From the NCBI GenBank assembly GCA_028819845.1, contig JAPPKS010000017.1, positions 1 through 64,000 on the forward strand: a stretch of 64,000 nt of DNA. The letters are read 5' to 3'. A program made the position numbers and the translations under genes. The notes beneath the pieces are model-generated. The model made no database searches and was not told where the DNA came from. It saw only the letters and a list, made by a program, of their open reading frames with translations. Origin of the DNA: Candidatus Poribacteria bacterium (GTDB lineage: Bacteria > Poribacteria > WGA-4E > PCPOR2b). Below, piece by piece: positions 1 to 64,000 of this stretch. Position 1 is the first letter of the stretch, and every line of letters starts with the position of its first letter.

Positions 1-213
1 AAACGTAATTGCATAAAGCAAGTTTCATTCCCACACTTAACCCTGAAGAACCAATCACTTTTACGACGCAGCCCTCAATCTTAACTGTTAACCAATCAAT
101 CAAGTCAGCGGCCCCAGGAAATACAACGCCTACTACAATCCCAAACCCCACGTACAGAAATTGCGGAGTGCATCAAAGGGAAGAACGGCTATCGGGGTGC
201 GAATACAGTCTTT

Positions 214-3156
214 ATGTATAATACATCCAACGAACTTGAACACCTATTGACCAATCAAATTGAAGGTGAAGTGCGCTTCGATCTTTATTCTAAAGTACTA
301 TACAGTACAGACGCAAGCATTTATCAAATAAATCCAATAGGCGTTGTCGTCCCCCGTCATAAGAAGGATGTGCTAACAACTATTCAAATCGCCCATGACC
401 GGAATGTGCCAATCCTCGCACGCGGAGGCGGCACGAGTCTGGCAGGGCAAGCGATCGGTGAAGCGATAATCATGGATATGTCCAAATACATGGACACCAT
501 TATTGAGGTAAATATTGAAAATCAGTGGGCACGTGTCCAGCCGGGGGTTGTTCTGGACGAATTGAATCACAATCTGAAACCGTATAACCTGATGTTTGCA
601 CCGGATGTGTCGACTAGCAGTCAAGCGACGGTCGGGGGCATGATAGGAAACAACTCAGCAGGGGCCCACTCTTTAATTTACGGTAAAACGATTGATCATG
701 TAATATCTTTAGAACTGGTTCTTCCCGACGGCGAAGAGATTACGGCTGAATCCGTCTCGCTCGACGAACTCGCCGTTAAAAAGCAGGGAAACTCTCGTGA
801 AAGCCATTTATATCGTGAAATATGCCGTATTACTGCGGAAAACTCCCAAGAAATTCGAGAGCGGTTTCCACGCATTTTGCGCCGCGTCTCCGGATATAAC
901 CTTGATGAGTTCATTCCGAATGCCGGTTCAAAAGAGGTAACGCCGTACAGGCGGTCTAGCTGGGACGTTGAACGTCCGTTCAACTTAGCCAAAATCGTCG
1001 TTGGATCGGAAGGAACGCTTGCCACTACGGTTGAAGCGAAGATTAACCTTGTGCAGCGTCCCACGAAGACATCCGTCGTCGCAATCCATTTCGATACACT
1101 AATGGAATCGATGGAAGCTGTGAATACAATTCTCGAGTGCCACCCCTCCGCGGTAGAGCTAGTAGATAAAACCATCCTGGATATGACAAAAGGATCGCTA
1201 GAATATTCACGCCTACGTGCTTTCATACAAGGCGATCCAGCGGCAATTCTTGCTGTAGAGTTTTATGGTGAGTCCGATAACGAGTTGGTAGACAAGCTCG
1301 ATTCGCTCGAACGTAAACTAAATTCGATTGGATTAGGTTATGCGTTTGTCCGATGCATGACTACCATTGAGCAAGCGCAAGTATGGAATATTCGCAAGGC
1401 GGGGCTTGGGTTGATGATGGGTATGAAAGGAGATTACAAACCGATACCCTTTGTAGAAGACACTGCAATCCCCGTAGATAGTTTACCCGAATATGTCCGT
1501 CTCTTTGAAAAACTCCTCGCCGATCACAACACAACAGCGGTCTATTATGCCCATGCGAGTGTTGGGCTTTTGCACATCCGACCGGTAATTAATCTAAAGC
1601 AAAAGGTCGAAATTCAAAAAATGCGCAGCATCGCATGCCGCGTTTTGGATTTAACGTTGGAGTTTGGTGGTACGATGAGCGGCGAACATGGTGACGGGCT
1701 TGTGCGAAGCGAATGGATTGAAACTACATTTGGGGCGCAAATCTACGATGCGTTTCGCCAAGTCAAAACCGCATTTGATCCAAAAGGCATTATGAACCCG
1801 GGTAAAATAATAGACTCGCCGCCGATGGCGGAAAACTTGCGCTACGGTGAAAATTACCGGACAATTCAAATTGACAGCTACTTCGACTTTTCCAGTCAAG
1901 GTGGGTTTTCCGGTGCAATTGAGATGTGTAACGGTGTTGGAGCGTGCCGCAAGAAACTCGGCGGCATAATGTGCCCCTCCTATATGGTGACTATGGAGGA
2001 AGAGCATTCCACACGCGGGCGGGCGAACGCGCTTCGAGCCGTGCTGTCCGGAAAATTACCAGCGGAACAATTCAAAGACAAGCGGTTGTACGACGTGCTA
2101 AGTCTTTGTTTGGAGTGTAAAGGATGTAAGGCAGAATGCGCGTCAAACGTGGACATGGCGAAACTCAAATACGAATTTTTGGCTCACTATCACAATGCAA
2201 ACGGTCTACCTCTCCGCAACAGGATATTTGGAAATATCGCCAGCCTAAGTGCAATTGGTTCAGTGACGGCTCCAGTATCAAACTGGTTAGCGAATAACCG
2301 CGTCTCAAAATGGGCGATGGAAAAAACCATTGGCATTGACCGAAGACGAACGCTGCCGGCCTTCGTTCGGGAATCCTTTCAAAAGTGGTATGCAAAACGA
2401 ATGCCGCGAAATTACGCAGTAAACCGTAAGCAGGTCGTGCTATTTCATGACACGTTCATGAATTTTAACGAACCCCAAATTGGAAAAGCCGCAGTCACAG
2501 TGCTTGAAGCCGCGGGATTTGAAGTCGTATTGCCTGACAAGCGTTGTTGCGGCCGGCCCATGATATCTAAAGGCATGCTCAATCATGCCATCGAAAATGC
2601 ACAATACAATATTGAGAAACTCCTCCCTTATGCCCACGAAGGCACGCCCATTATTGGTTGTGAACCGAGTTGTGTCTCAGCCTTGAGAGATGATTACGTG
2701 GACCTCATCCCGGGCAGCGATGCCGAGATTGTTGCACAACACACGTTCATGATTGAGGAATTTTTACTCGCATGCCACGAGAATGGAGAATTTCCTGTTC
2801 AATTTAAAGATACGCAGAAAAATGTTGTTTTGCACGGTCACTGTCATCAAAAGGCGTTGATTGGTATTTCACCGTCTGAGCAAGTTCTAAGTTTGCCCAC
2901 CGGGCACGATGTGGAGGTTATAGATTCTGGATGTTGCGGCATGGCGGGGTCGTTCGGATATGAAGCTGAGCACTACCAGGTCTCAATGGAGTGTGGTCGC
3001 CGCGAACTTTTCAAAGCTATCGAGGAAAAAAAAGGCGACTTTGAAATTGTCGCATCGGGTTTCTCCTGCCGACACCAGATTGAACACGGAACGGGCAAAA
3101 CGGCGAAACATCTGATTGAAGTGTTCCGTGATGCAATCCAAGAATTACGGTCATAA
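214..3156 (+). CDS. FAD-linked oxidase fused to Fe-S/CCG-domain subunit (YdiJ/GlcD-GlcF-like 2-hydroxyacid dehydrogenase)
   Basis: A 980-residue single-chain flavin and iron-sulfur dehydrogenase, probably oxidising a D-2-hydroxyacid such as D-lactate, glycolate or 2-hydroxyglutarate and passing electrons to the membrane quinone pool. The N-terminal third is a PCMH-type FAD-binding domain with GGGTSLAGQ and GNNSAGAHS. It is followed by the FAD-oxidase C-terminal domain with GEHGDGLVRSEW. A ferredoxin-like part carries two cysteine clusters (C572, C578, C587 and C632, C635, C638, C642). Two CCG domains (KRCCGRPM near 774, SGCCGMAGS near 907) end the protein. Length is close to YdiJ-type fusions (about 1000). 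The ATG lies without an obvious Shine-Dalgarno sequence. The exact substrate cannot be told from sequence. The family assignment is secure. Confidence 0.9.
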   Translation: MYNTSNELEHLLTNQIEGEVRFDLYSKVLYSTDASIYQINPIGVVVPRHKKDVLTTIQIAHDRNVPILARGGGTSLAGQAIGEAIIMDMSKYMDTIIEVNIENQWARVQPGVVLDELNHNLKPYNLMFAPDVSTSSQATVGGMIGNNSAGAHSLIYGKTIDHVISLELVLPDGEEITAESVSLDELAVKKQGNSRESHLYREICRITAENSQEIRERFPRILRRVSGYNLDEFIPNAGSKEVTPYRRSSWDVERPFNLAKIVVGSEGTLATTVEAKINLVQRPTKTSVVAIHFDTLMESMEAVNTILECHPSAVELVDKTILDMTKGSLEYSRLRAFIQGDPAAILAVEFYGESDNELVDKLDSLERKLNSIGLGYAFVRCMTTIEQAQVWNIRKAGLGLMMGMKGDYKPIPFVEDTAIPVDSLPEYVRLFEKLLADHNTTAVYYAHASVGLLHIRPVINLKQKVEIQKMRSIACRVLDLTLEFGGTMSGEHGDGLVRSEWIETTFGAQIYDAFRQVKTAFDPKGIMNPGKIIDSPPMAENLRYGENYRTIQIDSYFDFSSQGGFSGAIEMCNGVGACRKKLGGIMCPSYMVTMEEEHSTRGRANALRAVLSGKLPAEQFKDKRLYDVLSLCLECKGCKAECASNVDMAKLKYEFLAHYHNANGLPLRNRIFGNIASLSAIGSVTAPVSNWLANNRVSKWAMEKTIGIDRRRTLPAFVRESFQKWYAKRMPRNYAVNRKQVVLFHDTFMNFNEPQIGKAAVTVLEAAGFEVVLPDKRCCGRPMISKGMLNHAIENAQYNIEKLLPYAHEGTPIIGCEPSCVSALRDDYVDLIPGSDAEIVAQHTFMIEEFLLACHENGEFPVQFKDTQKNVVLHGHCHQKALIGISPSEQVLSLPTGHDVEVIDSGCCGMAGSFGYEAEHYQVSMECGRRELFKAIEEKKGDFEIVASGFSCRHQIEHGTGKTAKHLIEVFRDAIQELRS

Positions 3157-3184
3157 GGCTCAATAAAAAACGTACAAGAGAGAA

Positions 3185-4207
3185 ATGCAAAAATTGAACG
3201 CAGGCGTAATCGGCTGCGGGTTTTTCGCCCAAAATCACCTTGCTGTTTGGGATGCAATCGAAGATGTCGCACTTGCGGCGGTCTGTGATTTACAGGCAGA
3301 TCGCGCAAACGCGGCGGCGACAAAGTTCAACGCCGGGAATGCGTACGAGGATGCGGAAGAGATGCTTGCAAACGAAACGCTCGACTTCGTTGACATCGTC
3401 ACGACGCCACCGACCCACCGTGAACTCGTGGAAATGGCTGCCCTTTTTGGAAAGCATGTAATCTGCCAAAAGCCGATGGCCAGGTCGTTGGAAGATGCGA
3501 CCGCGATGGTTGACGTTTGCCAATCGGCAGGCGTAACCTTTATGGTGCACGAGAATATCCGATGGCAAGGCATCATCCAACATGCGAAACAGATTATTGA
3601 CGCGGGCGAAATTGGCATCCCGTTCTTCGCTCAAGTGTCATTCCGTACCGGGTACGATGTTTACCCTAATCAACCTTACCTTGCTACGGAAGAACGGATG
3701 GTTCTTTTGGATATGGGAGTGCATATGTTCGATCTCGTGAGGTTCTTTATGGGAGAAGTCACCAGCTTGTCCGCACAAATCCATCGTATCAACCCGGACA
3801 TTCGCGGCGAAGATGTCGCTGTCGCCCTGCTTCGACATGAGAACCGAACCAGCGTCGCAAATATGCACTACGTATCAGCCGTAGAGCATGATGAAATCAT
3901 ACATATACCGGTGCGAATCGAAGGAGATTGCGGGTCACTGGAAATTCGGCGCGACTATCAACTCAGTGTTGTATCGCAAAAGCGACTTAACCACTACCAT
4001 TTGCCGCCTTCCCAATATTCTTGGGATAGCCCGTTGGGCGGGTCACTTGCTGAAAGTGTCATGAATACCCAGAAACATTGGGTAGACTGCTTACACCGCG
4101 GACTCGAGCCGTGTACATCTGGCGCTGATAACTTGAAAACGCTTGAGCTCGTGTTTGGCGGCTACGAGTCGGCAAACCAGAACAAGGTTTTTCATATTAA
4201 ATGTTGA
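3185..4207 (+). CDS. Gfo/Idh/MocA family NAD(P)-dependent oxidoreductase
   Basis: A 340-residue Rossmann-fold dehydrogenase likely acting on a sugar or cyclitol in the cytoplasm. The N-terminus has the nucleotide-binding GVIGCGFFA stretch. The family's usual EKP motif is present as CQKPMA (near residue 97), so Glu is replaced by Gln while the important Lys-Pro is kept. The C-terminal half has the family's mixed sheet domain, including LLDMGVHMFDLVRFF with the His/Asp pattern expected near the active site. It starts 28 bases after the flavin dehydrogenase stop, behind a GAGAG ribosome site, so the two genes are probably co-transcribed. Members vary widely in substrate, and none is assigned here. 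Confidence 0.9.
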   Translation: MQKLNAGVIGCGFFAQNHLAVWDAIEDVALAAVCDLQADRANAAATKFNAGNAYEDAEEMLANETLDFVDIVTTPPTHRELVEMAALFGKHVICQKPMARSLEDATAMVDVCQSAGVTFMVHENIRWQGIIQHAKQIIDAGEIGIPFFAQVSFRTGYDVYPNQPYLATEERMVLLDMGVHMFDLVRFFMGEVTSLSAQIHRINPDIRGEDVAVALLRHENRTSVANMHYVSAVEHDEIIHIPVRIEGDCGSLEIRRDYQLSVVSQKRLNHYHLPPSQYSWDSPLGGSLAESVMNTQKHWVDCLHRGLEPCTSGADNLKTLELVFGGYESANQNKVFHIKC

Positions 4208-4219
4208 GGTAAATACTCT

Positions 4220-5815
4220 ATGGGAAAACATGGCATCAAAACTTGTAATATAGTCTTATTCACTGCGCTTCTCTGGGCACTCGCCCTACCAATATGTACG
4301 GAGGGAGCACGACCCATAGTCGGCGGTACGCTTATCTTTGGTCGCGGAGGCGACTCTGTCGGGTTGGACCCTGCGCATGAAGAAGACGGAGAGTCCTTCA
4401 AGGTATGCGGCGCCATCTACGACACACTAATACAATACAAGGATGAGAGCACCGAAGTCGAACCGGCGTTGGCAAGTTCGTGGAAAGCCTCGTCGGATGG
4501 ACTGTCCTGGACGTTCCATCTTCGAAAAGATGTCAAGTTTCATGACGGAACACCGTTCGACGCCGAGGCTGTGCTTTTTTCACTCAACCGGCAGCACAAT
4601 TCCGCTCACCCTTTCCATAATGTCGGGGGACCTTATATCTACTGGTCTGACACCGGACTTGCTGAAATCGTAGATAAAGTCACCGCGGTGGATCGTTTCA
4701 CGGTCCAGATAACCCTCACACGCCCATACGCGCCTTTCATTTATACAATCGCGATGACGCCCTTTTCCATCGTTAGTCCAACCTCGGCGCGCGAATCGGG
4801 GGAGAATTTTACCAATCGTCCCGTCGGCACTGGACCGTTCAAATTCGTACGTTGGGATCGTGGCGATAAGGTTGTCCTAGAAGTAAACCACGACTATTGG
4901 GGCGGCCGCCCGCCGCTTGACCGAATTATATTCCGATCGATTCCTGACAATTCGGTGCGACTCATAGAACTGCAAAATGGGAGTATTGACGCGATGGAGT
5001 TTCCCAACCCCGATGACCTACCACAGATTCGCGAGGATACTCAACTTGAAATCGTTGAGCAGCCCGGGATGAACGTCGGCTATTTAGCAATGAACATGGA
5101 TAGAAAGCCGTTCGACAACCTTAAGATACGCCGCGCCGTCAATCATGCTATAAACAAGCACGAAATCATCAAGCAATTGTATCAAGGGATGGGAATTCCC
5201 GCCAAAAACCCTATCCCGCCGACGATGTGGAGTTACGATGATTCGATTGAGGAATACACGTATAATCCCGAAAAAGCAAAACAATTACTCAAAGAAGCGG
5301 GTTATCCAGAAGGTTTTGAAACTACACTATGGGCATTGCCGGTGCCGCGGCCGTACATTCCCGCCGGACGAATCCTCGCAACGGTTATTCAATCGGATTT
5401 ACGCCGTGTCGGAATCATAGGAAAGATTGTGACGTATGACTGGGGAACGTATTTGGAGAAGACAAAATACGGAGAGCACGATATGGCAATGCTCGGGTGG
5501 TCTGCCGACATCGGCGATCCGGACAACTTCTTCTACTACCTCTTGAGCAAAGAGGCTGCACAAAAACCGGCGGGCAATATCTCCTTCTATCGCAGTGATG
5601 AAATGCAAGAAATCCTCGTCCAAGCACAATCATCTACCAATCAAGCGGAACGCATCGAACTTTACAAAGAAGCCCAGCGAATCTTTCACCGAGACATCCC
5701 TTGGGTGCCACTCGCACACGCCAAACAGATTGTTATCATCAACAAAAGAGTCAAAAATCTCAAGCTACACCCGACGACGTGGAAATATTTCCGGCAAATT
5801 TGGCTTGAGCAATAA
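4220..5815 (+). CDS. ABC transporter periplasmic substrate-binding protein, family 5 (peptide/nickel type)
   Basis: A 531-residue extracytoplasmic solute-binding protein of the DppA/OppA/NikA class. It captures short peptides or a similar ligand and delivers it to the permeases encoded at 10257-12121. The first ~30 residues form a signal peptide (hydrophobic run IVLFTALLWALALPI). A Cys follows but the preceding residues do not make a good lipobox, so I treat it as a soluble secreted protein. Family marks include PALASSWKASSDGLSWTFHL, KDVKFHDGTPFDAEAV, GTGPFKF, and the C-terminal IPWVPLAHA. The gene is 12 bases after the oxidoreductase gene with a GAGG site. Oddly, its permease genes are separated from it by a large secreted protease-like gene. 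Confidence 0.93.
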   Translation: MGKHGIKTCNIVLFTALLWALALPICTEGARPIVGGTLIFGRGGDSVGLDPAHEEDGESFKVCGAIYDTLIQYKDESTEVEPALASSWKASSDGLSWTFHLRKDVKFHDGTPFDAEAVLFSLNRQHNSAHPFHNVGGPYIYWSDTGLAEIVDKVTAVDRFTVQITLTRPYAPFIYTIAMTPFSIVSPTSARESGENFTNRPVGTGPFKFVRWDRGDKVVLEVNHDYWGGRPPLDRIIFRSIPDNSVRLIELQNGSIDAMEFPNPDDLPQIREDTQLEIVEQPGMNVGYLAMNMDRKPFDNLKIRRAVNHAINKHEIIKQLYQGMGIPAKNPIPPTMWSYDDSIEEYTYNPEKAKQLLKEAGYPEGFETTLWALPVPRPYIPAGRILATVIQSDLRRVGIIGKIVTYDWGTYLEKTKYGEHDMAMLGWSADIGDPDNFFYYLLSKEAAQKPAGNISFYRSDEMQEILVQAQSSTNQAERIELYKEAQRIFHRDIPWVPLAHAKQIVIINKRVKNLKLHPTTWKYFRQIWLEQ

Positions 5816-5835
5816 AACGAACACCAGTATAATCC

Positions 5836-5861
5836 ATTCAATCCAACCTCCCCGATTGAAT
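5836..5861. other. Perfect 8-bp inverted repeat between binding-protein and protease genes
   Basis: ATTCAATC and GATTGAAT face each other across a 10-base loop, 20 bases after the binding-protein stop. No T-run follows, so it is a better candidate for a 3' mRNA-stabilising or processing hairpin than for an intrinsic terminator. This would fit the usual need for more binding protein than permease. Confidence 0.5.
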
Positions 5862-5881
5862 ATTACGTAACAACTTACTTG

Positions 5882-8800
5882 ATGAAAACCCACCTACGTC
5901 GTCTTATCTTTTATTTGATTGCGGTGTATCTGGGATACTACGATTCAGCAGCGATTGCCGCTTTCCCATTATTGCCGAGTAACGAAATCCATTTGTGCGG
6001 TTATTCTGAATTCCAGGGGTCCACACAGAAACCCGTCCACACCTTTGCAAATCGTGACATCGGTGCACCGCGCACGGTGCGGTTAATCTACTTTCTTCCC
6101 GCTGACCGTCAACCGAGGGAAGACATTGAGAGTAAAATGGACACGCTGATTAAAGGTGTCCGCGAATTCTATGCCGACCAGACGGAAAACCACGGCTTCG
6201 GCAGAAGGACCTTCAATATCGAAACTGATCATAATGGGAAGGCGGTCGTGCATCGAGTTTATGGGCAGTTCTTCGATTCCTATTACCGCGATTCTCCTCA
6301 CAGTTCTAGGCTAGAAACTTTTTACCAGGTCTGGAATGAAGTTCACAAACGGTTTGATACCTCGCAGAACATCTACTTGGCTGCCGTGGATGTCAGCAAC
6401 GAACAGATTGGTAATGCGGCAGGTGTTGGTTCTACTTACCGGGATTGGGGCGGTTTCGCAGCTATCCCCGCCTCCGGTAAGTTTTTTAGCCATCCACTCG
6501 CGGCACACGAACTAGGCCATACCTTCGGATTAAAACACGATTTCCGCGCCAATGAACACGTAATGTCCTACGGACCGTGGGTATGGGGGCAAACCACGAG
6601 ATTGTCCCGGTGCGCTGTCAAATGGTTGCAAATCCAGAGGTATTTCAATCCCGTCATTTCCAGCCGGGCTGGAAATCCACCGGCTATCGACCTCGTTTCG
6701 CCGCGTAAGTATGCGACAGGTTCGGAGAGAATCCCAATCCAACTCAGGGTTTCCGATTACGAGGGGCTTCATCAAGTGCTCGTGTTCGGCGTTGACAGAT
6801 TGCGGAACGATAGACTGAGAAACGACAGGCTGAGGATGTGCCGTGAGTTCCGAGGAGAAAAACAGGGATCCGTAGAATTCGATTATGACGGCGATTTTAC
6901 CGTCCGGGAATTCGAAAGTCTCGCCGACCGCTCTGTTCACCCGATTCGTGCTGTCGTAGTGGACACGGACGGAAATAAGAGCGAAACCGATTTTAACCTT
7001 TTTCCGGAAACACTCCATGCGCTGACGAAAATCTCGGGCGATAACCAGCCCACCGGCCTTCCCAATGCACGATTGCCCTTACCATTCATTGTCGAATTGC
7101 GCGATGTAAACACCGGTTTAGCGCGGCCTGGTGTTTGGGTTTCATTTTCCGTTTCTGCCGGAGGCGGAAGTCTCAGCACAACGGGCGTATCGACAAATGA
7201 CAACGGGAGGGCAATGAGCACGCTAACACTCGGCCCCAACCTAGAATCAAACACCGTCAATGCCTCTGCCTTGGGTTTTACGGTGACCTTTAACGCTTCG
7301 GCGGGACAGCCTGTAGAGATTCCCGACCCAAAACTCCGCATCGTTGTTGAGAAATCCCTTGAGAAGGTAGCAGGGGAACCGATATCCCAAGCTGAGATGG
7401 CGACGCTAGTCTTCACTGAAGAGGGAACCTGGAGCCTCGGCATTAGAGATTTGACAGGGATGGAGTTCGCTGTGAACTTCACGCACCTAGACCTAAGGCA
7501 CAACTCAATCGAAGACATTTACCCGCTTGCCGGTTTAGTCAACTTAATACAACTTGCGCTTAGCGGCAACTCTATATCTGACCTATCTCCATTGTCAGGT
7601 TTAACCAAGCTGACATGGCTCGTCGTTGACGACAACTCAGTTTCGGAAATCTCGGATGTCGATGAATTGACCGGTCTTACGCTGTTGGCGCTTAGACACA
7701 ATTCAATAGAAGACATCTCACCGCTGGCGGGGTTGACCAACTTGGAATCTCTTCTTCTCGACGCCAATAAGGTATCGGATATCTCTTCGCTAGAGGGATT
7801 GACGACCCTGCGGAATCTCCAACTTTCCGACAACAAAATATCAGACCTTGCGAATTTAGTATCAAATATGGGATTGGGAAACGGAGACGAAATAAACCTT
7901 CGCGAAAACCTCCTTAGCTACGTATCCATTAAATCGCACATACCAACCTTAAAAGCACGCGGCGTAGACATTATGTTCGACGACCGTAATCCAACAGAAC
8001 TAAGCCAGGTTTCTGGCAATAACCAAAGCAGTGCACCCGGCGCAGCGCTTCCCAATCCGTTCGTCGTCGAAGTAAAGGATGAGAACAGTCTCGCATTTGA
8101 AGGGGTTCCCGTAGCGTTTTCGGTAACGGAAGGCGGAGGCTCGCTCAATACACCTAACGCAACGACCGACTCCAACGGCAGAGCGGAGAGTACACTTACG
8201 TTGGGGCAGGATTCAGGAAGGAACACCGTACGTGTTAAAGTCGAAGCGATTTCACAGCCGCTGACCTTTTCCGCAAAGGGAATTCGAGTGGCTAACGAAG
8301 TGTCGAAAATTTCCGGTGATAACCAAGAAGGTTTCCCCGGTGAGCCGCTTTCAAATCCACTAGTTATTGAGGTGAGAGACCAGTCGGATAAACCCTTACC
8401 TGGGGTTCAAGTAACCTTTGAGGCAACTGCCGGCGGAGGAACATTCTCCGACACAATTACTACGACCGATAGTAGTGGAAGGGCAGAGAGCCGACTTACC
8501 CTTGGACCGAGCGCTGGAACCAATACAGTCTCTGTGTCTGCTTCTGGGATAGACAGTTCAATAATTTTCAATGCTGAAGGCGTCCGATCTCCTCAGAAAA
8601 TCGTGATAATTTCAGGTGATTTACAAGAAGGAACCCCCGGTGCAACGCTCAGTGACCCGTTTGTGGTTGAAATACAAGACAAAAACGGTGCGCCGCTAAA
8701 GGGCGTGTTAGTCACTTTTGCTGTAACTGCGGGAGATGGGACGCTCAGCATCACTAGCACACAAACTGCTGCTAACGGCAGATCGGAAAGTTGGTTCACC

Positions 8801-10168
8801 TTAGGAGCAAGTCCGGGAATACACACGGCCGAAGTGTCCGTCGCGGGAATAGAGGAGCCGGCGGTCTTTAATGCCGTCGCAAAGAGACGCGAGTTTGCTC
8901 TCTCGGTACCAAGAGGTACTAGTTTGATACACATTCCATTGCGGGTTACTTCGGTTGACGGGGAGACAGGTACACTCGAATCTGTTAGCGACCTTTACGA
9001 CGCTCTCGGTGGAGCGGCGACGGTGAATTTGCTCACGACCCGTGATCGCCAAAGGCAGCAGTGGCGCAGTTACTTAGGAGATTCCAGCCGCGGCAAGGCG
9101 GAAGACCCTGAATTGACAGATGACGAAGGCATAATTGCAAGCATGAGGGCGCCAGTGGAACTTCTTCTGGCAGGCTACCCACTCGGCGAAGAGGAGAGCA
9201 GTACAATTTCGTTGATGCAAGGAACAAACCTCGTGGCGGTGCCTCTCCGCGATTCACGAATCGAGCGAGTAAGCGACCTGCTCGCTCTCGAAGGAATTCG
9301 TGACAATGTATCTACTGTCACAGTGTCAGTTGACGGAATTTTCAAAATCGTTGAACATGCAGGAGATGACGGAGATGTCCGAATAACTGGCGGTCAGTCA
9401 TTTATCATGGATGCACAATCCGCAGTGTCAATTGCAATCTCCGGAGATGGTTGGGGCGGTTTCACGGGCACGGGTGCCGCAGCGCCATTATCACTAAACG
9501 GTATCAATTTCCCGAAAGCTACGCCCCTATTGTGCATAATCGGATCAATCATTTACGAGAATGGAACTCTGGAGACCGATATATCGATTACACCACCAGT
9601 ATTGAGGGTAACGTTGACGAATTTGGATTCCGACATGAAGTCTACGGTTCTCACAACGAACGGCGGCAGTCTGCAAACTGACGGAATTGGCTATCAACTG
9701 ACGTTAGTTGAAACTGCAGCTAGCCATGCGGCGCGGGTCGGAGATGCCATTGAAATCTCTGCCGAATTCTCACGTCCGTTAATTGGTGTTCAGCCGTTGC
9801 ACTACACGGTAACAGACAGCGATGTGATTAACAATAAAATCCAGTTGCCGGAAATATCCGCATACGAATTACCTATCAAGACGGTGCTGTTGCCAAACTA
9901 CCCGAACCCGTTCAATCCGGAGACGTGGATGCCATACCAGTTGGCGCACGATGCGAACGTCACGTTGACGATATTTGATATTAAGGGTGCAGCGGTTCGT
10001 AGGCTGGAACTAGGGCATCGTTTGGCAGGATATTATACCGCGCAGGAAAAAGCGGCCTACTGGGATGGCCGTAATATACTCGGCGAAATGGTTGCCAGCG
10101 GTCTCTACTTTTACCAGCTACAAACGCCGTCTTTCCGTCAATTGCGTCCAATGGTAATCTTGAAATAG
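5882..10168 (+). CDS. Large secreted metzincin-like protease with Ig-like (Big-1), LRR and type IX-like C-terminal sorting domains
   Basis: A 1428-residue exported protein. The signal peptide covers about residues 1-27. A metalloprotease domain follows with HELGHTFGLKH (H209, E210, H213, G216, H219), the full HEXXHXXGXXH zinc motif, and a Met-turn VMSYG (M228), marking it as a metzincin-type catalytic domain. A Big-1-like Ig domain (about 380-480) precedes a leucine-rich repeat block (about 530-665, repeats such as LTNLESLLLDANKVSDISSL). Three more Big-1-like repeats (about 705-1000) follow, each beginning with ISGDNQ/VSGNNQ and ending in TLTLG. The last ~90 residues (NYPNPFNPETWMPYQLA to MVILK) are a FlgD-like C-terminal domain typical of type IX-like secreted proteins. 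The ATG at 5882 is preceded in frame by a TTG; neither has a clear ribosome site. It lies inside the peptide-transporter gene set, suggesting that it supplies peptides for uptake. Confidence 0.88.
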   Translation: MKTHLRRLIFYLIAVYLGYYDSAAIAAFPLLPSNEIHLCGYSEFQGSTQKPVHTFANRDIGAPRTVRLIYFLPADRQPREDIESKMDTLIKGVREFYADQTENHGFGRRTFNIETDHNGKAVVHRVYGQFFDSYYRDSPHSSRLETFYQVWNEVHKRFDTSQNIYLAAVDVSNEQIGNAAGVGSTYRDWGGFAAIPASGKFFSHPLAAHELGHTFGLKHDFRANEHVMSYGPWVWGQTTRLSRCAVKWLQIQRYFNPVISSRAGNPPAIDLVSPRKYATGSERIPIQLRVSDYEGLHQVLVFGVDRLRNDRLRNDRLRMCREFRGEKQGSVEFDYDGDFTVREFESLADRSVHPIRAVVVDTDGNKSETDFNLFPETLHALTKISGDNQPTGLPNARLPLPFIVELRDVNTGLARPGVWVSFSVSAGGGSLSTTGVSTNDNGRAMSTLTLGPNLESNTVNASALGFTVTFNASAGQPVEIPDPKLRIVVEKSLEKVAGEPISQAEMATLVFTEEGTWSLGIRDLTGMEFAVNFTHLDLRHNSIEDIYPLAGLVNLIQLALSGNSISDLSPLSGLTKLTWLVVDDNSVSEISDVDELTGLTLLALRHNSIEDISPLAGLTNLESLLLDANKVSDISSLEGLTTLRNLQLSDNKISDLANLVSNMGLGNGDEINLRENLLSYVSIKSHIPTLKARGVDIMFDDRNPTELSQVSGNNQSSAPGAALPNPFVVEVKDENSLAFEGVPVAFSVTEGGGSLNTPNATTDSNGRAESTLTLGQDSGRNTVRVKVEAISQPLTFSAKGIRVANEVSKISGDNQEGFPGEPLSNPLVIEVRDQSDKPLPGVQVTFEATAGGGTFSDTITTTDSSGRAESRLTLGPSAGTNTVSVSASGIDSSIIFNAEGVRSPQKIVIISGDLQEGTPGATLSDPFVVEIQDKNGAPLKGVLVTFAVTAGDGTLSITSTQTAANGRSESWFTLGASPGIHTAEVSVAGIEEPAVFNAVAKRREFALSVPRGTSLIHIPLRVTSVDGETGTLESVSDLYDALGGAATVNLLTTRDRQRQQWRSYLGDSSRGKAEDPELTDDEGIIASMRAPVELLLAGYPLGEEESSTISLMQGTNLVAVPLRDSRIERVSDLLALEGIRDNVSTVTVSVDGIFKIVEHAGDDGDVRITGGQSFIMDAQSAVSIAISGDGWGGFTGTGAAAPLSLNGINFPKATPLLCIIGSIIYENGTLETDISITPPVLRVTLTNLDSDMKSTVLTTNGGSLQTDGIGYQLTLVETAASHAARVGDAIEISAEFSRPLIGVQPLHYTVTDSDVINNKIQLPEISAYELPIKTVLLPNYPNPFNPETWMPYQLAHDANVTLTIFDIKGAAVRRLELGHRLAGYYTAQEKAAYWDGRNILGEMVASGLYFYQLQTPSFRQLRPMVILK

Positions 10169-10191
10169 GTCTTGCTGCTCGAAATGAAATT

Positions 10192-10218
10192 CAAGTGAGA
10201 TAAACTTCGTTTCACTTG
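10192..10218. other. Bulged hairpin between protease and permease genes
   Basis: CAAGTG and CACTTG form the outer stem and AAAC/GTTT the inner stem, with a TTC loop and a 4-base AGAT bulge on the 5' side. There is no T-run after it. It is a possible RNA-processing or stability element within the transporter operon. Confidence 0.4.
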
Positions 10219-10256
10219 CTAGCATCAGCCAACGATTTACCCATTACGCTTTACAG

Positions 10257-11282
10257 ATGACTACATACATCTCGCAACGGCTGCTCTCTATGGCGTTGTC
10301 TCTCTTCGGTGTGTCGGTTCTCGTCTTCTTTATGGTTCATCTAATTCCCGGTGATGCGGCGCTAACGATTTTAGGTGAACGCGCCACGGCGGAAGCGTTG
10401 GCTAAACTTCGTCAACAGATGGGGCTGGATCAGCCGCTCTATCGGCAGTATGGAGTGTTTCTTTGGGATCTGATTCACTTAGATTTGGGGAGGTCATTTA
10501 AGACAAATGAACGGGTAGTTGATGAAATTTTACGTTATTTCCCCGCAACGGTTGAACTGACTGTCGCGGCGATGGGATTCTCGATTGTTTTCGGCGTCAG
10601 TGCGGGGATTTTAGCCGCGGTCAATCACGGCAAGTTTTGGGACTATTCCACAATGTTCGGATCGTTGGCGGGAATTTCGATGCCAATATTCTGGCTCGGG
10701 TTAATGTTAATTCTGCTGTTCGCCTACACATTTCCGATTTTCCCAAGTTCCCAACGATTAGATACTCTTTTAGATGCAAACCTAAAAATACAACATCGCA
10801 CAAACTTTTTGTTGATAGATACGCTGCTTGCCGGGAACTTTGCCGCGTTTCGAAATGCAATCTGGCACCTGATTCTTCCCGCCGTGACGCTTGGCACAAT
10901 TCCGTTGGCAATCATTGCGCGCATGACTCGTTCTAGCCTACTTGAAGTATTGAATCAACAATACATCATGACCGCGCATGCGAAAGGGCTTTCAAAGTCG
11001 AAAATTGTGCTTAAGCACGCGCTGAAAAATAGCGTCAATCCTGTGTTGACTGTTATTGGTTTGAATTTCGGATACTTACTGGGCGGTGCTATTCTAACCG
11101 AACACATCTTTTCTTGGCCAGGACTCGGTTCATGGCTGCGCGCCGCTGTCGAAGCCAGAGACATTCGACCGGTTCAAGGAGGTGTGCTATTCGTGGCTAC
11201 CGTTTTCATGGCCGTCAATCTGATTGTTGACCTGCTTTACATCTATTTCGATCCACGAATCAGGATTGGAGGAAACACATGA
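10257..11282 (+). CDS. ABC transporter permease, DppB/OppB type
   Basis: A 341-residue inner-membrane permease with about six membrane helices. It forms one half of the peptide/nickel-type translocation channel, with the protein encoded immediately downstream as the other half. The N-terminus (YISQRLLSMALSLFGVSVLVFFMVHLIPGD) is the family's first helix. The cytoplasmic EAA-type coupling loop is seen as YIMTAHAKGLSKSKIVLKHALKNS near residues 238-261. The conserved ending LLYIYFDPRIR is present. Its stop overlaps the start of the next permease by 4 bases, so translation is coupled. No transporter ATPase gene is found in the window. Confidence 0.95.
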   Translation: MTTYISQRLLSMALSLFGVSVLVFFMVHLIPGDAALTILGERATAEALAKLRQQMGLDQPLYRQYGVFLWDLIHLDLGRSFKTNERVVDEILRYFPATVELTVAAMGFSIVFGVSAGILAAVNHGKFWDYSTMFGSLAGISMPIFWLGLMLILLFAYTFPIFPSSQRLDTLLDANLKIQHRTNFLLIDTLLAGNFAAFRNAIWHLILPAVTLGTIPLAIIARMTRSSLLEVLNQQYIMTAHAKGLSKSKIVLKHALKNSVNPVLTVIGLNFGYLLGGAILTEHIFSWPGLGSWLRAAVEARDIRPVQGGVLFVATVFMAVNLIVDLLYIYFDPRIRIGGNT

Positions 11283-12121
11283 GCGGGAACAGCCGCAGGA
11301 TTCATCAAAGTCTTTTGCGTCACACATCCGGCATGATTGGCTTTTCAATTATCCTCAGTTTTGTCCTCATCGCAATCCTAGCTCCATTCATTGCCACACA
11401 CGACCCGCGTGAAGCTGATGTCATCGCTGGACTCAAGGGTTGGTCGTCCGAACATTACTTCGGCACCGACAAGGCAGGGAGGGATATCTTTAGCCGGATC
11501 GTTTACGGATCGCAAATCTCTATAAAAATAGGGCTGGTTGCAATGTCGTTTTCAATCTCCATTGGCGCGCTGGTGGGAATTATCGCAGGCTATTACGGCG
11601 GTTGGGTGGATAACACGTTTATGCGCATAATGGATATGATGCTTGCTATGCCAAGCATTCTGCTTGCGATGGTGATAATCACCATTTTGGGACAGAGCCT
11701 AACCAATGCAATTATCGCTGTTTCGATAGTTTATATCCCTCAATATGCCCGAATACTACGGGCGTCAGTGCTCAAAATTCGCGAAGAAGAATATGTAATG
11801 GCAGCAAGAGTCATTGGTGCAAGCGACATTCGAATAATGACGACAGCAGTTATCCCAAATTGCCTTGCCCCATTGATTGTACAAGCTACGCTCGGCATGG
11901 GAGCTGCAATCCTAGACGCCGCGGGCCTAAGTTTTTTAGGACTTGGGGCCGAAATTGGCGAGCCGGAGTGGGGCGCAATGTTGAACGAAAATCGCTCGCT
12001 CATCCGCCGCGCGCCTTGGACGGTGATGACGCCGGGGATTGCCATTTTCCTGATAGTGTTAGGGTTCAACTTGCTAGGAGATGCGCTGCGCGATGTCTTG
12101 GATCCACAAGTCAAGACTTAA
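11279..12121 (+). CDS. ABC transporter permease, DppC/OppC type
   Basis: A 280-residue inner-membrane permease, partner of the DppB-like protein whose last codons it overlaps (ATGA). Visible family signs are FGTDKAGRDIFSRIVYGSQISIKIG, the coupling loop EYVMAARVIGASDIRIMTTAVIPN, and the ending GDALRDVLDPQVK. It has about six membrane helices and the normal length. It would import the ligand caught by the binding protein encoded at 4220-5815. The ATP-binding subunits DppD/DppF usually follow but are absent here, so they must be encoded elsewhere. Confidence 0.95.
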   Translation: MSGNSRRIHQSLLRHTSGMIGFSIILSFVLIAILAPFIATHDPREADVIAGLKGWSSEHYFGTDKAGRDIFSRIVYGSQISIKIGLVAMSFSISIGALVGIIAGYYGGWVDNTFMRIMDMMLAMPSILLAMVIITILGQSLTNAIIAVSIVYIPQYARILRASVLKIREEEYVMAARVIGASDIRIMTTAVIPNCLAPLIVQATLGMGAAILDAAGLSFLGLGAEIGEPEWGAMLNENRSLIRRAPWTVMTPGIAIFLIVLGFNLLGDALRDVLDPQVKT

Positions 12122-12172
12122 TTGCTATTAAATCTAAATCAAGAGGATTAAGCCCTGCTAACGTATGAAGGC

Positions 12173-12466
12173 ATGAACATGACTTTACAATCCGTAAAAC
12201 TCCCAATAAAAAAATTTCAAAACTTCGCTTCAGTCGCTGCTGTAATCGGTTTTCTATTGGGTGCGCTCATTCCACTCTCTACCTTTGCTTTGGGAATCTG
12301 GTCATGCCCGTTTGGAACCAGCGTGGTAGCTACCGGCGGTTTCGTGTTCCTCATGGGCATTCTGAGCGCAGTCCTAATTGGAAATGGGTTTGCGTTACTG
12401 ATAATTTTAGCGATGAAACGCCGTCAGGCATCAAATTCTAGCGAAAAAGAAAGGATTAAAACCTGA
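12173..12466 (+). CDS. Small membrane protein of unknown function
   Basis: A 97-residue protein with two clear membrane helices (about 22-43 and 52-80) and a short, charged C-terminal tail (MKRRQASNSSEKERIKT). I do not recognise a family. Its stop is one base before the ATG of the TauE-like permease gene, so the two are translationally coupled and may work together. A second in-frame ATG two codons in could be the real start. Confidence 0.6.
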   Translation: MNMTLQSVKLPIKKFQNFASVAAVIGFLLGALIPLSTFALGIWSCPFGTSVVATGGFVFLMGILSAVLIGNGFALLIILAMKRRQASNSSEKERIKT

Positions 12467-12467
12467 A

Positions 12468-13229
12468 ATGCAACTGGTTTGGCAAATTCCCTTAATCTTA
12501 ATTTCTGGCATCGCTGCAGGCTTCCTAAATGTGGTTGCGGGCGGCGGTTCATTACTAACCCTGCCGGTGCTAATCTTCCTCGGTTTACCCGCCGCAACAG
12601 CAAACGGCACAAATCGAGTAGCGGTCGCCATACAGTGTGCAACCGGCGTTGCAGGATTTCGTGCCAAAGGATTTTCTGACTTTCGCTTTAGCACGTTCCT
12701 GACCATTCCAGCAATTCCAGGAGCTATCATTGGCGCTATCATTGCAGTATTCATGGGTGAGGTTGCTTTCAAGAGAGTGTTAGCGGCTATCATGGTAGGA
12801 GTACTGGCATTGACTTATCTCAGTCCGCCAAGGAAAAGTGAAGGTACAAGTATTGAGCAGAACCTTGCACGAAAGATTGCCGCAATTATTGCCTTCTTTT
12901 TTATTGGTATTTATGGCGGATTTATTCAAGCCGGCGTGGGCTTCATAATCATTGGCGCACTGACATCAATAAGTGGCTATGATCTGGTTCGTGCAAATGC
13001 GATTAAGCTGTTTGTCAGCTTCTTTTTCACCATCGTCGCGCTGGGAATCTTCATTTACAATGGTAATGTCGATCCCTTTTTGGGGTTAACACTTGCACTT
13101 GGAAATGCGACCGGCGCCTGGTTCGGCAGCAATTGGGCGGTTGACAGAGGAGAAAAATGGATTAAAATCGTACTCGTTGTCACCTCATTGGCTTTCGCAA
13201 TTCGGCTCGTCTGGCAAACACTTGTTTAA
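12468..13229 (+). CDS. TauE/SafE family anion permease (sulfite/sulfonate exporter type)
   Basis: A 253-residue multi-spanning membrane protein. It shows the duplicated TauE/SafE motif: first copy GIAAGFLNVVAGGGSLLTLPVL near the N-terminus, second copy IGIYGGFIQAGVGFIIIGAL in the middle. The glycine-rich half-repeats, about eight helices and the length all fit. The family exports sulfite, sulfoacetate or other organosulfur anions, or imports related ones. The substrate cannot be inferred here. It is coupled to the small membrane protein gene upstream. Confidence 0.9.
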   Translation: MQLVWQIPLILISGIAAGFLNVVAGGGSLLTLPVLIFLGLPAATANGTNRVAVAIQCATGVAGFRAKGFSDFRFSTFLTIPAIPGAIIGAIIAVFMGEVAFKRVLAAIMVGVLALTYLSPPRKSEGTSIEQNLARKIAAIIAFFFIGIYGGFIQAGVGFIIIGALTSISGYDLVRANAIKLFVSFFFTIVALGIFIYNGNVDPFLGLTLALGNATGAWFGSNWAVDRGEKWIKIVLVVTSLAFAIRLVWQTLV

Positions 13230-13358
13230 GCGAAACAAAGCAATTTTACGTCCAAAACACCAAAGATCCCATGTCAACGGACGCAACCAATACCAGCCAG
13301 TTTTCATCGAGTAAACGCATTGACTATTGGCCTGATTTCAATATATACTTAATATATG

Positions 13359-13387
13359 TTGACATTTCATGGGGTTTGTGGTAGAAT
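13359..13387 (+). promoter_or_regulatory. Near-consensus sigma-70 promoter
   Basis: TTGACA (13359-13364) and TAGAAT (13382-13387) are separated by exactly 17 bases. It points at the secreted metalloprotease gene that begins 182 bases downstream. It is among the best-scoring promoter-like sequences seen in the window. Confidence 0.75.
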
Positions 13388-13394
13388 TACCACA
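13377..13394. promoter_or_regulatory. 18-bp palindromic candidate operator over the -10 element
   Basis: TGTGGTA and TACCACA form a perfect inverted repeat around GAAT, covering the whole -10 hexamer. A dimeric repressor bound here would block RNA polymerase. The cognate regulator is not identifiable in the window. Confidence 0.55.
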
Positions 13395-13569
13395 GTGCAC
13401 AGAGTCAAACGCTAATCACTAAAGCTTGGATAGTTGCACCGAATTCGAAATGAGTGTGAAAATCTCAAATTAACATGGGGGTGTGTCGAAGTCATTGAAC
13501 CGTATATCAAAGCCTTTATCGATACTAGATATACTGGTTAAAATATGATGAGTTGGGAGTTGGTTGTAA

Positions 13570-16500
13570 ATGCTTCGCTGCGTTTTGTTTTTATATTTTT
13601 TTTGCATCGCTCATCAAGTCTGCGCGCAACCCATCCATCTGCATCCGCCTTATGGTGGGCATTGGCGCTGCGGAACGCCGGAACTCATCCAGCATACGCG
13701 CTCGGCTCCTCAATTGCCGGAGATTTCTGCCGCACCGGCACCAGCAGTACACGTCGGGCAAATTGAACGGTTCTTTACACACATCCCCGAACAATTAGTG
13801 AAAGGCACCTGTATTGCCATCGGCGAGCATATCTACATCTACGTCGAAAATTCGGTGCTTGGTATAGTAAACGAAATGCAAGCACAAGATATTGCAGCAG
13901 AATTTGATTCGCGAATCTACCCGCAAGTTCACCGGTGGATTGGCAGCGAATGGAAGCCGGGTTTAGACCGAGATGCCCGAGTAACACTATTAATACACGA
14001 TGTGGGATTGAATGGCTCAGCTCAAGACATCGGCGGCTATTTCTCACCGACCGATCAACGTCCGACTGATTTCAATAGCAACCGGCGCGAGATTATCTTT
14101 GCCGATGTGTACTTGCTAAATGAGCGGGGGCGTTTTATCCTCCTCGCCCTGATCGCCCACGAATTTGCCCACCTCGCCAATTGGTATCAGAATGGTGGAA
14201 CAACCGATGAGAAGTGGTTGGAAGAGGGAATTGCGTCGTTCGCAGAATGGGCAATTTACGGAAATGTTCACAACATCTTTGTCGATGGATATCTAAGAGA
14301 TCCAAGCGTTTCGTTGACGTCTGGAAATACTCGCGATGTCTATTACGGGGCAACTTTCATGCTGCTGCTTTACGCGTTCGAGAATTACGGCGGCGCGGCG
14401 TTCATTCGTGAACTTGCTCGCCAAAATCTGCTCGGTATAGACGGAATTAACGCGGCTCTTGCATCGCTAGGAAGTCCCGAGAGATTTGCTGATGTTTTTC
14501 AAAACTGGGCGATTGCAAATTTCGTCAACGACATCAGGCGCGGCTCACTTTACGGATATGAGAATTTACCGAATAAGCGCGTTAATCGAGGAGTAGAACG
14601 TCGAGTTAACAGCTATCCCACGATTCGATTGGACAACCTAGATGATTGGGGAGTTCGTTATGTAACCTATCAAAATCTATCTCGTAAACTTGAAATCGCA
14701 CTAGATGGAGCCGGCAATGGGGAAATGTATGCAAGAGTTGTGCATATACCGCAACGTAGCGCGCCAACGATTTATACACTGCAATTTGATGAATACGGCA
14801 ATAGCCGCCTTGAGCTTAACAATTTAAATCCGTCGGATCAGGTCATGCTGGTAGCGACTACGACAAACTCGCAATCTTTTCGATATGCAGGAACATCTGA
14901 TGGGAATTCCGGCATTGTTGTTGGTGCGCCGCGTCCGGTTGATTTGCCAATCGTTGCGCCGGGCAAAATTACGCGAACCATCGGCAACCATTCGCAGCCA
15001 ATCGAGAAACGACCGACTATTTCTTATAAACTGGAACCTATGCGTCAGGTACACCTGTCGAGCAACTATCAGAATGTAGTCGTTGCCGAGAATTACGCAT
15101 TTGCCGCGAGCGACTGGGGAATGGAAATCTTCAATCTTGCAATCCCGATAGAACCAGTGCGAATCGGGGAAATTGCTACACCGGGGAACGCACAAGATGT
15201 CGCCGTTGACGTCGGGACTGCCTACATCGCGGATGGAGTGGAAGGCATTCAACTAGTTGATGTTCGGCAACCAGCAACGCCGCAACTCTTGAAGTCCGTC
15301 AAGGGTTTCACCTTCGCTCATCGAATTCAGGTAGTTAACGGGCATGCTTACATAGTTGATAGTGAAGACGGGCTTTTGATTTATGACTTACACGAATTGC
15401 ACAACTCAATCGAACCGAAACCGATTAGCGTGTTTCAGACGCTCGGTGAAGCCCTGAATGTCTGGGTTGAAGGTCATACCGTGTATTTGAGTGATCGAAA
15501 TCAAGGGTTTCAAATTCTTGATTTTGAACGAATCGATATCCCTGCAATCGTTGGTAAAATAGACATTGTCGGCTTCGATTTTCATTTCGAAGACGGATAC
15601 GTTTATGTTGCATCGGGGGACTTTCGAGTTGTCGATGTACGCGATCGATTCAACCCAAGAGTAATCTCGACATTGCATACACCCGGAACTTCAAATGGTA
15701 TAAAATTCCAGGATGGGTTCGTCTATTTGACCGACGTGCAGGCGGGATTTTATCTCATTGACGTTCGTAATCCGCACCGCCCTAAATTCGCCGCCCGCCA
15801 ATCCATAACCGGAAGTGCAGTGGGAGTGGACCTATACACACCCAACGACGGAACAACCATTGCATACATCGCGGATGGAAGCGGGAGTTTGCATGCCGTT
15901 GATGTCAGCCGACCGAGTAGTCCGCAGTGGCTGCATCGTCATGTCGCTTCAGGTGAAGCTTATGGCCTTGACATCGTTCAGGGCGAAAACGGGAGACGGA
16001 AGGCGTTCATCGCTGATGGGCGCGGCGGATTGAAGGTTGTTGACATAAAGGACACGTTTGATGCGGCCTTAACACAATCCATACCGATTGATGGAACCGC
16101 TGCGGATGTTCAAGTTTTTAACGGGCATGCCTACATCGCGGGCGGTGAACGGGGAGTATTCGTCATGAATGTACGGGATGTCATCCGTCCCATCACAATT
16201 GCGCGAATTTTAACGTCTGAACCGGCGGTGGGCGTTGAGATTGACAACGGATACGCTTATGTCAGCGCAGGCGATCTCGTCGTTATTGATGTGCGAGACC
16301 TCAACCGAATTCGTGTCGTTGCACGCCAACGTATGCCTGGCAACGCCTATCGATCGGCAATTGACGGTGTGTACGCTTACGTCGCCGCCCTTGATGGGGG
16401 CTTACGAATATTCGACATAGAGAATCCAGCCGCGCCCCGCGCCGTTGCGAGTTTCGAAACAAACGGCAATGCAACACATGTGACTGTCGCTGAGAACCGG

Positions 16501-17166
16501 GCGTATGTGCTGGACAGCCGCTCCGGCGTGCAGATTCTGGACGTTACCGATCCGCGGCGGCCGGTTCGCATCGCGCAATATGAAACGGATGGGCTGCCGA
16601 TTGATGCCAAAGTTAGCGGCGATCATCTATTCTTGCTAGATGGGACGACTCTTCAAATTGTGAATTTACGCAAACTTAAATTAGTTTCACGTTACAAAAA
16701 CCTGCGCTTCCCGTCGGGATTGGCGGTCATCCACGATGCGGTTTATGTTGCCGATCTTTACGCGCTAAAAATATTCAAAATTAACGAACATCTGTTCGAT
16801 CTTTCGGTGAATCATCCAACGGTGTTTGAAGAGCCAACCCGTCTTGAAAACGCCAATCCCCACTTGAAGCCGTCCACGAATCAACTCGGTCAGAATTTTC
16901 CAAATCCGTTCAATCCGGAAACGTGGATACCTTATCGCTTGGCGCAGGATGCAAATGTCACCGTCAACATCTTTGACCGGACAGGAGACTTAGTGAGAAC
17001 AATTGAATCCGGCAACAAACAGGCTGACGTGTACGAAAGCCCAAGCAAGGCGGTCTATTGGGATGGGCGTAATTACCTAGGGGAGCGTGTGGGGAGCGGA
17101 ACGTATTTCTATACGCTAAGCGCGAACCACTTCTCTGCGACACGGAAGATGGCAATCCTCAGATAA
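13570..17166 (+). CDS. Large secreted HEXXH metalloprotease-like protein with LVIVD propeller repeats and type IX-like C-terminal domain
   Basis: A 1198-residue exported protein. The signal peptide spans residues 1-19 (MLRCVLFLYFFCIAHQVCA). A gluzincin-like domain follows, with HEFAH (H197, E198, H201) and KWLEEGIASFAEW 18 residues later, where E219 is the likely third zinc ligand. From about residue 500 to 1060 there are many 40-45-residue repeats (VVNGHAYIVDSEDGLLIYDL; VQVFNGHAYIAGGERGVFVMNVRD) of the LVIVD type, expected to fold into beta-propellers. The last ~90 residues (NFPNPFNPETWIPYRLA to KMAILR) match the C-terminal domain of the protein at 5882-10168. It has a strong upstream promoter of its own. 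The enzyme class is inferred from motifs; the substrate is unknown. Confidence 0.85.
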   Translation: MLRCVLFLYFFCIAHQVCAQPIHLHPPYGGHWRCGTPELIQHTRSAPQLPEISAAPAPAVHVGQIERFFTHIPEQLVKGTCIAIGEHIYIYVENSVLGIVNEMQAQDIAAEFDSRIYPQVHRWIGSEWKPGLDRDARVTLLIHDVGLNGSAQDIGGYFSPTDQRPTDFNSNRREIIFADVYLLNERGRFILLALIAHEFAHLANWYQNGGTTDEKWLEEGIASFAEWAIYGNVHNIFVDGYLRDPSVSLTSGNTRDVYYGATFMLLLYAFENYGGAAFIRELARQNLLGIDGINAALASLGSPERFADVFQNWAIANFVNDIRRGSLYGYENLPNKRVNRGVERRVNSYPTIRLDNLDDWGVRYVTYQNLSRKLEIALDGAGNGEMYARVVHIPQRSAPTIYTLQFDEYGNSRLELNNLNPSDQVMLVATTTNSQSFRYAGTSDGNSGIVVGAPRPVDLPIVAPGKITRTIGNHSQPIEKRPTISYKLEPMRQVHLSSNYQNVVVAENYAFAASDWGMEIFNLAIPIEPVRIGEIATPGNAQDVAVDVGTAYIADGVEGIQLVDVRQPATPQLLKSVKGFTFAHRIQVVNGHAYIVDSEDGLLIYDLHELHNSIEPKPISVFQTLGEALNVWVEGHTVYLSDRNQGFQILDFERIDIPAIVGKIDIVGFDFHFEDGYVYVASGDFRVVDVRDRFNPRVISTLHTPGTSNGIKFQDGFVYLTDVQAGFYLIDVRNPHRPKFAARQSITGSAVGVDLYTPNDGTTIAYIADGSGSLHAVDVSRPSSPQWLHRHVASGEAYGLDIVQGENGRRKAFIADGRGGLKVVDIKDTFDAALTQSIPIDGTAADVQVFNGHAYIAGGERGVFVMNVRDVIRPITIARILTSEPAVGVEIDNGYAYVSAGDLVVIDVRDLNRIRVVARQRMPGNAYRSAIDGVYAYVAALDGGLRIFDIENPAAPRAVASFETNGNATHVTVAENRAYVLDSRSGVQILDVTDPRRPVRIAQYETDGLPIDAKVSGDHLFLLDGTTLQIVNLRKLKLVSRYKNLRFPSGLAVIHDAVYVADLYALKIFKINEHLFDLSVNHPTVFEEPTRLENANPHLKPSTNQLGQNFPNPFNPETWIPYRLAQDANVTVNIFDRTGDLVRTIESGNKQADVYESPSKAVYWDGRNYLGERVGSGTYFYTLSANHFSATRKMAILR

Positions 17167-17222
17167 GCAAATATCGGTTGAGAGGCTGTAAAGTAAACAA
17201 AAGCGTTACACAAGTAAGCAAC

Positions 17223-19469
17223 ATGACACGAGACGAAGCATTGCGTATTTTGGGGTTAGAATCAAACGCGACACTCGCTGATGCCAAGAAAGCCTATCGT
17301 GATCTCGTGAAAGTCATACATCCAGACAAGGATCCTTCCCCTGGGGCAAAACAACGCTTCATACTTGTCCAGGACGCATACGAAGTGATTACGAATCAAC
17401 AAATGCGAGACCAGTCGTCATCAGCGGAAAAAGCGCGGCAAGAAAGAGAGCGTGAGGAACGAGAACGCCAAAAACGGGAAGCGAGGGAACAGAAGGAAAG
17501 AAAACGACGGGAAAAGGAGCGTGTGGAACGGGAGCGTCAGGAAAAAGCACGGAAGGAGCAAAAAGATAGAGAAGCCCATACTATTGGTTACTTTGAGCGT
17601 GGTGTGGAAAATTATGAGCTAGAGCAATATGTCGATGCAATCAAGGACTTTGACGCCGCCATTGGGTTAAAACCAGATTTTGTTGATGCCTACTATTGGC
17701 GAGCAGGAGCAAAGAATGAGTTAAAGCAATACGGTGCTGCTATCCAGGACTACGACGACGTTATACGCCTGGATCCCGACAATGACGATGCCTACTATTG
17801 GCGTGCTGAGGCCAAGTATGGCTTGGGACGGTATGGTGCTGCTGTTCAAGACTATACCGAACTGATACGATTGGATTCATATAATGCTGATACCTACTAC
17901 TATTGGCGTGGTAGGGCGAAGTATGAGTTAAAACAGTATTCCGCATCAATTGAGGACTTCGACGCTGCGATTGGACTTGATTTCGGCGCGGATGACTACT
18001 ATTACTGGCGTGGCAGCGCGAAGTATAGGTTAAAACAATTTCCAAGTGCGGTTCAGGACTATGACGAGGCGATACGCTTGAATTCGGATTATGTTGATGC
18101 CTACTATTGGCGTGGTAGGGCAAAGTATGAGTTAAAACAATACTCTGCTGCTATCCAGGATTATGACGAAGCAATAAAGCTCAAACCGGATAATGTTTTT
18201 GCTTTCTACTATCGTGGTTGGGCCAATTACAACCTAAAACAATACACTGCGGCTATTCAGGACTATGACGAAGTAATACGCTTGAAATCGGATTACGCCG
18301 ATGCCTACTATTGGCGCGGCAAGTCAACGTATGAGTTAAAACAACACGATGCTGCTATCCAGGATTATGACGAAGCAATAAAGCTCAAACCGGGTTATGC
18401 CGTTTTTCACTATTATCGCGGCTGGGCGCATCACAGCGTAAATCAACACGCCACAGCTATTCAGGATTATGACGAGGCAATACGCTTGAAACCGGATTAT
18501 GCCGATGCTTACTACTGGCGCGGCAGGTCGAAGCTTGAGTTAAACCTCTATGCCGACTCCCTAGAGGACTTTGCCAAAGCCATACGATTGAACCAGAATC
18601 ATGTCGCGGACTATCCGCAAATCCTCGACTATCTTAATCAGGTAAAGGAGGAATTAAAGGAAGAAGCCAGATTTGAAGCTCACCGCCACTATGAGCGGGG
18701 ATGGGAAAACAGTCTCGCAGGCCAATACGCCGCCGCAGTTGCTGACTATGACGAAGCCATACGGCTTTATCCGGGGTATGCTGATGCTTACCGTGAGCGA
18801 GGCGAGGTAAAGTTGTTTCGGTTAAACCTATACGCGGACGCTCTCGCCGACTTTAATGAAGCAATTGAATGCGAAGGGGAAGGCACGGATCATGCGGATC
18901 CTGCGTACGTTTACTACTGTCGGGGACGCGCACTGCACCAATTAGGAAAATTTGATGCCGCAATCGACGACTATGACGAGACATTAAATTTGGCAAACGA
19001 CGGTGATGTGTACGACTATTATGGGTATCATGAGATTCATGATGGGTATTTCGACGTATACTACAACCGTGCCGAGGCGAAGTTTATATTGGGTCGGTTT
19101 GCTGATGCGATTGCGGACTACGACGAAGCAATTGCCCACCCCCCGCATGGTTTCGGATACGAGCGTGATATGGAGAATGTCTACTATAAGCGCGGCGTGG
19201 CAAAGTTTAGATTACGGCAATTTGCTGATGCGATTGTGGACTATAACGAAGCAATACGTCGAAATGAAGATTACTATAGAGGTCTTCTAGAACACATGAA
19301 ACTGCGCTTTAAACCGGAAAATAGCGATGCCTACTACAATAGAGGACGGGCAAGGTATAAACTGGGACATTACGCGGATGCGGTCAAGGACTTTAACAAA
19401 ACGATACGCGTTGAACTTGTTTCTCGCATTGCCTATGTATATCGGACATTTCGCAAGGAACTGCCGTAA
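17223..19469 (+). CDS. J-domain protein with charged coil and long TPR array
   Basis: A 748-residue cytoplasmic protein. Residues 1-62 form a DnaJ-type J domain with the essential HPD tripeptide (H33-P34-D35), so it should stimulate an Hsp70 ATPase. Residues ~63-125 are an extremely charged Glu/Arg/Lys helix. The rest is about fifteen tetratricopeptide repeats (YYWRGRAKYELKQYSAAIQDYDEAI type) for protein binding. Some repeats are nearly identical at the DNA level, a sign of recent tandem duplication. No zinc-finger or DnaJ C-terminal domain is present, so it is a class III J protein. I chose the ATG at 17223 because the J domain begins there; an earlier in-frame start at 17178 would add 15 residues of no recognisable content. 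The HEPN-like gene follows 34 bases after its stop. Confidence 0.88.
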   Translation: MTRDEALRILGLESNATLADAKKAYRDLVKVIHPDKDPSPGAKQRFILVQDAYEVITNQQMRDQSSSAEKARQEREREERERQKREAREQKERKRREKERVERERQEKARKEQKDREAHTIGYFERGVENYELEQYVDAIKDFDAAIGLKPDFVDAYYWRAGAKNELKQYGAAIQDYDDVIRLDPDNDDAYYWRAEAKYGLGRYGAAVQDYTELIRLDSYNADTYYYWRGRAKYELKQYSASIEDFDAAIGLDFGADDYYYWRGSAKYRLKQFPSAVQDYDEAIRLNSDYVDAYYWRGRAKYELKQYSAAIQDYDEAIKLKPDNVFAFYYRGWANYNLKQYTAAIQDYDEVIRLKSDYADAYYWRGKSTYELKQHDAAIQDYDEAIKLKPGYAVFHYYRGWAHHSVNQHATAIQDYDEAIRLKPDYADAYYWRGRSKLELNLYADSLEDFAKAIRLNQNHVADYPQILDYLNQVKEELKEEARFEAHRHYERGWENSLAGQYAAAVADYDEAIRLYPGYADAYRERGEVKLFRLNLYADALADFNEAIECEGEGTDHADPAYVYYCRGRALHQLGKFDAAIDDYDETLNLANDGDVYDYYGYHEIHDGYFDVYYNRAEAKFILGRFADAIADYDEAIAHPPHGFGYERDMENVYYKRGVAKFRLRQFADAIVDYNEAIRRNEDYYRGLLEHMKLRFKPENSDAYYNRGRARYKLGHYADAVKDFNKTIRVELVSRIAYVYRTFRKELP
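18146..18393 (+). repeat. Recent tandem duplication inside the TPR array
   Basis: A 44-base stretch at 18146-18189 recurs without change at 18350-18393. The 204-base offset equals exactly two 102-base TPR units. The intervening units are also similar but more diverged. Confidence 0.75.
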
Positions 19470-19489
19470 CCTATCAAACTAAACTTTTT

Positions 19490-19495
19490 AGGAGG
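19490..19495 (+). promoter_or_regulatory. Consensus Shine-Dalgarno sequence AGGAGG ahead of an ATA codon
   Basis: AGGAGG ends 8 bases before ATA AAG CCG at 19504. No ATG, GTG or TTG lies in frame until 19549, which has no ribosome site of its own. The arrangement points to an ATA start or a mutated start codon. Confidence 0.6.
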
Positions 19496-19503
19496 TTTCA
19501 ACT

Positions 19504-20214
19504 ATAAAGCCGGAATTTGGACAGAAACCCAAAGAATGGTCCGATTCGATGCAGGCTATTCATAAATCAATCTCACAATTACTTGGGGATGTGAAAGTGT
19601 TCCACGAAATGCGAGATATAGTCTCTGAAAATCCTCATCTTCCAAAAAGTCATCGCTTCTATGACTATCTTTTCGATTCTTATATTTCTCATGTAATTAT
19701 GGGCATACGTCGACACATTAAATATAGAGATAATCGAATTATATCCTTTGCGCGAGTACTTAAGGAGATTGTTGATAACCCGCACCCCGAAATGTTGTCC
19801 CGCAGTGCACTTCGTCCAAGTTCTGGAGGTCCGACCAGCCCCCAACGGAAGCCGACAGGTATGGATGACTTCGCTAAATTTGCAGACCCAAGCGGAACAT
19901 ATGTATGCCAGCAAAAGGTAAAAAAGGATCTGGACGAACTAAAGGCAACGGCTAAAGCCTGTGAGGCTGTTGCAGATAAACGTATTGCTCATCGGGAAAA
20001 GGGGCCGCCGTCGATTATACCAATTGCGACATGGGAAGAGCTAGAACGTGAGATTGGTAAGAGCCTTGATGTGTTGGAGGAGAAATGTGTGAAATATTAT
20101 GAGCTATTCTTCAATGTTGGGGCTGCCACGATGATTCCAACCGCTCAAGGCGAATGGGGCGAGTGGAAAACCATCTTCTCTATATCATGGATGCCGCCGA
20201 CCAATAATCGGTAA
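19504..20214 (+). CDS. HEPN/AbiU2-like protein, possible ATA start
   Basis: A 236-residue (from ATA) or 221-residue (from ATG 19549) soluble, mostly helical protein. Its layout recalls the HEPN AbiU2 family: a helical N-terminal part (HRFYDYLFDSYISHVIMGIRRH), a FAKFADPSG segment, and then ADKRIAHRE followed by a helix ending KCVKYYELF. AbiU2-type proteins are linked to abortive infection and often act as RNases. The Arg usually preceding the DK..AH motif is Ala here, so activity is uncertain. The gene sits 34 bases after the J-domain/TPR gene and is likely in one operon with it. The family call is from pattern recognition and is moderate; the extra N-terminus KPEFGQKPKEWSDS would be translated only from the ATA. 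Confidence 0.6.
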   Translation: MKPEFGQKPKEWSDSMQAIHKSISQLLGDVKVFHEMRDIVSENPHLPKSHRFYDYLFDSYISHVIMGIRRHIKYRDNRIISFARVLKEIVDNPHPEMLSRSALRPSSGGPTSPQRKPTGMDDFAKFADPSGTYVCQQKVKKDLDELKATAKACEAVADKRIAHREKGPPSIIPIATWEELEREIGKSLDVLEEKCVKYYELFFNVGAATMIPTAQGEWGEWKTIFSISWMPPTNNR

Positions 20215-20423
20215 TTAGACAGCCGTTCCAAGTAACTCACGATGGATGCGATAACAGCCTAAGAATTTGGTAGTATTTTCCTTGTCCTCTTCAACACTGT
20301 AACTGTTCTGCTAGCCTTGACATCATTCCCAAATAGATGCTTCTATTATGGGACGGGTTGAAGAATAATTTGGATGTTGTCTGTAAAGATTATGAGTTTC
20401 TACTTCGCTAAACAAGAGGTGTT

Positions 20424-22115
20424 ATGGAATTTACTGCAACGCAAGCAAATCTTCTAAAAGCAATCAAGTCTCTCCAGTCGCGGGCGGCGCGAGATAATCA
20501 CCTAGAGTATATCTCCGATGTGCGTGTGCGTAGCATTGAGAACGATAAGCTAGAGCTTTCAACCTCAGACACAAAAATTACAATTGACGCGGATGTTACG
20601 CAACCGGGGACGGTAATTCTGCCCGTCAGACGGCTGAGTGAGGTAGTCCGTGCCGGACAACGCGCCGAGTTCCGCATGCTCCCGGAAGGGCAAATGCAAG
20701 TGGATTGCGGCGGACAGACCTATTACCTGAGCGCGTCTACCTACGTGCCACAGTCTCCAGCGGCGGAAACAGCAATCGCGGTAGTGACGCCAAAACGTCG
20801 TACGGTGCGCAATTCGATGGTATTCTCTGTAGTCTCACACGTTATCTTGGCTTTCGCTATTTTCCTGTTTGCAAGGGACGACGCGGATGAAATTAAAGAT
20901 GCGATTGCGGTCGAGATGGTGAAGCCGCAGCCGAAGGTTAGGCGGTTGAAAAAGATCAAGCCCAAACCGCCTGAACCGGTGCCCCAACCCGCGCAACAGA
21001 TTTCCCAACCCGTTCGAGTGTCTTCTGCTCCGCGAGTTGCTAGGCCTGTCGCGGCTGCTCCAAGCCGTGTGTCGATGGACGTGTCCCCATTAGTTCCGGA
21101 TACGATTGTAGATAGTCCTGTAAAGACGGTGGCCGACATCGAACCCAAGCGTAACGAGGAGGTCATTGCCCCCGCAGTCGGCGGGCGTCGAGGTCCCGAT
21201 AAGGGGCGCGGGTCAGGTACAGAGGCAATAAACGGACGCGGCCGAAGCGGCACAGGCGGTATTGACTCGCTAGTTGGCACGGTCGGGGCAGCCGACGCTG
21301 GCGCCGGAGGCGTTGGAGACGATCCGTTGGCTAAAATCACCACGGTGCCTGATGATAAGTTAGGTGCAATATTAGAAGGGGAGGGCGCTGACATACAAGG
21401 TCATATCCGCTTCACTCGACTAATTCATTCACTAGCAGATTGGTGGCAAGATCCTTCGGCGCTGCCGAGTTTCATGCGGTGGTTATCGGACAACACTCGC
21501 CTGCGTGCGGATATGAAACTGGAGGGCGGCGCCATGCGAATGACAGATCCGAGAATCCTTGATGCACCCATCATTGTGATGACAGGGCACGATAAAGAAT
21601 TGACCACAACGCGTAATCTAATGCGGGGCGAGCCGTGGATGGTGGGTTTTACTCCTGCAGAACGGTCGGCAATGAGAAAATACCTCGTGGAACGCGGTGG
21701 GACGCTATTTTTCGATGATTGCGGGTTCAAGGGCTTGTTCGCCGCGCGTGTCGCGGATGAATTGAAAAAAATCCTGCCAGAATATCCGCTTAAGTCAATC
21801 CCGCACAACCATGAGATTTATTCCATCTATTATAAGCTATCAATCCCTCCGAATGGGTCTGATGTTTACTGGGGATCTGAAAATAATCCTAAAGTCACGA
21901 AGTTTAAATACCATAAGGCGATTACGATTGGACGTCGTGTCGCAGTGCTTTATAATCGGAAGGATTATCTCTGTGCGATGGAAACAGCAGAAATCCCAAG
22001 TCGGACCATGCTAAGGATGCGCCGATCCGCTGATGTGCATCGGTTTATGGTCAATTTATTTGTGTATGCGATGAAATACGGGGGAAATACCGATCGATCC
22101 GCTTATAAAAAATAA
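20424..22115 (+). CDS. Fusion protein: beta-clamp domain I, membrane anchor, Pro-rich linker, DUF4159
   Basis: A 563-residue protein with an unexpected build. Residues 1-115 look like the first domain of the DNA polymerase III beta sliding clamp (start MEFTATQANLLKAI; then KLELSTSDTKITI, PGTVILPVRRLSEVV, YYLSAS). Residues 131-150 are one membrane helix after a basic stretch (TPKRRTVRN), predicting an inside N-terminus. A TonB-like Pro/Lys-rich linker and a Gly-rich segment follow, to about residue 325. Residues ~327-555 are a DUF4159 domain (HIRFTRLIHSLADWW, GHDKEL, GGTLFFDDCG, IPHNHEIYSIYYKL). Clamp domains II and III are missing, so it cannot be a working clamp. A stand-alone DUF4159 protein is encoded at 45095-45772. 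The start has a GAGG site (AAGAGGTGTT) shortly before the ATG. Function unknown. Confidence 0.82.
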   Translation: MEFTATQANLLKAIKSLQSRAARDNHLEYISDVRVRSIENDKLELSTSDTKITIDADVTQPGTVILPVRRLSEVVRAGQRAEFRMLPEGQMQVDCGGQTYYLSASTYVPQSPAAETAIAVVTPKRRTVRNSMVFSVVSHVILAFAIFLFARDDADEIKDAIAVEMVKPQPKVRRLKKIKPKPPEPVPQPAQQISQPVRVSSAPRVARPVAAAPSRVSMDVSPLVPDTIVDSPVKTVADIEPKRNEEVIAPAVGGRRGPDKGRGSGTEAINGRGRSGTGGIDSLVGTVGAADAGAGGVGDDPLAKITTVPDDKLGAILEGEGADIQGHIRFTRLIHSLADWWQDPSALPSFMRWLSDNTRLRADMKLEGGAMRMTDPRILDAPIIVMTGHDKELTTTRNLMRGEPWMVGFTPAERSAMRKYLVERGGTLFFDDCGFKGLFAARVADELKKILPEYPLKSIPHNHEIYSIYYKLSIPPNGSDVYWGSENNPKVTKFKYHKAITIGRRVAVLYNRKDYLCAMETAEIPSRTMLRMRRSADVHRFMVNLFVYAMKYGGNTDRSAYKK

Positions 22116-22137
22116 GGGTTTGTTCGGTATTTTATTT

Positions 22138-22156
22138 GGCTCGTTGAGCCTTTCTT
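22138..22156 (+). terminator. Intrinsic terminator after the DUF4159 fusion gene
   Basis: GGCTC-GTT-GAGCC stem-loop followed by TTTCTT, 23 bases downstream of the stop. Confidence 0.6.
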
Positions 22157-22185
22157 AGCGCTCTGATGTGAGCGTTAAATTTTTG
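22157..22185 (+). terminator. Second hairpin with T-rich tail
   Basis: AGCGCTC and GAGCGTT pair over seven positions (one G-T) around a TGATGT loop, then AAATTTTTG. With the hairpin just before it, it makes a tandem terminator. Confidence 0.5.
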
Positions 22186-22212
22186 ATTACGGTGTTAAAA
22201 GCAGTAGATTGC

Positions 22213-22260
22213 GAAAAAACTTGACATAACTCAAAAAAAACCTAGAAAAAACTTGACATA
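22213..22260 (+). repeat. 16-bp direct repeat carrying TTGACA twice
   Basis: GAAAAAACTTGACATA occurs at 22213-22228 and again, identical, at 22245-22260. The start-to-start distance is 32 bases, about three helix turns. Confidence 0.8.
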
Positions 22261-22282
22261 CATCAATTGGGTTTGGTATACT
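22253..22282 (+). promoter_or_regulatory. Promoter of the str-S10-spc-alpha supercluster
   Basis: TTGACA (22253-22258) and TATACT (22277-22282) are 18 bases apart, with transcription expected to start near 22290. The upstream TTGACA copy at 22221 has only a weak -10 (TAGAAA at 22243). Confidence 0.75.
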
Positions 22283-22393
22283 CTCACTCTTAATGCCATT
22301 TTACAATTTGATAAGGCATGAAGGGAGGGATTCTAAGCCCAGAACGCTTCGATAGTGTTTTTACGGTTTACTCATGATAGGGAACTAGTTATG

Positions 22394-22446
22394 AGCCCCT
22401 TGAGTCCCAATGGGGCTTTATTTATGCCTAACGGAATTTTCGTTAG
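22394..22446 (+). promoter_or_regulatory. Two-hairpin leader of rpsL (candidate attenuator)
   Basis: Hairpin 1: AGCCCCTTG pairs with CAA(T)GGGGCT (22394-22417) and is followed by TTATTTAT. Hairpin 2: CTAACG-GAATTTT-CGTTAG (22428-22446). Both lie between promoter and rpsL. They could be a terminator/anti-terminator element or a binding site for a ribosomal protein. Confidence 0.5.
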
Positions 22447-22492
22447 TGTCCCTGACAGTGTGAATCCAACGATTAAAAAAATTGAGGGTAAA

Positions 22493-22858
22493 ATGCCGAC
22501 AATTAATCAGTTAATCAAAAAACCTCGAAAAAAGAACCGGAAGAAGAGTAAAGCGCCCGTCCTTCAAAACTGCCCGCAACGTCGAGGTATCTGTGTTCAG
22601 GTAAGAGCTATAACGCCCAAAAAACCAAATTCCGCGTTGCGAAAAGTGGCTCGTGTTCGATTCACAACAGGTTTTGAAGCGACTTGTTATATTCCGGGAA
22701 TTGACCATAACTTGCAGGAACACTCTGTTGTCCTTGTCCGCGGAGGAAGGGTTAAAGATTTGCCAAATGTCAGATACCATATCGTTCGCGGTGCTTTAGA
22801 TACTGCCGGAGTCGAAAATCGAAGGCAGGCCCGATCAAAATATGGGGCGAAGAGGTAA
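22493..22858 (+). CDS. rpsL: 30S ribosomal protein S12
   Basis: A 121-residue S12, part of the decoding centre of the small subunit. The canonical start [14 protein letters not shown] is at 22493 with GAGGG ahead of it. An upstream in-frame start at 22355 would add 46 residues with no match to S12. The loop [16 protein letters not shown] and [17 protein letters not shown] are intact, and the two lysines where streptomycin-resistance changes usually occur are wild type. The end RSKYGAKR is standard. It is the first gene of the supercluster; rpoB/rpoC, often next upstream, are not here. Confidence 0.97.
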
Positions 22859-22872
22859 ATAAGGAGGAAGGC

Positions 22873-23370
22873 ATGCCGCGGCGAAAAGTCGGCGAGAAAC
22901 GAGAGATATTACCTGATCCGAAGTACAACAGTAAGCTAGTCGCAAAATTTGTAAATTGCCTAATGACCCGCGGGAAAAGGAGTCTTGCCAGGCGAATTTT
23001 GTATGAAAGTTTTGACATTATCGAAAACAGAACAAAGGAAGATGGGTTCGCAGTGTTCCGTCAAGCGATTAATAATGTCAAACCTGTGCTTGAGATTAGA
23101 TCGAGGCGTGTTGGCGGGCAAACGTATCAAGTGCCAGTTGATGTAAAGGCAGAGCGGCGAACCACGTTAGCAATTCGATGGATTGTCAAATCCACCCGGC
23201 GCGAACGGGGCTACGCTACTACAAGCCAACGCCCCGAAAAAACCATGCAAGAGCGGCTAGCCGGCGAATTGTTAGATGCTTATCGAAATGACGGATCAGC
23301 ATTCCGCAGGAAACTCGATCAACATAGAATGGCAGAAGCAAACCGGGCATTTGCCCATTACCGCTGGTAG
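22873..23370 (+). CDS. rpsG: 30S ribosomal protein S7
   Basis: A 165-residue S7, a 16S rRNA-binding assembly protein in the small-subunit head. It starts MPRRKV as usual, with AAGGAGG at the right spacing. Conserved parts are KFVNCLMTRGKRSLARRILY, VEIRSRRVGG-like LEIRSRRVGGQTYQVPVDV, and the ending MAEANRAFAHYRW. It is a few residues longer than the 156-residue norm, mainly in the middle (AYRNDGSAFRRKLDQHR). It is 14 bases from rpsL and in the same operon. Confidence 0.97.
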   Translation: MPRRKVGEKREILPDPKYNSKLVAKFVNCLMTRGKRSLARRILYESFDIIENRTKEDGFAVFRQAINNVKPVLEIRSRRVGGQTYQVPVDVKAERRTTLAIRWIVKSTRRERGYATTSQRPEKTMQERLAGELLDAYRNDGSAFRRKLDQHRMAEANRAFAHYRW

Positions 23371-23418
23371 AAAGACAGCCAACGCCATCTGGGAAAGTTC
23401 GGAAGGTAAATTTAGAAA

Positions 23419-25557
23419 ATGGCGCTCACACATAATGACCGTTCCACATCCGCTAAAAGGAAATCAATAGATCCGCGTCGATTCCCCGTGGCTAATACGC
23501 GCAACATCGGCATTATGGCGCACATTGATGCCGGAAAGACAACTATTACCGAACGGATTTTATACTATACAGGCCGAGTCCACCGGATGGGTATAGTAGA
23601 TGACGGAACTACCACGATGGATTGGATGGTCCAAGAACAAGAAAGAGGAATTACCATTACCGCTGCGGCAACAGCTTGCCGATGGCAGGACCATCGTATC
23701 AACATTATTGATACCCCCGGTCATATCGATTTTACGGTTGAAGTCGAACGCTCACTCCGCGTACTTGATGGTGCGGTTGCGGTGTTTTGCGCGGTTGGCG
23801 GCGTTGAACCGCAATCCGAAACTGTTTGGAGGCAAGCGGATAAATATCAGATTCCTCGCATCGCATTAATAAATAAGATGGATCGGACGGGTGCAGACTT
23901 TTTTCGAACTGTTGAAATGATGGTTGAACGGCTCGGCGCACGCGCTATACCAATTCAGTTGCCTATCGGTTCGGCCGAGCGGTTCAACGGCGTTGTTGAT
24001 TTGATTACTCGCAAAGGTTTAACATGGAATGAAGCAAGCCTCGGTGCTGTAGTTGACGAAACTGCTATCCCTGAAGCAATGGCAGAGATTGTTGAGGACT
24101 ACCGAGGGCAGATGTTGGAGGCGATTGCTGAATGGGATAATGAGTTGCTAATTAAATACCTTGATGGTGTTGAGCTTTCCGAGGCGGAAATAAAATCCGG
24201 CTTGCGAAAAGCCGCATTGAACGGACATGTTGTTCCAGTGCTATGCGGAGCGGCATTAAGAAACAGAGGGATTCAACCGCTGTTAGATGCCATCACTGAT
24301 TATTTGCCCTCCCCTGTAGATGTCCCCCCGATGATTGGTTTCCACCCCCAAACCCACACTGAAGAAATTCGTTCAGCTAGCGATGATGAGCCTTTTGCAG
24401 CACTAGCCTTCAAGATTATGACGGATGAGCACGTTGGAAAATTAACCTTTCTCCGTGTCTATTCTGGCGTTTTGACAAAAGGTGCGGCCGTTTATAACAG
24501 CACGCGTCAAAAACATGAGAGAGTTGGAAGGTTGATGCAAATGCACGCTAATAAACGTGAAGAACGCCATGCAGTTTATGCCGGAGACATCGCGGCAGTA
24601 ATTGGGTTGAAGGATATCTCCACCGGCGATACTATCTGTGTCCAGGATTCTCCCATAACATTTGAATCGATAGTCTTTCCGTCTCCCGTTATGTCAATTG
24701 CGATTGAACCACAAACGCAATCGGACGTAGACAAAATGAACCTCGCGCTCTCAAAACTCGCAGAAGAGGACCCGACTTTTAAGATTCATCAAGACTCCGA
24801 AACTGGGCAGACGCTCCTGTCAGGAATGGGAGAGTTACACCTTGAAATCATCGTCGATCGCCTGATTAGAGAGTTTAATGTTAGCGCGAATATTGGACAG
24901 CCTCAAGTGGCTTATCGGGAAACCATCCGGCGCCATGCGATGGCGGAGGGACGATTTGTCAGACAATCTGGCGGACGCGGGCAATACGGACATGTCGTTC
25001 TCGAAATTTATCCCATTGCAAAGGGTTCAGGATATGAATTCGTTGATGAAATAAAGGGCGGCGATATTCCAAAAGACTACATACCAGCTATTGATAAAGG
25101 AATTCAGGAGGCGATGAACGTAGGGATTGTATGCGGTTATCCTATTGTTGATGTCGGTGTGCGTCTCTACGATGGTTCTTACCATGCGGTTGATTCATCA
25201 GAATTAGCATTTTCTATCGCTGCTTCGATTGCTTTCAAGGATGCTATGAAGCAAGCACAACCAATCTTGCTTGAACCCATCATGGATGTAGAAGTGATTG
25301 TGCCAGATAGCTACTTAGGAAAGGTTATGGGTGATTTGAACGCACGTCGTGCACAAATTCTCCGTACGGACACTCAATCAAAATCACACATACAGTTGAT
25401 TCAAGCATATTGCCCTCTAGCTGAAATGTTCGGTTATGTCAAAACGCTTCGTTCCTTAACTCAAGGACGAGCGACGTATTCAATGGAATTCTCGCACTAC
25501 AGTGACGTTCCACAAAGCATTGTTCAGGAGATTCTTTCGTCAAAAAGGGTATCTTAA
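23419..25557 (+). CDS. fusA: Translation elongation factor G
   Basis: A 712-residue GTPase that drives tRNA-mRNA translocation and, with recycling factor, ribosome splitting. G1 is [10 protein letters not shown]3 DTPGHIDF and G4 [10 protein letters not shown]. The five-domain length is normal. The switch region reads [28 protein letters not shown], and [22 protein letters not shown] follows. These resemble the spd-type EF-G subgroup known from spirochaetes, planctomycetes and some deltaproteobacteria more than the standard form; this is inference from memory. A short basic N-terminal extension ([20 protein letters not shown]) precedes the G domain. Confidence 0.96.
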
Positions 25558-25668
25558 CTCTATCATTTTAATTCGTTACTACTTCAAGAATGGTAAACAA
25601 CCCTGATCGCCAGAGACTGGCAAGAATGTGCACCCTATAAATTCTTATGAATGTGAGGAGATTTACAC

Positions 25669-26865
25669 ATGGCAAAAGCAAAATTTGAAAGGACTAAACC
25701 ACACATCAATATCGGTACAATTGGGCACGTCGATCACGGTAAGACAACATTAACGGCGGCAATCACAATGATCTATTCGAAACTTTCCGGAGTAGATTAT
25801 GTCAAAACTTACGAAGAGATTGACGCCGCGCCGGAAGAGAAAGAGCGCGGAATTACAATCAATACAGCTCACGTGGAATATGAAACCGAGAATCGACACT
25901 ATGCTCATGTGGACTGTCCTGGACACGCGGATTATATCAAGAATATGATTACTGGTGCGGCGCAAATGGATGGAGCAATCTTGGTGGTGTCCGCCGCCGA
26001 TGGCCCTATGCCCCAAACCCGTGAGCATGTTCTCTTGGCACGGCAAGTAAATGTGCCATCAATCGTTGTTTTTCTGAATAAAGCGGACATGGTTGATGAC
26101 CCCGAACTACTAGAATTGGTTGAGCTTGAAGTTCGAGAACTCTTGACCGAATATGAATTTCCGGGGGATGATATCCCGGTAATCGCGGGTTCCGCACTAG
26201 AGGCGATGGAAAGCGGTGAACCAGACAATGAAGCATGTAAGCCAATTTTGGAATTGATGGAAGCCATTGACGCCTATATTCCTGAACCTGTAAGAGATAT
26301 TGACAGGCCGTTTTTAATGCCAATAGAAGATATTTTTTCAATTACGGGACGAGGAACTGTTGTGACAGGGCGTGTGGAACGTGGAATAGTAAAGGTCGGC
26401 GAAACTGTTGAAATCGTTGGCCTTCGACCAACCCATGACACTGTTGTCACCGGGGTGGAGATGTTCCGTAAGTTGTTAGATGAAGGGCGCGCCGGTGATA
26501 ACATCGGGTTATTGTTGCGTGGTGTTGAGCGCCAGAATGTTGAGCGGGGGCAAGTGGTAGCAGCGCCTGGTTCAATTACACCCCACACGAAATTTGAAGC
26601 TGAAACCTATATTTTGAATAAAGATGAAGGCGGTCGTTGGACACCATTCTTTAGTGGTTACCGACCCCAGTTTTACTTCCGTACGACGGACGTAACAGGG
26701 GTAATGCATCTTCCCGAAGGTGTCGAAATGGTCATGCCAGGCGATCACATTCATATTAGCGTAGAACTGACAAAGCCAATTGCCCTAGAAGAAGAACTAA
26801 GGTTCGCCATACGTGAAGGTGGACATACTGTTGGAGCAGGTGTTGTTTCTAAAGTTATTGAGTGA
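25669..26865 (+). CDS. tuf: Translation elongation factor Tu
   Basis: A 398-residue GTPase that brings aminoacyl-tRNA to the ribosome. G1 is GHVDHGKTT, the effector region [13 protein letters not shown]3 DCPGHADY and G4 NKADMVDD (Ala where Cys is common). Domains II and III are complete ([36 protein letters not shown]). A GAGGAGA site precedes the ATG. It sits between fusA and rpsJ as in many bacteria, and no second copy is in this window. Confidence 0.98.
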
Positions 26866-27096
26866 ACGCTCCTACGATGGAAGTTGCAATGAAGAAGGAA
26901 AATCGCCGCGAAAAGACGCCTCACAACTAACCGCAATGAAGTTAATTGGGTCATCTTTTTGCAACACTCGAGGTCTAATGGGGTTATTGGATTTGCACTG
27001 TATCGCCAAGTTGATTTGAGAATTATCGTGCATACGCCCGTTTGTCCAATTCGTGCTGTGTAGTGCACCGCTCCATGGACTCAATTGGAAAGGTTG

Positions 27097-27408
27097 ATGG
27101 ACAACCAAAAAATTCGTATTCGCCTGAAAGCGTTCGATCATCGATTATTAGACCAGTCCGCGTCACAAATCGCAGATACTGCGAAGCGATCAGGCGCAGT
27201 TGTGTCTGGACCAATCCCGCTGCCGACAAAGAAACACACCTATACAGTTCAACGGTCTACATTCATAGACAAAAAGTCTCGTGAACAGTTTGAAATGCGT
27301 ATCCATAAGAGGGTTTTGGATATCGTGGAAATAACCCCAAAGACTGTAGACGCCTTAATGCGCTTAGATTTGCCTGCTGGTGTTGATGTTAAAATCATGC
27401 TTTTGTAA
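27097..27408 (+). CDS. rpsJ: 30S ribosomal protein S10
   Basis: A 103-residue S10 of the small-subunit head, also known as NusE in antitermination complexes. The start [19 protein letters not shown] matches the family. A TTG four codons upstream (27085) is open but adds nothing conserved. Motifs seen are [31 protein letters not shown] and [10 protein letters not shown]. It begins the S10 section, 231 bases after tuf; that gap contains no gene and no clear promoter. Confidence 0.97.
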
Positions 27409-27441
27409 GTAATCTGTCATACCGGCTTTGGAGATGTGTAA

Positions 27442-28071
27442 ATGAGCGATGGAATTTTGGGTAAAAAGATAGGAATGACTCAAGTCTTTGACGAATCTGG
27501 TACAGCCATTCCGGTAACGGTCGTGGAAGCCGGCCCTTGTCCAATCGTGCAAATAAAGACCGAGAAACGAGACGGATATAATGCGGTTCAACTGGGATTT
27601 GTCGATCGAAACGAAAATAAGATTAACCGCCCGATACATGGCCATTTCAAAAAGGCAGATGTTACGCCTCGCCGGTATTTGAAAGAGGTTCGCGTAGACA
27701 CAACCGAAGGGTTGTCGGTTGGATCGGTTGTGGATGCAGGAATTTTTTCAGCCGGCGACACCGTTGATGTATCCGGGATTTCAAAAGGAAGAGGTTTTAC
27801 CGGCGTCGTTAAACGTTGGGGGTTCGCGGGTGGTAGGAAATCCCATGGAGGCGAACAAGATTTGAGACGCCCGGGTTCGATTGGAGCAGGTTCCGATCCC
27901 TCACGCGTCTTCAAGGGCAAGCGTATGTCAGGTCGGCATGGCGGAAAACGAATTACCGTCCAAAACCTAGAAGTCATTGAAGCCGATATGGAAAGAAATC
28001 TTTTAGTTATTAAAGGTGCAGTCGCTGGTCCGCCAAATGGATTGCTAGTCATCAGAAGAGCGGTCAAATAA
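27442..28071 (+). CDS. rplC: 50S ribosomal protein L3
   Basis: A 209-residue L3, an early-assembly 23S rRNA-binding protein near the peptidyl transferase centre. Conserved stretches are GILGKKIGMTQVFDESG, the long loop SKGRGFTGVVKRWGFAGG (the region reaching the catalytic centre), and MSGRHGGKRITVQNL. Length is normal. It lies 33 bases after rpsJ with a GGAGATG site. Confidence 0.97.
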   Translation: MSDGILGKKIGMTQVFDESGTAIPVTVVEAGPCPIVQIKTEKRDGYNAVQLGFVDRNENKINRPIHGHFKKADVTPRRYLKEVRVDTTEGLSVGSVVDAGIFSAGDTVDVSGISKGRGFTGVVKRWGFAGGRKSHGGEQDLRRPGSIGAGSDPSRVFKGKRMSGRHGGKRITVQNLEVIEADMERNLLVIKGAVAGPPNGLLVIRRAVK

Positions 28072-28149
28072 GAGATTATCCTCCGCGAAAACGAATGACT
28101 TAAAAATTAAATCAAGCGATTCCGTCCATCTTTGTAAGGATGATTAACC

Positions 28150-28779
28150 ATGGCAACTTTCGATGTGTATGACCGGTCGGGTACTATTCTTCGGTCGAAG
28201 GAATTATCGGACACATTTGTTAACGAATCCGTAAACAAGGCTATTGTACATCAATGTGTCGTTGCATATCTTGCCAATCAACGAAGAGGAACAGCTTCGA
28301 CCAAATCACGTTCGGAGGTTCGAGGAAGCAAGAAAAAGCTTTATCGCCAAAAAGGAACGGGGCGAGCTCGTGTCGGCGATAATAAATCACCGATACGTGT
28401 ACACGGGGGTGTGGCATTTGGTCCAAAACCGCGGAGCTATCGTCAATTTACCCCCAAAAAAATCCGTAGACGCGGGCTTCACTCGGCTTTAGCGGACAAA
28501 TTTCAAAGTGAGAATTGTTTAATAGTCGAGGAATTCACATTAGAACTGCCCAAAACTAAAACATTCGTTGAGTTTTTAGAAACCTTTGATCTTGAAGGTA
28601 AAACCCTTTTTGTCGTTGGATCCCATGAACACAACATTTACTTATCTGTGCGGAATATCCCTCGGGCGAATTGTTGCACGTGGGATAGGTTAAATATTCA
28701 TGATGTACTTTGGCATGACAAAATCGTCTTCACCGAAAGCGCGGTAGAAAAGCTCGAACGTAAATTCGTAGGAACTTAA
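28150..28779 (+). CDS. rplD: 50S ribosomal protein L4
   Basis: A 209-residue L4, an assembly protein lining the exit tunnel. The tunnel loop is recognisable ([31 protein letters not shown], shown here by its ends [13 protein letters not shown] and [12 protein letters not shown]). The C-terminal half keeps the Rossmann-like fold but with diverged sequence. In enteric bacteria L4 represses its own operon; no such leader is evident before rpsJ here. It is preceded by an AAGGA site. Confidence 0.95.
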
Positions 28780-28826
28780 GTAGTCGAAATGACAGAAAAT
28801 TCTTCAAATGAGGCATAAGCCAGTCA

Positions 28827-29126
28827 ATGAAAGAACCGTACCACGTTATATTAAAACCGCTAGTCACAGAAAAAAGCACAATTCTTCGGGAGTCCAATAA
28901 GTATTCTTTCGTTGTTGATTCAAAATCCACAAAGTCAGAAATTCGTCACGCTGCTGAAGAGATATTTGATTTAAAGGGGAAAATTACCCAAGTAAATACC
29001 ATTCGGGTTCATGGTAAGCCAAAAGGAAAGCTGTTTCGGTATCGGATTGGCAGACGCCCAAGCTGGAAAAAAGCAATCATCACTATCGAAGAAGGGGCAG
29101 CCATACAGATCTTCGAAGGAATTTAA
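28827..29126 (+). CDS. rplW: 50S ribosomal protein L23
   Basis: A 99-residue L23, located at the exit of the peptide tunnel, where trigger factor and SRP dock. The conserved opening YHVILKPLVTEKSTILRE and the rRNA-binding loop TIRVHGKPKGKLFRYRIGRRPSWKKAIITI are clear. The ribosome site is weak, which fits coupling to rplD, 47 bases upstream. Confidence 0.96.
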   Translation: MKEPYHVILKPLVTEKSTILRESNKYSFVVDSKSTKSEIRHAAEEIFDLKGKITQVNTIRVHGKPKGKLFRYRIGRRPSWKKAIITIEEGAAIQIFEGI

Positions 29127-29204
29127 ACCTGTCAGTTGATGGGTTTACGCCAGTGATCCCGTCTTATGCGGTATGCCCATTTTAAATTGTAAAAGGAATA
29201 GAGC

Positions 29205-30029
29205 ATGGCAGTTAAAACATATTCCCCAGTGACGCCTAGTCGCAGAATGATGACGGGACATACTTTTGAAGAAATTACTCGTCGTGAACCAGAAAAATCC
29301 TTAGTTAAAGGGAAAAAGAATAATGCAGGGCGGAACGCATTAGGACGCATTACCGTCCGAAGGCGCGGCGGTGGACACAAACGGCGATACCGAATCATTG
29401 ATTTCAGGCGTGATAAATTTGGCATTCCGGCAAAAGTTGCCTCAATTGAATACGATCCTAACCGATCGGCCCGGGTCGCACTTCTTCACTATTCTGATGG
29501 CGAAAAGCGGTATATTCTTGCGCCCTTAGGCCTGCAGATCGGTGAAATGTTAAGTTCGGGGACGGATGCGGAGATTAAGGTAGGGAATGCTTTACCACTG
29601 GAGAAAATTCCCCTAGGAACTTCTGTACACAATGTAGAAATGATGCCGGGTAAGGGAGCACAGTTAGTACGAAGTGCGGGTGCCGCTGCGCAGTTGATTG
29701 ATCGAGAGGGCAAATATGCACGGATTCGACTCCCATCCAGTGAAGTTCGGTTAGTATTGGTGAGCTGCATGGCTACTATTGGCCAGGTTGGCAATGTTGA
29801 ATATGCCAATATCTCTATCGGCAAGGCTGGGCGTTCTCGATGGATGGGACGTCGGCCTAAAGTCCGTGGCGTTGCAATGAATCCAATCGATCATCCTCAT
29901 GGCGGCGGAGAAGGAAAAAGTTCGGGCGGTAGGCACCCCGTAACACCTTCGGGAGTTCCGACAAAGGGGTATAAAACGCGTAATCCTAAGAAGAAATCGA
30001 GCCAATATATTTCTAGTCGCCGCAAGTAG
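29205..30029 (+). CDS. rplB: 50S ribosomal protein L2
   Basis: A 274-residue L2, needed for subunit joining and close to the peptidyl transferase centre. Marks: [36 protein letters not shown], and the [19 protein letters not shown] segment with the critical histidine. The basic tail ends YISSRRK. Length is standard and it follows rplW by 78 bases, preceded by AAAGGA. Confidence 0.98.
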
Positions 30030-30106
30030 TCATTTTGTTAGACTCAATTTCGATTGCATGGAAATACAACGTACCTAAACACAACTGATTAGAAGAGGAA
30101 TGGCTG

Positions 30107-30376
30107 ATGCCACGCTCTATTAAAAAAGGGGCTTATATTGAGCCCAAGCTGCAGAAAAAGATTGAAACCATGAATCGATCCGGTACCAAGCGTGTCATTC
30201 GTACCTGGTCGCGACGTTCGATGATTACACCGGAATTGGTGGGCCATACCCTCGCTATCCACAACGGGAAGAAGTTTTTCCCGGTTTATATTTCGGAGAA
30301 CATGGTAGGGCACAAATTAGGTGAATTCGCACCAACAAGGACGTTTAGATCACATACGGGCGGCAGAAAAGGGTAA
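30107..30376 (+). CDS. rpsS: 30S ribosomal protein S19
   Basis: An 89-residue S19 in the small-subunit head. [40 protein letters not shown] and [20 protein letters not shown] are all canonical. It follows rplB by 77 bases, with a GAGGAATGG site. Confidence 0.98.
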
Positions 30377-30408
30377 TTGACGTTCGATGCGGTGAGGAGT
30401 ATTGTAAG

Positions 30409-30762
30409 ATGGAAGCGAAAGCGAGAATCCGAAATGTACCTGTTGCACCGCGCAAGGCACGTTTAGTTGCCGATTTGGTGAGAGGGCTGTATGTGGAAGA
30501 TGCTTTAAATCTATTAACAATTACGCACAAAGCCATTTCGCCGGTAATCCGTAAGCTAATTCGATCAGCGGTAGCGAATGCACAATATCGAGATGCCAAC
30601 ATTAACCAAGACAATCTTTTTATCAAGACTATTTTCGTCGATGAGGGGATGACTCGAAAGTGGTTTCGTCCAAGATCTCGAGGTATAGCAAATCGTATAT
30701 TACATCGAAGATCGCATATTACCGTTATGTTGGACGAGGAAAATGAGGGAAATGGGGATTAA
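30409..30762 (+). CDS. rplV: 50S ribosomal protein L22
   Basis: A 117-residue L22 whose beta-hairpin lines the exit tunnel. Conserved: NVPVAPRKARLVADLVRG, AVANAQYRDANINQDNLFIKTIFVDEGMTRKWFRPRSRGIANRI (start and end of that run), and the final SHITVML. A GGTGAGGAG site precedes the ATG at 30409. Length is normal. Confidence 0.97.
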   Translation: MEAKARIRNVPVAPRKARLVADLVRGLYVEDALNLLTITHKAISPVIRKLIRSAVANAQYRDANINQDNLFIKTIFVDEGMTRKWFRPRSRGIANRILHRRSHITVMLDEENEGNGD

Positions 30763-30856
30763 GGAATTTTTTAACTCAATACATAGATTGACTAATGGTC
30801 TTGCGCCGCGTCTATTTAGACGTTTCCGCAGGAATAATCGCTGTGAGGAGGTCTGA

Positions 30857-31633
30857 TTGGGACAGAAAACGCACCCACGCGGGTTACGATTGGGAATCAC
30901 TGAAACTTGGGATTCTAAATGGTACAATGAAAAAGAGTATGCCCAATGGCTCCATGAAGATTTAAAGATCCAAAACTTCGTTAAGGAGAGATTGTCACGC
31001 GCCGGAATTTCGCGCATTGAAATTGAGAGAGTGGGAGATAAGTGTAGCATAAATGTCCACACAGCACGTCCTGGGATCGTGATTGGGCGGCGCGGGGCGG
31101 AAGCTGAGAAATTGCAGGAGGACGTGGCAAAACTCATCGGACGAACCATCCGAATCAATGTGACAGAAATTAAACAGCCTGAACTTGATGCGCAACTCGT
31201 AGCTGAAGGCGTCGCACTTCAGATTGAGCGGAGAACGAACTTCAGGCAGGCAATGAAAAAAACGATTGCTTCCTCAATGAGAGCTGGTGCTCAGGGAGTG
31301 AAAATAGTTATTGGCGGCCGCCTCGGCGGACATGAGATGGCGCGATCGGAATCAAATATTGATGGGCGCGTTCCCCTCCATACACTAAGAGCGAATATTG
31401 ACTACGGGTTCACCGAAGCAAATACGACGTACGGAAAGATTGGCGTAAAGACATGGATTTTCAAAGGGGAGGTAATTGGTAAACCTGGCATTCCGGAGAT
31501 TACATCGCCCCCAGGCCGTGTGGCGAAAGTTCCTCCCGATCAGACTACATCAAGACAGCCGTCACGGCGCTCTCAAGATAGGTGGGATGGGCAATCTCGC
31601 AAGCGTGGCTCTCGTCGTAGCAGGACAAATTAG
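30857..31633 (+). CDS. rpsC: 30S ribosomal protein S3, TTG start
   Basis: A 258-residue S3 at the mRNA entry channel, part of the ribosomal helicase. It begins [22 protein letters not shown] from a TTG start at 30857, well placed after GAGGAGG (30845-30851). The KH domain shows [20 protein letters not shown], and the C-terminal domain [24 protein letters not shown]. It has a longer than usual, very basic tail (about 35 residues rich in Arg and Ser) after PEITSPPGR. The gap to rplV is 94 bases. Confidence 0.97.
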
Positions 31634-31755
31634 AAGTCGTTGAAATCGTGATTATATTAGTCGCGCATCACCGCAGTCCAACTGTGTTTCTCAATTGCAG
31701 GTTTCCCTATGTTAGTGTGAGGTAAAGGGGGCCAAAGTATAGGGAGTTATATGAA

Positions 31756-32169
31756 ATGTTGATGCCAAAGCGTGTATTACACAGAAAGGTGCAACGGGGG
31801 AAGCGGCGTGGAAAGCCCCACCGCGGTTCTCGGATAAATTTTGGTGAATTTGGCTTGCAAGCAGTTGAATGTGGTTGGATTACAAGTCGTCAAATAGAGG
31901 CTGCTCGTGTCGCAATGACCCGGTATGTACGACGCGGTGGGAAGGTTTGGATTAAGATATTTCCGCATAAACCCATCAGCAAGAAACCCGCTGAAACTAG
32001 AATGGGAAGTGGGAAAGGTCCCCCCGAATTTTGGGTGGCAGTCGTAAAATCCGGGCGAATCCTGTACGAATTGAGTGGAGTCGCGGAGGCAGAAGCTAGG
32101 GAGGCGATGCGAAGAGCCGCCCACAAATTACCCCTGAAGACAAAGTTTGTCAGCCGATCTGGAGCATAA
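31756..32169 (+). CDS. rplP: 50S ribosomal protein L16
   Basis: A 137-residue L16 at the A-site tRNA corridor. [55 protein letters not shown] (given by its ends) and [11 protein letters not shown] are standard. An ATG five bases earlier (31751) opens only a 3-codon frame, ATG-AAA-TGT-TGA, overlapping the real start. It follows rpsC after 122 bases that hold no gene. Confidence 0.97.
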
Positions 32170-32176
32170 CAACGTT

Positions 32177-32383
32177 ATGACTACCGTCGAACTTCGAAGC
32201 AAATCAGTAGAAGAACTAAAAAACGAACTAGGTAATCTCAAAGAAGCACTATTTAATCTGAAATTTCGAGCGATGCTTGGCCAACTTGAAGATACTTCTC
32301 AATTTAAAAAAGTCAAGGTAGATATCGCGAGGATTCACACAATTTTAGGTGAACGTGACCTCGAAATTCATAAAGAACCATAG
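32177..32383 (+). CDS. rpmC: 50S ribosomal protein L29
   Basis: A 68-residue two-helix L29 at the tunnel exit. VELRSKSVEELKNELGNLKEALFNLKF and the ending helix VDIARIHTILGERDLEI fit the family. I chose ATG 32177; an in-frame TTG at 32147 overlaps the end of rplP and adds residues unlike L29. It lies 7 bases after rplP and is probably translated by coupling. Confidence 0.94.
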   Translation: MTTVELRSKSVEELKNELGNLKEALFNLKFRAMLGQLEDTSQFKKVKVDIARIHTILGERDLEIHKEP

Positions 32384-32401
32384 GGTTGAAAGAGGGCGAT
32401 C

Positions 32402-32677
32402 TTGAGTCTAAAGGACCGAGGCAAACGAAAACTTCGCACGGGCGTTGTAACTAGCGATTCAATGGATAAAACTGTTGCGGTCACAATTACCCGCACTTAT
32501 CAACATCCGTTTTATAAAAAGATTCTAAGAAAAACAACTAGAATTCTTGCCCACGATGAGCAAAATGTATGTAGAGTAGGTGACCTTGTTCAGGTGGTTG
32601 AATCGCGCCCGATTAGTCGCGAAAAAAAATGGAAAGTTCGTCAGGTTGTTTCAAAAATTGAGCCAGACAATGACTGA
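32402..32677 (+). CDS. rpsQ: 30S ribosomal protein S17, TTG start
   Basis: A 91-residue S17, a primary 16S rRNA binder with an OB fold. GKRKLRTGVVTSDSMDKTVAVTI, YKKILRKTTRILAHDEQN and DLVQVVESRPISREKKWKV are diagnostic. The TTG at 32402 follows GAGGGCGATC, a suitable ribosome site. It is 18 bases from rpmC. Confidence 0.96.
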   Translation: MSLKDRGKRKLRTGVVTSDSMDKTVAVTITRTYQHPFYKKILRKTTRILAHDEQNVCRVGDLVQVVESRPISREKKWKVRQVVSKIEPDND

Positions 32678-32726
32678 GCTAATCGCACAGATGCCAGAAG
32701 TATCAGAATCAGAAAGGGACCGATAA

Positions 32727-33095
32727 ATGATTCAATCCTACAGCCGTTTAATCTGTGCTGATAACACGGGTGCGAAACGGCTGATGTGTATTCGAGTGCT
32801 TGGCGGCAGCCGAAAACGGTATGGGCGAGTGGGTGATGTAATTGTCGCAAGTGTGAAGGAAGCGAGTCCAAACAGCCAGGTAAAAAAGGGGGAGATTGTC
32901 CGAGCCGTAATTGTTCGTACCGTCAAGGAGTACCGTCGATTGGACGGGTCTTACATCAAGTTCGATAAGAACGCTGCCGTTTTAATCGATACTCAGAATC
33001 AGCCGAGGGGAACACGCATATTTGGTCCCGTCGCTCGTGAACTCAGAGATAAGGCGTTCGCCCGGATTATCTCTTTAGCCCCTGAAGTCATTTAG
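32727..33095 (+). CDS. rplN: 50S ribosomal protein L14
   Basis: A 122-residue L14 that contacts 16S rRNA in an intersubunit bridge. [28 protein letters not shown] and [28 protein letters not shown] are near-perfect family ends. An AAAGGGA site is upstream. It opens the spc section. Confidence 0.98.
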
Positions 33096-33126
33096 AAGGT
33101 CATTTCTGGTCCTTAAGGAGGTATGC

Positions 33127-33477
33127 GTGGCGCTGCGGAAATTTCATATCAGAAAAGACGATTTGGTATTGGTGTTGAGCGGTAAAGATGCGGGCAAGAG
33201 AGGAATCGTGCTTGAGACGCTATACGGTAAAAATCGTGCAGTTGTCGAAGGCATACACATGGCGACGATGCACCTTCGTCCCAATCCACAGGGGCAAGGC
33301 GGCATTGTAGAGAAAGAAGGTACTATTCACATTTCTAATCTGAAATTAATTTGCCCAAAGTGTAATCGCCCAGCACGTACGAAACGCCAAGTTTTTGAGA
33401 AAGAAATCGGAGACCGAACAAAAAAACGCCGATTGCGCATATGTAAAAAATGCGGAGAAGTAGCCGAAAACGAATAA
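33127..33477 (+). CDS. rplX: 50S ribosomal protein L24, GTG start, Cys4 tail
   Basis: A 116-residue L24, an assembly initiator near the tunnel exit. The KOW motif is seen as KDDLVLVLSGKDAGKRGIVLE, then VVEGIHMATMHLRPNPQGQGGIVEKEGTIHISN (by its ends). Two CxxC pairs, CPKC and CKKC, form a probable zinc ribbon in the C-terminal third. The GTG at 33127 follows AAGGAGG (33115-33121). Confidence 0.95.
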   Translation: MALRKFHIRKDDLVLVLSGKDAGKRGIVLETLYGKNRAVVEGIHMATMHLRPNPQGQGGIVEKEGTIHISNLKLICPKCNRPARTKRQVFEKEIGDRTKKRRLRICKKCGEVAENE

Positions 33478-33538
33478 TTCTTAGACACACAAAAATTGCA
33501 ATATCCCCGCAAAATTTTCTCCGTGTGAGGAAAAACTG

Positions 33539-34078
33539 ATGAGTCCATTTAGATCGTTTTATAAAGAAGAGGTAGTGCCAGCGCTGCAACGGCGCTTTGA
33601 CTATTCAAACATCATGCAGGTGCCAAAACTTGAAAAGATTGCGTTGAATATAGGAGTTGGCGCTGCAACACAGAATCCCAAATTGCTGGAGAATGCTGTC
33701 GAAGAACTGACGCTAATAGCCGGTCAACGCGCAATTATTACGCGAGCCAAGAAATCAGTGTCCGCATTCAAGATACGCGATGGTATGGCTATCGGTTGTA
33801 AGGTCACTCTAAGGCGGCACTCGATGTATGAGTTTTTCAATCGGCTCGTAAACGCTGTATTACCGCAAATTCGAGATTTTAGAGGGCTTTCCCCAAATTC
33901 ATTCGATGGACGCGGAAATTATTCGTTAGGTCTTCATGAACAGGTTATTTTTCCGGAAATTGACTACGATCGCGTGAGTGAAGTCCGAGGATTAAATATT
34001 TCCATCGTTACTACAGCCTCAACAGACGAAGAGGGGCATGAATTCTTGCGTCTCATGGGTATGCCATTTAGAGGATGA
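33539..34078 (+). CDS. rplE: 50S ribosomal protein L5
   Basis: A 179-residue L5, which binds 5S rRNA and P-site tRNA in the central protuberance. [34 protein letters not shown] (by its ends), [23 protein letters not shown], and [11 protein letters not shown]-like [20 protein letters not shown] are conserved. It is of usual length. An intergenic stretch of 61 bases separates it from rplX. Confidence 0.97.
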
Positions 34079-34122
34079 TTGCGTGCTTGGTCCCGAGCAT
34101 AGCTGAAGAAAGGAGGTTGGGG

Positions 34123-34308
34123 TTGGCAACTAAAGCACTCATTGCAAAGCAGAAAAGAACTCCCAAGTTTAGAACGCGGAAATACAATCGATGCCGAATA
34201 TGCGGACGCTCTCGAGGCTTCCTGCGCCGGTTTGAATGTTGCCGAATTTGCTTCCGACTACTAGCCAGGGCCGGCAAGATACCCGGTGTGAGAAAAGCGA
34301 GCTGGTAA
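34123..34308 (+). CDS. rpsN: 30S ribosomal protein S14, zinc-binding type, TTG start
   Basis: A 61-residue S14 of the zinc form, with [10 protein letters not shown] and CCRICF giving two CxxC pairs. The ending [11 protein letters not shown] is standard. I place the start at TTG 34123 ([15 protein letters not shown]) because AGGAGG stands 6 bases ahead and the length then equals the family norm; a longer frame from 34075 overlaps rplE and adds nothing S14-like. Confidence 0.95.
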
Positions 34309-34323
34309 AGGAGAAGAATACTA

Positions 34324-34722
34324 ATGTCAATGACAGATCCTATCGCGGATATGTTAACTCGCATTCGCAATGCGAATATGGTCAGGCACGATCGCGTAGA
34401 AATACCCGCGTCAAATCTAAAATTGGAAATCGCCCGTATCCTTCACGAGGAAGGGTTTCTTCGTAACTATCGCTTGATTGATGACCGAAAACAGGGCATT
34501 TTGAGGATCTATCTTAAGTATGGTGACAATCAAGAGAAAGTCATTACAGGTATTAAGCGAATCAGCAAACCGGGGCGGCGTGTATATGTAAAAGCCACAG
34601 GCTTACCTCGCGTGTACGGAGATTTAGGGATTGCGATTCTTTCGACCTCCCAAGGCGTGAAGACCGCATTTGAATGCAGGAATGTCAGCATCGGCGGTGA
34701 AGTCCTCTGTTATGTTTGGTAA
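34324..34722 (+). CDS. rpsH: 30S ribosomal protein S8
   Basis: A 132-residue S8, a central-domain 16S rRNA binder and, in enteric bacteria, the spc operon repressor. [51 protein letters not shown] (by its ends) and [13 protein letters not shown] are canonical. It is 15 bases from rpsN with a strong AAAGGAGAA site. Confidence 0.97.
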
Positions 34723-34754
34723 TTCTTAAGGTTTTGAACATAGGAGATGAAGTA

Positions 34755-35321
34755 ATGTCACGAATAGGACGTATGGCCATTGAGGTACCCGCGAATGTGA
34801 AAGTAGCTGTGGAAAAAAAGGATGTCACTGTTGAAGGGCCAAAAGGGAATCTAAGTTGGAAGATACCTGAAAACATTGAAGTGGATTTAGTCGATGGTGT
34901 AATTGCGGTTAGCCGGTCGAGCAACCAAAAGATACATCGGTCTCTACATGGTTTAACTCGCAGTCTCATTGCGAATATGGTAGCCGGTGTAAGCAAGGGA
35001 TTTGAGAAGAGGCTTCGGGCCGTAGGAACGGGATACCGAGCGGAAATAGATCGGCAAAAACGTCTAGTTTTAAATGTTGGATATTCTCACCCAGTTGTTT
35101 ATTCTCCCCCTGATGGTGTTATCCTGAATGTGGGTACCATTGAAAACGTGGATGGACAACCTCATATACCTATCACGGTAAACGGTATTGATAAACAACT
35201 TGTAGGACAGGTTGCCGCATCAATTCGACAGATAAAAAAACCTGAAGTATATGAGCCGTGCAAAGGTATCCGCTATGAAGGCGAACATGTCCGTATGAAG
35301 GAAGGGAAAGCGAGGGCTTAA
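34755..35321 (+). CDS. rplF: 50S ribosomal protein L6
   Basis: A 188-residue L6 by the factor-binding site. The start [17 protein letters not shown] at 34755 follows TAGGAGAT; an earlier open start at 34716 overlaps rpsH and is not L6-like. [13 protein letters not shown] and the C-terminal [20 protein letters not shown] are conserved. Confidence 0.97.
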
Positions 35322-35347
35322 CGCCGAATATATCGTGGAGGAAAGTC

Positions 35348-35716
35348 TTGGATCGGATTAAGAGGAAATATATTGCTCGAAAGATGCGTAAACAGCGAGT
35401 CAGAAAGAAAATTGTCGGTACCAGTAAAAGACCAAGGCTTGCCGTATTTAAGAGTCTGAAGCACATTTATACACAGATAATTGATGATGAGAAAGGGATT
35501 ACGCTTGTTGCAGCATCAACCCTTTCACCGGAGTTAAAAAATAGCTTGACTACAGCGGGTAATATTGATGCAGCTCGTAAAGTTGGACAGTTGATCGCGA
35601 ACAAAGCGAAAGAACAAAAGATTTATTCCGTTGTTTTCGATCGGGGTGGAAATCCTTATCATGGAAGGCTCCAAGGGCTCGCAGAAGCTGCTAGGGAAGG
35701 CGGATTGAAGTTTTAG
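35348..35716 (+). CDS. rplR: 50S ribosomal protein L18, TTG start
   Basis: A 122-residue L18 that binds 5S rRNA together with L5. [31 protein letters not shown] (by its ends) and the ending [26 protein letters not shown] are standard. The TTG at 35348 follows GTGGAGGAAAGTC. Confidence 0.96.
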
Positions 35717-35741
35717 AGATTTCAACGTGGAGGCCAACTTT

Positions 35742-36263
35742 TTGTTGAAGGAAAAGATAAACCCGGATGAATTTGAATTTGAAGAACGGCCAATTGACAT
35801 AAATCGTGTAATGCGTGTGCGAAAAGGCGGACGAACTCCGAGTTTCAATGCGCTTTCAGCCGTTGGGAACCGCGACGGCATTGTTGGCATCGGATTTGGC
35901 AGCGCAAATGAAATTCCTTCGGCAATCAGCAAAAGTATTGCTGATGCCAAGAAAAATCTAATCCGCGTTCCATTGTCAGGAAGTACGATTCCGCACGAAA
36001 TTGTTGGTCAATTTAAAGCTGCTAAAGTCCTTCTAAAACCGGCAAGCCCCGGTACAGGGATTATTGCCGGTCTTGCAACACGGATAATTCTGGAGTTCGC
36101 CGGTGTTCAGGATATACTGACCAAGCGGCTAGGCTCTAGAAATGCAAAAAATATTGCAGAAGCAACTATGCAAGCGCTACGCGCCTTGAAGGATATTGAT
36201 GAAGTTACTCACCTTCGTGGTAAAGCTATTGAAGACCTCCGAAATAATATGGGTGCCCGCTAG
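35742..36263 (+). CDS. rpsE: 30S ribosomal protein S5
   Basis: A 173-residue S5 that helps decoding accuracy and mRNA unwinding. ERPIDINRVMRVRKGGRTPSFNALSAVGN, GIVGIGFGSANEIPSAISK and AGLATRIILEFAGVQDILTKRLGSRN are conserved (the last given to its recognisable end). I prefer TTG 35742, which has GGAGG (35729-35733) 8 bases ahead. A GTG at 35727 is also possible but has only a weak ribosome site and would place that GGAGG inside the gene. The next gene is rplO, so rpmD (L30) is missing from its usual place. Confidence 0.95.
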   Translation: MLKEKINPDEFEFEERPIDINRVMRVRKGGRTPSFNALSAVGNRDGIVGIGFGSANEIPSAISKSIADAKKNLIRVPLSGSTIPHEIVGQFKAAKVLLKPASPGTGIIAGLATRIILEFAGVQDILTKRLGSRNAKNIAEATMQALRALKDIDEVTHLRGKAIEDLRNNMGAR

Positions 36264-36275
36264 GGCAAAATTCTA

Positions 36276-36725
36276 ATGGAATTGAACAATCTCAAACCAG
36301 CTAAGAACTCAAAACGCCCAAGAAAACGGGTTGGGCGCGGAAATGCTTCAGGTTGGGGGAAAACCTGTGGTAGAGGGCACAAGGGGCAAAAGTCGAGGTC
36401 CGGCGGGTCAATCCCGGACTGGTTCGAAGGGGGGCAAATGCCCTTCGTTAGACGGCTCCCCAAGCGTGGTCCTAGTAAAGTGGGGCATAAACACATTACA
36501 TATGACGTTGTTAATGTAGAGTCGCTAAATCGTTTTGAAAACGGGAGGACTATTACGCTAGAGGTTCTGCGAGAAGCAAGAATTATTCATGGCGGGAATG
36601 CCAGAGTGAAAATCCTAGGATCCGGAAATCTTGAAAAGCAATTAACTGTACAGAGCCATAAATTTTCGAAGTCTGCCATTGAGAAAATAGAATCGGCGGG
36701 CGGTAAAATTGAGGTAATGCAATAA
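36276..36725 (+). CDS. rplO: 50S ribosomal protein L15
   Basis: A 149-residue L15, a late-assembly large-subunit protein. The Gly/Arg-rich head KRPRKRVGRGNASGWGKTCGRGHKGQKSRSGG (by its ends), the GGQMPFVRRLPKRG motif and the KFSKSAIEKIESAGGKIEV ending are typical. It starts 12 bases after rpsE and its stop overlaps the secY start (TAATG). Confidence 0.97.
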   Translation: MELNNLKPAKNSKRPRKRVGRGNASGWGKTCGRGHKGQKSRSGGSIPDWFEGGQMPFVRRLPKRGPSKVGHKHITYDVVNVESLNRFENGRTITLEVLREARIIHGGNARVKILGSGNLEKQLTVQSHKFSKSAIEKIESAGGKIEVMQ

Positions 36726-38059
36726 TGATTAAGGCTTTTCAAAACGCTTTGAAAATTCCGGAATTACGCAAACGGCTGTTCTTCACGGCGATGTTGTTAA
36801 TTGTATATCGATTGGGCGCTCACATTACCTTGCCGGGGATAGACGATGCGGCGTTGAAAGATTTCTTTGAGGCGTTAAAGGAACGCACGGGCGGAATGAT
36901 TGGGCTAGTAGATTTGTTTTCCGGAGGTGCGTTCGCACAGATGACCATATTTGCACTTGGTATTCAGCCGTACATCAGCGCCATGATTATCATGCAGCTT
37001 CTCACCGTTGTTATTCCCTCACTTGAAAAACTCTCAAAAGAACCTGATGGACGCAAAAAAATTACGCAATATACGCGCTACGGAACCGTCATTCTCAGCG
37101 TTGTTCAAGGAATCACAATAAGTTTCATTTTGCTCAACCCCGGTGCAATTGTTGGTCTGGATAGGACTATCGTAACGAATCCGGGTTGGATGTTCCATTT
37201 CGTGACCGTCATCACTCTGATGGCAGGTACCTCTTTTGTGATGTGGCTTGGCGAGCAGATTACAGAGCGGGGAATCGGGCAGGGCATTTCGTTAATCATT
37301 ACCATCGGAATCCTTGCAGGCATGCCCGGCGGTGCAAGTACACTTTTTGGTCGTCTATTTAGCGATCCAAAATTTGGACTCCCGCAACTCGCTATATTTT
37401 TGGTACTGGCTGTGATAGCCATCATGGGAACGGTCTATATTCAATTGGCCGTTCGTAAGATTCCAGTGCAGTATGCGCGGCGGGTGGTTGGACGCAAGGT
37501 ATTCGGCGGTCAAACGACGCATCTGCCCCTTCGTGTAAACGCCGCAGGTATGATTCCCATCATTTTCGCCGTGACGCTAATCCAATTTCCTTCCACAGCT
37601 TTGGGTTTCTTGCCGCAAACTTGGGGGTGGGTTGATGGCGCACGGGGTATTTTCAGTTCGGGAACTCCCTTATATATGATAACCTATGCGCTTCTGATTA
37701 TTGGTTTCACATTTTTCTACACTGCTGTCCAGATTAATCCCGTTCAGATGGCTGATGATTTGAAAAAATACGGCGGGTTCATTCCGGGGATTCGCCCCGG
37801 AAAACGGACAGCGGAGTATATTAATGATACTTTAACCAGGATTACTTTACCCGGCGCGCTCTTTCTCGCCGCCATCGCAGTTATTCCGATTATTTTGCAA
37901 GCGGGTCTTGGTGTCGGAACATTAATAGAAGGTGCTTCAATCTTGATTGTTGTAGGTGTTGTATTGGATACAATGTCCCAAATCGAATCTTACCTGACCA
38001 TGAGGCATTATGAGGGATTTCTGCAAGATAGACGTATGAGAGGACGACGCTCCAGATAA
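36725..38059 (+). CDS. secY: Preprotein translocase subunit SecY
   Basis: A 444-residue inner-membrane protein with ten predicted helices that forms the protein export channel. [24 protein letters not shown], plug-region [29 protein letters not shown] (by its ends), the cytoplasmic [19 protein letters not shown] and the last loop with [11 protein letters not shown] are conserved. It is translationally coupled to rplO. It should export the signal-peptide proteins of this window. adk, map and infA, which often follow, are absent. Confidence 0.98.
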
Positions 38060-38136
38060 AAACCTTTGGCAATACCCCTTTTTCACACTTTCCTCGCCGA
38101 CAGAACCTAAACATCCAACTGAGAAGGGGAAGTATT

Positions 38137-38253
38137 ATGAAAGTTCGCGCTTCAGTAAAAAAAATCTGTAATAAGTGCATTGTTATAAAGAGAAAAGGGA
38201 TTGTCCGGGTCATTTGCCCTGCAAATCCAAAGCACAAACAGAGACAAGGTTAG
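38137..38253 (+). CDS. rpmJ: 50S ribosomal protein L36, zinc form
   Basis: A 38-residue protein, too short for most gene lists. It starts [14 protein letters not shown] and ends [12 protein letters not shown]. The three cysteines and one histidine of the zinc site (CxxC ... C ... H) are all present. One extra residue lies between the third Cys and the His compared with the common 37-residue form. GAGAAGGGGA precedes the ATG. Placed between secY and rpsM, as is normal. Confidence 0.96.
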
Positions 38254-38379
38254 CTTTTTATGGTTAGGCCAATTAAGGTCGAGTTATAGGGCAATTGGAA
38301 GAATTCATTTCGGAATCTCATTCCGTGTCAGCCTAGGGCACATGTAAACTGAACCTTCAATCCATCGGGGAGGACAACT

Positions 38380-38775
38380 GTGGCAAGAATTGCCGGAGTC
38401 GATTTACCTCGGAACAAAAGAATAGACATTGCACTCACGCACATTTTTGGAATTGGACGCCGTACGGCATCAAACATGGTGGCGGAGTTGCAAATCAATC
38501 CTGAGACTAAATCTCAGGATCTCACTGAAGACGAAATTAGCCGGTTGAGAAATAGCATTGGCCAGGAACACAAGGTGGAAGGCGATCTCAGGCGTGAGAT
38601 CGAGCTAAACATAAAACGGCTGGTGGACATCAATAGTTATCGTGGGTTGCGTCATCGTCGACAACTGCCTGTTCGAGGTCAGCGTACGAGTACAAATGCG
38701 CGCACGCGCAAAGGAAAGGCAAGAACCATTTCAGTGGGCAGGAAAGCAAAAGAATCCGCGCGAAGAGGCGGCTGA
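38380..38775 (+). CDS. rpsM: 30S ribosomal protein S13, GTG start
   Basis: A 131-residue S13 of the small-subunit head, contacting P-site t[29 protein letters not shown] and [26 protein letters not shown] are canonical. The GTG at 38380 follows GGGGAGGAC. The C-terminal tail ([19 protein letters not shown]) is somewhat longer than usual. Confidence 0.97.
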
Positions 38776-38860
38776 TATCCGCATGAAACTCGACCCGCTC
38801 GGACTAATGGCATCCTTGTGTGATGTTGTATCCTAGAGGGTTCGTATAAGGAGTTTACAT

Positions 38861-39229
38861 TTGAGAAAAAGAAAAGAAAAAAAATTTGTTCCTGAAGGAA
38901 TTGCCCACATACAAGCAACTTTCAATAATACGATTGTTACCATTACAGATCAAAACGGTCATACAATCGCTTGGGCAAGCGCAGGGATGAACTTTCGAGG
39001 CTCCAGAAAATCTACTCCGTTTGCGGCTCAACAGACTGCGGAGGCCGTTGCAAAGAAAGCAATGGAGCAAGGTATGAAACGCGTTGAGGTTCGTGTAAAA
39101 GGACCAGGCGCCGGCAGAGAATCTACGATTCGAGCGCTGTCAGCGGCCGGATTGGAAATTACTTCGCTGAAAGATGTCACACCAATTCCCCATAATGGTT
39201 GCCGTCCTCCAAAGCGACGCCGCGTTTGA
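38861..39229 (+). CDS. rpsK: 30S ribosomal protein S11, TTG start
   Basis: A 122-residue S11 of the platform, forming part of the E-site mRNA path. [39 protein letters not shown] and [12 protein letters not shown] are diagnostic. The TTG follows TAAGGAG. It begins [11 protein letters not shown], a basic but shortened N-terminus. Confidence 0.97.
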
Positions 39230-39270
39230 TTGAATTTTGGAATTCAGTAACTCAATTTTAGAGAGTGAAG

Positions 39271-39897
39271 ATGAGCAGATATTTGGATTCGGCCTGTAAA
39301 TTGTGTCGCAGAGAAGGGGAAAAACTCTTTTTGAAAGGATCACGTTGCCATTCCCCAAAGTGTGCGATTGAACGTCGTGCTTACCCGCCCGGTGAGCACG
39401 GTCAAAAATCAAGCAAAGTAAAAGAGTATGGGCGGCAATTGCGCGAAAAACAGAAAGCTAAGCGAATATACGGTGTCTTAGAAAAACAATTTAGAAGATA
39501 CTATTTGAAAGCGGCACGTCAAAAAGGCATTGTCGGCCAAAATTTAGTTGTACTCTTGGAACGTCGGTTAGATAATCTAGTTTATCGGCTAGGTTTTGCA
39601 GGTTCACGCTCGCAGGCACGCCAACTCGTTAAGCACAATCACTTCCTCGTCAACGGGAAACGCGCGAATATACCCTCTTACTCGGTACCCGTTGGAGGAG
39701 TCATTCAAGTCCGTGAAAAGAGTCGCAATTTGGCGATTATTAGCGAATCGTTAGAACTTGCTCAGCACAAAGGGACACCGGATTGGTTAGAACTAGATGT
39801 GGACAAACAGGAGGGAATTGTACGCGCATTTCCCCAAGCAGATCAAGTTGCTGCCAACCTCCAAACACAACTGATTGTTGAGCTTTATTCCAAGTAA
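39271..39897 (+). CDS. rpsD: 30S ribosomal protein S4, zinc-binding type
   Basis: A 208-residue S4, a primary assembly protein and accuracy factor. The N-terminus has the zinc cysteines CKLC and [38 protein letters not shown] (by its ends) is the S4 RNA-binding domain. I use ATG 39271; a GTG two codons earlier is also open. It usually regulates the alpha operon, in which it lies here, before rpoA. Confidence 0.97.
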
Positions 39898-39918
39898 TGA
39901 TGCAGGGAGATTAATTTG

Positions 39919-40899
39919 ATGACGGCTTGGGAAATTACTAAACCGCAGCGTCTTGTTGCAGATTTGGACACTTTAAGGGCTGATTATGGAAAATTCATTG
40001 CTGAACCGCTCGCTAGAGGATTTGGGATTACACTTGGGAATGCTCTGAGACGGGTTTTGTTGTCATCGATTGAAGGCGCAGCAATTATTACTGTTGCTAT
40101 TGAAAATGTAAGGCATGAATATTCGACAATTGAAGGCGTTCGTGAAGATATCGTTCAGATCCTTCTTAACCTCAAAGAAATTAGATTCCATGTCTATACC
40201 GATGAAATTGTTACATTGCGATTGTTTGCAGAAGGCTCATCTGAGGTTACTGCAGCGGATATTCAACCAAACAGTCAGATTGATATTATCAACCCAGATC
40301 AACACATCGCTACGCTTGATAAGTGTAACGGTTTGAACATGGAAATGCAAGTGTGTAAGGGGCGTGGTTATGCACTTTCTGAAGAACATTTGAGTCCTGA
40401 ACAACCAATTGGCGTAATCCCGCTTGATGCCCAATTCTCCCCCGTCAAGAAAGCGAATTTCCATGTTGAAGAAACACGAGTAGGTCACATGACAAATTTT
40501 GATCGGCTCATCTTAGAGGTATGGACAGATGCGAGCCTTACCGCAAAAGAGGCGGTAACGCGGGCAGCGGAAATTTTGCTTGACCAGCTGCGGTTATTTA
40601 GCGATTTTGATGAAACTTATGTTGAACCCGAAGTTGTAATTGATGAAGAAAAAGTTCAACGCGATAAATTTTTATCGAAACCCGTCGCCGAGCTAGAACT
40701 GTCAGTACGTTCGGCGAATTGTTTGGAGGCTGCCAAGATTGTAACCATAAGAGACTTGGTGCAAAAAACCGAACAGGAAATGCTCAAATTCCGCAATTTT
40801 GGCAGGAAATCTTTAAATGAGATTAAAGATATTCTTGCCGGTATGGGGCTCTCCTTAGGAATGATTCTGAATGATGCAAACGAAGAGAAGGATGAATAA
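39919..40899 (+). CDS. rpoA: DNA-directed RNA polymerase subunit alpha
   Basis: A 326-residue alpha subunit. The N-terminal dimerisation domain has [31 protein letters not shown] (by its ends) and [16 protein letters not shown]. The C-terminal domain, which contacts UP elements and activators, shows [17 protein letters not shown] and [16 protein letters not shown]-like [23 protein letters not shown] one codon before is open. It lies 19-21 bases after rpsD with an AGGGAGA site. Confidence 0.97.
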
Positions 40900-40901
40900 T
40901 T

Positions 40902-41258
40902 ATGCGTCATAGAAAGCGCGGACGAAAACTTGGGAGAACAAGTAGCCATCGTAAGGCTCTGTTCAGTAACCAAGCTACGGCTCTGTTTGAACATGAGCAG
41001 ATTCGGACCACGCTACCCAAGTGCAAGGAACTCAGGCGAATTGCAGAAAAACTGATTACCTTAGCCAAACGAGGTGACCTGCACGCACGCCGGCAAGCTG
41101 CTCGAATCATCCACAATCATTTCGTTTTACAGAAATTGTTTGATGAAATTGGTCCACGTTATGAGAACCGAAATGGCGGGTATACTCGCATCATTCGCGG
41201 AGAGTTGCGAGGCGGGGATGATGCTCAGATGGCTTACATTAGTCTGGTTGATGAGTAG
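40902..41258 (+). CDS. rplQ: 50S ribosomal protein L17
   Basis: A 118-residue L17. [45 protein letters not shown] (by its ends) is diagnostic. It starts 2 bases after the rpoA stop and ends the supercluster. No convincing terminator is visible in the 263-base gap to the next, oppositely oriented gene. Confidence 0.97.
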
Positions 41259-41521
41259 GAGATTAGCACAGCCACAGTCTCCCAAAACCTACCCGTTTGT
41301 CAAATGTCCAACCTGCTCTTTACCTCCCCCATGCCACGCAAGCCCCGCAATACGACGTCATCAATACTTCATGATTTTTCGACTTCCAAAGCACGGAAAT
41401 TTGATGTTTTGATAGGCGTCCAACGAATACGGGTTATACCGTATCGACGAAATTGGAATTTCACGTCTTAAACTTATTGAAACATTTAGCCGTGCTGCCA
41501 GCCTAGTAATGTACCCAATTT

Positions 41522-44500
41522 CTACAATCCTCTCTGTGTTTCCTGAGATAATGCCTTAAAATACTGTTCAATCAACCCGCGGTACTGCGGAGGAAACCCG
41601 TCTCTTCCGCCAGATTCTAGGTCAGATTCAATCTGGCGGACCGTCTCTAGCAGTTTGGAATCGAGTGCAGGTGCATCTGTTGTGGAATCCATCGGATTCT
41701 TAGCGGCCTCGCCTTTGCGCCGTTTGTTAACCTCTCGCTTTTGTAACGATTTTGAACTTTCGAGCATTCGGGTTAAAATCCGTCGCTGCTTTTCTAAGAC
41801 GCGTTGATTCAGGTTGCCTTGTTGAAGTTCTGCTTCCACTTCTTTCATTTCCTCGGACACACTATTCAAATCACCGAGCACTTGTGACATGCTTCCCATC
41901 ATTTCTGCTAGCCGTTCGGTCGCTTCACGTATCATCTCCTGCTCATAAGCCAAACGATCGAGCAACTGTTTCATCTCAGGTGTCTGTCCTTGCTGCCGCA
42001 TCTGTTCATGTAGGTTTTCAGCCATTTCGTTCAGATTTTGCTGATTCTGTGCCATTTCCTGGAGCTGCTCCAGCATACTCTGCAATCCTCCCATACCCAT
42101 CTGTTGGTTCATCTGGCCCATTGCCTTGATGAGATCTAAAATTGCTTCATTGAGATCGGCCAATCCCTGCTTTTGTATAGGTGTCGCCAAACTTGGTTTT
42201 CGATCTTCTAACGCGCGCGCCGATCTCGCAAAGGCATCGCTTGCAGCGCGCAGTCTCAAGACGATTTTCAGATCGATTTGCATCTGTTCCTTGCCTAAAT
42301 CCCAAAGTCCGCTGGCAAGATTTGTGATACCCGATGATATGCTCAATTCACTTGCCGACAATCGCTGTAAACGTTTAATCTCGCTCTCGATATAACGACC
42401 ATGCCCCGAATCCAAGAGTGCTTCAGTCCCGTCAATTACTCTTTCTTGCAGATGGGAGAGAAAAATGCCGTCGCGTACGGCTTCTCGCATTGCCGCTAAA
42501 GCCGCATCAGCATTCGCACCCATGAATTCCATTGCGTTTTCTAATCCTTGCGCCAGGTCACTCAGTCCTTCCTGCGCCTGCTGCCCCGGTGCAATTGCAG
42601 CACGCATGCGAGACCGCTGAATTGCTGAACCCGCGGATTGAAGTTTTTGAGCGATTTCCCGTTCTCGCGCCGTCCGATTTAACCGCTTTATTTCATCAGC
42701 GACACGTTGCAGATTTGCCCGTGTCGACATTTTTTCACCTAGTTCATCAAGCTTTTCGTGGAGCGAGGCTAGACCTGCCATAACGCGGTTTTCTTGTTCG
42801 GCAAGATTTTCCAATCCCATTTCATTCCCTTCACTAAATTGATTGGCTCGACTAATCAGATTCTTTACCGTGTCCATCAAGCGTTCCTGACGTTTAGCGA
42901 GATCCATCGCTTGAGTTGCCGCAGCTTCCAATTTTTGCTCAAGAATTAATTGTTGATAGAGTTCTTTCAATCGATCCAATTGCTGTACAAATTGTTCTTG
43001 GTTGAAATTCGTCTCCATCAATTTTCTTTCTTGATCGGACAGTTGCCGCTGTTGCAGCGCCTCGGATAACTTTCGTAGAAGTTCTTTATGCGTTTCTGAT
43101 AACGCCTTCTCCATCAGTTCTTGCAATTCCTGATATTTTTGGATAGTCCGCAAATCAAACAACTGATTCTTATCCATCTGTTCGGCAGTTTTTTTCATAT
43201 CTTCGATAATATTCTTTGAGGTTTGCTCAATTTGTTTCTGCGTTTCAAACACCTGATTTACTAACTTTTCATCTTTGAGAGTAAACTGCTGACTCTTGCG
43301 AATTTTTCTTAACAGGTCATCAATTGTTGCTTTCACTTCAACTTGCCTGCTAAATAAGGCCTCCACCCCGTGCTGCTCTATTTCCTGCTGAGCCTCGATT
43401 GCTTCATACAGTTCTGCCACAGATGGAAATCGGATTGAGTAGGTGATAGATTTCCCTACGTTTGGTCCCGTGACATTATCTGAGTCAATTGCTTCCGCAT
43501 GATATGTAACAACATCTTCCGGAAATAGCCCAATTGAATCTATATCCCACCCAAACTCGATGTAGGCGGATCCTTGAGGCGGATTAAAAGCTTTAAGCGA
43601 GACAACCTTGTCGCCTTCATTGTGCTCTTCAACCCGATAAACCAACCGAATTTCTTGTACGCCATAGTCATCCTCAACATCGATCTGGAGATTTACTGTC
43701 ATGGATTCATCAAGCGTAACATCTTTTCCAGGCTCAACAATTTCTATTTTTGGTTCGTCATCCTTAATTGTGTGAATCGTATAAACAATTGGCTGTGAAT
43801 TCGAAATGCCATCGGCGTCAATCAGTTCGACATGGTATTTTTCGCTGCGCTGAACAATAAAATTCCCGATTAGATGGTTATTGTCTAAAACTTTGAGCTT
43901 TACAGCCGGTGATTCTTCAAAGATTAACGTAGCTGAAGCAAGGGACTTATTGCTTTCGCCATCGAACTGTACTCCAGTGCCAATTAGCGCACTGATGTCG
44001 CCGATATTTTCTTCTAAGACGTGCGGAGAGAGTTGGGTGTATCTCGGAAAGCTAAGTTTAAGCTGGAAACGACTAACGATTGGATGGTGTGCAACAGTAA
44101 TACGGAAGTGTTCTGACGCGGCTTCATTCACCCTGACAAAATAATCCATTGACTGCGTGACATTTTTCAATTCAATATGATAGCTCGACTCCGTGTGGTT
44201 TTGCTCCATTAAAATCGACCGCCATTTATCGAAAGACGGCGCAGGGTGCTCAGCTCGCTGATTCGCTGGATCCATAGCCTGTACCGCACGATAGTTTAGA
44301 TGTACTGGGGCGCCAAAATGCCCAATCACTTTTGCGGAGATGGAAATGTTTCCTCCGGATTGAATAAGGGTATTTCCGGGATCGATTTCATCAATTTGGG
44401 CGGCAATTTCATCTTGAGGGGACGCGGGAAGTTCATTGAATGCTTGCACAAAATTTTGCAATGCTGCGGGGAAAATAAGGTTTACCAGAATTAATAATGC

Positions 44501-45004
44501 CAATGCGCACACGGCAAATCCGCCGTTTTTCTTGAGTTCGATCAATTCCTTCTTGAAAACTTGCTTTGATTCGATTCGGTCGATGGATTGATGCGCCTGT
44601 TGAGTGAGTTCTTCAATGAAGCCCGTAGCATACCCAAAGTTGTTAGCTTTCAACTCTGGTTCGAGTTGAACTGTACTCAATAAACGGTTTTCAAAGTCGG
44701 AGTTACTGGCATCAACATATGCCGCTACACGATTTTTGCTTAACTTTTTTAAAATCGGGCGAATTAGATAACGAAATGCTGTACAGACAGTAATTCCTAA
44801 CCACAGCACCAGTAGCCCAATACGTAGAAAACTCGGCAGTTGCATTAACGAATCAGCGGTAAGCACCGTAGCAAGACTTAGTGCGAGTAATGCAAGCCAT
44901 CGCAAAAAATTATGAGAAAACAGCAACAATCTCCACTGATTTCGCAGCAGTTGGAGGTGGGTTTTTATTTCTTGGCAGCGCGCATCGGGCGTTGGATTTG
45001 ACAT
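41522..45004 (-). CDS. DUF4175-type membrane protein with long coiled coil
   Basis: A 1160-residue envelope protein. Membrane helices lie at about 32-52, 60-80 and 161-182. A large extracytoplasmic region with beta-rich repeats follows (about 200-560). After that come some 550 residues of Gln/Glu/Leu-rich coiled coil (QQEIEQHGVEALFSRQVEV; QQMGMGGLQSMLEQLQEM), with low-complexity Met/Gln stretches. This layout is that of DUF4175 proteins, whose role is unknown but which travel with VWA, DUF4159 and MoxR genes. GAGGG precedes the ATG. It is the last gene of a three-gene operon with the DUF4159 protein and the VWA protein upstream. Confidence 0.8.
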   Translation of the reverse strand: MSNPTPDARCQEIKTHLQLLRNQWRLLLFSHNFLRWLALLALSLATVLTADSLMQLPSFLRIGLLVLWLGITVCTAFRYLIRPILKKLSKNRVAAYVDASNSDFENRLLSTVQLEPELKANNFGYATGFIEELTQQAHQSIDRIESKQVFKKELIELKKNGGFAVCALALLILVNLIFPAALQNFVQAFNELPASPQDEIAAQIDEIDPGNTLIQSGGNISISAKVIGHFGAPVHLNYRAVQAMDPANQRAEHPAPSFDKWRSILMEQNHTESSYHIELKNVTQSMDYFVRVNEAASEHFRITVAHHPIVSRFQLKLSFPRYTQLSPHVLEENIGDISALIGTGVQFDGESNKSLASATLIFEESPAVKLKVLDNNHLIGNFIVQRSEKYHVELIDADGISNSQPIVYTIHTIKDDEPKIEIVEPGKDVTLDESMTVNLQIDVEDDYGVQEIRLVYRVEEHNEGDKVVSLKAFNPPQGSAYIEFGWDIDSIGLFPEDVVTYHAEAIDSDNVTGPNVGKSITYSIRFPSVAELYEAIEAQQEIEQHGVEALFSRQVEVKATIDDLLRKIRKSQQFTLKDEKLVNQVFETQKQIEQTSKNIIEDMKKTAEQMDKNQLFDLRTIQKYQELQELMEKALSETHKELLRKLSEALQQRQLSDQERKLMETNFNQEQFVQQLDRLKELYQQLILEQKLEAAATQAMDLAKRQERLMDTVKNLISRANQFSEGNEMGLENLAEQENRVMAGLASLHEKLDELGEKMSTRANLQRVADEIKRLNRTAREREIAQKLQSAGSAIQRSRMRAAIAPGQQAQEGLSDLAQGLENAMEFMGANADAALAAMREAVRDGIFLSHLQERVIDGTEALLDSGHGRYIESEIKRLQRLSASELSISSGITNLASGLWDLGKEQMQIDLKIVLRLRAASDAFARSARALEDRKPSLATPIQKQGLADLNEAILDLIKAMGQMNQQMGMGGLQSMLEQLQEMAQNQQNLNEMAENLHEQMRQQGQTPEMKQLLDRLAYEQEMIREATERLAEMMGSMSQVLGDLNSVSEEMKEVEAELQQGNLNQRVLEKQRRILTRMLESSKSLQKREVNKRRKGEAAKNPMDSTTDAPALDSKLLETVRQIESDLESGGRDGFPPQYRGLIEQYFKALSQETQRGL

Positions 45005-45094
45005 TTTATACCCTCTGTTCTTCCCCCTGATCTTCAGCAGTATTGGTAGTCAGCAAAAGGTAGCTAGAATAAATTTGCTGGCAATAGCGTCTGT

Positions 45095-45772
45095 TTAATG
45101 TGTTAGTGCATAAACTGCTATATTAACCGCCATCTCTGCGGCGAGTTGACGAACTTCATGAGAGTCCTCGGGATGAATTTCTGAATCTTCCAACCCATCC
45201 CCAATGTCTGAGCTATAAGCATAAAAAACCACCATCCGCCCTTCGTGAAACAGTCCAAAGCCTTGTGCCGGTTCAGCATCATGTTCGTGAATTTTCGGCA
45301 AGCCATGCGGAAAATCATAAAAACAGTGATAGATTAGATGTGAATTCGGTATCGGTTGAAGTTCTTCATTCGGGAACACACGGCTCATTTCACGCCGAAA
45401 ACTCTTGTCAAGTCCATAGTCGTCGTTCGCGAAGAGAAAACCGCCGCGCATTAGATAAAGACGCAATGCCTCGACCTCATTCTCTGTAAGGCGGATATTA
45501 CCGTGCCCGACAAGGTACAGCATTGGATATTGATATACGTTACGATCCGTTAGCTTTGTAAATACGCGATTGTCGGCAGTCTCAATATCGGTGACGCTGC
45601 TAAGCCTTTTAAGCCAGTTGGGAATTACAGTCTGATCGCCGTACCAATCTCCGCCGCCGCCGTATTGAACTTGGGCTATCACGAATTTATCGCCCGCCGC
45701 TTGGACGGATACGGTTAGGGCGGCTAGTCCCCAAATAGCTGAAAAGAGTACCATTCTTCGATAATTTTTCAT
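45095..45772 (-). CDS. Secreted DUF4159 protein
   Basis: A 225-residue protein made of a signal peptide (residues 1-26, MKNYRRMVLFSAIWGLAALT) and a single DUF4159 domain (FVIAQVQYGGGGDWYGDQTVIPNW, YLVGHGNIRLTENEVEALRLYLMRGGFLFANDDYG by its ends, PNSHLIYHCFYDFPHGLP). The domain may have a glutamine-amidotransferase-like fold, as related proteins have been described; the activity is unknown. The same domain ends the fusion protein encoded at 20424-22115, but there it is membrane-anchored. The gene lies between the VWA and DUF4175 genes, 90 bases before the latter. Confidence 0.85.
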   Translation of the reverse strand: MKNYRRMVLFSAIWGLAALTVSVQAAGDKFVIAQVQYGGGGDWYGDQTVIPNWLKRLSSVTDIETADNRVFTKLTDRNVYQYPMLYLVGHGNIRLTENEVEALRLYLMRGGFLFANDDYGLDKSFRREMSRVFPNEELQPIPNSHLIYHCFYDFPHGLPKIHEHDAEPAQGFGLFHEGRMVVFYAYSSDIGDGLEDSEIHPEDSHEVRQLAAEMAVNIAVYALTH

Positions 45773-45798
45773 GTCACGGCAACATCAGTATTGCGGCA

Positions 45799-45885
45799 GT
45801 AAACAAAGTTTACGTCAGCTGGACTGGCATAATTCCGGTGAGGCACCAACGCACCGACTGGCCAAATGTTTTTGGTAAACCAAAA
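45799..45885. other. Two short inverted repeats between VWA and DUF4159 genes
   Basis: GTAAAC-AAA-GTTTAC (45799-45813) and TTTTGG-TAAA-CCAAAA (45870-45885) are perfect. They lie in the 145-base gap inside the operon and could modulate downstream expression; neither looks like a terminator. Confidence 0.35.
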
Positions 45886-45917
45886 TTTTACTGTTTTCGG
45901 AAAACTCCTCATAGCTT

Positions 45918-48179
45918 TTACACCAGGCCGCTTCGCTTACGTAGAAACCATTCTGCTCCCAGCAATCCAACCACAAGAATCAAAATGATAGGCGTGTTCC
46001 ACAAATCTCGTTCTTGATCAGTAAAAACTCGCTCTTCAACATCTTTAATTTTATTGGGTAGAGATTCCACATCACGAATCGGAGTGTAAAATCCGCCCGT
46101 ATTTTCAGCTAATTGTTGTAGCAACGGCTCATTGAGTTGTGGATTTTCAAACTCCGAAAGTGGAGATTGAACGAGTATTTCTGTCGAATCCTCACCTAAA
46201 GAAGAAAAGTCTTCGACACCCATGGCACGAATCTGATAATTTCCCTTCTGATTGACCTCAAACTGAGTTGTATAGACACCCGCAATTTGTGAACTAGTCG
46301 CATCACTAACTTGGAACGAATTCCCGCCCGGAGGAATAACGTTAATTTTGAACGCCGCATCAGCCAGAGGGCGGTAGCTCTCATCATAAGCGTATACGGT
46401 AATTTGAACCTCGTCCCCGACCAAATAGGTGGTCAAATCAGTCGTTAGATTAATGGGTTTGCCATAGGGTTGCGATGCCATCCAGCGAATAGCCCCTCCC
46501 CAAAAACGGGGATAGGTGTCATCTTCTTCCTTGAACCCCCACACGCCGAATCCCCAGTGCCAAAGCCCTTCCGCCGCAATGAGGAGGCTTTTACCTAAAC
46601 CAGATCTCTGTATAACCACGATTGGCATTGAATTCTCGTCCCGAGATTGCCCGCGAACGGCAAGAGTGGTTGCCCCGCCCCTGAGACGGAAGTCACCGAA
46701 CCATCGTGGCAGCGTCGGCAAGTCCCTCCAAATGGCTTCAACTTTTGACCGCGTATCTCCCACGCGCATTATGGGATGGTAGATTCCTTGTTGGGTAGGT
46801 TCCAGACTGAAGTCTTCATTTTGAACAGCACATCCTTTCGCTGGAATAACAATCGGCAGCAAGCGTTCCAAAGCGGTTTCCTTTAAACCCTTTGCGCCGA
46901 GCGAACTCCGTCCACCGAGAAAGATAACCGACTTACCGTGATTTTCGACGAAATCGACAATTGCGTCGTGCTGTAATTTATTCAAGGTAGTCGATGGCAA
47001 ATCTCCTATAATTAGCACATCGTACTTTAGCAATCCGGAAATCGCATCTGGAAAATAAGGCAGTCTGCCCAAAGCGGTTGTTTGCGGGTAGTGTCGGTTG
47101 GTACGTCCCAGCAGCGTTCCGCGAAGTTGGCGGTTCGTGCGATTCGATATAATCATACAGGTTGATTCAATGTTAGCATCCCGTTCCAATACGCGTTTGA
47201 GAAACGTATATTCCCAACGAGGCCGCCCATCAACGTACAATACACGAAATTTCGTTTTGACAACTTTTAAGGAAAAGACCTTCTCGTTATTCACATGTGT
47301 GAGCTCATCCGGAAGAGTCGGCACAGAAATGACATATTGAAAAACGCCCTCTTTTTGGGGATCCAAAGTGAATTCGATATCCTGAGTTGGTCGCTCGTCC
47401 AATGTAATCAACGCAGCGTCAGCTAAACGAGCGTCCTGCATCAATGAAACGCGAACCGTGCTCCCAGCGTAGCCCGTTTGTTCAACAGTGAAACGGATAG
47501 GTGCATCATGTCCCACATAAACGACTGGACTCACTTTAACTCTTGAAATTTTCAGGTCTTTGCGGGGCTGAGGATTACCAACGCCGACTGTGTAAATGGG
47601 GACTTGCACATCGGCGATACTGTCGGATTGAAACGCTGAAGAGTTATGGGCGCCGTCAGTAATTAACATCACGCCAGCAATCCGCTGCCCACGCCACTTT
47701 TTGAGTACTTGCTGGATTGAAGTAGCGATATCTGTTAATCGTCCTTTCGCTTCAAGCGGCTCAAGCGGGTCGGCGATTCTCTGCGCATGGGTATTAAATT
47801 GATATAGATGCACCTCAAATTGGTTCGCAAGAACATCTAGAAATTGGCTAGACAGATTGAATAATAGCTGATTCACAAGGGTCAAACGGTCAGTTTGTCG
47901 GCCGTCTAACTCCACATCGTCAAAATTCATGCTTTGGGAAGTATCTGCAAGAATCAGGAAATTAGTCTTTGGCGTAACGTCTATTCTCTCAGACACCACC
48001 GGCGCTAACAGACATAATAACACTAGCGATGCGGCTGCAACCCTTAACCCGATTAGGATAAATCTAAGTCCTTGGTTGAGAGATTGTTGTAGACGGAGGT
48101 AAGCATAAATCGTAACGCCCGCCACAATTGCCAGCGCTATAGCGACTGCCCAGCCTGGCAAATAATACGTAAATTGCAT
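45918..48179 (-). CDS. Membrane VWA-domain protein with amidotransferase-like segment
   Basis: A 753-residue envelope protein. Two N-terminal helices (about 9-28 and 41-63) are followed by a von Willebrand factor A domain, with the metal site DTSQS (D79) and a later MLITDGAHNSS. A segment resembling a class I glutamine amidotransferase-like domain follows (FRVLYVDGRPRWEYTFLKRVL; KYDVLIIGDLPS; GKSVIFLGGRSSLGAKG). A C-terminal helix ends the protein (NTPIILILVVGLLGAEWFL). Similar proteins sit beside MoxR ATPase and DUF58 genes, but neither is present here. AAGGGAG precedes the ATG at 48179; an in-frame TTG lies one codon upstream. It is the first gene of the VWA-DUF4159-DUF4175 operon and has its own promoter. 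Confidence 0.85.
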   Translation of the reverse strand: MQFTYYLPGWAVAIALAIVAGVTIYAYLRLQQSLNQGLRFILIGLRVAAASLVLLCLLAPVVSERIDVTPKTNFLILADTSQSMNFDDVELDGRQTDRLTLVNQLLFNLSSQFLDVLANQFEVHLYQFNTHAQRIADPLEPLEAKGRLTDIATSIQQVLKKWRGQRIAGVMLITDGAHNSSAFQSDSIADVQVPIYTVGVGNPQPRKDLKISRVKVSPVVYVGHDAPIRFTVEQTGYAGSTVRVSLMQDARLADAALITLDERPTQDIEFTLDPQKEGVFQYVISVPTLPDELTHVNNEKVFSLKVVKTKFRVLYVDGRPRWEYTFLKRVLERDANIESTCMIISNRTNRQLRGTLLGRTNRHYPQTTALGRLPYFPDAISGLLKYDVLIIGDLPSTTLNKLQHDAIVDFVENHGKSVIFLGGRSSLGAKGLKETALERLLPIVIPAKGCAVQNEDFSLEPTQQGIYHPIMRVGDTRSKVEAIWRDLPTLPRWFGDFRLRGGATTLAVRGQSRDENSMPIVVIQRSGLGKSLLIAAEGLWHWGFGVWGFKEEDDTYPRFWGGAIRWMASQPYGKPINLTTDLTTYLVGDEVQITVYAYDESYRPLADAAFKINVIPPGGNSFQVSDATSSQIAGVYTTQFEVNQKGNYQIRAMGVEDFSSLGEDSTEILVQSPLSEFENPQLNEPLLQQLAENTGGFYTPIRDVESLPNKIKDVEERVFTDQERDLWNTPIILILVVGLLGAEWFLRKRSGLV

Positions 48180-48182
48180 CAA

Positions 48183-48883
48183 ACTCCCTTAATTACAAAC
48201 GGTGATGAATTATATCTTACATGCTGAAACACCGTCAACTCAAATACTGAGGCATTATCTCGCATTTCGATTGCGCCGTGATTTGTAGACTACCACACTC
48301 AGTCAGGACGTGCGATAAAAATATGTTTTACTTAATTGACAGGAAAGTATTGCACCCGGTTTAAATGACTGCCTTCCTAGAGGTTTTCCAAAACCAATCG
48401 ATAAGGCGGCAAGGCGAGATAAAATTTCTTGATGGACGGCGAACGGATTAACGCCGGAAAGGAATTCCTGCCGTCTCCATGTAGATTGCGGAGAGAAAAA
48501 TACTGTAGCCGCAACATTTGTCTGAAATGCGTGTAAAACGTTAGTTTCCGCTGCTCGTCAGAGCAATCCCACGCGAATCGGTACGCCCAACACGCCGGCA
48601 TTTTTGATAGACTCATTCCAATAAGTCTAGAATACAGGTTTATCCGCCTCGTGATTTTGCACTTTAGGCGAAAATAGTAAAGGAACATTCAGATGTGGGA
48701 ATTTGGATAAAAGATTGGTAAGTTGGGAGATATTTTTTGGTATTCAAAATCTCATTAAATGTCTGATAAACCGCTTCCTTAACTTTATCAGCTACCTCCA
48801 GGCACAACTTTCAATTCGATTGGCGTCACATCTCCCTATATTCTAATGTAGCTCATGTGTTCTATTGATTCCTTGATAAATTC
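48183..48883. other. 701-base intergenic region with one promoter, no supported gene
   Basis: A minus-strand promoter is at 48209-48238. A 103-codon minus-strand frame (48377-48688) shows no family resemblance and no ribosome site, so I do not call it. A weak plus-strand TTGACA (48342-48347 region) has a poor -10. Nothing else is seen. Confidence 0.6.
48209..48238 (-). promoter_or_regulatory. Promoter of the VWA-DUF4159-DUF4175 operon
   Basis: On the minus strand, TTGACG (48238-48233) and TATAAT (48214-48209) are 18 bases apart. The start would lie about 20-25 bases before the VWA start, leaving a short leader containing the AAGGGAG site. Confidence 0.7.
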
Positions 48884-50797
48884 TCAATGCGTAGCGTCTA
48901 CTCCCTCGACGATTATGAGCCGCTGGTTTGCCTTGATGTTCCTCAATTCTGCTGTCCTACCGTTCAACCAGACTACCTCAAGCGAATCAATTATTTTTCT
49001 AGAACCTAACCCAAACTCCGCAGTTAAACTGTTACACGATAGGAAACTGGATCCGGCATTGATTTCACGGAACTGCGTTAAGCCGCTAGTCTTCATCCAG
49101 ATTTTTGCGCCGATGGCATCACGGTTCCCCGATGTGCCAACCAGTTTAACATGCAGCCAGTTGTTTCGATTTCCGCCCTCATTCCGAAATAAAACCCCTA
49201 GACCATGATTGTTAACAATGAAGACATCAACATCGCCATCGTTATCGTAATCGCCGAAGGCTGCACCGCGTCCTACTTGCCGCCGCACGCTGGTGATGCC
49301 TGCGCTCTCAGTCACATCAGCAAAAACGCCATCTCCATGGTTGCGAAAGAGTTGGTCTTCTTGTGGAATTAGCCTCTCACGCTGATTCAGATATGGGAAG
49401 GTATGTCCATTGACGACGAAAATGTCAAGATAGCCATCAAGATCGTAATCAAAAAAATCTGTCCCCCAACCGACGTAATCGAGACTCTCCTCGCCCAGCG
49501 ATGCGCTATACGCTTCATCGACGAAGCGAATAGTCCTTGTGCTGAGTCCATCTGAAACAGATGTTACGGAATCCCTACCCAATCGAGCCTTTCTCTCCTC
49601 TTCCGAATCGGTTGGATTAGTCTCCTTGGACATCCGCCCTGAGTCAGGAATTGGGATTAACTGAGAAGGAGTGGTCTGGCTGATTTCGCCTTCCTCCCGC
49701 CACAAATTCCTGTAAATTGCGTTTTCCTGATCCATCCAATGGCTCATAAATAGATCTAAATCGCCATCATTGTCATAATCTCCTGCTGCCAACCCCATTG
49801 AACCGCGTACATCTGCCGCCCATGATTGGTTGCTTACATCCGTGAACGTTCCATTCCCATCGTTTCGATACAAAGTGTTGGCTGACAAATCGTTTGCAAT
49901 GTATAAATCTAAATCGCCATCCAAATCTAAGTCGGTAAAGAGAGCTTGAAAACTCCGCCCGCCATGAGCTTCGACGCCCAAATCTCGGGTTACATCGGTA
50001 AACGTGCCATCGCCGTTGTTTTGGTAAAGTACATTATCTTGAGGATCGAAGACAACTGGGTTTAACGCGCTTGGAACATATTGTCCATATTGAAGTGATT
50101 TTTGCTTCGCCGCTTCTAGTTTGCCGAGATCGTAGTCCAGATAGTTAGGCACATAGAGATCCAAATCGCCGTCGTTATCATAATCTCCGAAAGTTGCACC
50201 GGTACTCCATCGTGAACCCCCAACGCCAGCCCCGGTAGTCACATCGGTAAACGCACCATTTCCATCGTTGCGGTACAGAATGTTTGGACCGTAGTTAGTG
50301 ATGTAGAAATCTAAATCGCCGTCGTTATCGTAATCTCCAGAGACGACCCCCATTCCGAAGCTCTGATCGCCAACACCGGCCTCAGTAGTAACATCGGAAA
50401 ACGTACCATCCCCGTTGTTGCGATAGAGCACATTCCCTGGAGAAAATTTTGTAATCTCAGTGTTGAAGGGACCGGGGTTATTGACGATGTAAAGATCCAG
50501 ATCGCCATCGCAATCGTAGTCAGCGAAGGCCGCCCCTGAACCTACATCTTCCGGATACAATCCGTGGGACGTTTCTTCTAATGATCTCACGCCGCGCGAG
50601 TGGACGAAGTGAATGCCCGCTACGGCGGTAACATCCTTGAATATAACAGACTTGTGGAGATTACCTTCAGGACTTTCGGCGGGGGTTTGAGCGAAGATAG
50701 CTCTGCCACAAACTAAAATAACAATTAAAATCAGTATACGGACGCAACCAGCAGTATTCAACTGAAAAGTCCGATTGGATACTTGCATCGGTGCCAT
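48884..50797 (-). CDS. Secreted CRTAC1-type protein: FG-GAP/VCBS repeats plus ASPIC/UnbV domain
   Basis: A 637-residue exported protein. The signal peptide has a hydrophobic core around residues 20-36 (ILILIVILVCGRAIFAQ). It is followed by about ten integrin-like repeats with calcium-binding DYDNDGDLDLYI loops. The C-terminal ASPIC/UnbV domain is clear (NWLHVKLVGTSGNRDAIGAKI, FGLGSRKIIDSLEVVWLNG). CRTAC1-family proteins are expected at the cell surface, perhaps in adhesion or ligand binding; the partner is unknown. The repeat-coding DNA itself is repetitive. Downstream neighbours share only orientation, with gaps of 200-700 bases, so it is likely independent. Confidence 0.92.
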   Translation of the reverse strand: MAPMQVSNRTFQLNTAGCVRILILIVILVCGRAIFAQTPAESPEGNLHKSVIFKDVTAVAGIHFVHSRGVRSLEETSHGLYPEDVGSGAAFADYDCDGDLDLYIVNNPGPFNTEITKFSPGNVLYRNNGDGTFSDVTTEAGVGDQSFGMGVVSGDYDNDGDLDFYITNYGPNILYRNDGNGAFTDVTTGAGVGGSRWSTGATFGDYDNDGDLDLYVPNYLDYDLGKLEAAKQKSLQYGQYVPSALNPVVFDPQDNVLYQNNGDGTFTDVTRDLGVEAHGGRSFQALFTDLDLDGDLDLYIANDLSANTLYRNDGNGTFTDVSNQSWAADVRGSMGLAAGDYDNDGDLDLFMSHWMDQENAIYRNLWREEGEISQTTPSQLIPIPDSGRMSKETNPTDSEEERKARLGRDSVTSVSDGLSTRTIRFVDEAYSASLGEESLDYVGWGTDFFDYDLDGYLDIFVVNGHTFPYLNQRERLIPQEDQLFRNHGDGVFADVTESAGITSVRRQVGRGAAFGDYDNDGDVDVFIVNNHGLGVLFRNEGGNRNNWLHVKLVGTSGNRDAIGAKIWMKTSGLTQFREINAGSSFLSCNSLTAEFGLGSRKIIDSLEVVWLNGRTAELRNIKANQRLIIVEGVDATH

Positions 50798-51001
50798 TGA
50801 ACCGTAAAGTTAATCCTTGATGTTTCCGGCGGCATTGGTCAAAGCACACCGGTACGCATTGGTGAGATAGCGTATGTCAACGATGTCAAATATCCGCCAA
50901 TGTAGAGTTGTCATTTATTTAGTCCCGCCCAATTGCGCGCAATCGTCTTGATTTGATTTTAAAAAGGGGCAATGCGGCGGCCGTCGGTTATGGCGTGTTC
51001 T

Positions 51002-51859
51002 TCAGAGACTAGCAACAATGACACGTTCTCGACCTGAATAGTCTACTATCATTTGACACTCATTATACGCCGGATTCGAATGGACAAGATCTTGAACTTT
51101 GCCGCTTTGATTATCGCCAATTTCCAAGATTAGGCGGCCGTTGGGATTCAAAAACTGCGGTGCGCCGGCTATTATCCGGCGAATGATACTGAGTCCATCG
51201 CATCCGCCTGTGAGCGCAGATTTTGGTTCATAATCTCGAATTTCAGGAGGGAGCATTGGAAAATCTATCGCGCTGACGTACGGGGGGTTGGAGGCGATCC
51301 AGTCAAAACGATAATCTTCTAATGGTTCTACAGGGGCAAAAAGATCGCCTTGCAAGAACGTAATGCGCTCAGTGCAGCCATGGATGCACGCGTTTTTTCG
51401 AGCAACATCGAGGGCGTCCGCAAACATATCGGTCGCCGCAATTTCCCAATCGGGGTGTTTGAAAGCTAGACTGACCGCGATGGCTCCACTGCCCGTACCC
51501 ATGTCCATGACCCGACATTTTCCACTTTGTTGTCGCAAAATCGTTTCGACTAGAATTTCTGTTTCAGGACGGGGGATTAGCACTCGAGAATCAACATAAA
51601 AGGCTATAGACATGAATTCCTTCTCGTTCGTGAGGTAGCTCACCGGCGTATGCGCTGCCCGCCGTTTGATTAATCCTCGGAATTCCGATAACCTCTCTTC
51701 AAAAACAGGCATGTCAAAACTCAAGTAAAGCTGTAATCTGCTCTTTTCCAGGACGTGCCCTAGTAGGAGTTCGGCATCTAGACGAGCGTTGTGAATATTC
51801 TGATGCTTAAAGTATTTGGTTGTCCATTCAATAAGATCGATGACCCGCCAGATTTTCAC
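51002..51859 (-). CDS. prmC: Peptide chain release factor N5-glutamine methyltransferase
   Basis: A 285-residue SAM-dependent methyltransferase that methylates the Gln of the GGQ motif in release factors. The SAM site is RVMDMGTGSGAIAVSLA and the catalytic NPPY is in DWIASNPPYVSAIDF. The N-terminal substrate-binding helix bundle is present (DAELLLGHVLEKSRLQLYL). The start is GTG, 2 bases after the prfA stop, so its substrate and the enzyme are made together. Confidence 0.96.
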   Translation of the reverse strand: MKIWRVIDLIEWTTKYFKHQNIHNARLDAELLLGHVLEKSRLQLYLSFDMPVFEERLSEFRGLIKRRAAHTPVSYLTNEKEFMSIAFYVDSRVLIPRPETEILVETILRQQSGKCRVMDMGTGSGAIAVSLAFKHPDWEIAATDMFADALDVARKNACIHGCTERITFLQGDLFAPVEPLEDYRFDWIASNPPYVSAIDFPMLPPEIRDYEPKSALTGGCDGLSIIRRIIAGAPQFLNPNGRLILEIGDNQSGKVQDLVHSNPAYNECQMIVDYSGRERVIVASL

Positions 51860-51861
51860 AG

Positions 51862-52926
51862 CTACAAATGCTTTAACCTCTCTGACTGATCTGCAGCTAT
51901 TAATGCATCAATAAAAGGATTTAGTTCTCCGTCTAAAACCGAATCCAGTTGATAAACACTCAGTCCAATTCGATGGTCTGTTACGCGGTTCTGGGAATAA
52001 TTATAGGTACGTATTTTTTCGCTTCGATCCCCACTGCCGACCATCGATTTCCGTGTTTGTGCGCGTTCCGCCTCCTGCTCAGACTGCATCTTCTCCAACA
52101 GTCGCGAACGCAAGATTTTCATTGCCTTCGCCTTATTTTTGTGCTGTGACTTTTCATCCTGGCAAGTGACAACAAGTCCGGATGGCAGGTGAGTAATGCG
52201 TACCGCGGAATCGGTTGTATTTACGCTCTGGCCGCCTGGCCCGGATGATCGGTACACATCAATCTGCAAATCTTCCGAATTGATGCTCAAATCAACATCT
52301 TCAGCTTCTGGCAATACCGCAACAGTAACAGCCGACGTATGGATTCGGCCGCTCGCCTCCGTCGCAGGGATACGTTGCACTCGATGGATTCCTCCTTCAA
52401 ATTTGAGTTTACTGTAAGCACCACGTCCTTGTGCTGTGAATATAACCTCCTTAAATCCTTTCAATCCGGTGTTGTGCGAACTAAGCAAATCTATTTTACA
52501 ACCCTGATTTTCAGCGTATCTTGCATACATTCTGAAGAGTTCGGCTGCAAACAAGCACGCTTCCTCGCCGCCCGTGCCCGCACGAATCTCCATGATTACA
52601 TTTTTTTCATCGTTTGGATCTTTGGGAAGCATTAGAATTCTGAGTTGGGCTTCTAAACGCTCTTTCTGACTATTCAGAGAATCGAGTTCACTCTTGGCAA
52701 ACTCGATAAATTCTTCTTCGGTTTCTTGCTCAATGAGCGACAATGTGTTCTGAATATCTCTCTCTGTTATTTGGTATTCTTTATAGGTGGAGACTATCGG
52801 CGCTAACTCCGCGTGCGCCTTGCTGAGCTGCTGCAACCTTTGGTGATTAGCTATTTGTCCTGGATCAGCTAACGCATTTTCAATGTCTTGATATTTGGAT
52901 TCAAAATCTTTTAGCTTTTCTAACAT
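51862..52926 (-). CDS. prfA: Peptide chain release factor 1
   Basis: A 354-residue release factor for UAA and UAG. The stop-codon-reading tripeptide PAT is in QRIPATEASG, which marks RF1 and not RF2. The catalytic GGQ is in SGPGGQSVNTTDSAVRI. The gene order rpmE-prfA-prmC is conserved in many bacteria. Length is standard. Confidence 0.97.
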   Translation of the reverse strand: MLEKLKDFESKYQDIENALADPGQIANHQRLQQLSKAHAELAPIVSTYKEYQITERDIQNTLSLIEQETEEEFIEFAKSELDSLNSQKERLEAQLRILMLPKDPNDEKNVIMEIRAGTGGEEACLFAAELFRMYARYAENQGCKIDLLSSHNTGLKGFKEVIFTAQGRGAYSKLKFEGGIHRVQRIPATEASGRIHTSAVTVAVLPEAEDVDLSINSEDLQIDVYRSSGPGGQSVNTTDSAVRITHLPSGLVVTCQDEKSQHKNKAKAMKILRSRLLEKMQSEQEAERAQTRKSMVGSGDRSEKIRTYNYSQNRVTDHRIGLSVYQLDSVLDGELNPFIDALIAADQSERLKHL

Positions 52927-53133
52927 ATGGCAAATACAATTTTGAGAGTGAATACTTCAAGACGGCTGTATTGAATATACCTTCGAACACAATAATTTTC
53001 TCTTTTATCAATGACGAAATACAGATTACCGCTAACAAATGGGGGCATGCATCATCGCTTTATGATGGCTGCTTGCCCCCGGAAATTCACGGTGTTAAAT
53101 TGCTTGCTCAATATAATTAAAAAATTAACTGCT

Positions 53134-53352
53134 TTAGTCAGCCTCGGTTTCTGCGGAAATCCCATATTTTCTTCGGAAATTCTCCACACGGCCAGCCGTA
53201 TCAATCATTGTCTGCTGCCCGGTGTAATAGGGATGGCATTTCGCACAAACTTCAATCCGAATCTGAGGCTTGGTCGAAGTAGTTTCATATGTTGCACCGC
53301 AAACACAATTGATGACACACTCCATCGTCTGCGGATGAATACCGGTTTTCAC
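53134..53352 (-). CDS. rpmE: 50S ribosomal protein L31, zinc form, GTG start
   Basis: A 72-residue L31 at the intersubunit bridge. It begins KTGIHPQTMECVINCVCGATYETTST and has CVC plus CAKCHPYYTG, the zinc-binding form. I place the start at GTG 53352 because GGGAGG ends 8 bases upstream and the length then fits the family; a longer frame begins at 53448 but overlaps the rho coding end and includes that ribosome site. DTAGRVENFRRKYG is standard. Confidence 0.95.
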   Translation of the reverse strand: MKTGIHPQTMECVINCVCGATYETTSTKPQIRIEVCAKCHPYYTGQQTMIDTAGRVENFRRKYGISAETEAD

Positions 53353-53398
53353 GTTGACAACCTCCCCCATAAAACTAGAAAATTGACTACAAAATAAA

Positions 53399-54718
53399 TT
53401 ACCATTGGTACCGCCCTCGCGAAGGTGGGTTTTTCGGCTTGTTATCAACCATCATCTCCAAAAACGCCTCATTGGAGTCTGTTTTGCCTAGCTGTTCCAC
53501 AAAGAGTTCCATTGATTCAGCGGTGCTCATCTGGCCCATGAACTTTCGCAAAAGCCATACTTTGCTAAGTACTTCTGGTTTAAGTAATAGCTCTTCTCGT
53601 CGCGTCTTCGATTTATTGATGTTAATTGATGGAAAAATTCGTCGATCTAACAGTGATCGTTCTAAGTGTATTTCCATGTTAGCCGTACCCTTGAATTCTT
53701 CATAAATGTGTTCGTCAGCACGGCTTTCCGTATCAATCAGTGCCGTGGACATAATGGTTAAGCTACCCCCCTCTTCAATCTTTCGCCCAGCACCAAAAAG
53801 TTTTCTAGGTTTAATGAAAGCAAGTGCATCCAATCCGCCCGTTAACGTTTTGCCGCTGTGGGGCGCTACAACATTATATGCACGCGCCAGCCGAGTCATG
53901 CTATCCAACAAAATCACTACATCTTTGCCATATTCCACCCACCTTTGCGCCTTTTCAATAACAATTTCTGCTACTTGTACATGGCGCTCGGGATGCTCGT
54001 CGAAAGTCGAGCTGATAACCTCTCCTTTAACGGAGCGTGCAACATCAGTGACTTCCTCAGGGCGTTCATCAATCAATAGCACAATCAACATCACCTCTGG
54101 ATGATTCGCGGTGATGCCGCTGGCAATATTTTTCAAAAGCGTCGTTTTACCACTGTAAGGTGGTGCAATAATAAGACCGCGTTGCCCTTTACCAATAGGC
54201 GACATCAAATCGACAATTCTAGTTGAAAATTCGAGCGGATCGTGTTCAAGTTTTAACTGTTCATAGGGGTACACAGGCGTCAAATTATCAAAGAGAATTT
54301 TGTCCTTTGCGAATTCAGGATTTTCACCATTGACTTCTTCAATTTTCAATAACGCAAAGTAATATTCTTCTTTGTTGCCATCCTTCTTAGGCGGACGGAT
54401 TTGCCCCTGAACTTCATGTCCCGTGCGCAGACCAAACTTACGAATCTGAGAAGGAGACACATAAATATCATCATTGCTTTGCAAATAGTTATATCGAGAT
54501 GAACGGAGGAAACCATACCCTTGATCTCGATCCGTTAATATCTCAAGAATACCTCCTCCAAACAACGAACCGCTGCTCGCCGCTTTGGCCTCTAGAATCC
54601 GAGTTATCAAATCTTGTTTTCGGAGACCACTATAACCGCTCAAGCCAAGTTTCCGAGCCATAGTATTGAGTTCGGAGATTGTCGATTCTTGGAGTTTAGT
54701 AATGTCCACATTCTCCAT
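53399..54718 (-). CDS. rho: Transcription termination factor Rho
   Basis: A 439-residue hexameric RNA helicase. The N-terminal domain (LQESTISELNTMARKLGL) and the RNA-binding cold-shock fold (GYGFLRSSRYNYLQSNDDIYVSP) are present. The ATPase has Walker A in GLIIAPPYSGKTTLLKNIA, Walker B VVILLDSMTRLARAYN and the R-loop SRADEHIYEEFKGTANME (part). The common lysine after the PP of the P-loop is Tyr here (PPYSGKT instead of PPKAGKT), a variation worth a look. It lies 47 bases before rpmE, an arrangement common in many phyla. Confidence 0.97.
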   Translation of the reverse strand: MENVDITKLQESTISELNTMARKLGLSGYSGLRKQDLITRILEAKAASSGSLFGGGILEILTDRDQGYGFLRSSRYNYLQSNDDIYVSPSQIRKFGLRTGHEVQGQIRPPKKDGNKEEYYFALLKIEEVNGENPEFAKDKILFDNLTPVYPYEQLKLEHDPLEFSTRIVDLMSPIGKGQRGLIIAPPYSGKTTLLKNIASGITANHPEVMLIVLLIDERPEEVTDVARSVKGEVISSTFDEHPERHVQVAEIVIEKAQRWVEYGKDVVILLDSMTRLARAYNVVAPHSGKTLTGGLDALAFIKPRKLFGAGRKIEEGGSLTIMSTALIDTESRADEHIYEEFKGTANMEIHLERSLLDRRIFPSININKSKTRREELLLKPEVLSKVWLLRKFMGQMSTAESMELFVEQLGKTDSNEAFLEMMVDNKPKNPPSRGRYQW

Positions 54719-55602
54719 ATTGTTAGTTACTCCTCATTAACAACCATCACATTTTGTAAGTTGTTCATAAATAGCCTACGCACGCATTCATCTTTTCAAA
54801 GATGAACGTGACGCATTTCTAACATGCAAATTTGCACTGACCCCACTGTAAATATACTCAAAGAAAAGAACAAACTAATGAAAAAATAGGTTGGATTATC
54901 GGGCATGAAGACACATAATTATTTTAGGTTGGATTTTAAATCAAAGGCATAAACCGCTTCGGAAACATGCAGAATTTGCGAGTTTTTCCATCCAATACCA
55001 GAAATCTTTCACAAAACACTTACCGATTATTGCTCAATCGACATTCTCAAGGATTGGATAGGTTTTACTACGCTATGCAGGGTATTTGGGCGGTTGAGAC
55101 TTAAATCACTGACATAAACTTCCAAAATTTGCGGCGCAGATTCCGCCATCACTGAAAAAGTCCAATAGAAGAGGCTTCAAAGTTACTTTGAAGTAGTAAA
55201 GCAGGCTCAGACGAAGCAAATCTGTGCGGTGGATAATTGGTGATTATTGGGGGGAAATTTCCGTCATGAATGTGCTATTATACAATAGTTAGTGATACAT
55301 CGTCAAGTATTTGTTGTACAAAACGCAGAAAAAAATAAACCGTTTCCAAATTATGCATCAACTCGCGCGAAAAAACCGCTCGGCATACCGGAAAAGACTG
55401 ATATTTACGGTTAAGATTGTATTCTGCTTCTACCAAGCATTCCTTCACGCGACGCGGTGGTTCGATTGGTTATGTGGGCATTGGATGTATTTGACCAATT
55501 CCAATACCGATTGGGGCGATTTCAAAACTCCATTTGGATCGGAGACGGCGTGCTAAAATTGCAGCATTCGAGAAGGTTGGGAATATGAAGTGTTAGCAAA
55601 TT
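54719..55602. other. 884-base intergenic region with degenerate repeats, no supported gene
   Basis: A weakly similar pair of stretches lies at 54927-54980 and 55092-55134 (both contain GGTTG, TTAAATCA and CATAAAC, then AATTTGCG). A perfect hairpin CTTCAAAG-TTA-CTTTGAAG is at 55175-55193. An 81-codon frame at 55311-55556 starts at TTG with no ribosome site and I do not call it. Confidence 0.55.
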
Positions 55603-56511
55603 CTAATCAACTTTCGCATTCGACATCTGCTCTAGAGCTAACATAAGCGCCTGCGTGCCAAGACGCCCATGGCCTTGGGCTTTAACAGCGAGATATAGCT
55701 GGTGTACCAGTGCTAGTCCGGGAAGACTCATGTCCATTTTCTCGGCTTCATCAAGCGCGATACCCATATCCTTAATGAAGTGTTCAACGAAAAAGCCCGG
55801 ATCGAAATCTCGCTCCAGAATTCGGGGGGCAAGATTACTCAACGCCCAACACGCTGCTGCACCGCCGCTAATCGATGAGAGCATTGTCTTCAAATCCAAA
55901 CCTGCCTTGTATCCGTAGAATAACCCTTCACAAACACCTATCATCGTTCCGGCAATTGTTATCTGATTGCACATCTTGGTGTGCTGGCCAGCTCCCGCAG
56001 CTCCCTGATGCACGATGTTTTTTCCCATTGCTTCGAGAAGCGGCATGATGGTTTCAACAACTTCGGATTCTCCACCCACCATAATGGAAAGGCGCGCTTC
56101 GCGTGCGCCGACATCGCCTCCTGACACGGGGGCATCAATTGAGGAAACTCCCCGCCTCCTCGCCTGTTCATAAATCTCTTGCGCAAGTGACGGTTCAGTG
56201 GTTGTCATGTCAACGATGATGTCACCTGTTTTGGTGCCCTTTAAGATGCCGTTATCGCCAAGATACACTTCCCGCACATCCGGTGGAAAACCAACGATTG
56301 TGAAGATTACATCAGACGCTTCCGCAACTTTACGCGGGTCATCTGCCCACATCGCCCCGCTATCAAGCAATGGTTGTGCTTTTTCCTTTGTTCGGCTGTA
56401 GACAGTTGCAGAATATCCGAGATTTATGATATGCTGGCACATCCAGCGTCCCATTACGCCAGTCCCAACCCAGCCGATTTTTGTCCTTTCTGGATTGATT
56501 GTTATTCCCAT
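55603..56511 (-). CDS. 3-hydroxyisobutyrate dehydrogenase family NAD(P)-dependent oxidoreductase
   Basis: A 302-residue beta-hydroxyacid dehydrogenase. The Rossmann motif is [13 protein letters not shown], the substrate motif [14 protein letters not shown], and the catalytic lysine lies in [11 protein letters not shown]. Candidates include 3-hydroxyisobutyrate or tartronate semialdehyde/glyoxylate-type substrates; the sequence does not decide. GGAGGGG stands just before the ATG. It is last in the minus-strand run from nadC. Confidence 0.92.
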
Positions 56512-56628
56512 TAATCCCCTCCATGTTCTTAAAAAGAAATAATCGTACGAATTAAATTAATGCACCTATGCAAAATTTATCTTCCTGTCCTATGTACTCT
56601 ATTTCATAATGTTCTCTCCTTCCTGAGT

Positions 56629-57627
56629 TTAAAGCCAACAGCTTTCTCGATACCATTCTGCAGTCTCCTGAATCCCCTTTTCAAGCGGATACGCCGGGGC
56701 AAAACCTAACTGTTGCTGCGCCTTTGTACTGTCACAAATCCAAAATCGCTGCTTGAGTTCACGTATCTTTTGCCGATTTAAGGTCGGGGCATGACGTGTT
56801 ATTCTGGCTGCAGTTTCAGTACACATGGCAATCATGTCCAATATTACGTAAGGCACTTTAAGTCTGAGCGGGCATTTTTTTAACGCGTAAGCAATCGTAT
56901 TTCCGACATCATTCCATGAATGCAGAGCACCATCCGTAAGGAAATAAGCTTCTCCGATAGCAAGGTTGGAGACAGCGGCGGCGTAGATTCCAGCTACCAA
57001 GTCCCTGACATGTATCAAGCTCAAGAGTCTATCTTCATCGCCAAGAGTTGGCATCAACCCTTTTTCAACGAACTGAAAATAGAGAAAAACATCGGTATCC
57101 CTTGGACCATAGACAGCGGGCGGGCGAATGATGGTAATCGGCAATCGATTGGCACATTCGTAGGTTACAAATTCGCCTTTTAGCTTGCTTCTACCGTAGT
57201 CTGTCAAAGGTTGCGGAGAAGCGTCTTCAGTCATTGGTGTTGCGGTAGAGCACGGCCCCATTGCCGCAAGGCTGCTGCAATATACGAACCGGTCCAAACC
57301 GGAATTTGTTCGTAAACAGGCATTAATCAGGTTCTTGGTTCCCTGTACATTGACTCGATTGTAAGTCGCAGCGTCAGCCGCTTTCGTTAATCCTGCAAGA
57401 TGGAAAACAAGGTTTGTATCTTTGACCAACTGGGCGAGAGTATCATAATCGCCAATATCCGCAGTAACCAATTCAATGGGTTCAGTATCAGCATTCAGCT
57501 GTTGATTGAGCCAGCGTACATCGCTCGTTTTGCGGACTAGGCAGGTTACGCGATAACCTTGGCGAACGAGAAACTCGACGAGGTGGCTACCAATGAAACC
57601 CGTGCTGCCAGTGACGAATGCCTTCAT
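56629..57627 (-). CDS. NAD-dependent epimerase/dehydratase (extended SDR)
   Basis: A 332-residue extended short-chain dehydrogenase. It starts MKAFVTGSTGFIGSHLVEF with the GxxGxxG motif. The catalytic triad is seen in CSSLAAMG and YGRSKLKGE (YxxxK). VIRPPAVYGPRDTDVF is a family mark. Likely works on a nucleotide-sugar or a lipid-linked sterol- or terpenoid-like substrate. I chose ATG 57627; an in-frame TTG at 57651 adds 8 residues before the Rossmann start. The membrane flippase-like gene upstream is 39 bases away. Confidence 0.9.
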   Translation of the reverse strand: MKAFVTGSTGFIGSHLVEFLVRQGYRVTCLVRKTSDVRWLNQQLNADTEPIELVTADIGDYDTLAQLVKDTNLVFHLAGLTKAADAATYNRVNVQGTKNLINACLRTNSGLDRFVYCSSLAAMGPCSTATPMTEDASPQPLTDYGRSKLKGEFVTYECANRLPITIIRPPAVYGPRDTDVFLYFQFVEKGLMPTLGDEDRLLSLIHVRDLVAGIYAAAVSNLAIGEAYFLTDGALHSWNDVGNTIAYALKKCPLRLKVPYVILDMIAMCTETAARITRHAPTLNRQKIRELKQRFWICDSTKAQQQLGFAPAYPLEKGIQETAEWYRESCWL

Positions 57628-57666
57628 ATTTAGAGTCCGAATTTCATGCAACGTTCAGAACACGAA

Positions 57667-58713
57667 CTATTTTTCTTTTCCCTGCTTCAAGTCCTTCGCT
57701 AATTGCGGTACCAAAACGGTTCCTCCAATGGCGACAGCAAAATAAGTTGTGAAGAAACGTGTCATTAGTGCGTACAGCGCAACCACGTCGGGTTTAATCA
57801 AATCCTCCATTAGAACAACCGTAAAAAATTCGGCGATTCCGCTTGCGCCCGGGCTTGGTGCAAACAGTGTTGTAAAGTGTAGTATTGCTTGTGCTGCAAT
57901 TACGTCCCAAAACGGCGTGTTTCCGCCTAACACCTGCACAACAACATATCCGCCCACGAATCGGCTCATATATATGCCGCCCGAAAGGAGGAGACTCAAA
58001 GCAAAGACCCCCTTGTGGTGTGTGATGAACATATGGGTAAACGCTTTGTGCTCCCCAATTAATTTCTCAAGCGATAACGCCAAACGATTCAACACCTTGG
58101 TCGGGAATCGAAAACCGCGGTGATTCATGAGCCGAATCTTCGTCAAGGGAAACAGTAGAACACCGGGCTTGATGACCATGACGAACAAGAACAAGAGCAC
58201 AAGGGCAAACATCACTAAGCTATATTGGCCGAAAATGGCAAACCCTTTGGGCAAAAAACTGGGCGATTTCCATACAGCGTAACCCGCGGAACAGATAAGA
58301 AACATCAGTGTACCGATAAAACTAATGATGCCTAGCGTCATACAACCCGATAGTGGTACCCCGCTCCGGTTGAAAATGTAGATGTATCCGACTCCTCCGG
58401 TCTGAAACGGCGTGATTCCGCCCACGCAAAGTGTTGCTAGAGTGGCGCGGATGCTATCAAAAAAAGTGACCTGTGGAGCCATCTTTCGCACAAAAATGTA
58501 GAAGCGAGCGGCGCCGCATGCCCAATCTGAAAGCATGCAAAGCATTGCAATCACTAAGAACTTGCCGCGTATCGAACTCAGTGCACTGCCAAAATTTTTC
58601 GTGCCTCCCCACAAAAAACTGACATACAATCCAATTAGTGTACAAAGTACAAAAAATAGAAATCCACGAATAATATTCTTTCGGTTCAGTGACTGGCTCA
58701 AGAACTCTTGCAT
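57667..58713 (-). CDS. Lysylphosphatidylglycerol synthase TM region / UPF0104 family membrane protein
   Basis: A 348-residue polytopic membrane protein with about eight helices, related to the flippase domain of MprF. Visible signs are GGITPFQTGGVGYIYIF, QAILHFTTLFAPSPGASGIAEF and RFFTTYFAVAIGGTVL. No soluble aminoacyl-transferase domain is attached. Such proteins are thought to move lipids or glycolipids across the membrane. It is flanked by nadC and an epimerase gene on the same strand. Confidence 0.88.
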   Translation of the reverse strand: MQEFLSQSLNRKNIIRGFLFFVLCTLIGLYVSFLWGGTKNFGSALSSIRGKFLVIAMLCMLSDWACGAARFYIFVRKMAPQVTFFDSIRATLATLCVGGITPFQTGGVGYIYIFNRSGVPLSGCMTLGIISFIGTLMFLICSAGYAVWKSPSFLPKGFAIFGQYSLVMFALVLLFLFVMVIKPGVLLFPLTKIRLMNHRGFRFPTKVLNRLALSLEKLIGEHKAFTHMFITHHKGVFALSLLLSGGIYMSRFVGGYVVVQVLGGNTPFWDVIAAQAILHFTTLFAPSPGASGIAEFFTVVLMEDLIKPDVVALYALMTRFFTTYFAVAIGGTVLVPQLAKDLKQGKEK

Positions 58714-58761
58714 CGGTTTTTAATTCAAAGCCATGCTATCTAGTGCTTTAATTCCATTACT

Positions 58762-59601
58762 TCAGTTCAACGTTAAATCCAAACTCATGTCTAACGGAAT
58801 CGCCGAATGCGTCAATGCGCCGACAGAGATTAAATCTACTCCCGTTGCCGCAACGGCGTCAACTTTGTCTATCGTTATATTGCCCGATGCTTCTATAAGG
58901 GCTCGACCAGCGACGTTTTTGACGGTAGTTCTCATAAGCTCCACAGACATGTTATCCAGCAAAAGAATGTCTGCTCCCTCACTCAAGGCTTCTTCAACTT
59001 GATCCGGTGTTTCGACTTCAACCTCAATCTTCATAGTGTGTGGAGCCTTTAATTTAGCTTTCTTCACAGCTTTGGCAACACTTCCGGCTGCTATGATGTG
59101 ATTATCTTTGATGAGAATTCCATCAAAAAGCCCAAATCGATGGTTCTTACCGCCGCCCGTATAGACGGCGTACTTCTGAACGACTCGCCAACCAGCGGTT
59201 GACTTACGTGTATCAGTAATTTGCACATCATATTTCTCGGCCAGCTCAACGAACTGTGCGGTCATCGTTGCAATTCCCGATAGGCGCTGCAGAAAATTGA
59301 GCGCAGTGCGTTCACCTGTGAGGATGGGTTTCACGCGGCCTTTTACTTCAGCGATCGGAGTCATCTTTTTTACCCTATCGCTGTCCGAGGCAAACTTCCG
59401 AAATTCAAGTGACGGGTCAATTTTTTGAAAAACACGTTCAACCACCGGAAGTCCAGCAATCACACCATCGTCCTCGACAATGATCACGCCGATTCCATTT
59501 TGTGTTGTGGAAACTGTGGCCTCGGTGGTTATGTCGCCGGTTCCAATGTCCTCCGCGAGCGCAAGTTCAATGAGCGAATCTATCGAACGAAAATCTAGCA
59601 T
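58762..59601 (-). CDS. nadC: Nicotinate-nucleotide pyrophosphorylase (carboxylating)
   Basis: A 279-residue quinolinate phosphoribosyltransferase, the third step of de novo NAD synthesis. Marks are ALAEDIGTGDITTEA, the DTRKSTAGWRVVQKYAVYTGGGKNHRFGLFDGILIKDNH segment (by its ends) and LLLDNMSVELM. Length is standard. nadA/nadB are not in the window. It is the first gene of the minus-strand run; no ribosome site is obvious. Confidence 0.97.
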   Translation of the reverse strand: MLDFRSIDSLIELALAEDIGTGDITTEATVSTTQNGIGVIIVEDDGVIAGLPVVERVFQKIDPSLEFRKFASDSDRVKKMTPIAEVKGRVKPILTGERTALNFLQRLSGIATMTAQFVELAEKYDVQITDTRKSTAGWRVVQKYAVYTGGGKNHRFGLFDGILIKDNHIIAAGSVAKAVKKAKLKAPHTMKIEVEVETPDQVEEALSEGADILLLDNMSVELMRTTVKNVAGRALIEASGNITIDKVDAVAATGVDLISVGALTHSAIPLDMSLDLTLN

Positions 59602-60714
59602 TTTGGCTGTTAGATTTAAGACTATTACCTTAGTATCACTCGGTTAAAGAAGAATACCCTCCAACCGCCCAAATGTTCGCCAAACCGTGATAACCACCAC
59701 ATCAGAAATCCAATTCACATGGCCGGTGGTGGAAGTACCCCTCAACCAAATACGCGCATGCGTGCCGCACGCACCCTGGCACAACGCAATTCAATTATGC
59801 GTTAATCGCCCTTTCAACACGCATAAATCCTCATACTTGCCCTCCGATTCCATTTCCGCCTATGCACAATTATCAGTCGTTAATTCTCAAACCCAAGAAC
59901 ATTGAGCTGGACACGCGGCAACATTTTGGGCATAATGGGAGAAAGGAGTTAGGCAAGAATACATCAAAATCTACTTCACGGGATTTTGCGAAACAAAGCA
60001 TAGCACCTGATCGAATGCTTGTCAAGAGTTTTTGAAAATTGACAGAGCGACAGCATATCTAGACCAGACACTTGGTAGAAAGCAACTTTTAGAACTTGTT
60101 TGAAAATTCATTTCATACAGTGCGCCGCCACGCGCGGTAGTCGGGGATCAAACGACTGGATAGGGAGTGCGATAGAGATCTTCCTTGCCCCGCACAATGC
60201 TGGGCTGGAGTATAGCGTTTGGCGAGATCAAGCGACTGATTAAGATCAAATGTGGGTTTAGCGAAGACGATAGTTAATCCCGTCCGATAGGATTTCCAAC
60301 TATTATAGCAACTCAAACGCCGAAGAATCCGTTTGCCGCCGAATATTCAAACAGTACTCTACGAATTGAGTGAAAGCGCTTGAACTTTCTTCGCAAACTC
60401 ACTATACTGTAGAATCAGAAGTGGCGAAATGGAGAAATCGGACCTAGCGAGCAATCGTAGGTGAAACCTTTGTGCAGATGAGAGATTTTTGCCGCAGTTA
60501 ATTTCAATTTTAACCACTGCCTATTACGTAAAACTGTTGACAAAGGTTTACGCCGTGACGAAAATTTTGCCGAAACAGAGATTACACCACCGGGAAACTA
60601 CATGCCAACAATTTGCGTCGGCTACGGCGCGGCGATAACTCGAACGTAATGCGTCATCGTCAATAGTTCGGTTACGCCGCACGGCATCATCACGGCGTTT
60701 CCAATTGGCTTGTG
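59602..60714. other. 1113-base intergenic region, no supported gene
   Basis: Longest gap of the window. Small frames exist (59687-59905 on plus, 60113-60316 on minus) without ribosome sites or recognisable proteins. A plausible orphan plus-strand promoter is at 60380-60408. I see no tRNA, terminator of classical type or insertion-sequence end. Confidence 0.6.
60380..60408 (+). promoter_or_regulatory. Possible orphan promoter
   Basis: TTGAAC (60380-60385) and TATACT (60403-60408) are 17 bases apart. No gene follows in the plus direction before the 3' end of the opposite-strand gene at 60715, so it could drive a small RNA or be chance. Confidence 0.3.
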
Positions 60715-61467
60715 TCAAACAATTCCATAGAAATCATAGAAGGCCTGAATATGGAATTGAGGCATCAACGCTTGGTACGGAAAGCAAAACCTCAGGTTTT
60801 CCAAACTGTTCAATGCTGAAATCCGATTGAGTAATTCGTTTGCGAGCAAGCCTTTAACCTGCCAATTTTTATCAAAAAACTGGCCCCACAGAGACAAGAA
60901 TTGGAATGCATGCGAATCATTCTCTACCATCTGTGCCGTGTACTCTGGCGGATAAAGCCTTCTGTAAGCATCCAAATTGTATAGCCATGTGTTGCCCATA
61001 ACCGTTTTTGCCCCGCCGACATTGTCCTTGACATATTGGAACATATTCTTCAAATTTTCGAGGCTTTCCACCATTCTCTCTTTACCAATAAGGCTATGCG
61101 GAGATGTATCATCACCCAACTTTATGAAATGCGGCCTGACGATATGATTGTCACGCAGGACGAAATAGAAAGAACCGAATAACATGTTACCATTGAACTC
61201 CTCGTCCGTGGATAACGGGTCGTCAACGCAATGGTTCAAGTAAAAGTCGTGCGTCCATTCGGCCTCGTTTACTGCCTTACCTAGTCCATTGATATAGCTT
61301 TGCCAAACAGGATTCCACTGATCGAATGGCCTATCAGGTGTCAAAGCAATACTCCTGGAAAATGTGGTGTAATCGTATAGAATATCACCCACATTTCGCC
61401 GAAATCTCTTAGCTAGCGCATGTGCACATGATAGTTGAAACGCAAAGAAATCTTTGGAATAGGGCAT
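60715..61467 (-). CDS. Protein of unknown function
   Basis: A 250-residue soluble protein rich in aromatic residues that I do not recognise. No signal peptide or membrane helix is visible. Notable stretches are DYTTFSRSIALTPDRPFDQWNPVWQSYINGL (ends given), GSFYFVLRDNHIVRPHF, TVMGNTWLYNLDAYRRLYPPEY and FCFPYQALMPQFHIQAFYDFYG. I chose ATG 61467 (AAAGGG ahead). A longer frame from 61548 would overlap the divergent peptidase gene by 28 bases. It may be an acyl-transfer or DUF protein, but nothing proves this. Confidence 0.65.
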   Translation of the reverse strand: MPYSKDFFAFQLSCAHALAKRFRRNVGDILYDYTTFSRSIALTPDRPFDQWNPVWQSYINGLGKAVNEAEWTHDFYLNHCVDDPLSTDEEFNGNMLFGSFYFVLRDNHIVRPHFIKLGDDTSPHSLIGKERMVESLENLKNMFQYVKDNVGGAKTVMGNTWLYNLDAYRRLYPPEYTAQMVENDSHAFQFLSLWGQFFDKNWQVKGLLANELLNRISALNSLENLRFCFPYQALMPQFHIQAFYDFYGIV

Positions 61468-61520
61468 GGGACCCTTTCGAATGAATACTAAACGCGCACT
61501 CCACCCAATTAAAGGATGAA

Positions 61521-62792
61521 ATGACGGTGGAAAAAGTATTTCGGACAATTGAACATAGTCGTGGGAGGTTATGCAATCTTCTGAAAGAGATAGTTTCGGT
61601 GGACACCACTAATCCGCCGGGCAGACATTATGTGGAAATGGTCAATCTGCTCGAAAAGCGGTGTGAAGCGCTAGGTCTTCACACAACGGTTATTCCAGTA
61701 CCAGAATCAGAAACGCTTAGTGTTGTGCCCCATGCAGACGCTTATCCGCGTCTCAACTTAATCGCCCGATGGGATGTTGGCGCAAATAAAACGATTCATT
61801 TCAACGCCCACTACGATGTCGTTCCAGTTGCTGGGAATTGGCGGTTTCCGCCGTTCGCGCCTGAAATCGAAGATGAATGGCTCTATGGCAGAGGTGCCGA
61901 CGACATGAAGGATTCGATTGCTGCTTTGTTATTTGCGATTTCGTCCATTCGGGAGAACAACCTTCGACCTGTCTTCAACATTGAATGTTCCTTCACCTGC
62001 GATGAGGAAATCGGAGGGGAACTTGGCGCAGGTTATTTGGTTCAAAATCGGATGGTTCAGGCGGATTATGTCGTCAACTGCGAAGGGGGCTCACTCTTGA
62101 ATGTGGGTGTCGGCCACAACGGCGTCATTTGGATGAACGTGACTGTTCACGGTGTGGCGGCACACGCGTCTCAGCCGGAAAAGGGATTGAATGCGTTCGA
62201 GAAAATGGTATCACTCGTTTCGGCGCTTCAACGCCAAAAAGCACGTTTAGCGCCGCCCAATCGCGTTTTTGAAACCGAATCGGGGCAGCATCGGCGTCCG
62301 ACGATTAGTATCGGTGGCGTCTTTCACGGCACCGATGGGGATAAAGTGAATACGGTTCCGGCGCAAGCTACCTTCTCTATTGACCGGCGCGTCATTCCTT
62401 CGGAAAACCTTGAAGAAGTCGAACAAGAAATCCGGGAAATCATTAAGGAAATTTGTAGTGCGGATTCTGAGTTAGCGGTGGATGTCAAAACAATACTCTC
62501 TATTGCGCCTTGCATCGTAGACGTGGGGCACCCATTCGTGCAAGCCTTCGGCGAAGCCGTGCAAGTCGTTCGCAAACGGACCCCTACCTTTAGTGCTACA
62601 AGCGGATTCACAGATCTTCACTATTTCGTAGTAGATGGCGGTCTGCCAGGTGTAGGGTACGGCGTTGACGGTGAAAGTGCTCATGGGGTCAATGAGCGGG
62701 TGAGTATCCCCGATCTCGTTGCAGTTGCGAAAATTTATGCGACCCTCATGATGATGCCGCATGCGCTAGCGCACACGCTATCAGGCTCATAA
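61521..62792 (+). CDS. M20 family metallopeptidase (ArgE/DapE-like)
   Basis: A 423-residue zinc-dependent amidohydrolase/deacylase. Metal and catalytic residues are all visible: H97 and D99 in HYDVVP, D128 in GRGADDMK, E162-E163 in CDEEIGGE, E188 in VNCEGG, and the C-terminal His in SAHGVNERVSI. The dimerisation insert (VTVHGVAAHASQPEKGLNAF) is intact. Likely cytoplasmic, acting on an N-acyl amino acid or dipeptide. AAAGGA precedes the ATG. It is divergent from the unknown-function gene; only 53 bases lie between their starts. Confidence 0.93.
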   Translation: MTVEKVFRTIEHSRGRLCNLLKEIVSVDTTNPPGRHYVEMVNLLEKRCEALGLHTTVIPVPESETLSVVPHADAYPRLNLIARWDVGANKTIHFNAHYDVVPVAGNWRFPPFAPEIEDEWLYGRGADDMKDSIAALLFAISSIRENNLRPVFNIECSFTCDEEIGGELGAGYLVQNRMVQADYVVNCEGGSLLNVGVGHNGVIWMNVTVHGVAAHASQPEKGLNAFEKMVSLVSALQRQKARLAPPNRVFETESGQHRRPTISIGGVFHGTDGDKVNTVPAQATFSIDRRVIPSENLEEVEQEIREIIKEICSADSELAVDVKTILSIAPCIVDVGHPFVQAFGEAVQVVRKRTPTFSATSGFTDLHYFVVDGGLPGVGYGVDGESAHGVNERVSIPDLVAVAKIYATLMMMPHALAHTLSGS

Positions 62793-62928
62793 GATTTACC
62801 ATCAATCCGGGAGCATTGTGCACGACCGCTTGGGTGGCAGTCGCATTAACCAAACTCCAATGTAACATCGCGTCCCGAGCGAACCAAGACAAAATATCCT
62901 ATAAATAGCGGCCTATCCTGCAAAAGTA

Positions 62929-64000
62929 TTATCGATCCGATTTGGCCTTGGACTGAATGCCGATTCTGCTTGCGTCGATAGGTTGGAATCCGAGTTTCAA
63001 TGCCGGTGAATCCGGATGTAAGTTGAAATTTTCGTCTTCAGGGTCTATCAGCATCGGATCGGCAATCACTGAAGTCGTGTCGTAACCCATTTTTTGCCAT
63101 TCATCGAAAGTGTACACTACCATGGGTCTTTCCATCCAAGTTTCCCCGATCTGGTAATTCTCATGCGTCATGTAGTACACATTTCCCTCTGACTCGGCGA
63201 TACGTTTATCGTCGAGTAGACCGAACTCTTTGTCGTCGGTATACAGCCACCACAAATTTCCTTTGCCCGAGTGATATACGTTGTTCCGTGCGCGATTTCC
63301 TACACAGAAGCCCCACATATCTTTTGCGCTTTCTTCAGGACGATGAGTCAAATCATTGGCTATGTAAACCATGCACGCACTATCATAAAAGATATTATTC
63401 TCTATCAGATTGTTTTTCCCGCCATGGATGGTCACGCCATTCCACACGTGGGCAAAAATGTTTCCGTACACCAGGCAGTTGCTCGCCCAGTCATCCAGGT
63501 AAAACCCCTGCACCGTATCCGTGATGTAATTGAACCGTAGAATGTGCCCTGCGCGATCGGTCCTGTTGAGCACATAAACTCGTCCATCGTCGCCGATTTC
63601 ATAGGGATCCATCCACATATTGACAGCGCCAGTGTCGTACAGGACTAAGCATGTGCGGCGAATGTCGTTGTATTCTAACAGATTGCGGCCATGGCCATTC
63701 GTGGCAAGATTTACTCCGTGATGCGGAACGTCATGTATTTCATTATGGGCAATCCAATTTCCATTGCTTAACCCCGCAAAAACGGCGGCTGTGTAATGTA
63801 GTATACATCCCGTTCGGTCGAAGTGGTTATTGACCACCTTGTTGGACATGGGATGCGCCTCGGCAGTTCCTAAAAGAGCTACACCATTGGCTCCGATATA
63901 GTTGAATTCGTTGTGTTCAATCCGGTTCTTTAAGTTGTCACCTTCTAAGTAAACCGCGTTGCCGCCCAAGGCATAAAAACGGCAGTCTTCAAAAACACAA
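62929..64000 (-). CDS. Right-handed parallel beta-helix protein (incomplete at window edge)
   Basis: The last 356 codons of a protein that continues beyond the window end; the frame stays open to base 64000 (CVFEDCRFYALGGNAV). It consists of short Asn-rich repeats (NRIEHNEFNYIGANGVAL, NLIENNIFYDS, NLLEYNDIRRT), each one turn of a parallel beta-helix, as in polysaccharide lyases and related enzymes. The C-terminal part has a less repetitive segment (YVLNRTDRAGHILRFNYITD). Likely secreted and carbohydrate-acting, although the N-terminus with any signal peptide is unseen. Confidence 0.85.
   Translation of the reverse strand, partial: CVFEDCRFYALGGNAVYLEGDNLKNRIEHNEFNYIGANGVALLGTAEAHPMSNKVVNNHFDRTGCILHYTAAVFAGLSNGNWIAHNEIHDVPHHGVNLATNGHGRNLLEYNDIRRTCLVLYDTGAVNMWMDPYEIGDDGRVYVLNRTDRAGHILRFNYITDTVQGFYLDDWASNCLVYGNIFAHVWNGVTIHGGKNNLIENNIFYDSACMVYIANDLTHRPEESAKDMWGFCVGNRARNNVYHSGKGNLWWLYTDDKEFGLLDDKRIAESEGNVYYMTHENYQIGETWMERPMVVYTFDEWQKMGYDTTSVIADPMLIDPEDENFNLHPDSPALKLGFQPIDASRIGIQSKAKSDR

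Follow-up and report, generated by a model that had tools for sequence, protein, structure and literature searches.

At positions 20424–22115 of the window, by which we mean the whole 64,000-nucleotide stretch of DNA analyzed here, the forward strand of this Candidatus Poribacteria genome carries an open reading frame of 563 codons, placed as in a first-pass annotation made from the sequence alone. It begins with an ATG, preceded by aagaggtgttATG. The encoded protein consists of a β-sliding-clamp domain I that forms a cytoplasmic head (aa 1–105; 20424–20738), a short and variable cytoplasmic linker with the basic cluster KRRTVR ahead of the membrane (20739–20807), a transmembrane helix of the TonB/TolA type (aa 129–156; 20808–20891), a periplasmic linker that is first Pro-rich and then Gly-rich (aa 157–304; 20892–21335), and a DUF4159 domain (aa 329–550; 21408–22073). 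All of these features lie on the forward strand. An AlphaFold model of the full 563-residue protein follows the same division, with a folded head, low pLDDT at residues 110–128, a helix at 129–156, disorder (pLDDT <50) over 157–304 and a folded C-terminal domain. The gene immediately upstream (19549–20214) matches HEPN_AbiU2 below threshold (2.1e-4).

The first 115 or so residues had been recognized in the first-pass annotation as the first domain of the sliding clamp, closing on the motif YYLSAS, which indeed lies at about aa 105. Matches to curated families are modest. PF00712 is found at 2.3e-5 when aa 1–115 are searched alone, barely above the curated Pfam cut-off, and at 0.0006 with the whole protein, while the NCBIfam dnaN model TIGR00663 matches the N-terminus at 1.7e-6. 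Four of the five fused proteins described below match PF00712 individually, the best at 2.3e-8. Therefore, the assignment was tested independently by structure and by profile. The structure of the head was predicted with AlphaFold from the five fused sequences only, using an alignment that held no clamp sequence at all. The resulting model (mean pLDDT 79.5) shows the β-α-β…-α-β-β-β order of a clamp domain, and its best 50 PDB matches in Foldseek were all bacterial β clamps, with a probability of 1.00 and TM scores of 0.62–0.71 normalized over the query, disordered tail included. A profile built from the five fused N-termini, in turn, recovered domain I of true DnaN proteins throughout the phylum at about 1e-19 to 1e-10 (best true DnaN, 2e-19); 79 of 85 poribacterial genomes gave a match with E ≤ 0.001. 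Against PDB clamp chains, its matches were confined to the first ~130 residues, that is, to domain I. These model and profile results settle that the fused heads are homologous to DnaN domain I.

Of the three tandem domains that build the dimeric ring, domain I alone is present: Pfam searches of the window protein gave no PF02768, and PF02767 appeared only below threshold, overlapping the same residues. The peptide-binding pocket of a clamp sits between domains II and III, both of which are missing here. Fused heads were compared in an alignment with poribacterial clamps and with the E. coli DnaN encoded in NC_000913, and the conservation of each structural element was expressed as mean pairwise identity in the two groups. 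Helix α-1 (aa 7–23; 20442–20492, forward strand), which lines the channel in clamps, is the sole part equally conserved in both, at 0.61 among fused heads and 0.62 among true clamps, with L10, L11, K12, L17, Q18 and A21 invariant in the fused proteins. The remaining elements have drifted, with values of 0.39 versus 0.92 for the DNA-contact loop, 0.28 versus 0.86 for the TDLE turn and 0.32 versus 0.85 for the last edge strand (99–103). The RNTLPILSN loop and the TDLE motif are among the most conserved features of real poribacterial clamps, and both are lost in the fused heads. At the position of R24, which together with T26 and P28 belongs to the DNA-contact loop of E. coli DnaN, the five heads carry D, Q, H, H and R; T26 and P28 are replaced, and TDLE is absent. 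Constraint on the fused head is now centered on helix α-1.

These losses bear on what the head could do. The first-pass annotation had offered two options, namely recruitment of clamp-binding proteins to the envelope and reuse of the fold as a protein-binding module. The former draws on the homology to DnaN domain I, but with the domain II/III pocket, the DNA-contact loop and TDLE gone and the edge strand diverged, recruitment of proteins bearing clamp-binding motifs is highly improbable. The latter fares better: reuse of the fold is supported. A different proposal would have the head bind domain III of DnaN in the way that subunits of the ring meet head to tail, and thereby tether or sequester DnaN on the membrane, which would connect replication with the envelope. 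Domain I is precisely the half-interface that this would require, and the equivalents of E. coli K74, I78, F106 and L108 in the window protein (R, V, Y and L) are all conservative. However, three of the five fused proteins have W/T/H/F, W/I/H/F and Q/F/V/L at these positions, and the edge strand so well kept in DnaN is poorly conserved among the fused domains, which makes such pairing distinctly unlikely. Overall, the head looks like an exapted fold whose working residues, and with them the clamp function, have been lost.

The part that follows the head resembles a TonB-type energy transducer. The TonB-like anchor proposed in the first-pass annotation carries a Ser-x3-His motif (S135/H139 in the window protein), which is kept in the helix of all five fused proteins and occurs in 77 of the 80 family members from the genome scan, compared with 9% of shuffled segments. 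In TonB, Ser16 and His20 contact ExbB, and the equivalent pair of TonB/TolA proteins contacts ExbB or TolQ (PMC12215075). The motif thus marks a TonB-like, probably ExbBD-coupled protein. Basic residues precede the helix, and those following it are mostly acidic or neutral, a pattern that places the head in the cytoplasm and DUF4159 outside, as had been suggested. The same genome encodes one ExbB, a second protein of the MotA/ExbB family and two ExbD proteins; their genes are non-adjacent, and the fused gene shares no operon with them. No Pfam family of TonB C-terminal domains matches the window protein.

In that C-terminal position stands DUF4159, whose presence had been claimed and is borne out by PF13709 at 4.7e-28 (98.5 bits, against a cut-off of 25.9). 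The best fold match of the full-length model is Hoch_4089 of Haliangium (PDB 4i66; TM 0.76 normalized to 4i66); this is a relative by fold only, since phmmer found no PDB relative of the DUF4159 half at E 0.01. TonB-like proteins of this DUF4159 family occur in all 85 poribacterial genomes searched, and no paper on DUF4159 was found in the literature searched; the present analysis gives a first handle on the domain. The window holds a second DUF4159 protein on the reverse strand (45095–45772), encoded between large membrane-protein genes. Its 225 aa begin with a signal-peptide-like stretch and include no TonB anchor.

The full architecture is found in 5 of the 85 poribacterial genomes. The four other assemblies with the complete ORF are UWMA-0119, B30T1B8, SP142 and Arabian9_MAG_50, at an overall identity of 41–51%. 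An assembly or frameshift join of dnaN to a DUF4159 gene was considered for the junction at 20700–20900, which the first-pass annotation had singled out for checking. No result of the analysis favors it, and it was rejected as practically inconceivable, given the same full-length ORF in four other MAGs and a head only about 26% identical to the DnaN of its own genome. In the remaining genomes, throughout the phylum, the DUF4159 relatives have no head. In-frame stretches ahead of 35 unfused relatives were mostly short and none was clamp-like by eye, and all matches outside the five fused proteins started at about residue 60 of the profile or later. No neighboring gene is common to all five fused genes; agreement is limited to two sister genomes.

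The fused heads descend from a single lineage: in a clamp-domain tree they form one clade apart from all DnaN, with support of 97/94, a grouping to be read with caution because of its long branches. By contrast, they are placed as a basal grade, and not as a single clade, in the tree of DUF4159, which may reflect loss of the head elsewhere or poor resolution of the tree. Between the two closest fused genes, dN/dS of the head is 0.14 (NG86) or 0.34 (YN00), and that of the DUF4159 part 0.02. The head is thus under purifying selection, being less constrained than DUF4159. Leaving one close pair aside, the fused proteins share 28–43% identity in the clamp part and 58–80% in DUF4159, and the faster divergence of the former means that its role may be weak. 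The head might even be a passenger, a 5′ fragment of dnaN accidentally fused in frame and tolerated without a specific function, as its presence in just five of 85 genomes, its fast divergence and the headless orthologues across the phylum would allow. Yet frame and fold have stayed intact in five lineages despite the low identity, dN/dS lies below 1 and helix α-1 has been selectively kept, so that a mere passenger appears unlikely.

The reading that we favor, with a probability of about 0.58, is that of a TonB-like transducer with DUF4159 as its periplasmic effector and an exapted clamp fold as a cytoplasmic docking or gating head. The protein would be an inner-membrane energy transducer in which DUF4159 replaces the TonB C-terminal domain as the periplasmic working part, and which has gained a degenerate sliding-clamp domain I at its cytoplasmic end. 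Its Ser-x3-His helix would dock on the ExbB–ExbD proton channel of the cell, which in turn may move or load DUF4159 through the long disordered linker. Directly beneath the channel, the clamp-derived head could bind a partner by helix α-1, and such binding might position or gate the motor. In a speculative and quite improbable extension of this scheme, the head of the proton-driven TonB-type motor would touch a replication- or DNA-bound partner, be it DnaN or some other, and would thereby tie work at the envelope to replication of the chromosome.

Whole clamps are also reused elsewhere in Poribacteria, in observations separate from the clamp–DUF4159 fusion. At least 33 of the 85 genomes, counted by full-length matches, contain an ECF sigma factor, with regions 2 and 4, in frame with a complete three-domain DnaN-like clamp; none of these matches falls in a genome with the clamp–DUF4159 fusion. 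Five loci were inspected, one of them truncated; examples are L044:7629–9359, L045:6579–8306, L046:6634–8388 and L048:6985–8733. In four of the five (L045, L046, L053 and L048), a Shine–Dalgarno-like GGAGG lies just 5′ of the internal ATG of the clamp, which may thus also be made alone. The fusion recalls T4 late transcription, where the sigma factor gp55 acts with the clamp gp45. Other ECF sigma factors have different long C-terminal extensions (L046:9789–11039, L046:11691–13670 and L044:10721–11944), one of them with PD40/WD40-like repeats, and an RBS-like aaaggag before an in-frame ATG at L046:9789 suggests repeated merging of sigma factors with downstream genes. A single genome encodes a 693-aa protein in which a three-domain clamp is joined to a complete FtsZ, with both tubulin GTPase and FtsZ_C parts (L052:5929–8007, reverse strand). 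Finally, genomes of family f3 carry full-length dnaN genes in tandem sets of two or three, with the DNA-contact loop kept (L198:4154–7648, L197:1748–4366 and L201:4758–7172). Literature searches on poribacterial clamps and ECF–clamp fusions found nothing relevant.

Sliding-clamp domains are usually viewed as components of a DNA-bound ring. In this protein, one such domain stands detached from the ring and devoid of its DNA-handling residues on what would be a membrane energy transducer, still folded after long divergence, and would offer a clean example of clamp-fold exaptation. Its architecture is novel and its components are known: a search of the literature for membrane–clamp fusions found nothing relevant, in line with the first-pass annotation, which knew of no counterpart.

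With domain I of the β clamp (PF00712), the window protein shares fold, length, end points and the LLKAI..LQS.A pattern of helix α-1; unlike DnaN, it has no domains II and III, its DNA-contact loop, TDLE and edge strand have diverged, and it is anchored in the membrane. Hoch_4089 resembles the fold of the DUF4159 part, but its chain of 200 residues lacks both the clamp head and the anchor. The unfused poribacterial TonB–DUF4159 proteins (about 440–500 aa) are alike from the membrane helix onward, with 42–54% identity over the aligned part, and differ in having no clamp head. GltJ has cytoplasmic domains as well; these are unrelated to the clamp head. Myxococcus GltJ and GltG are modular TolA/TonB-like proteins (PMC5349195) that likewise operate with a proton channel, but they contain TonBC motifs in place of DUF4159, and their NCBIfam match to the window protein is sub-threshold only. 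With TonB and TolA themselves, the protein has in common an N-in Ser-x3-His helix, a Pro-rich disordered periplasmic linker and a C-terminal periplasmic domain, in a genome with ExbB and ExbD. It differs from them in ending in DUF4159 and in possessing a folded cytoplasmic domain, which TonB proteins normally lack (PMC8262864), and this makes the added clamp head notable.
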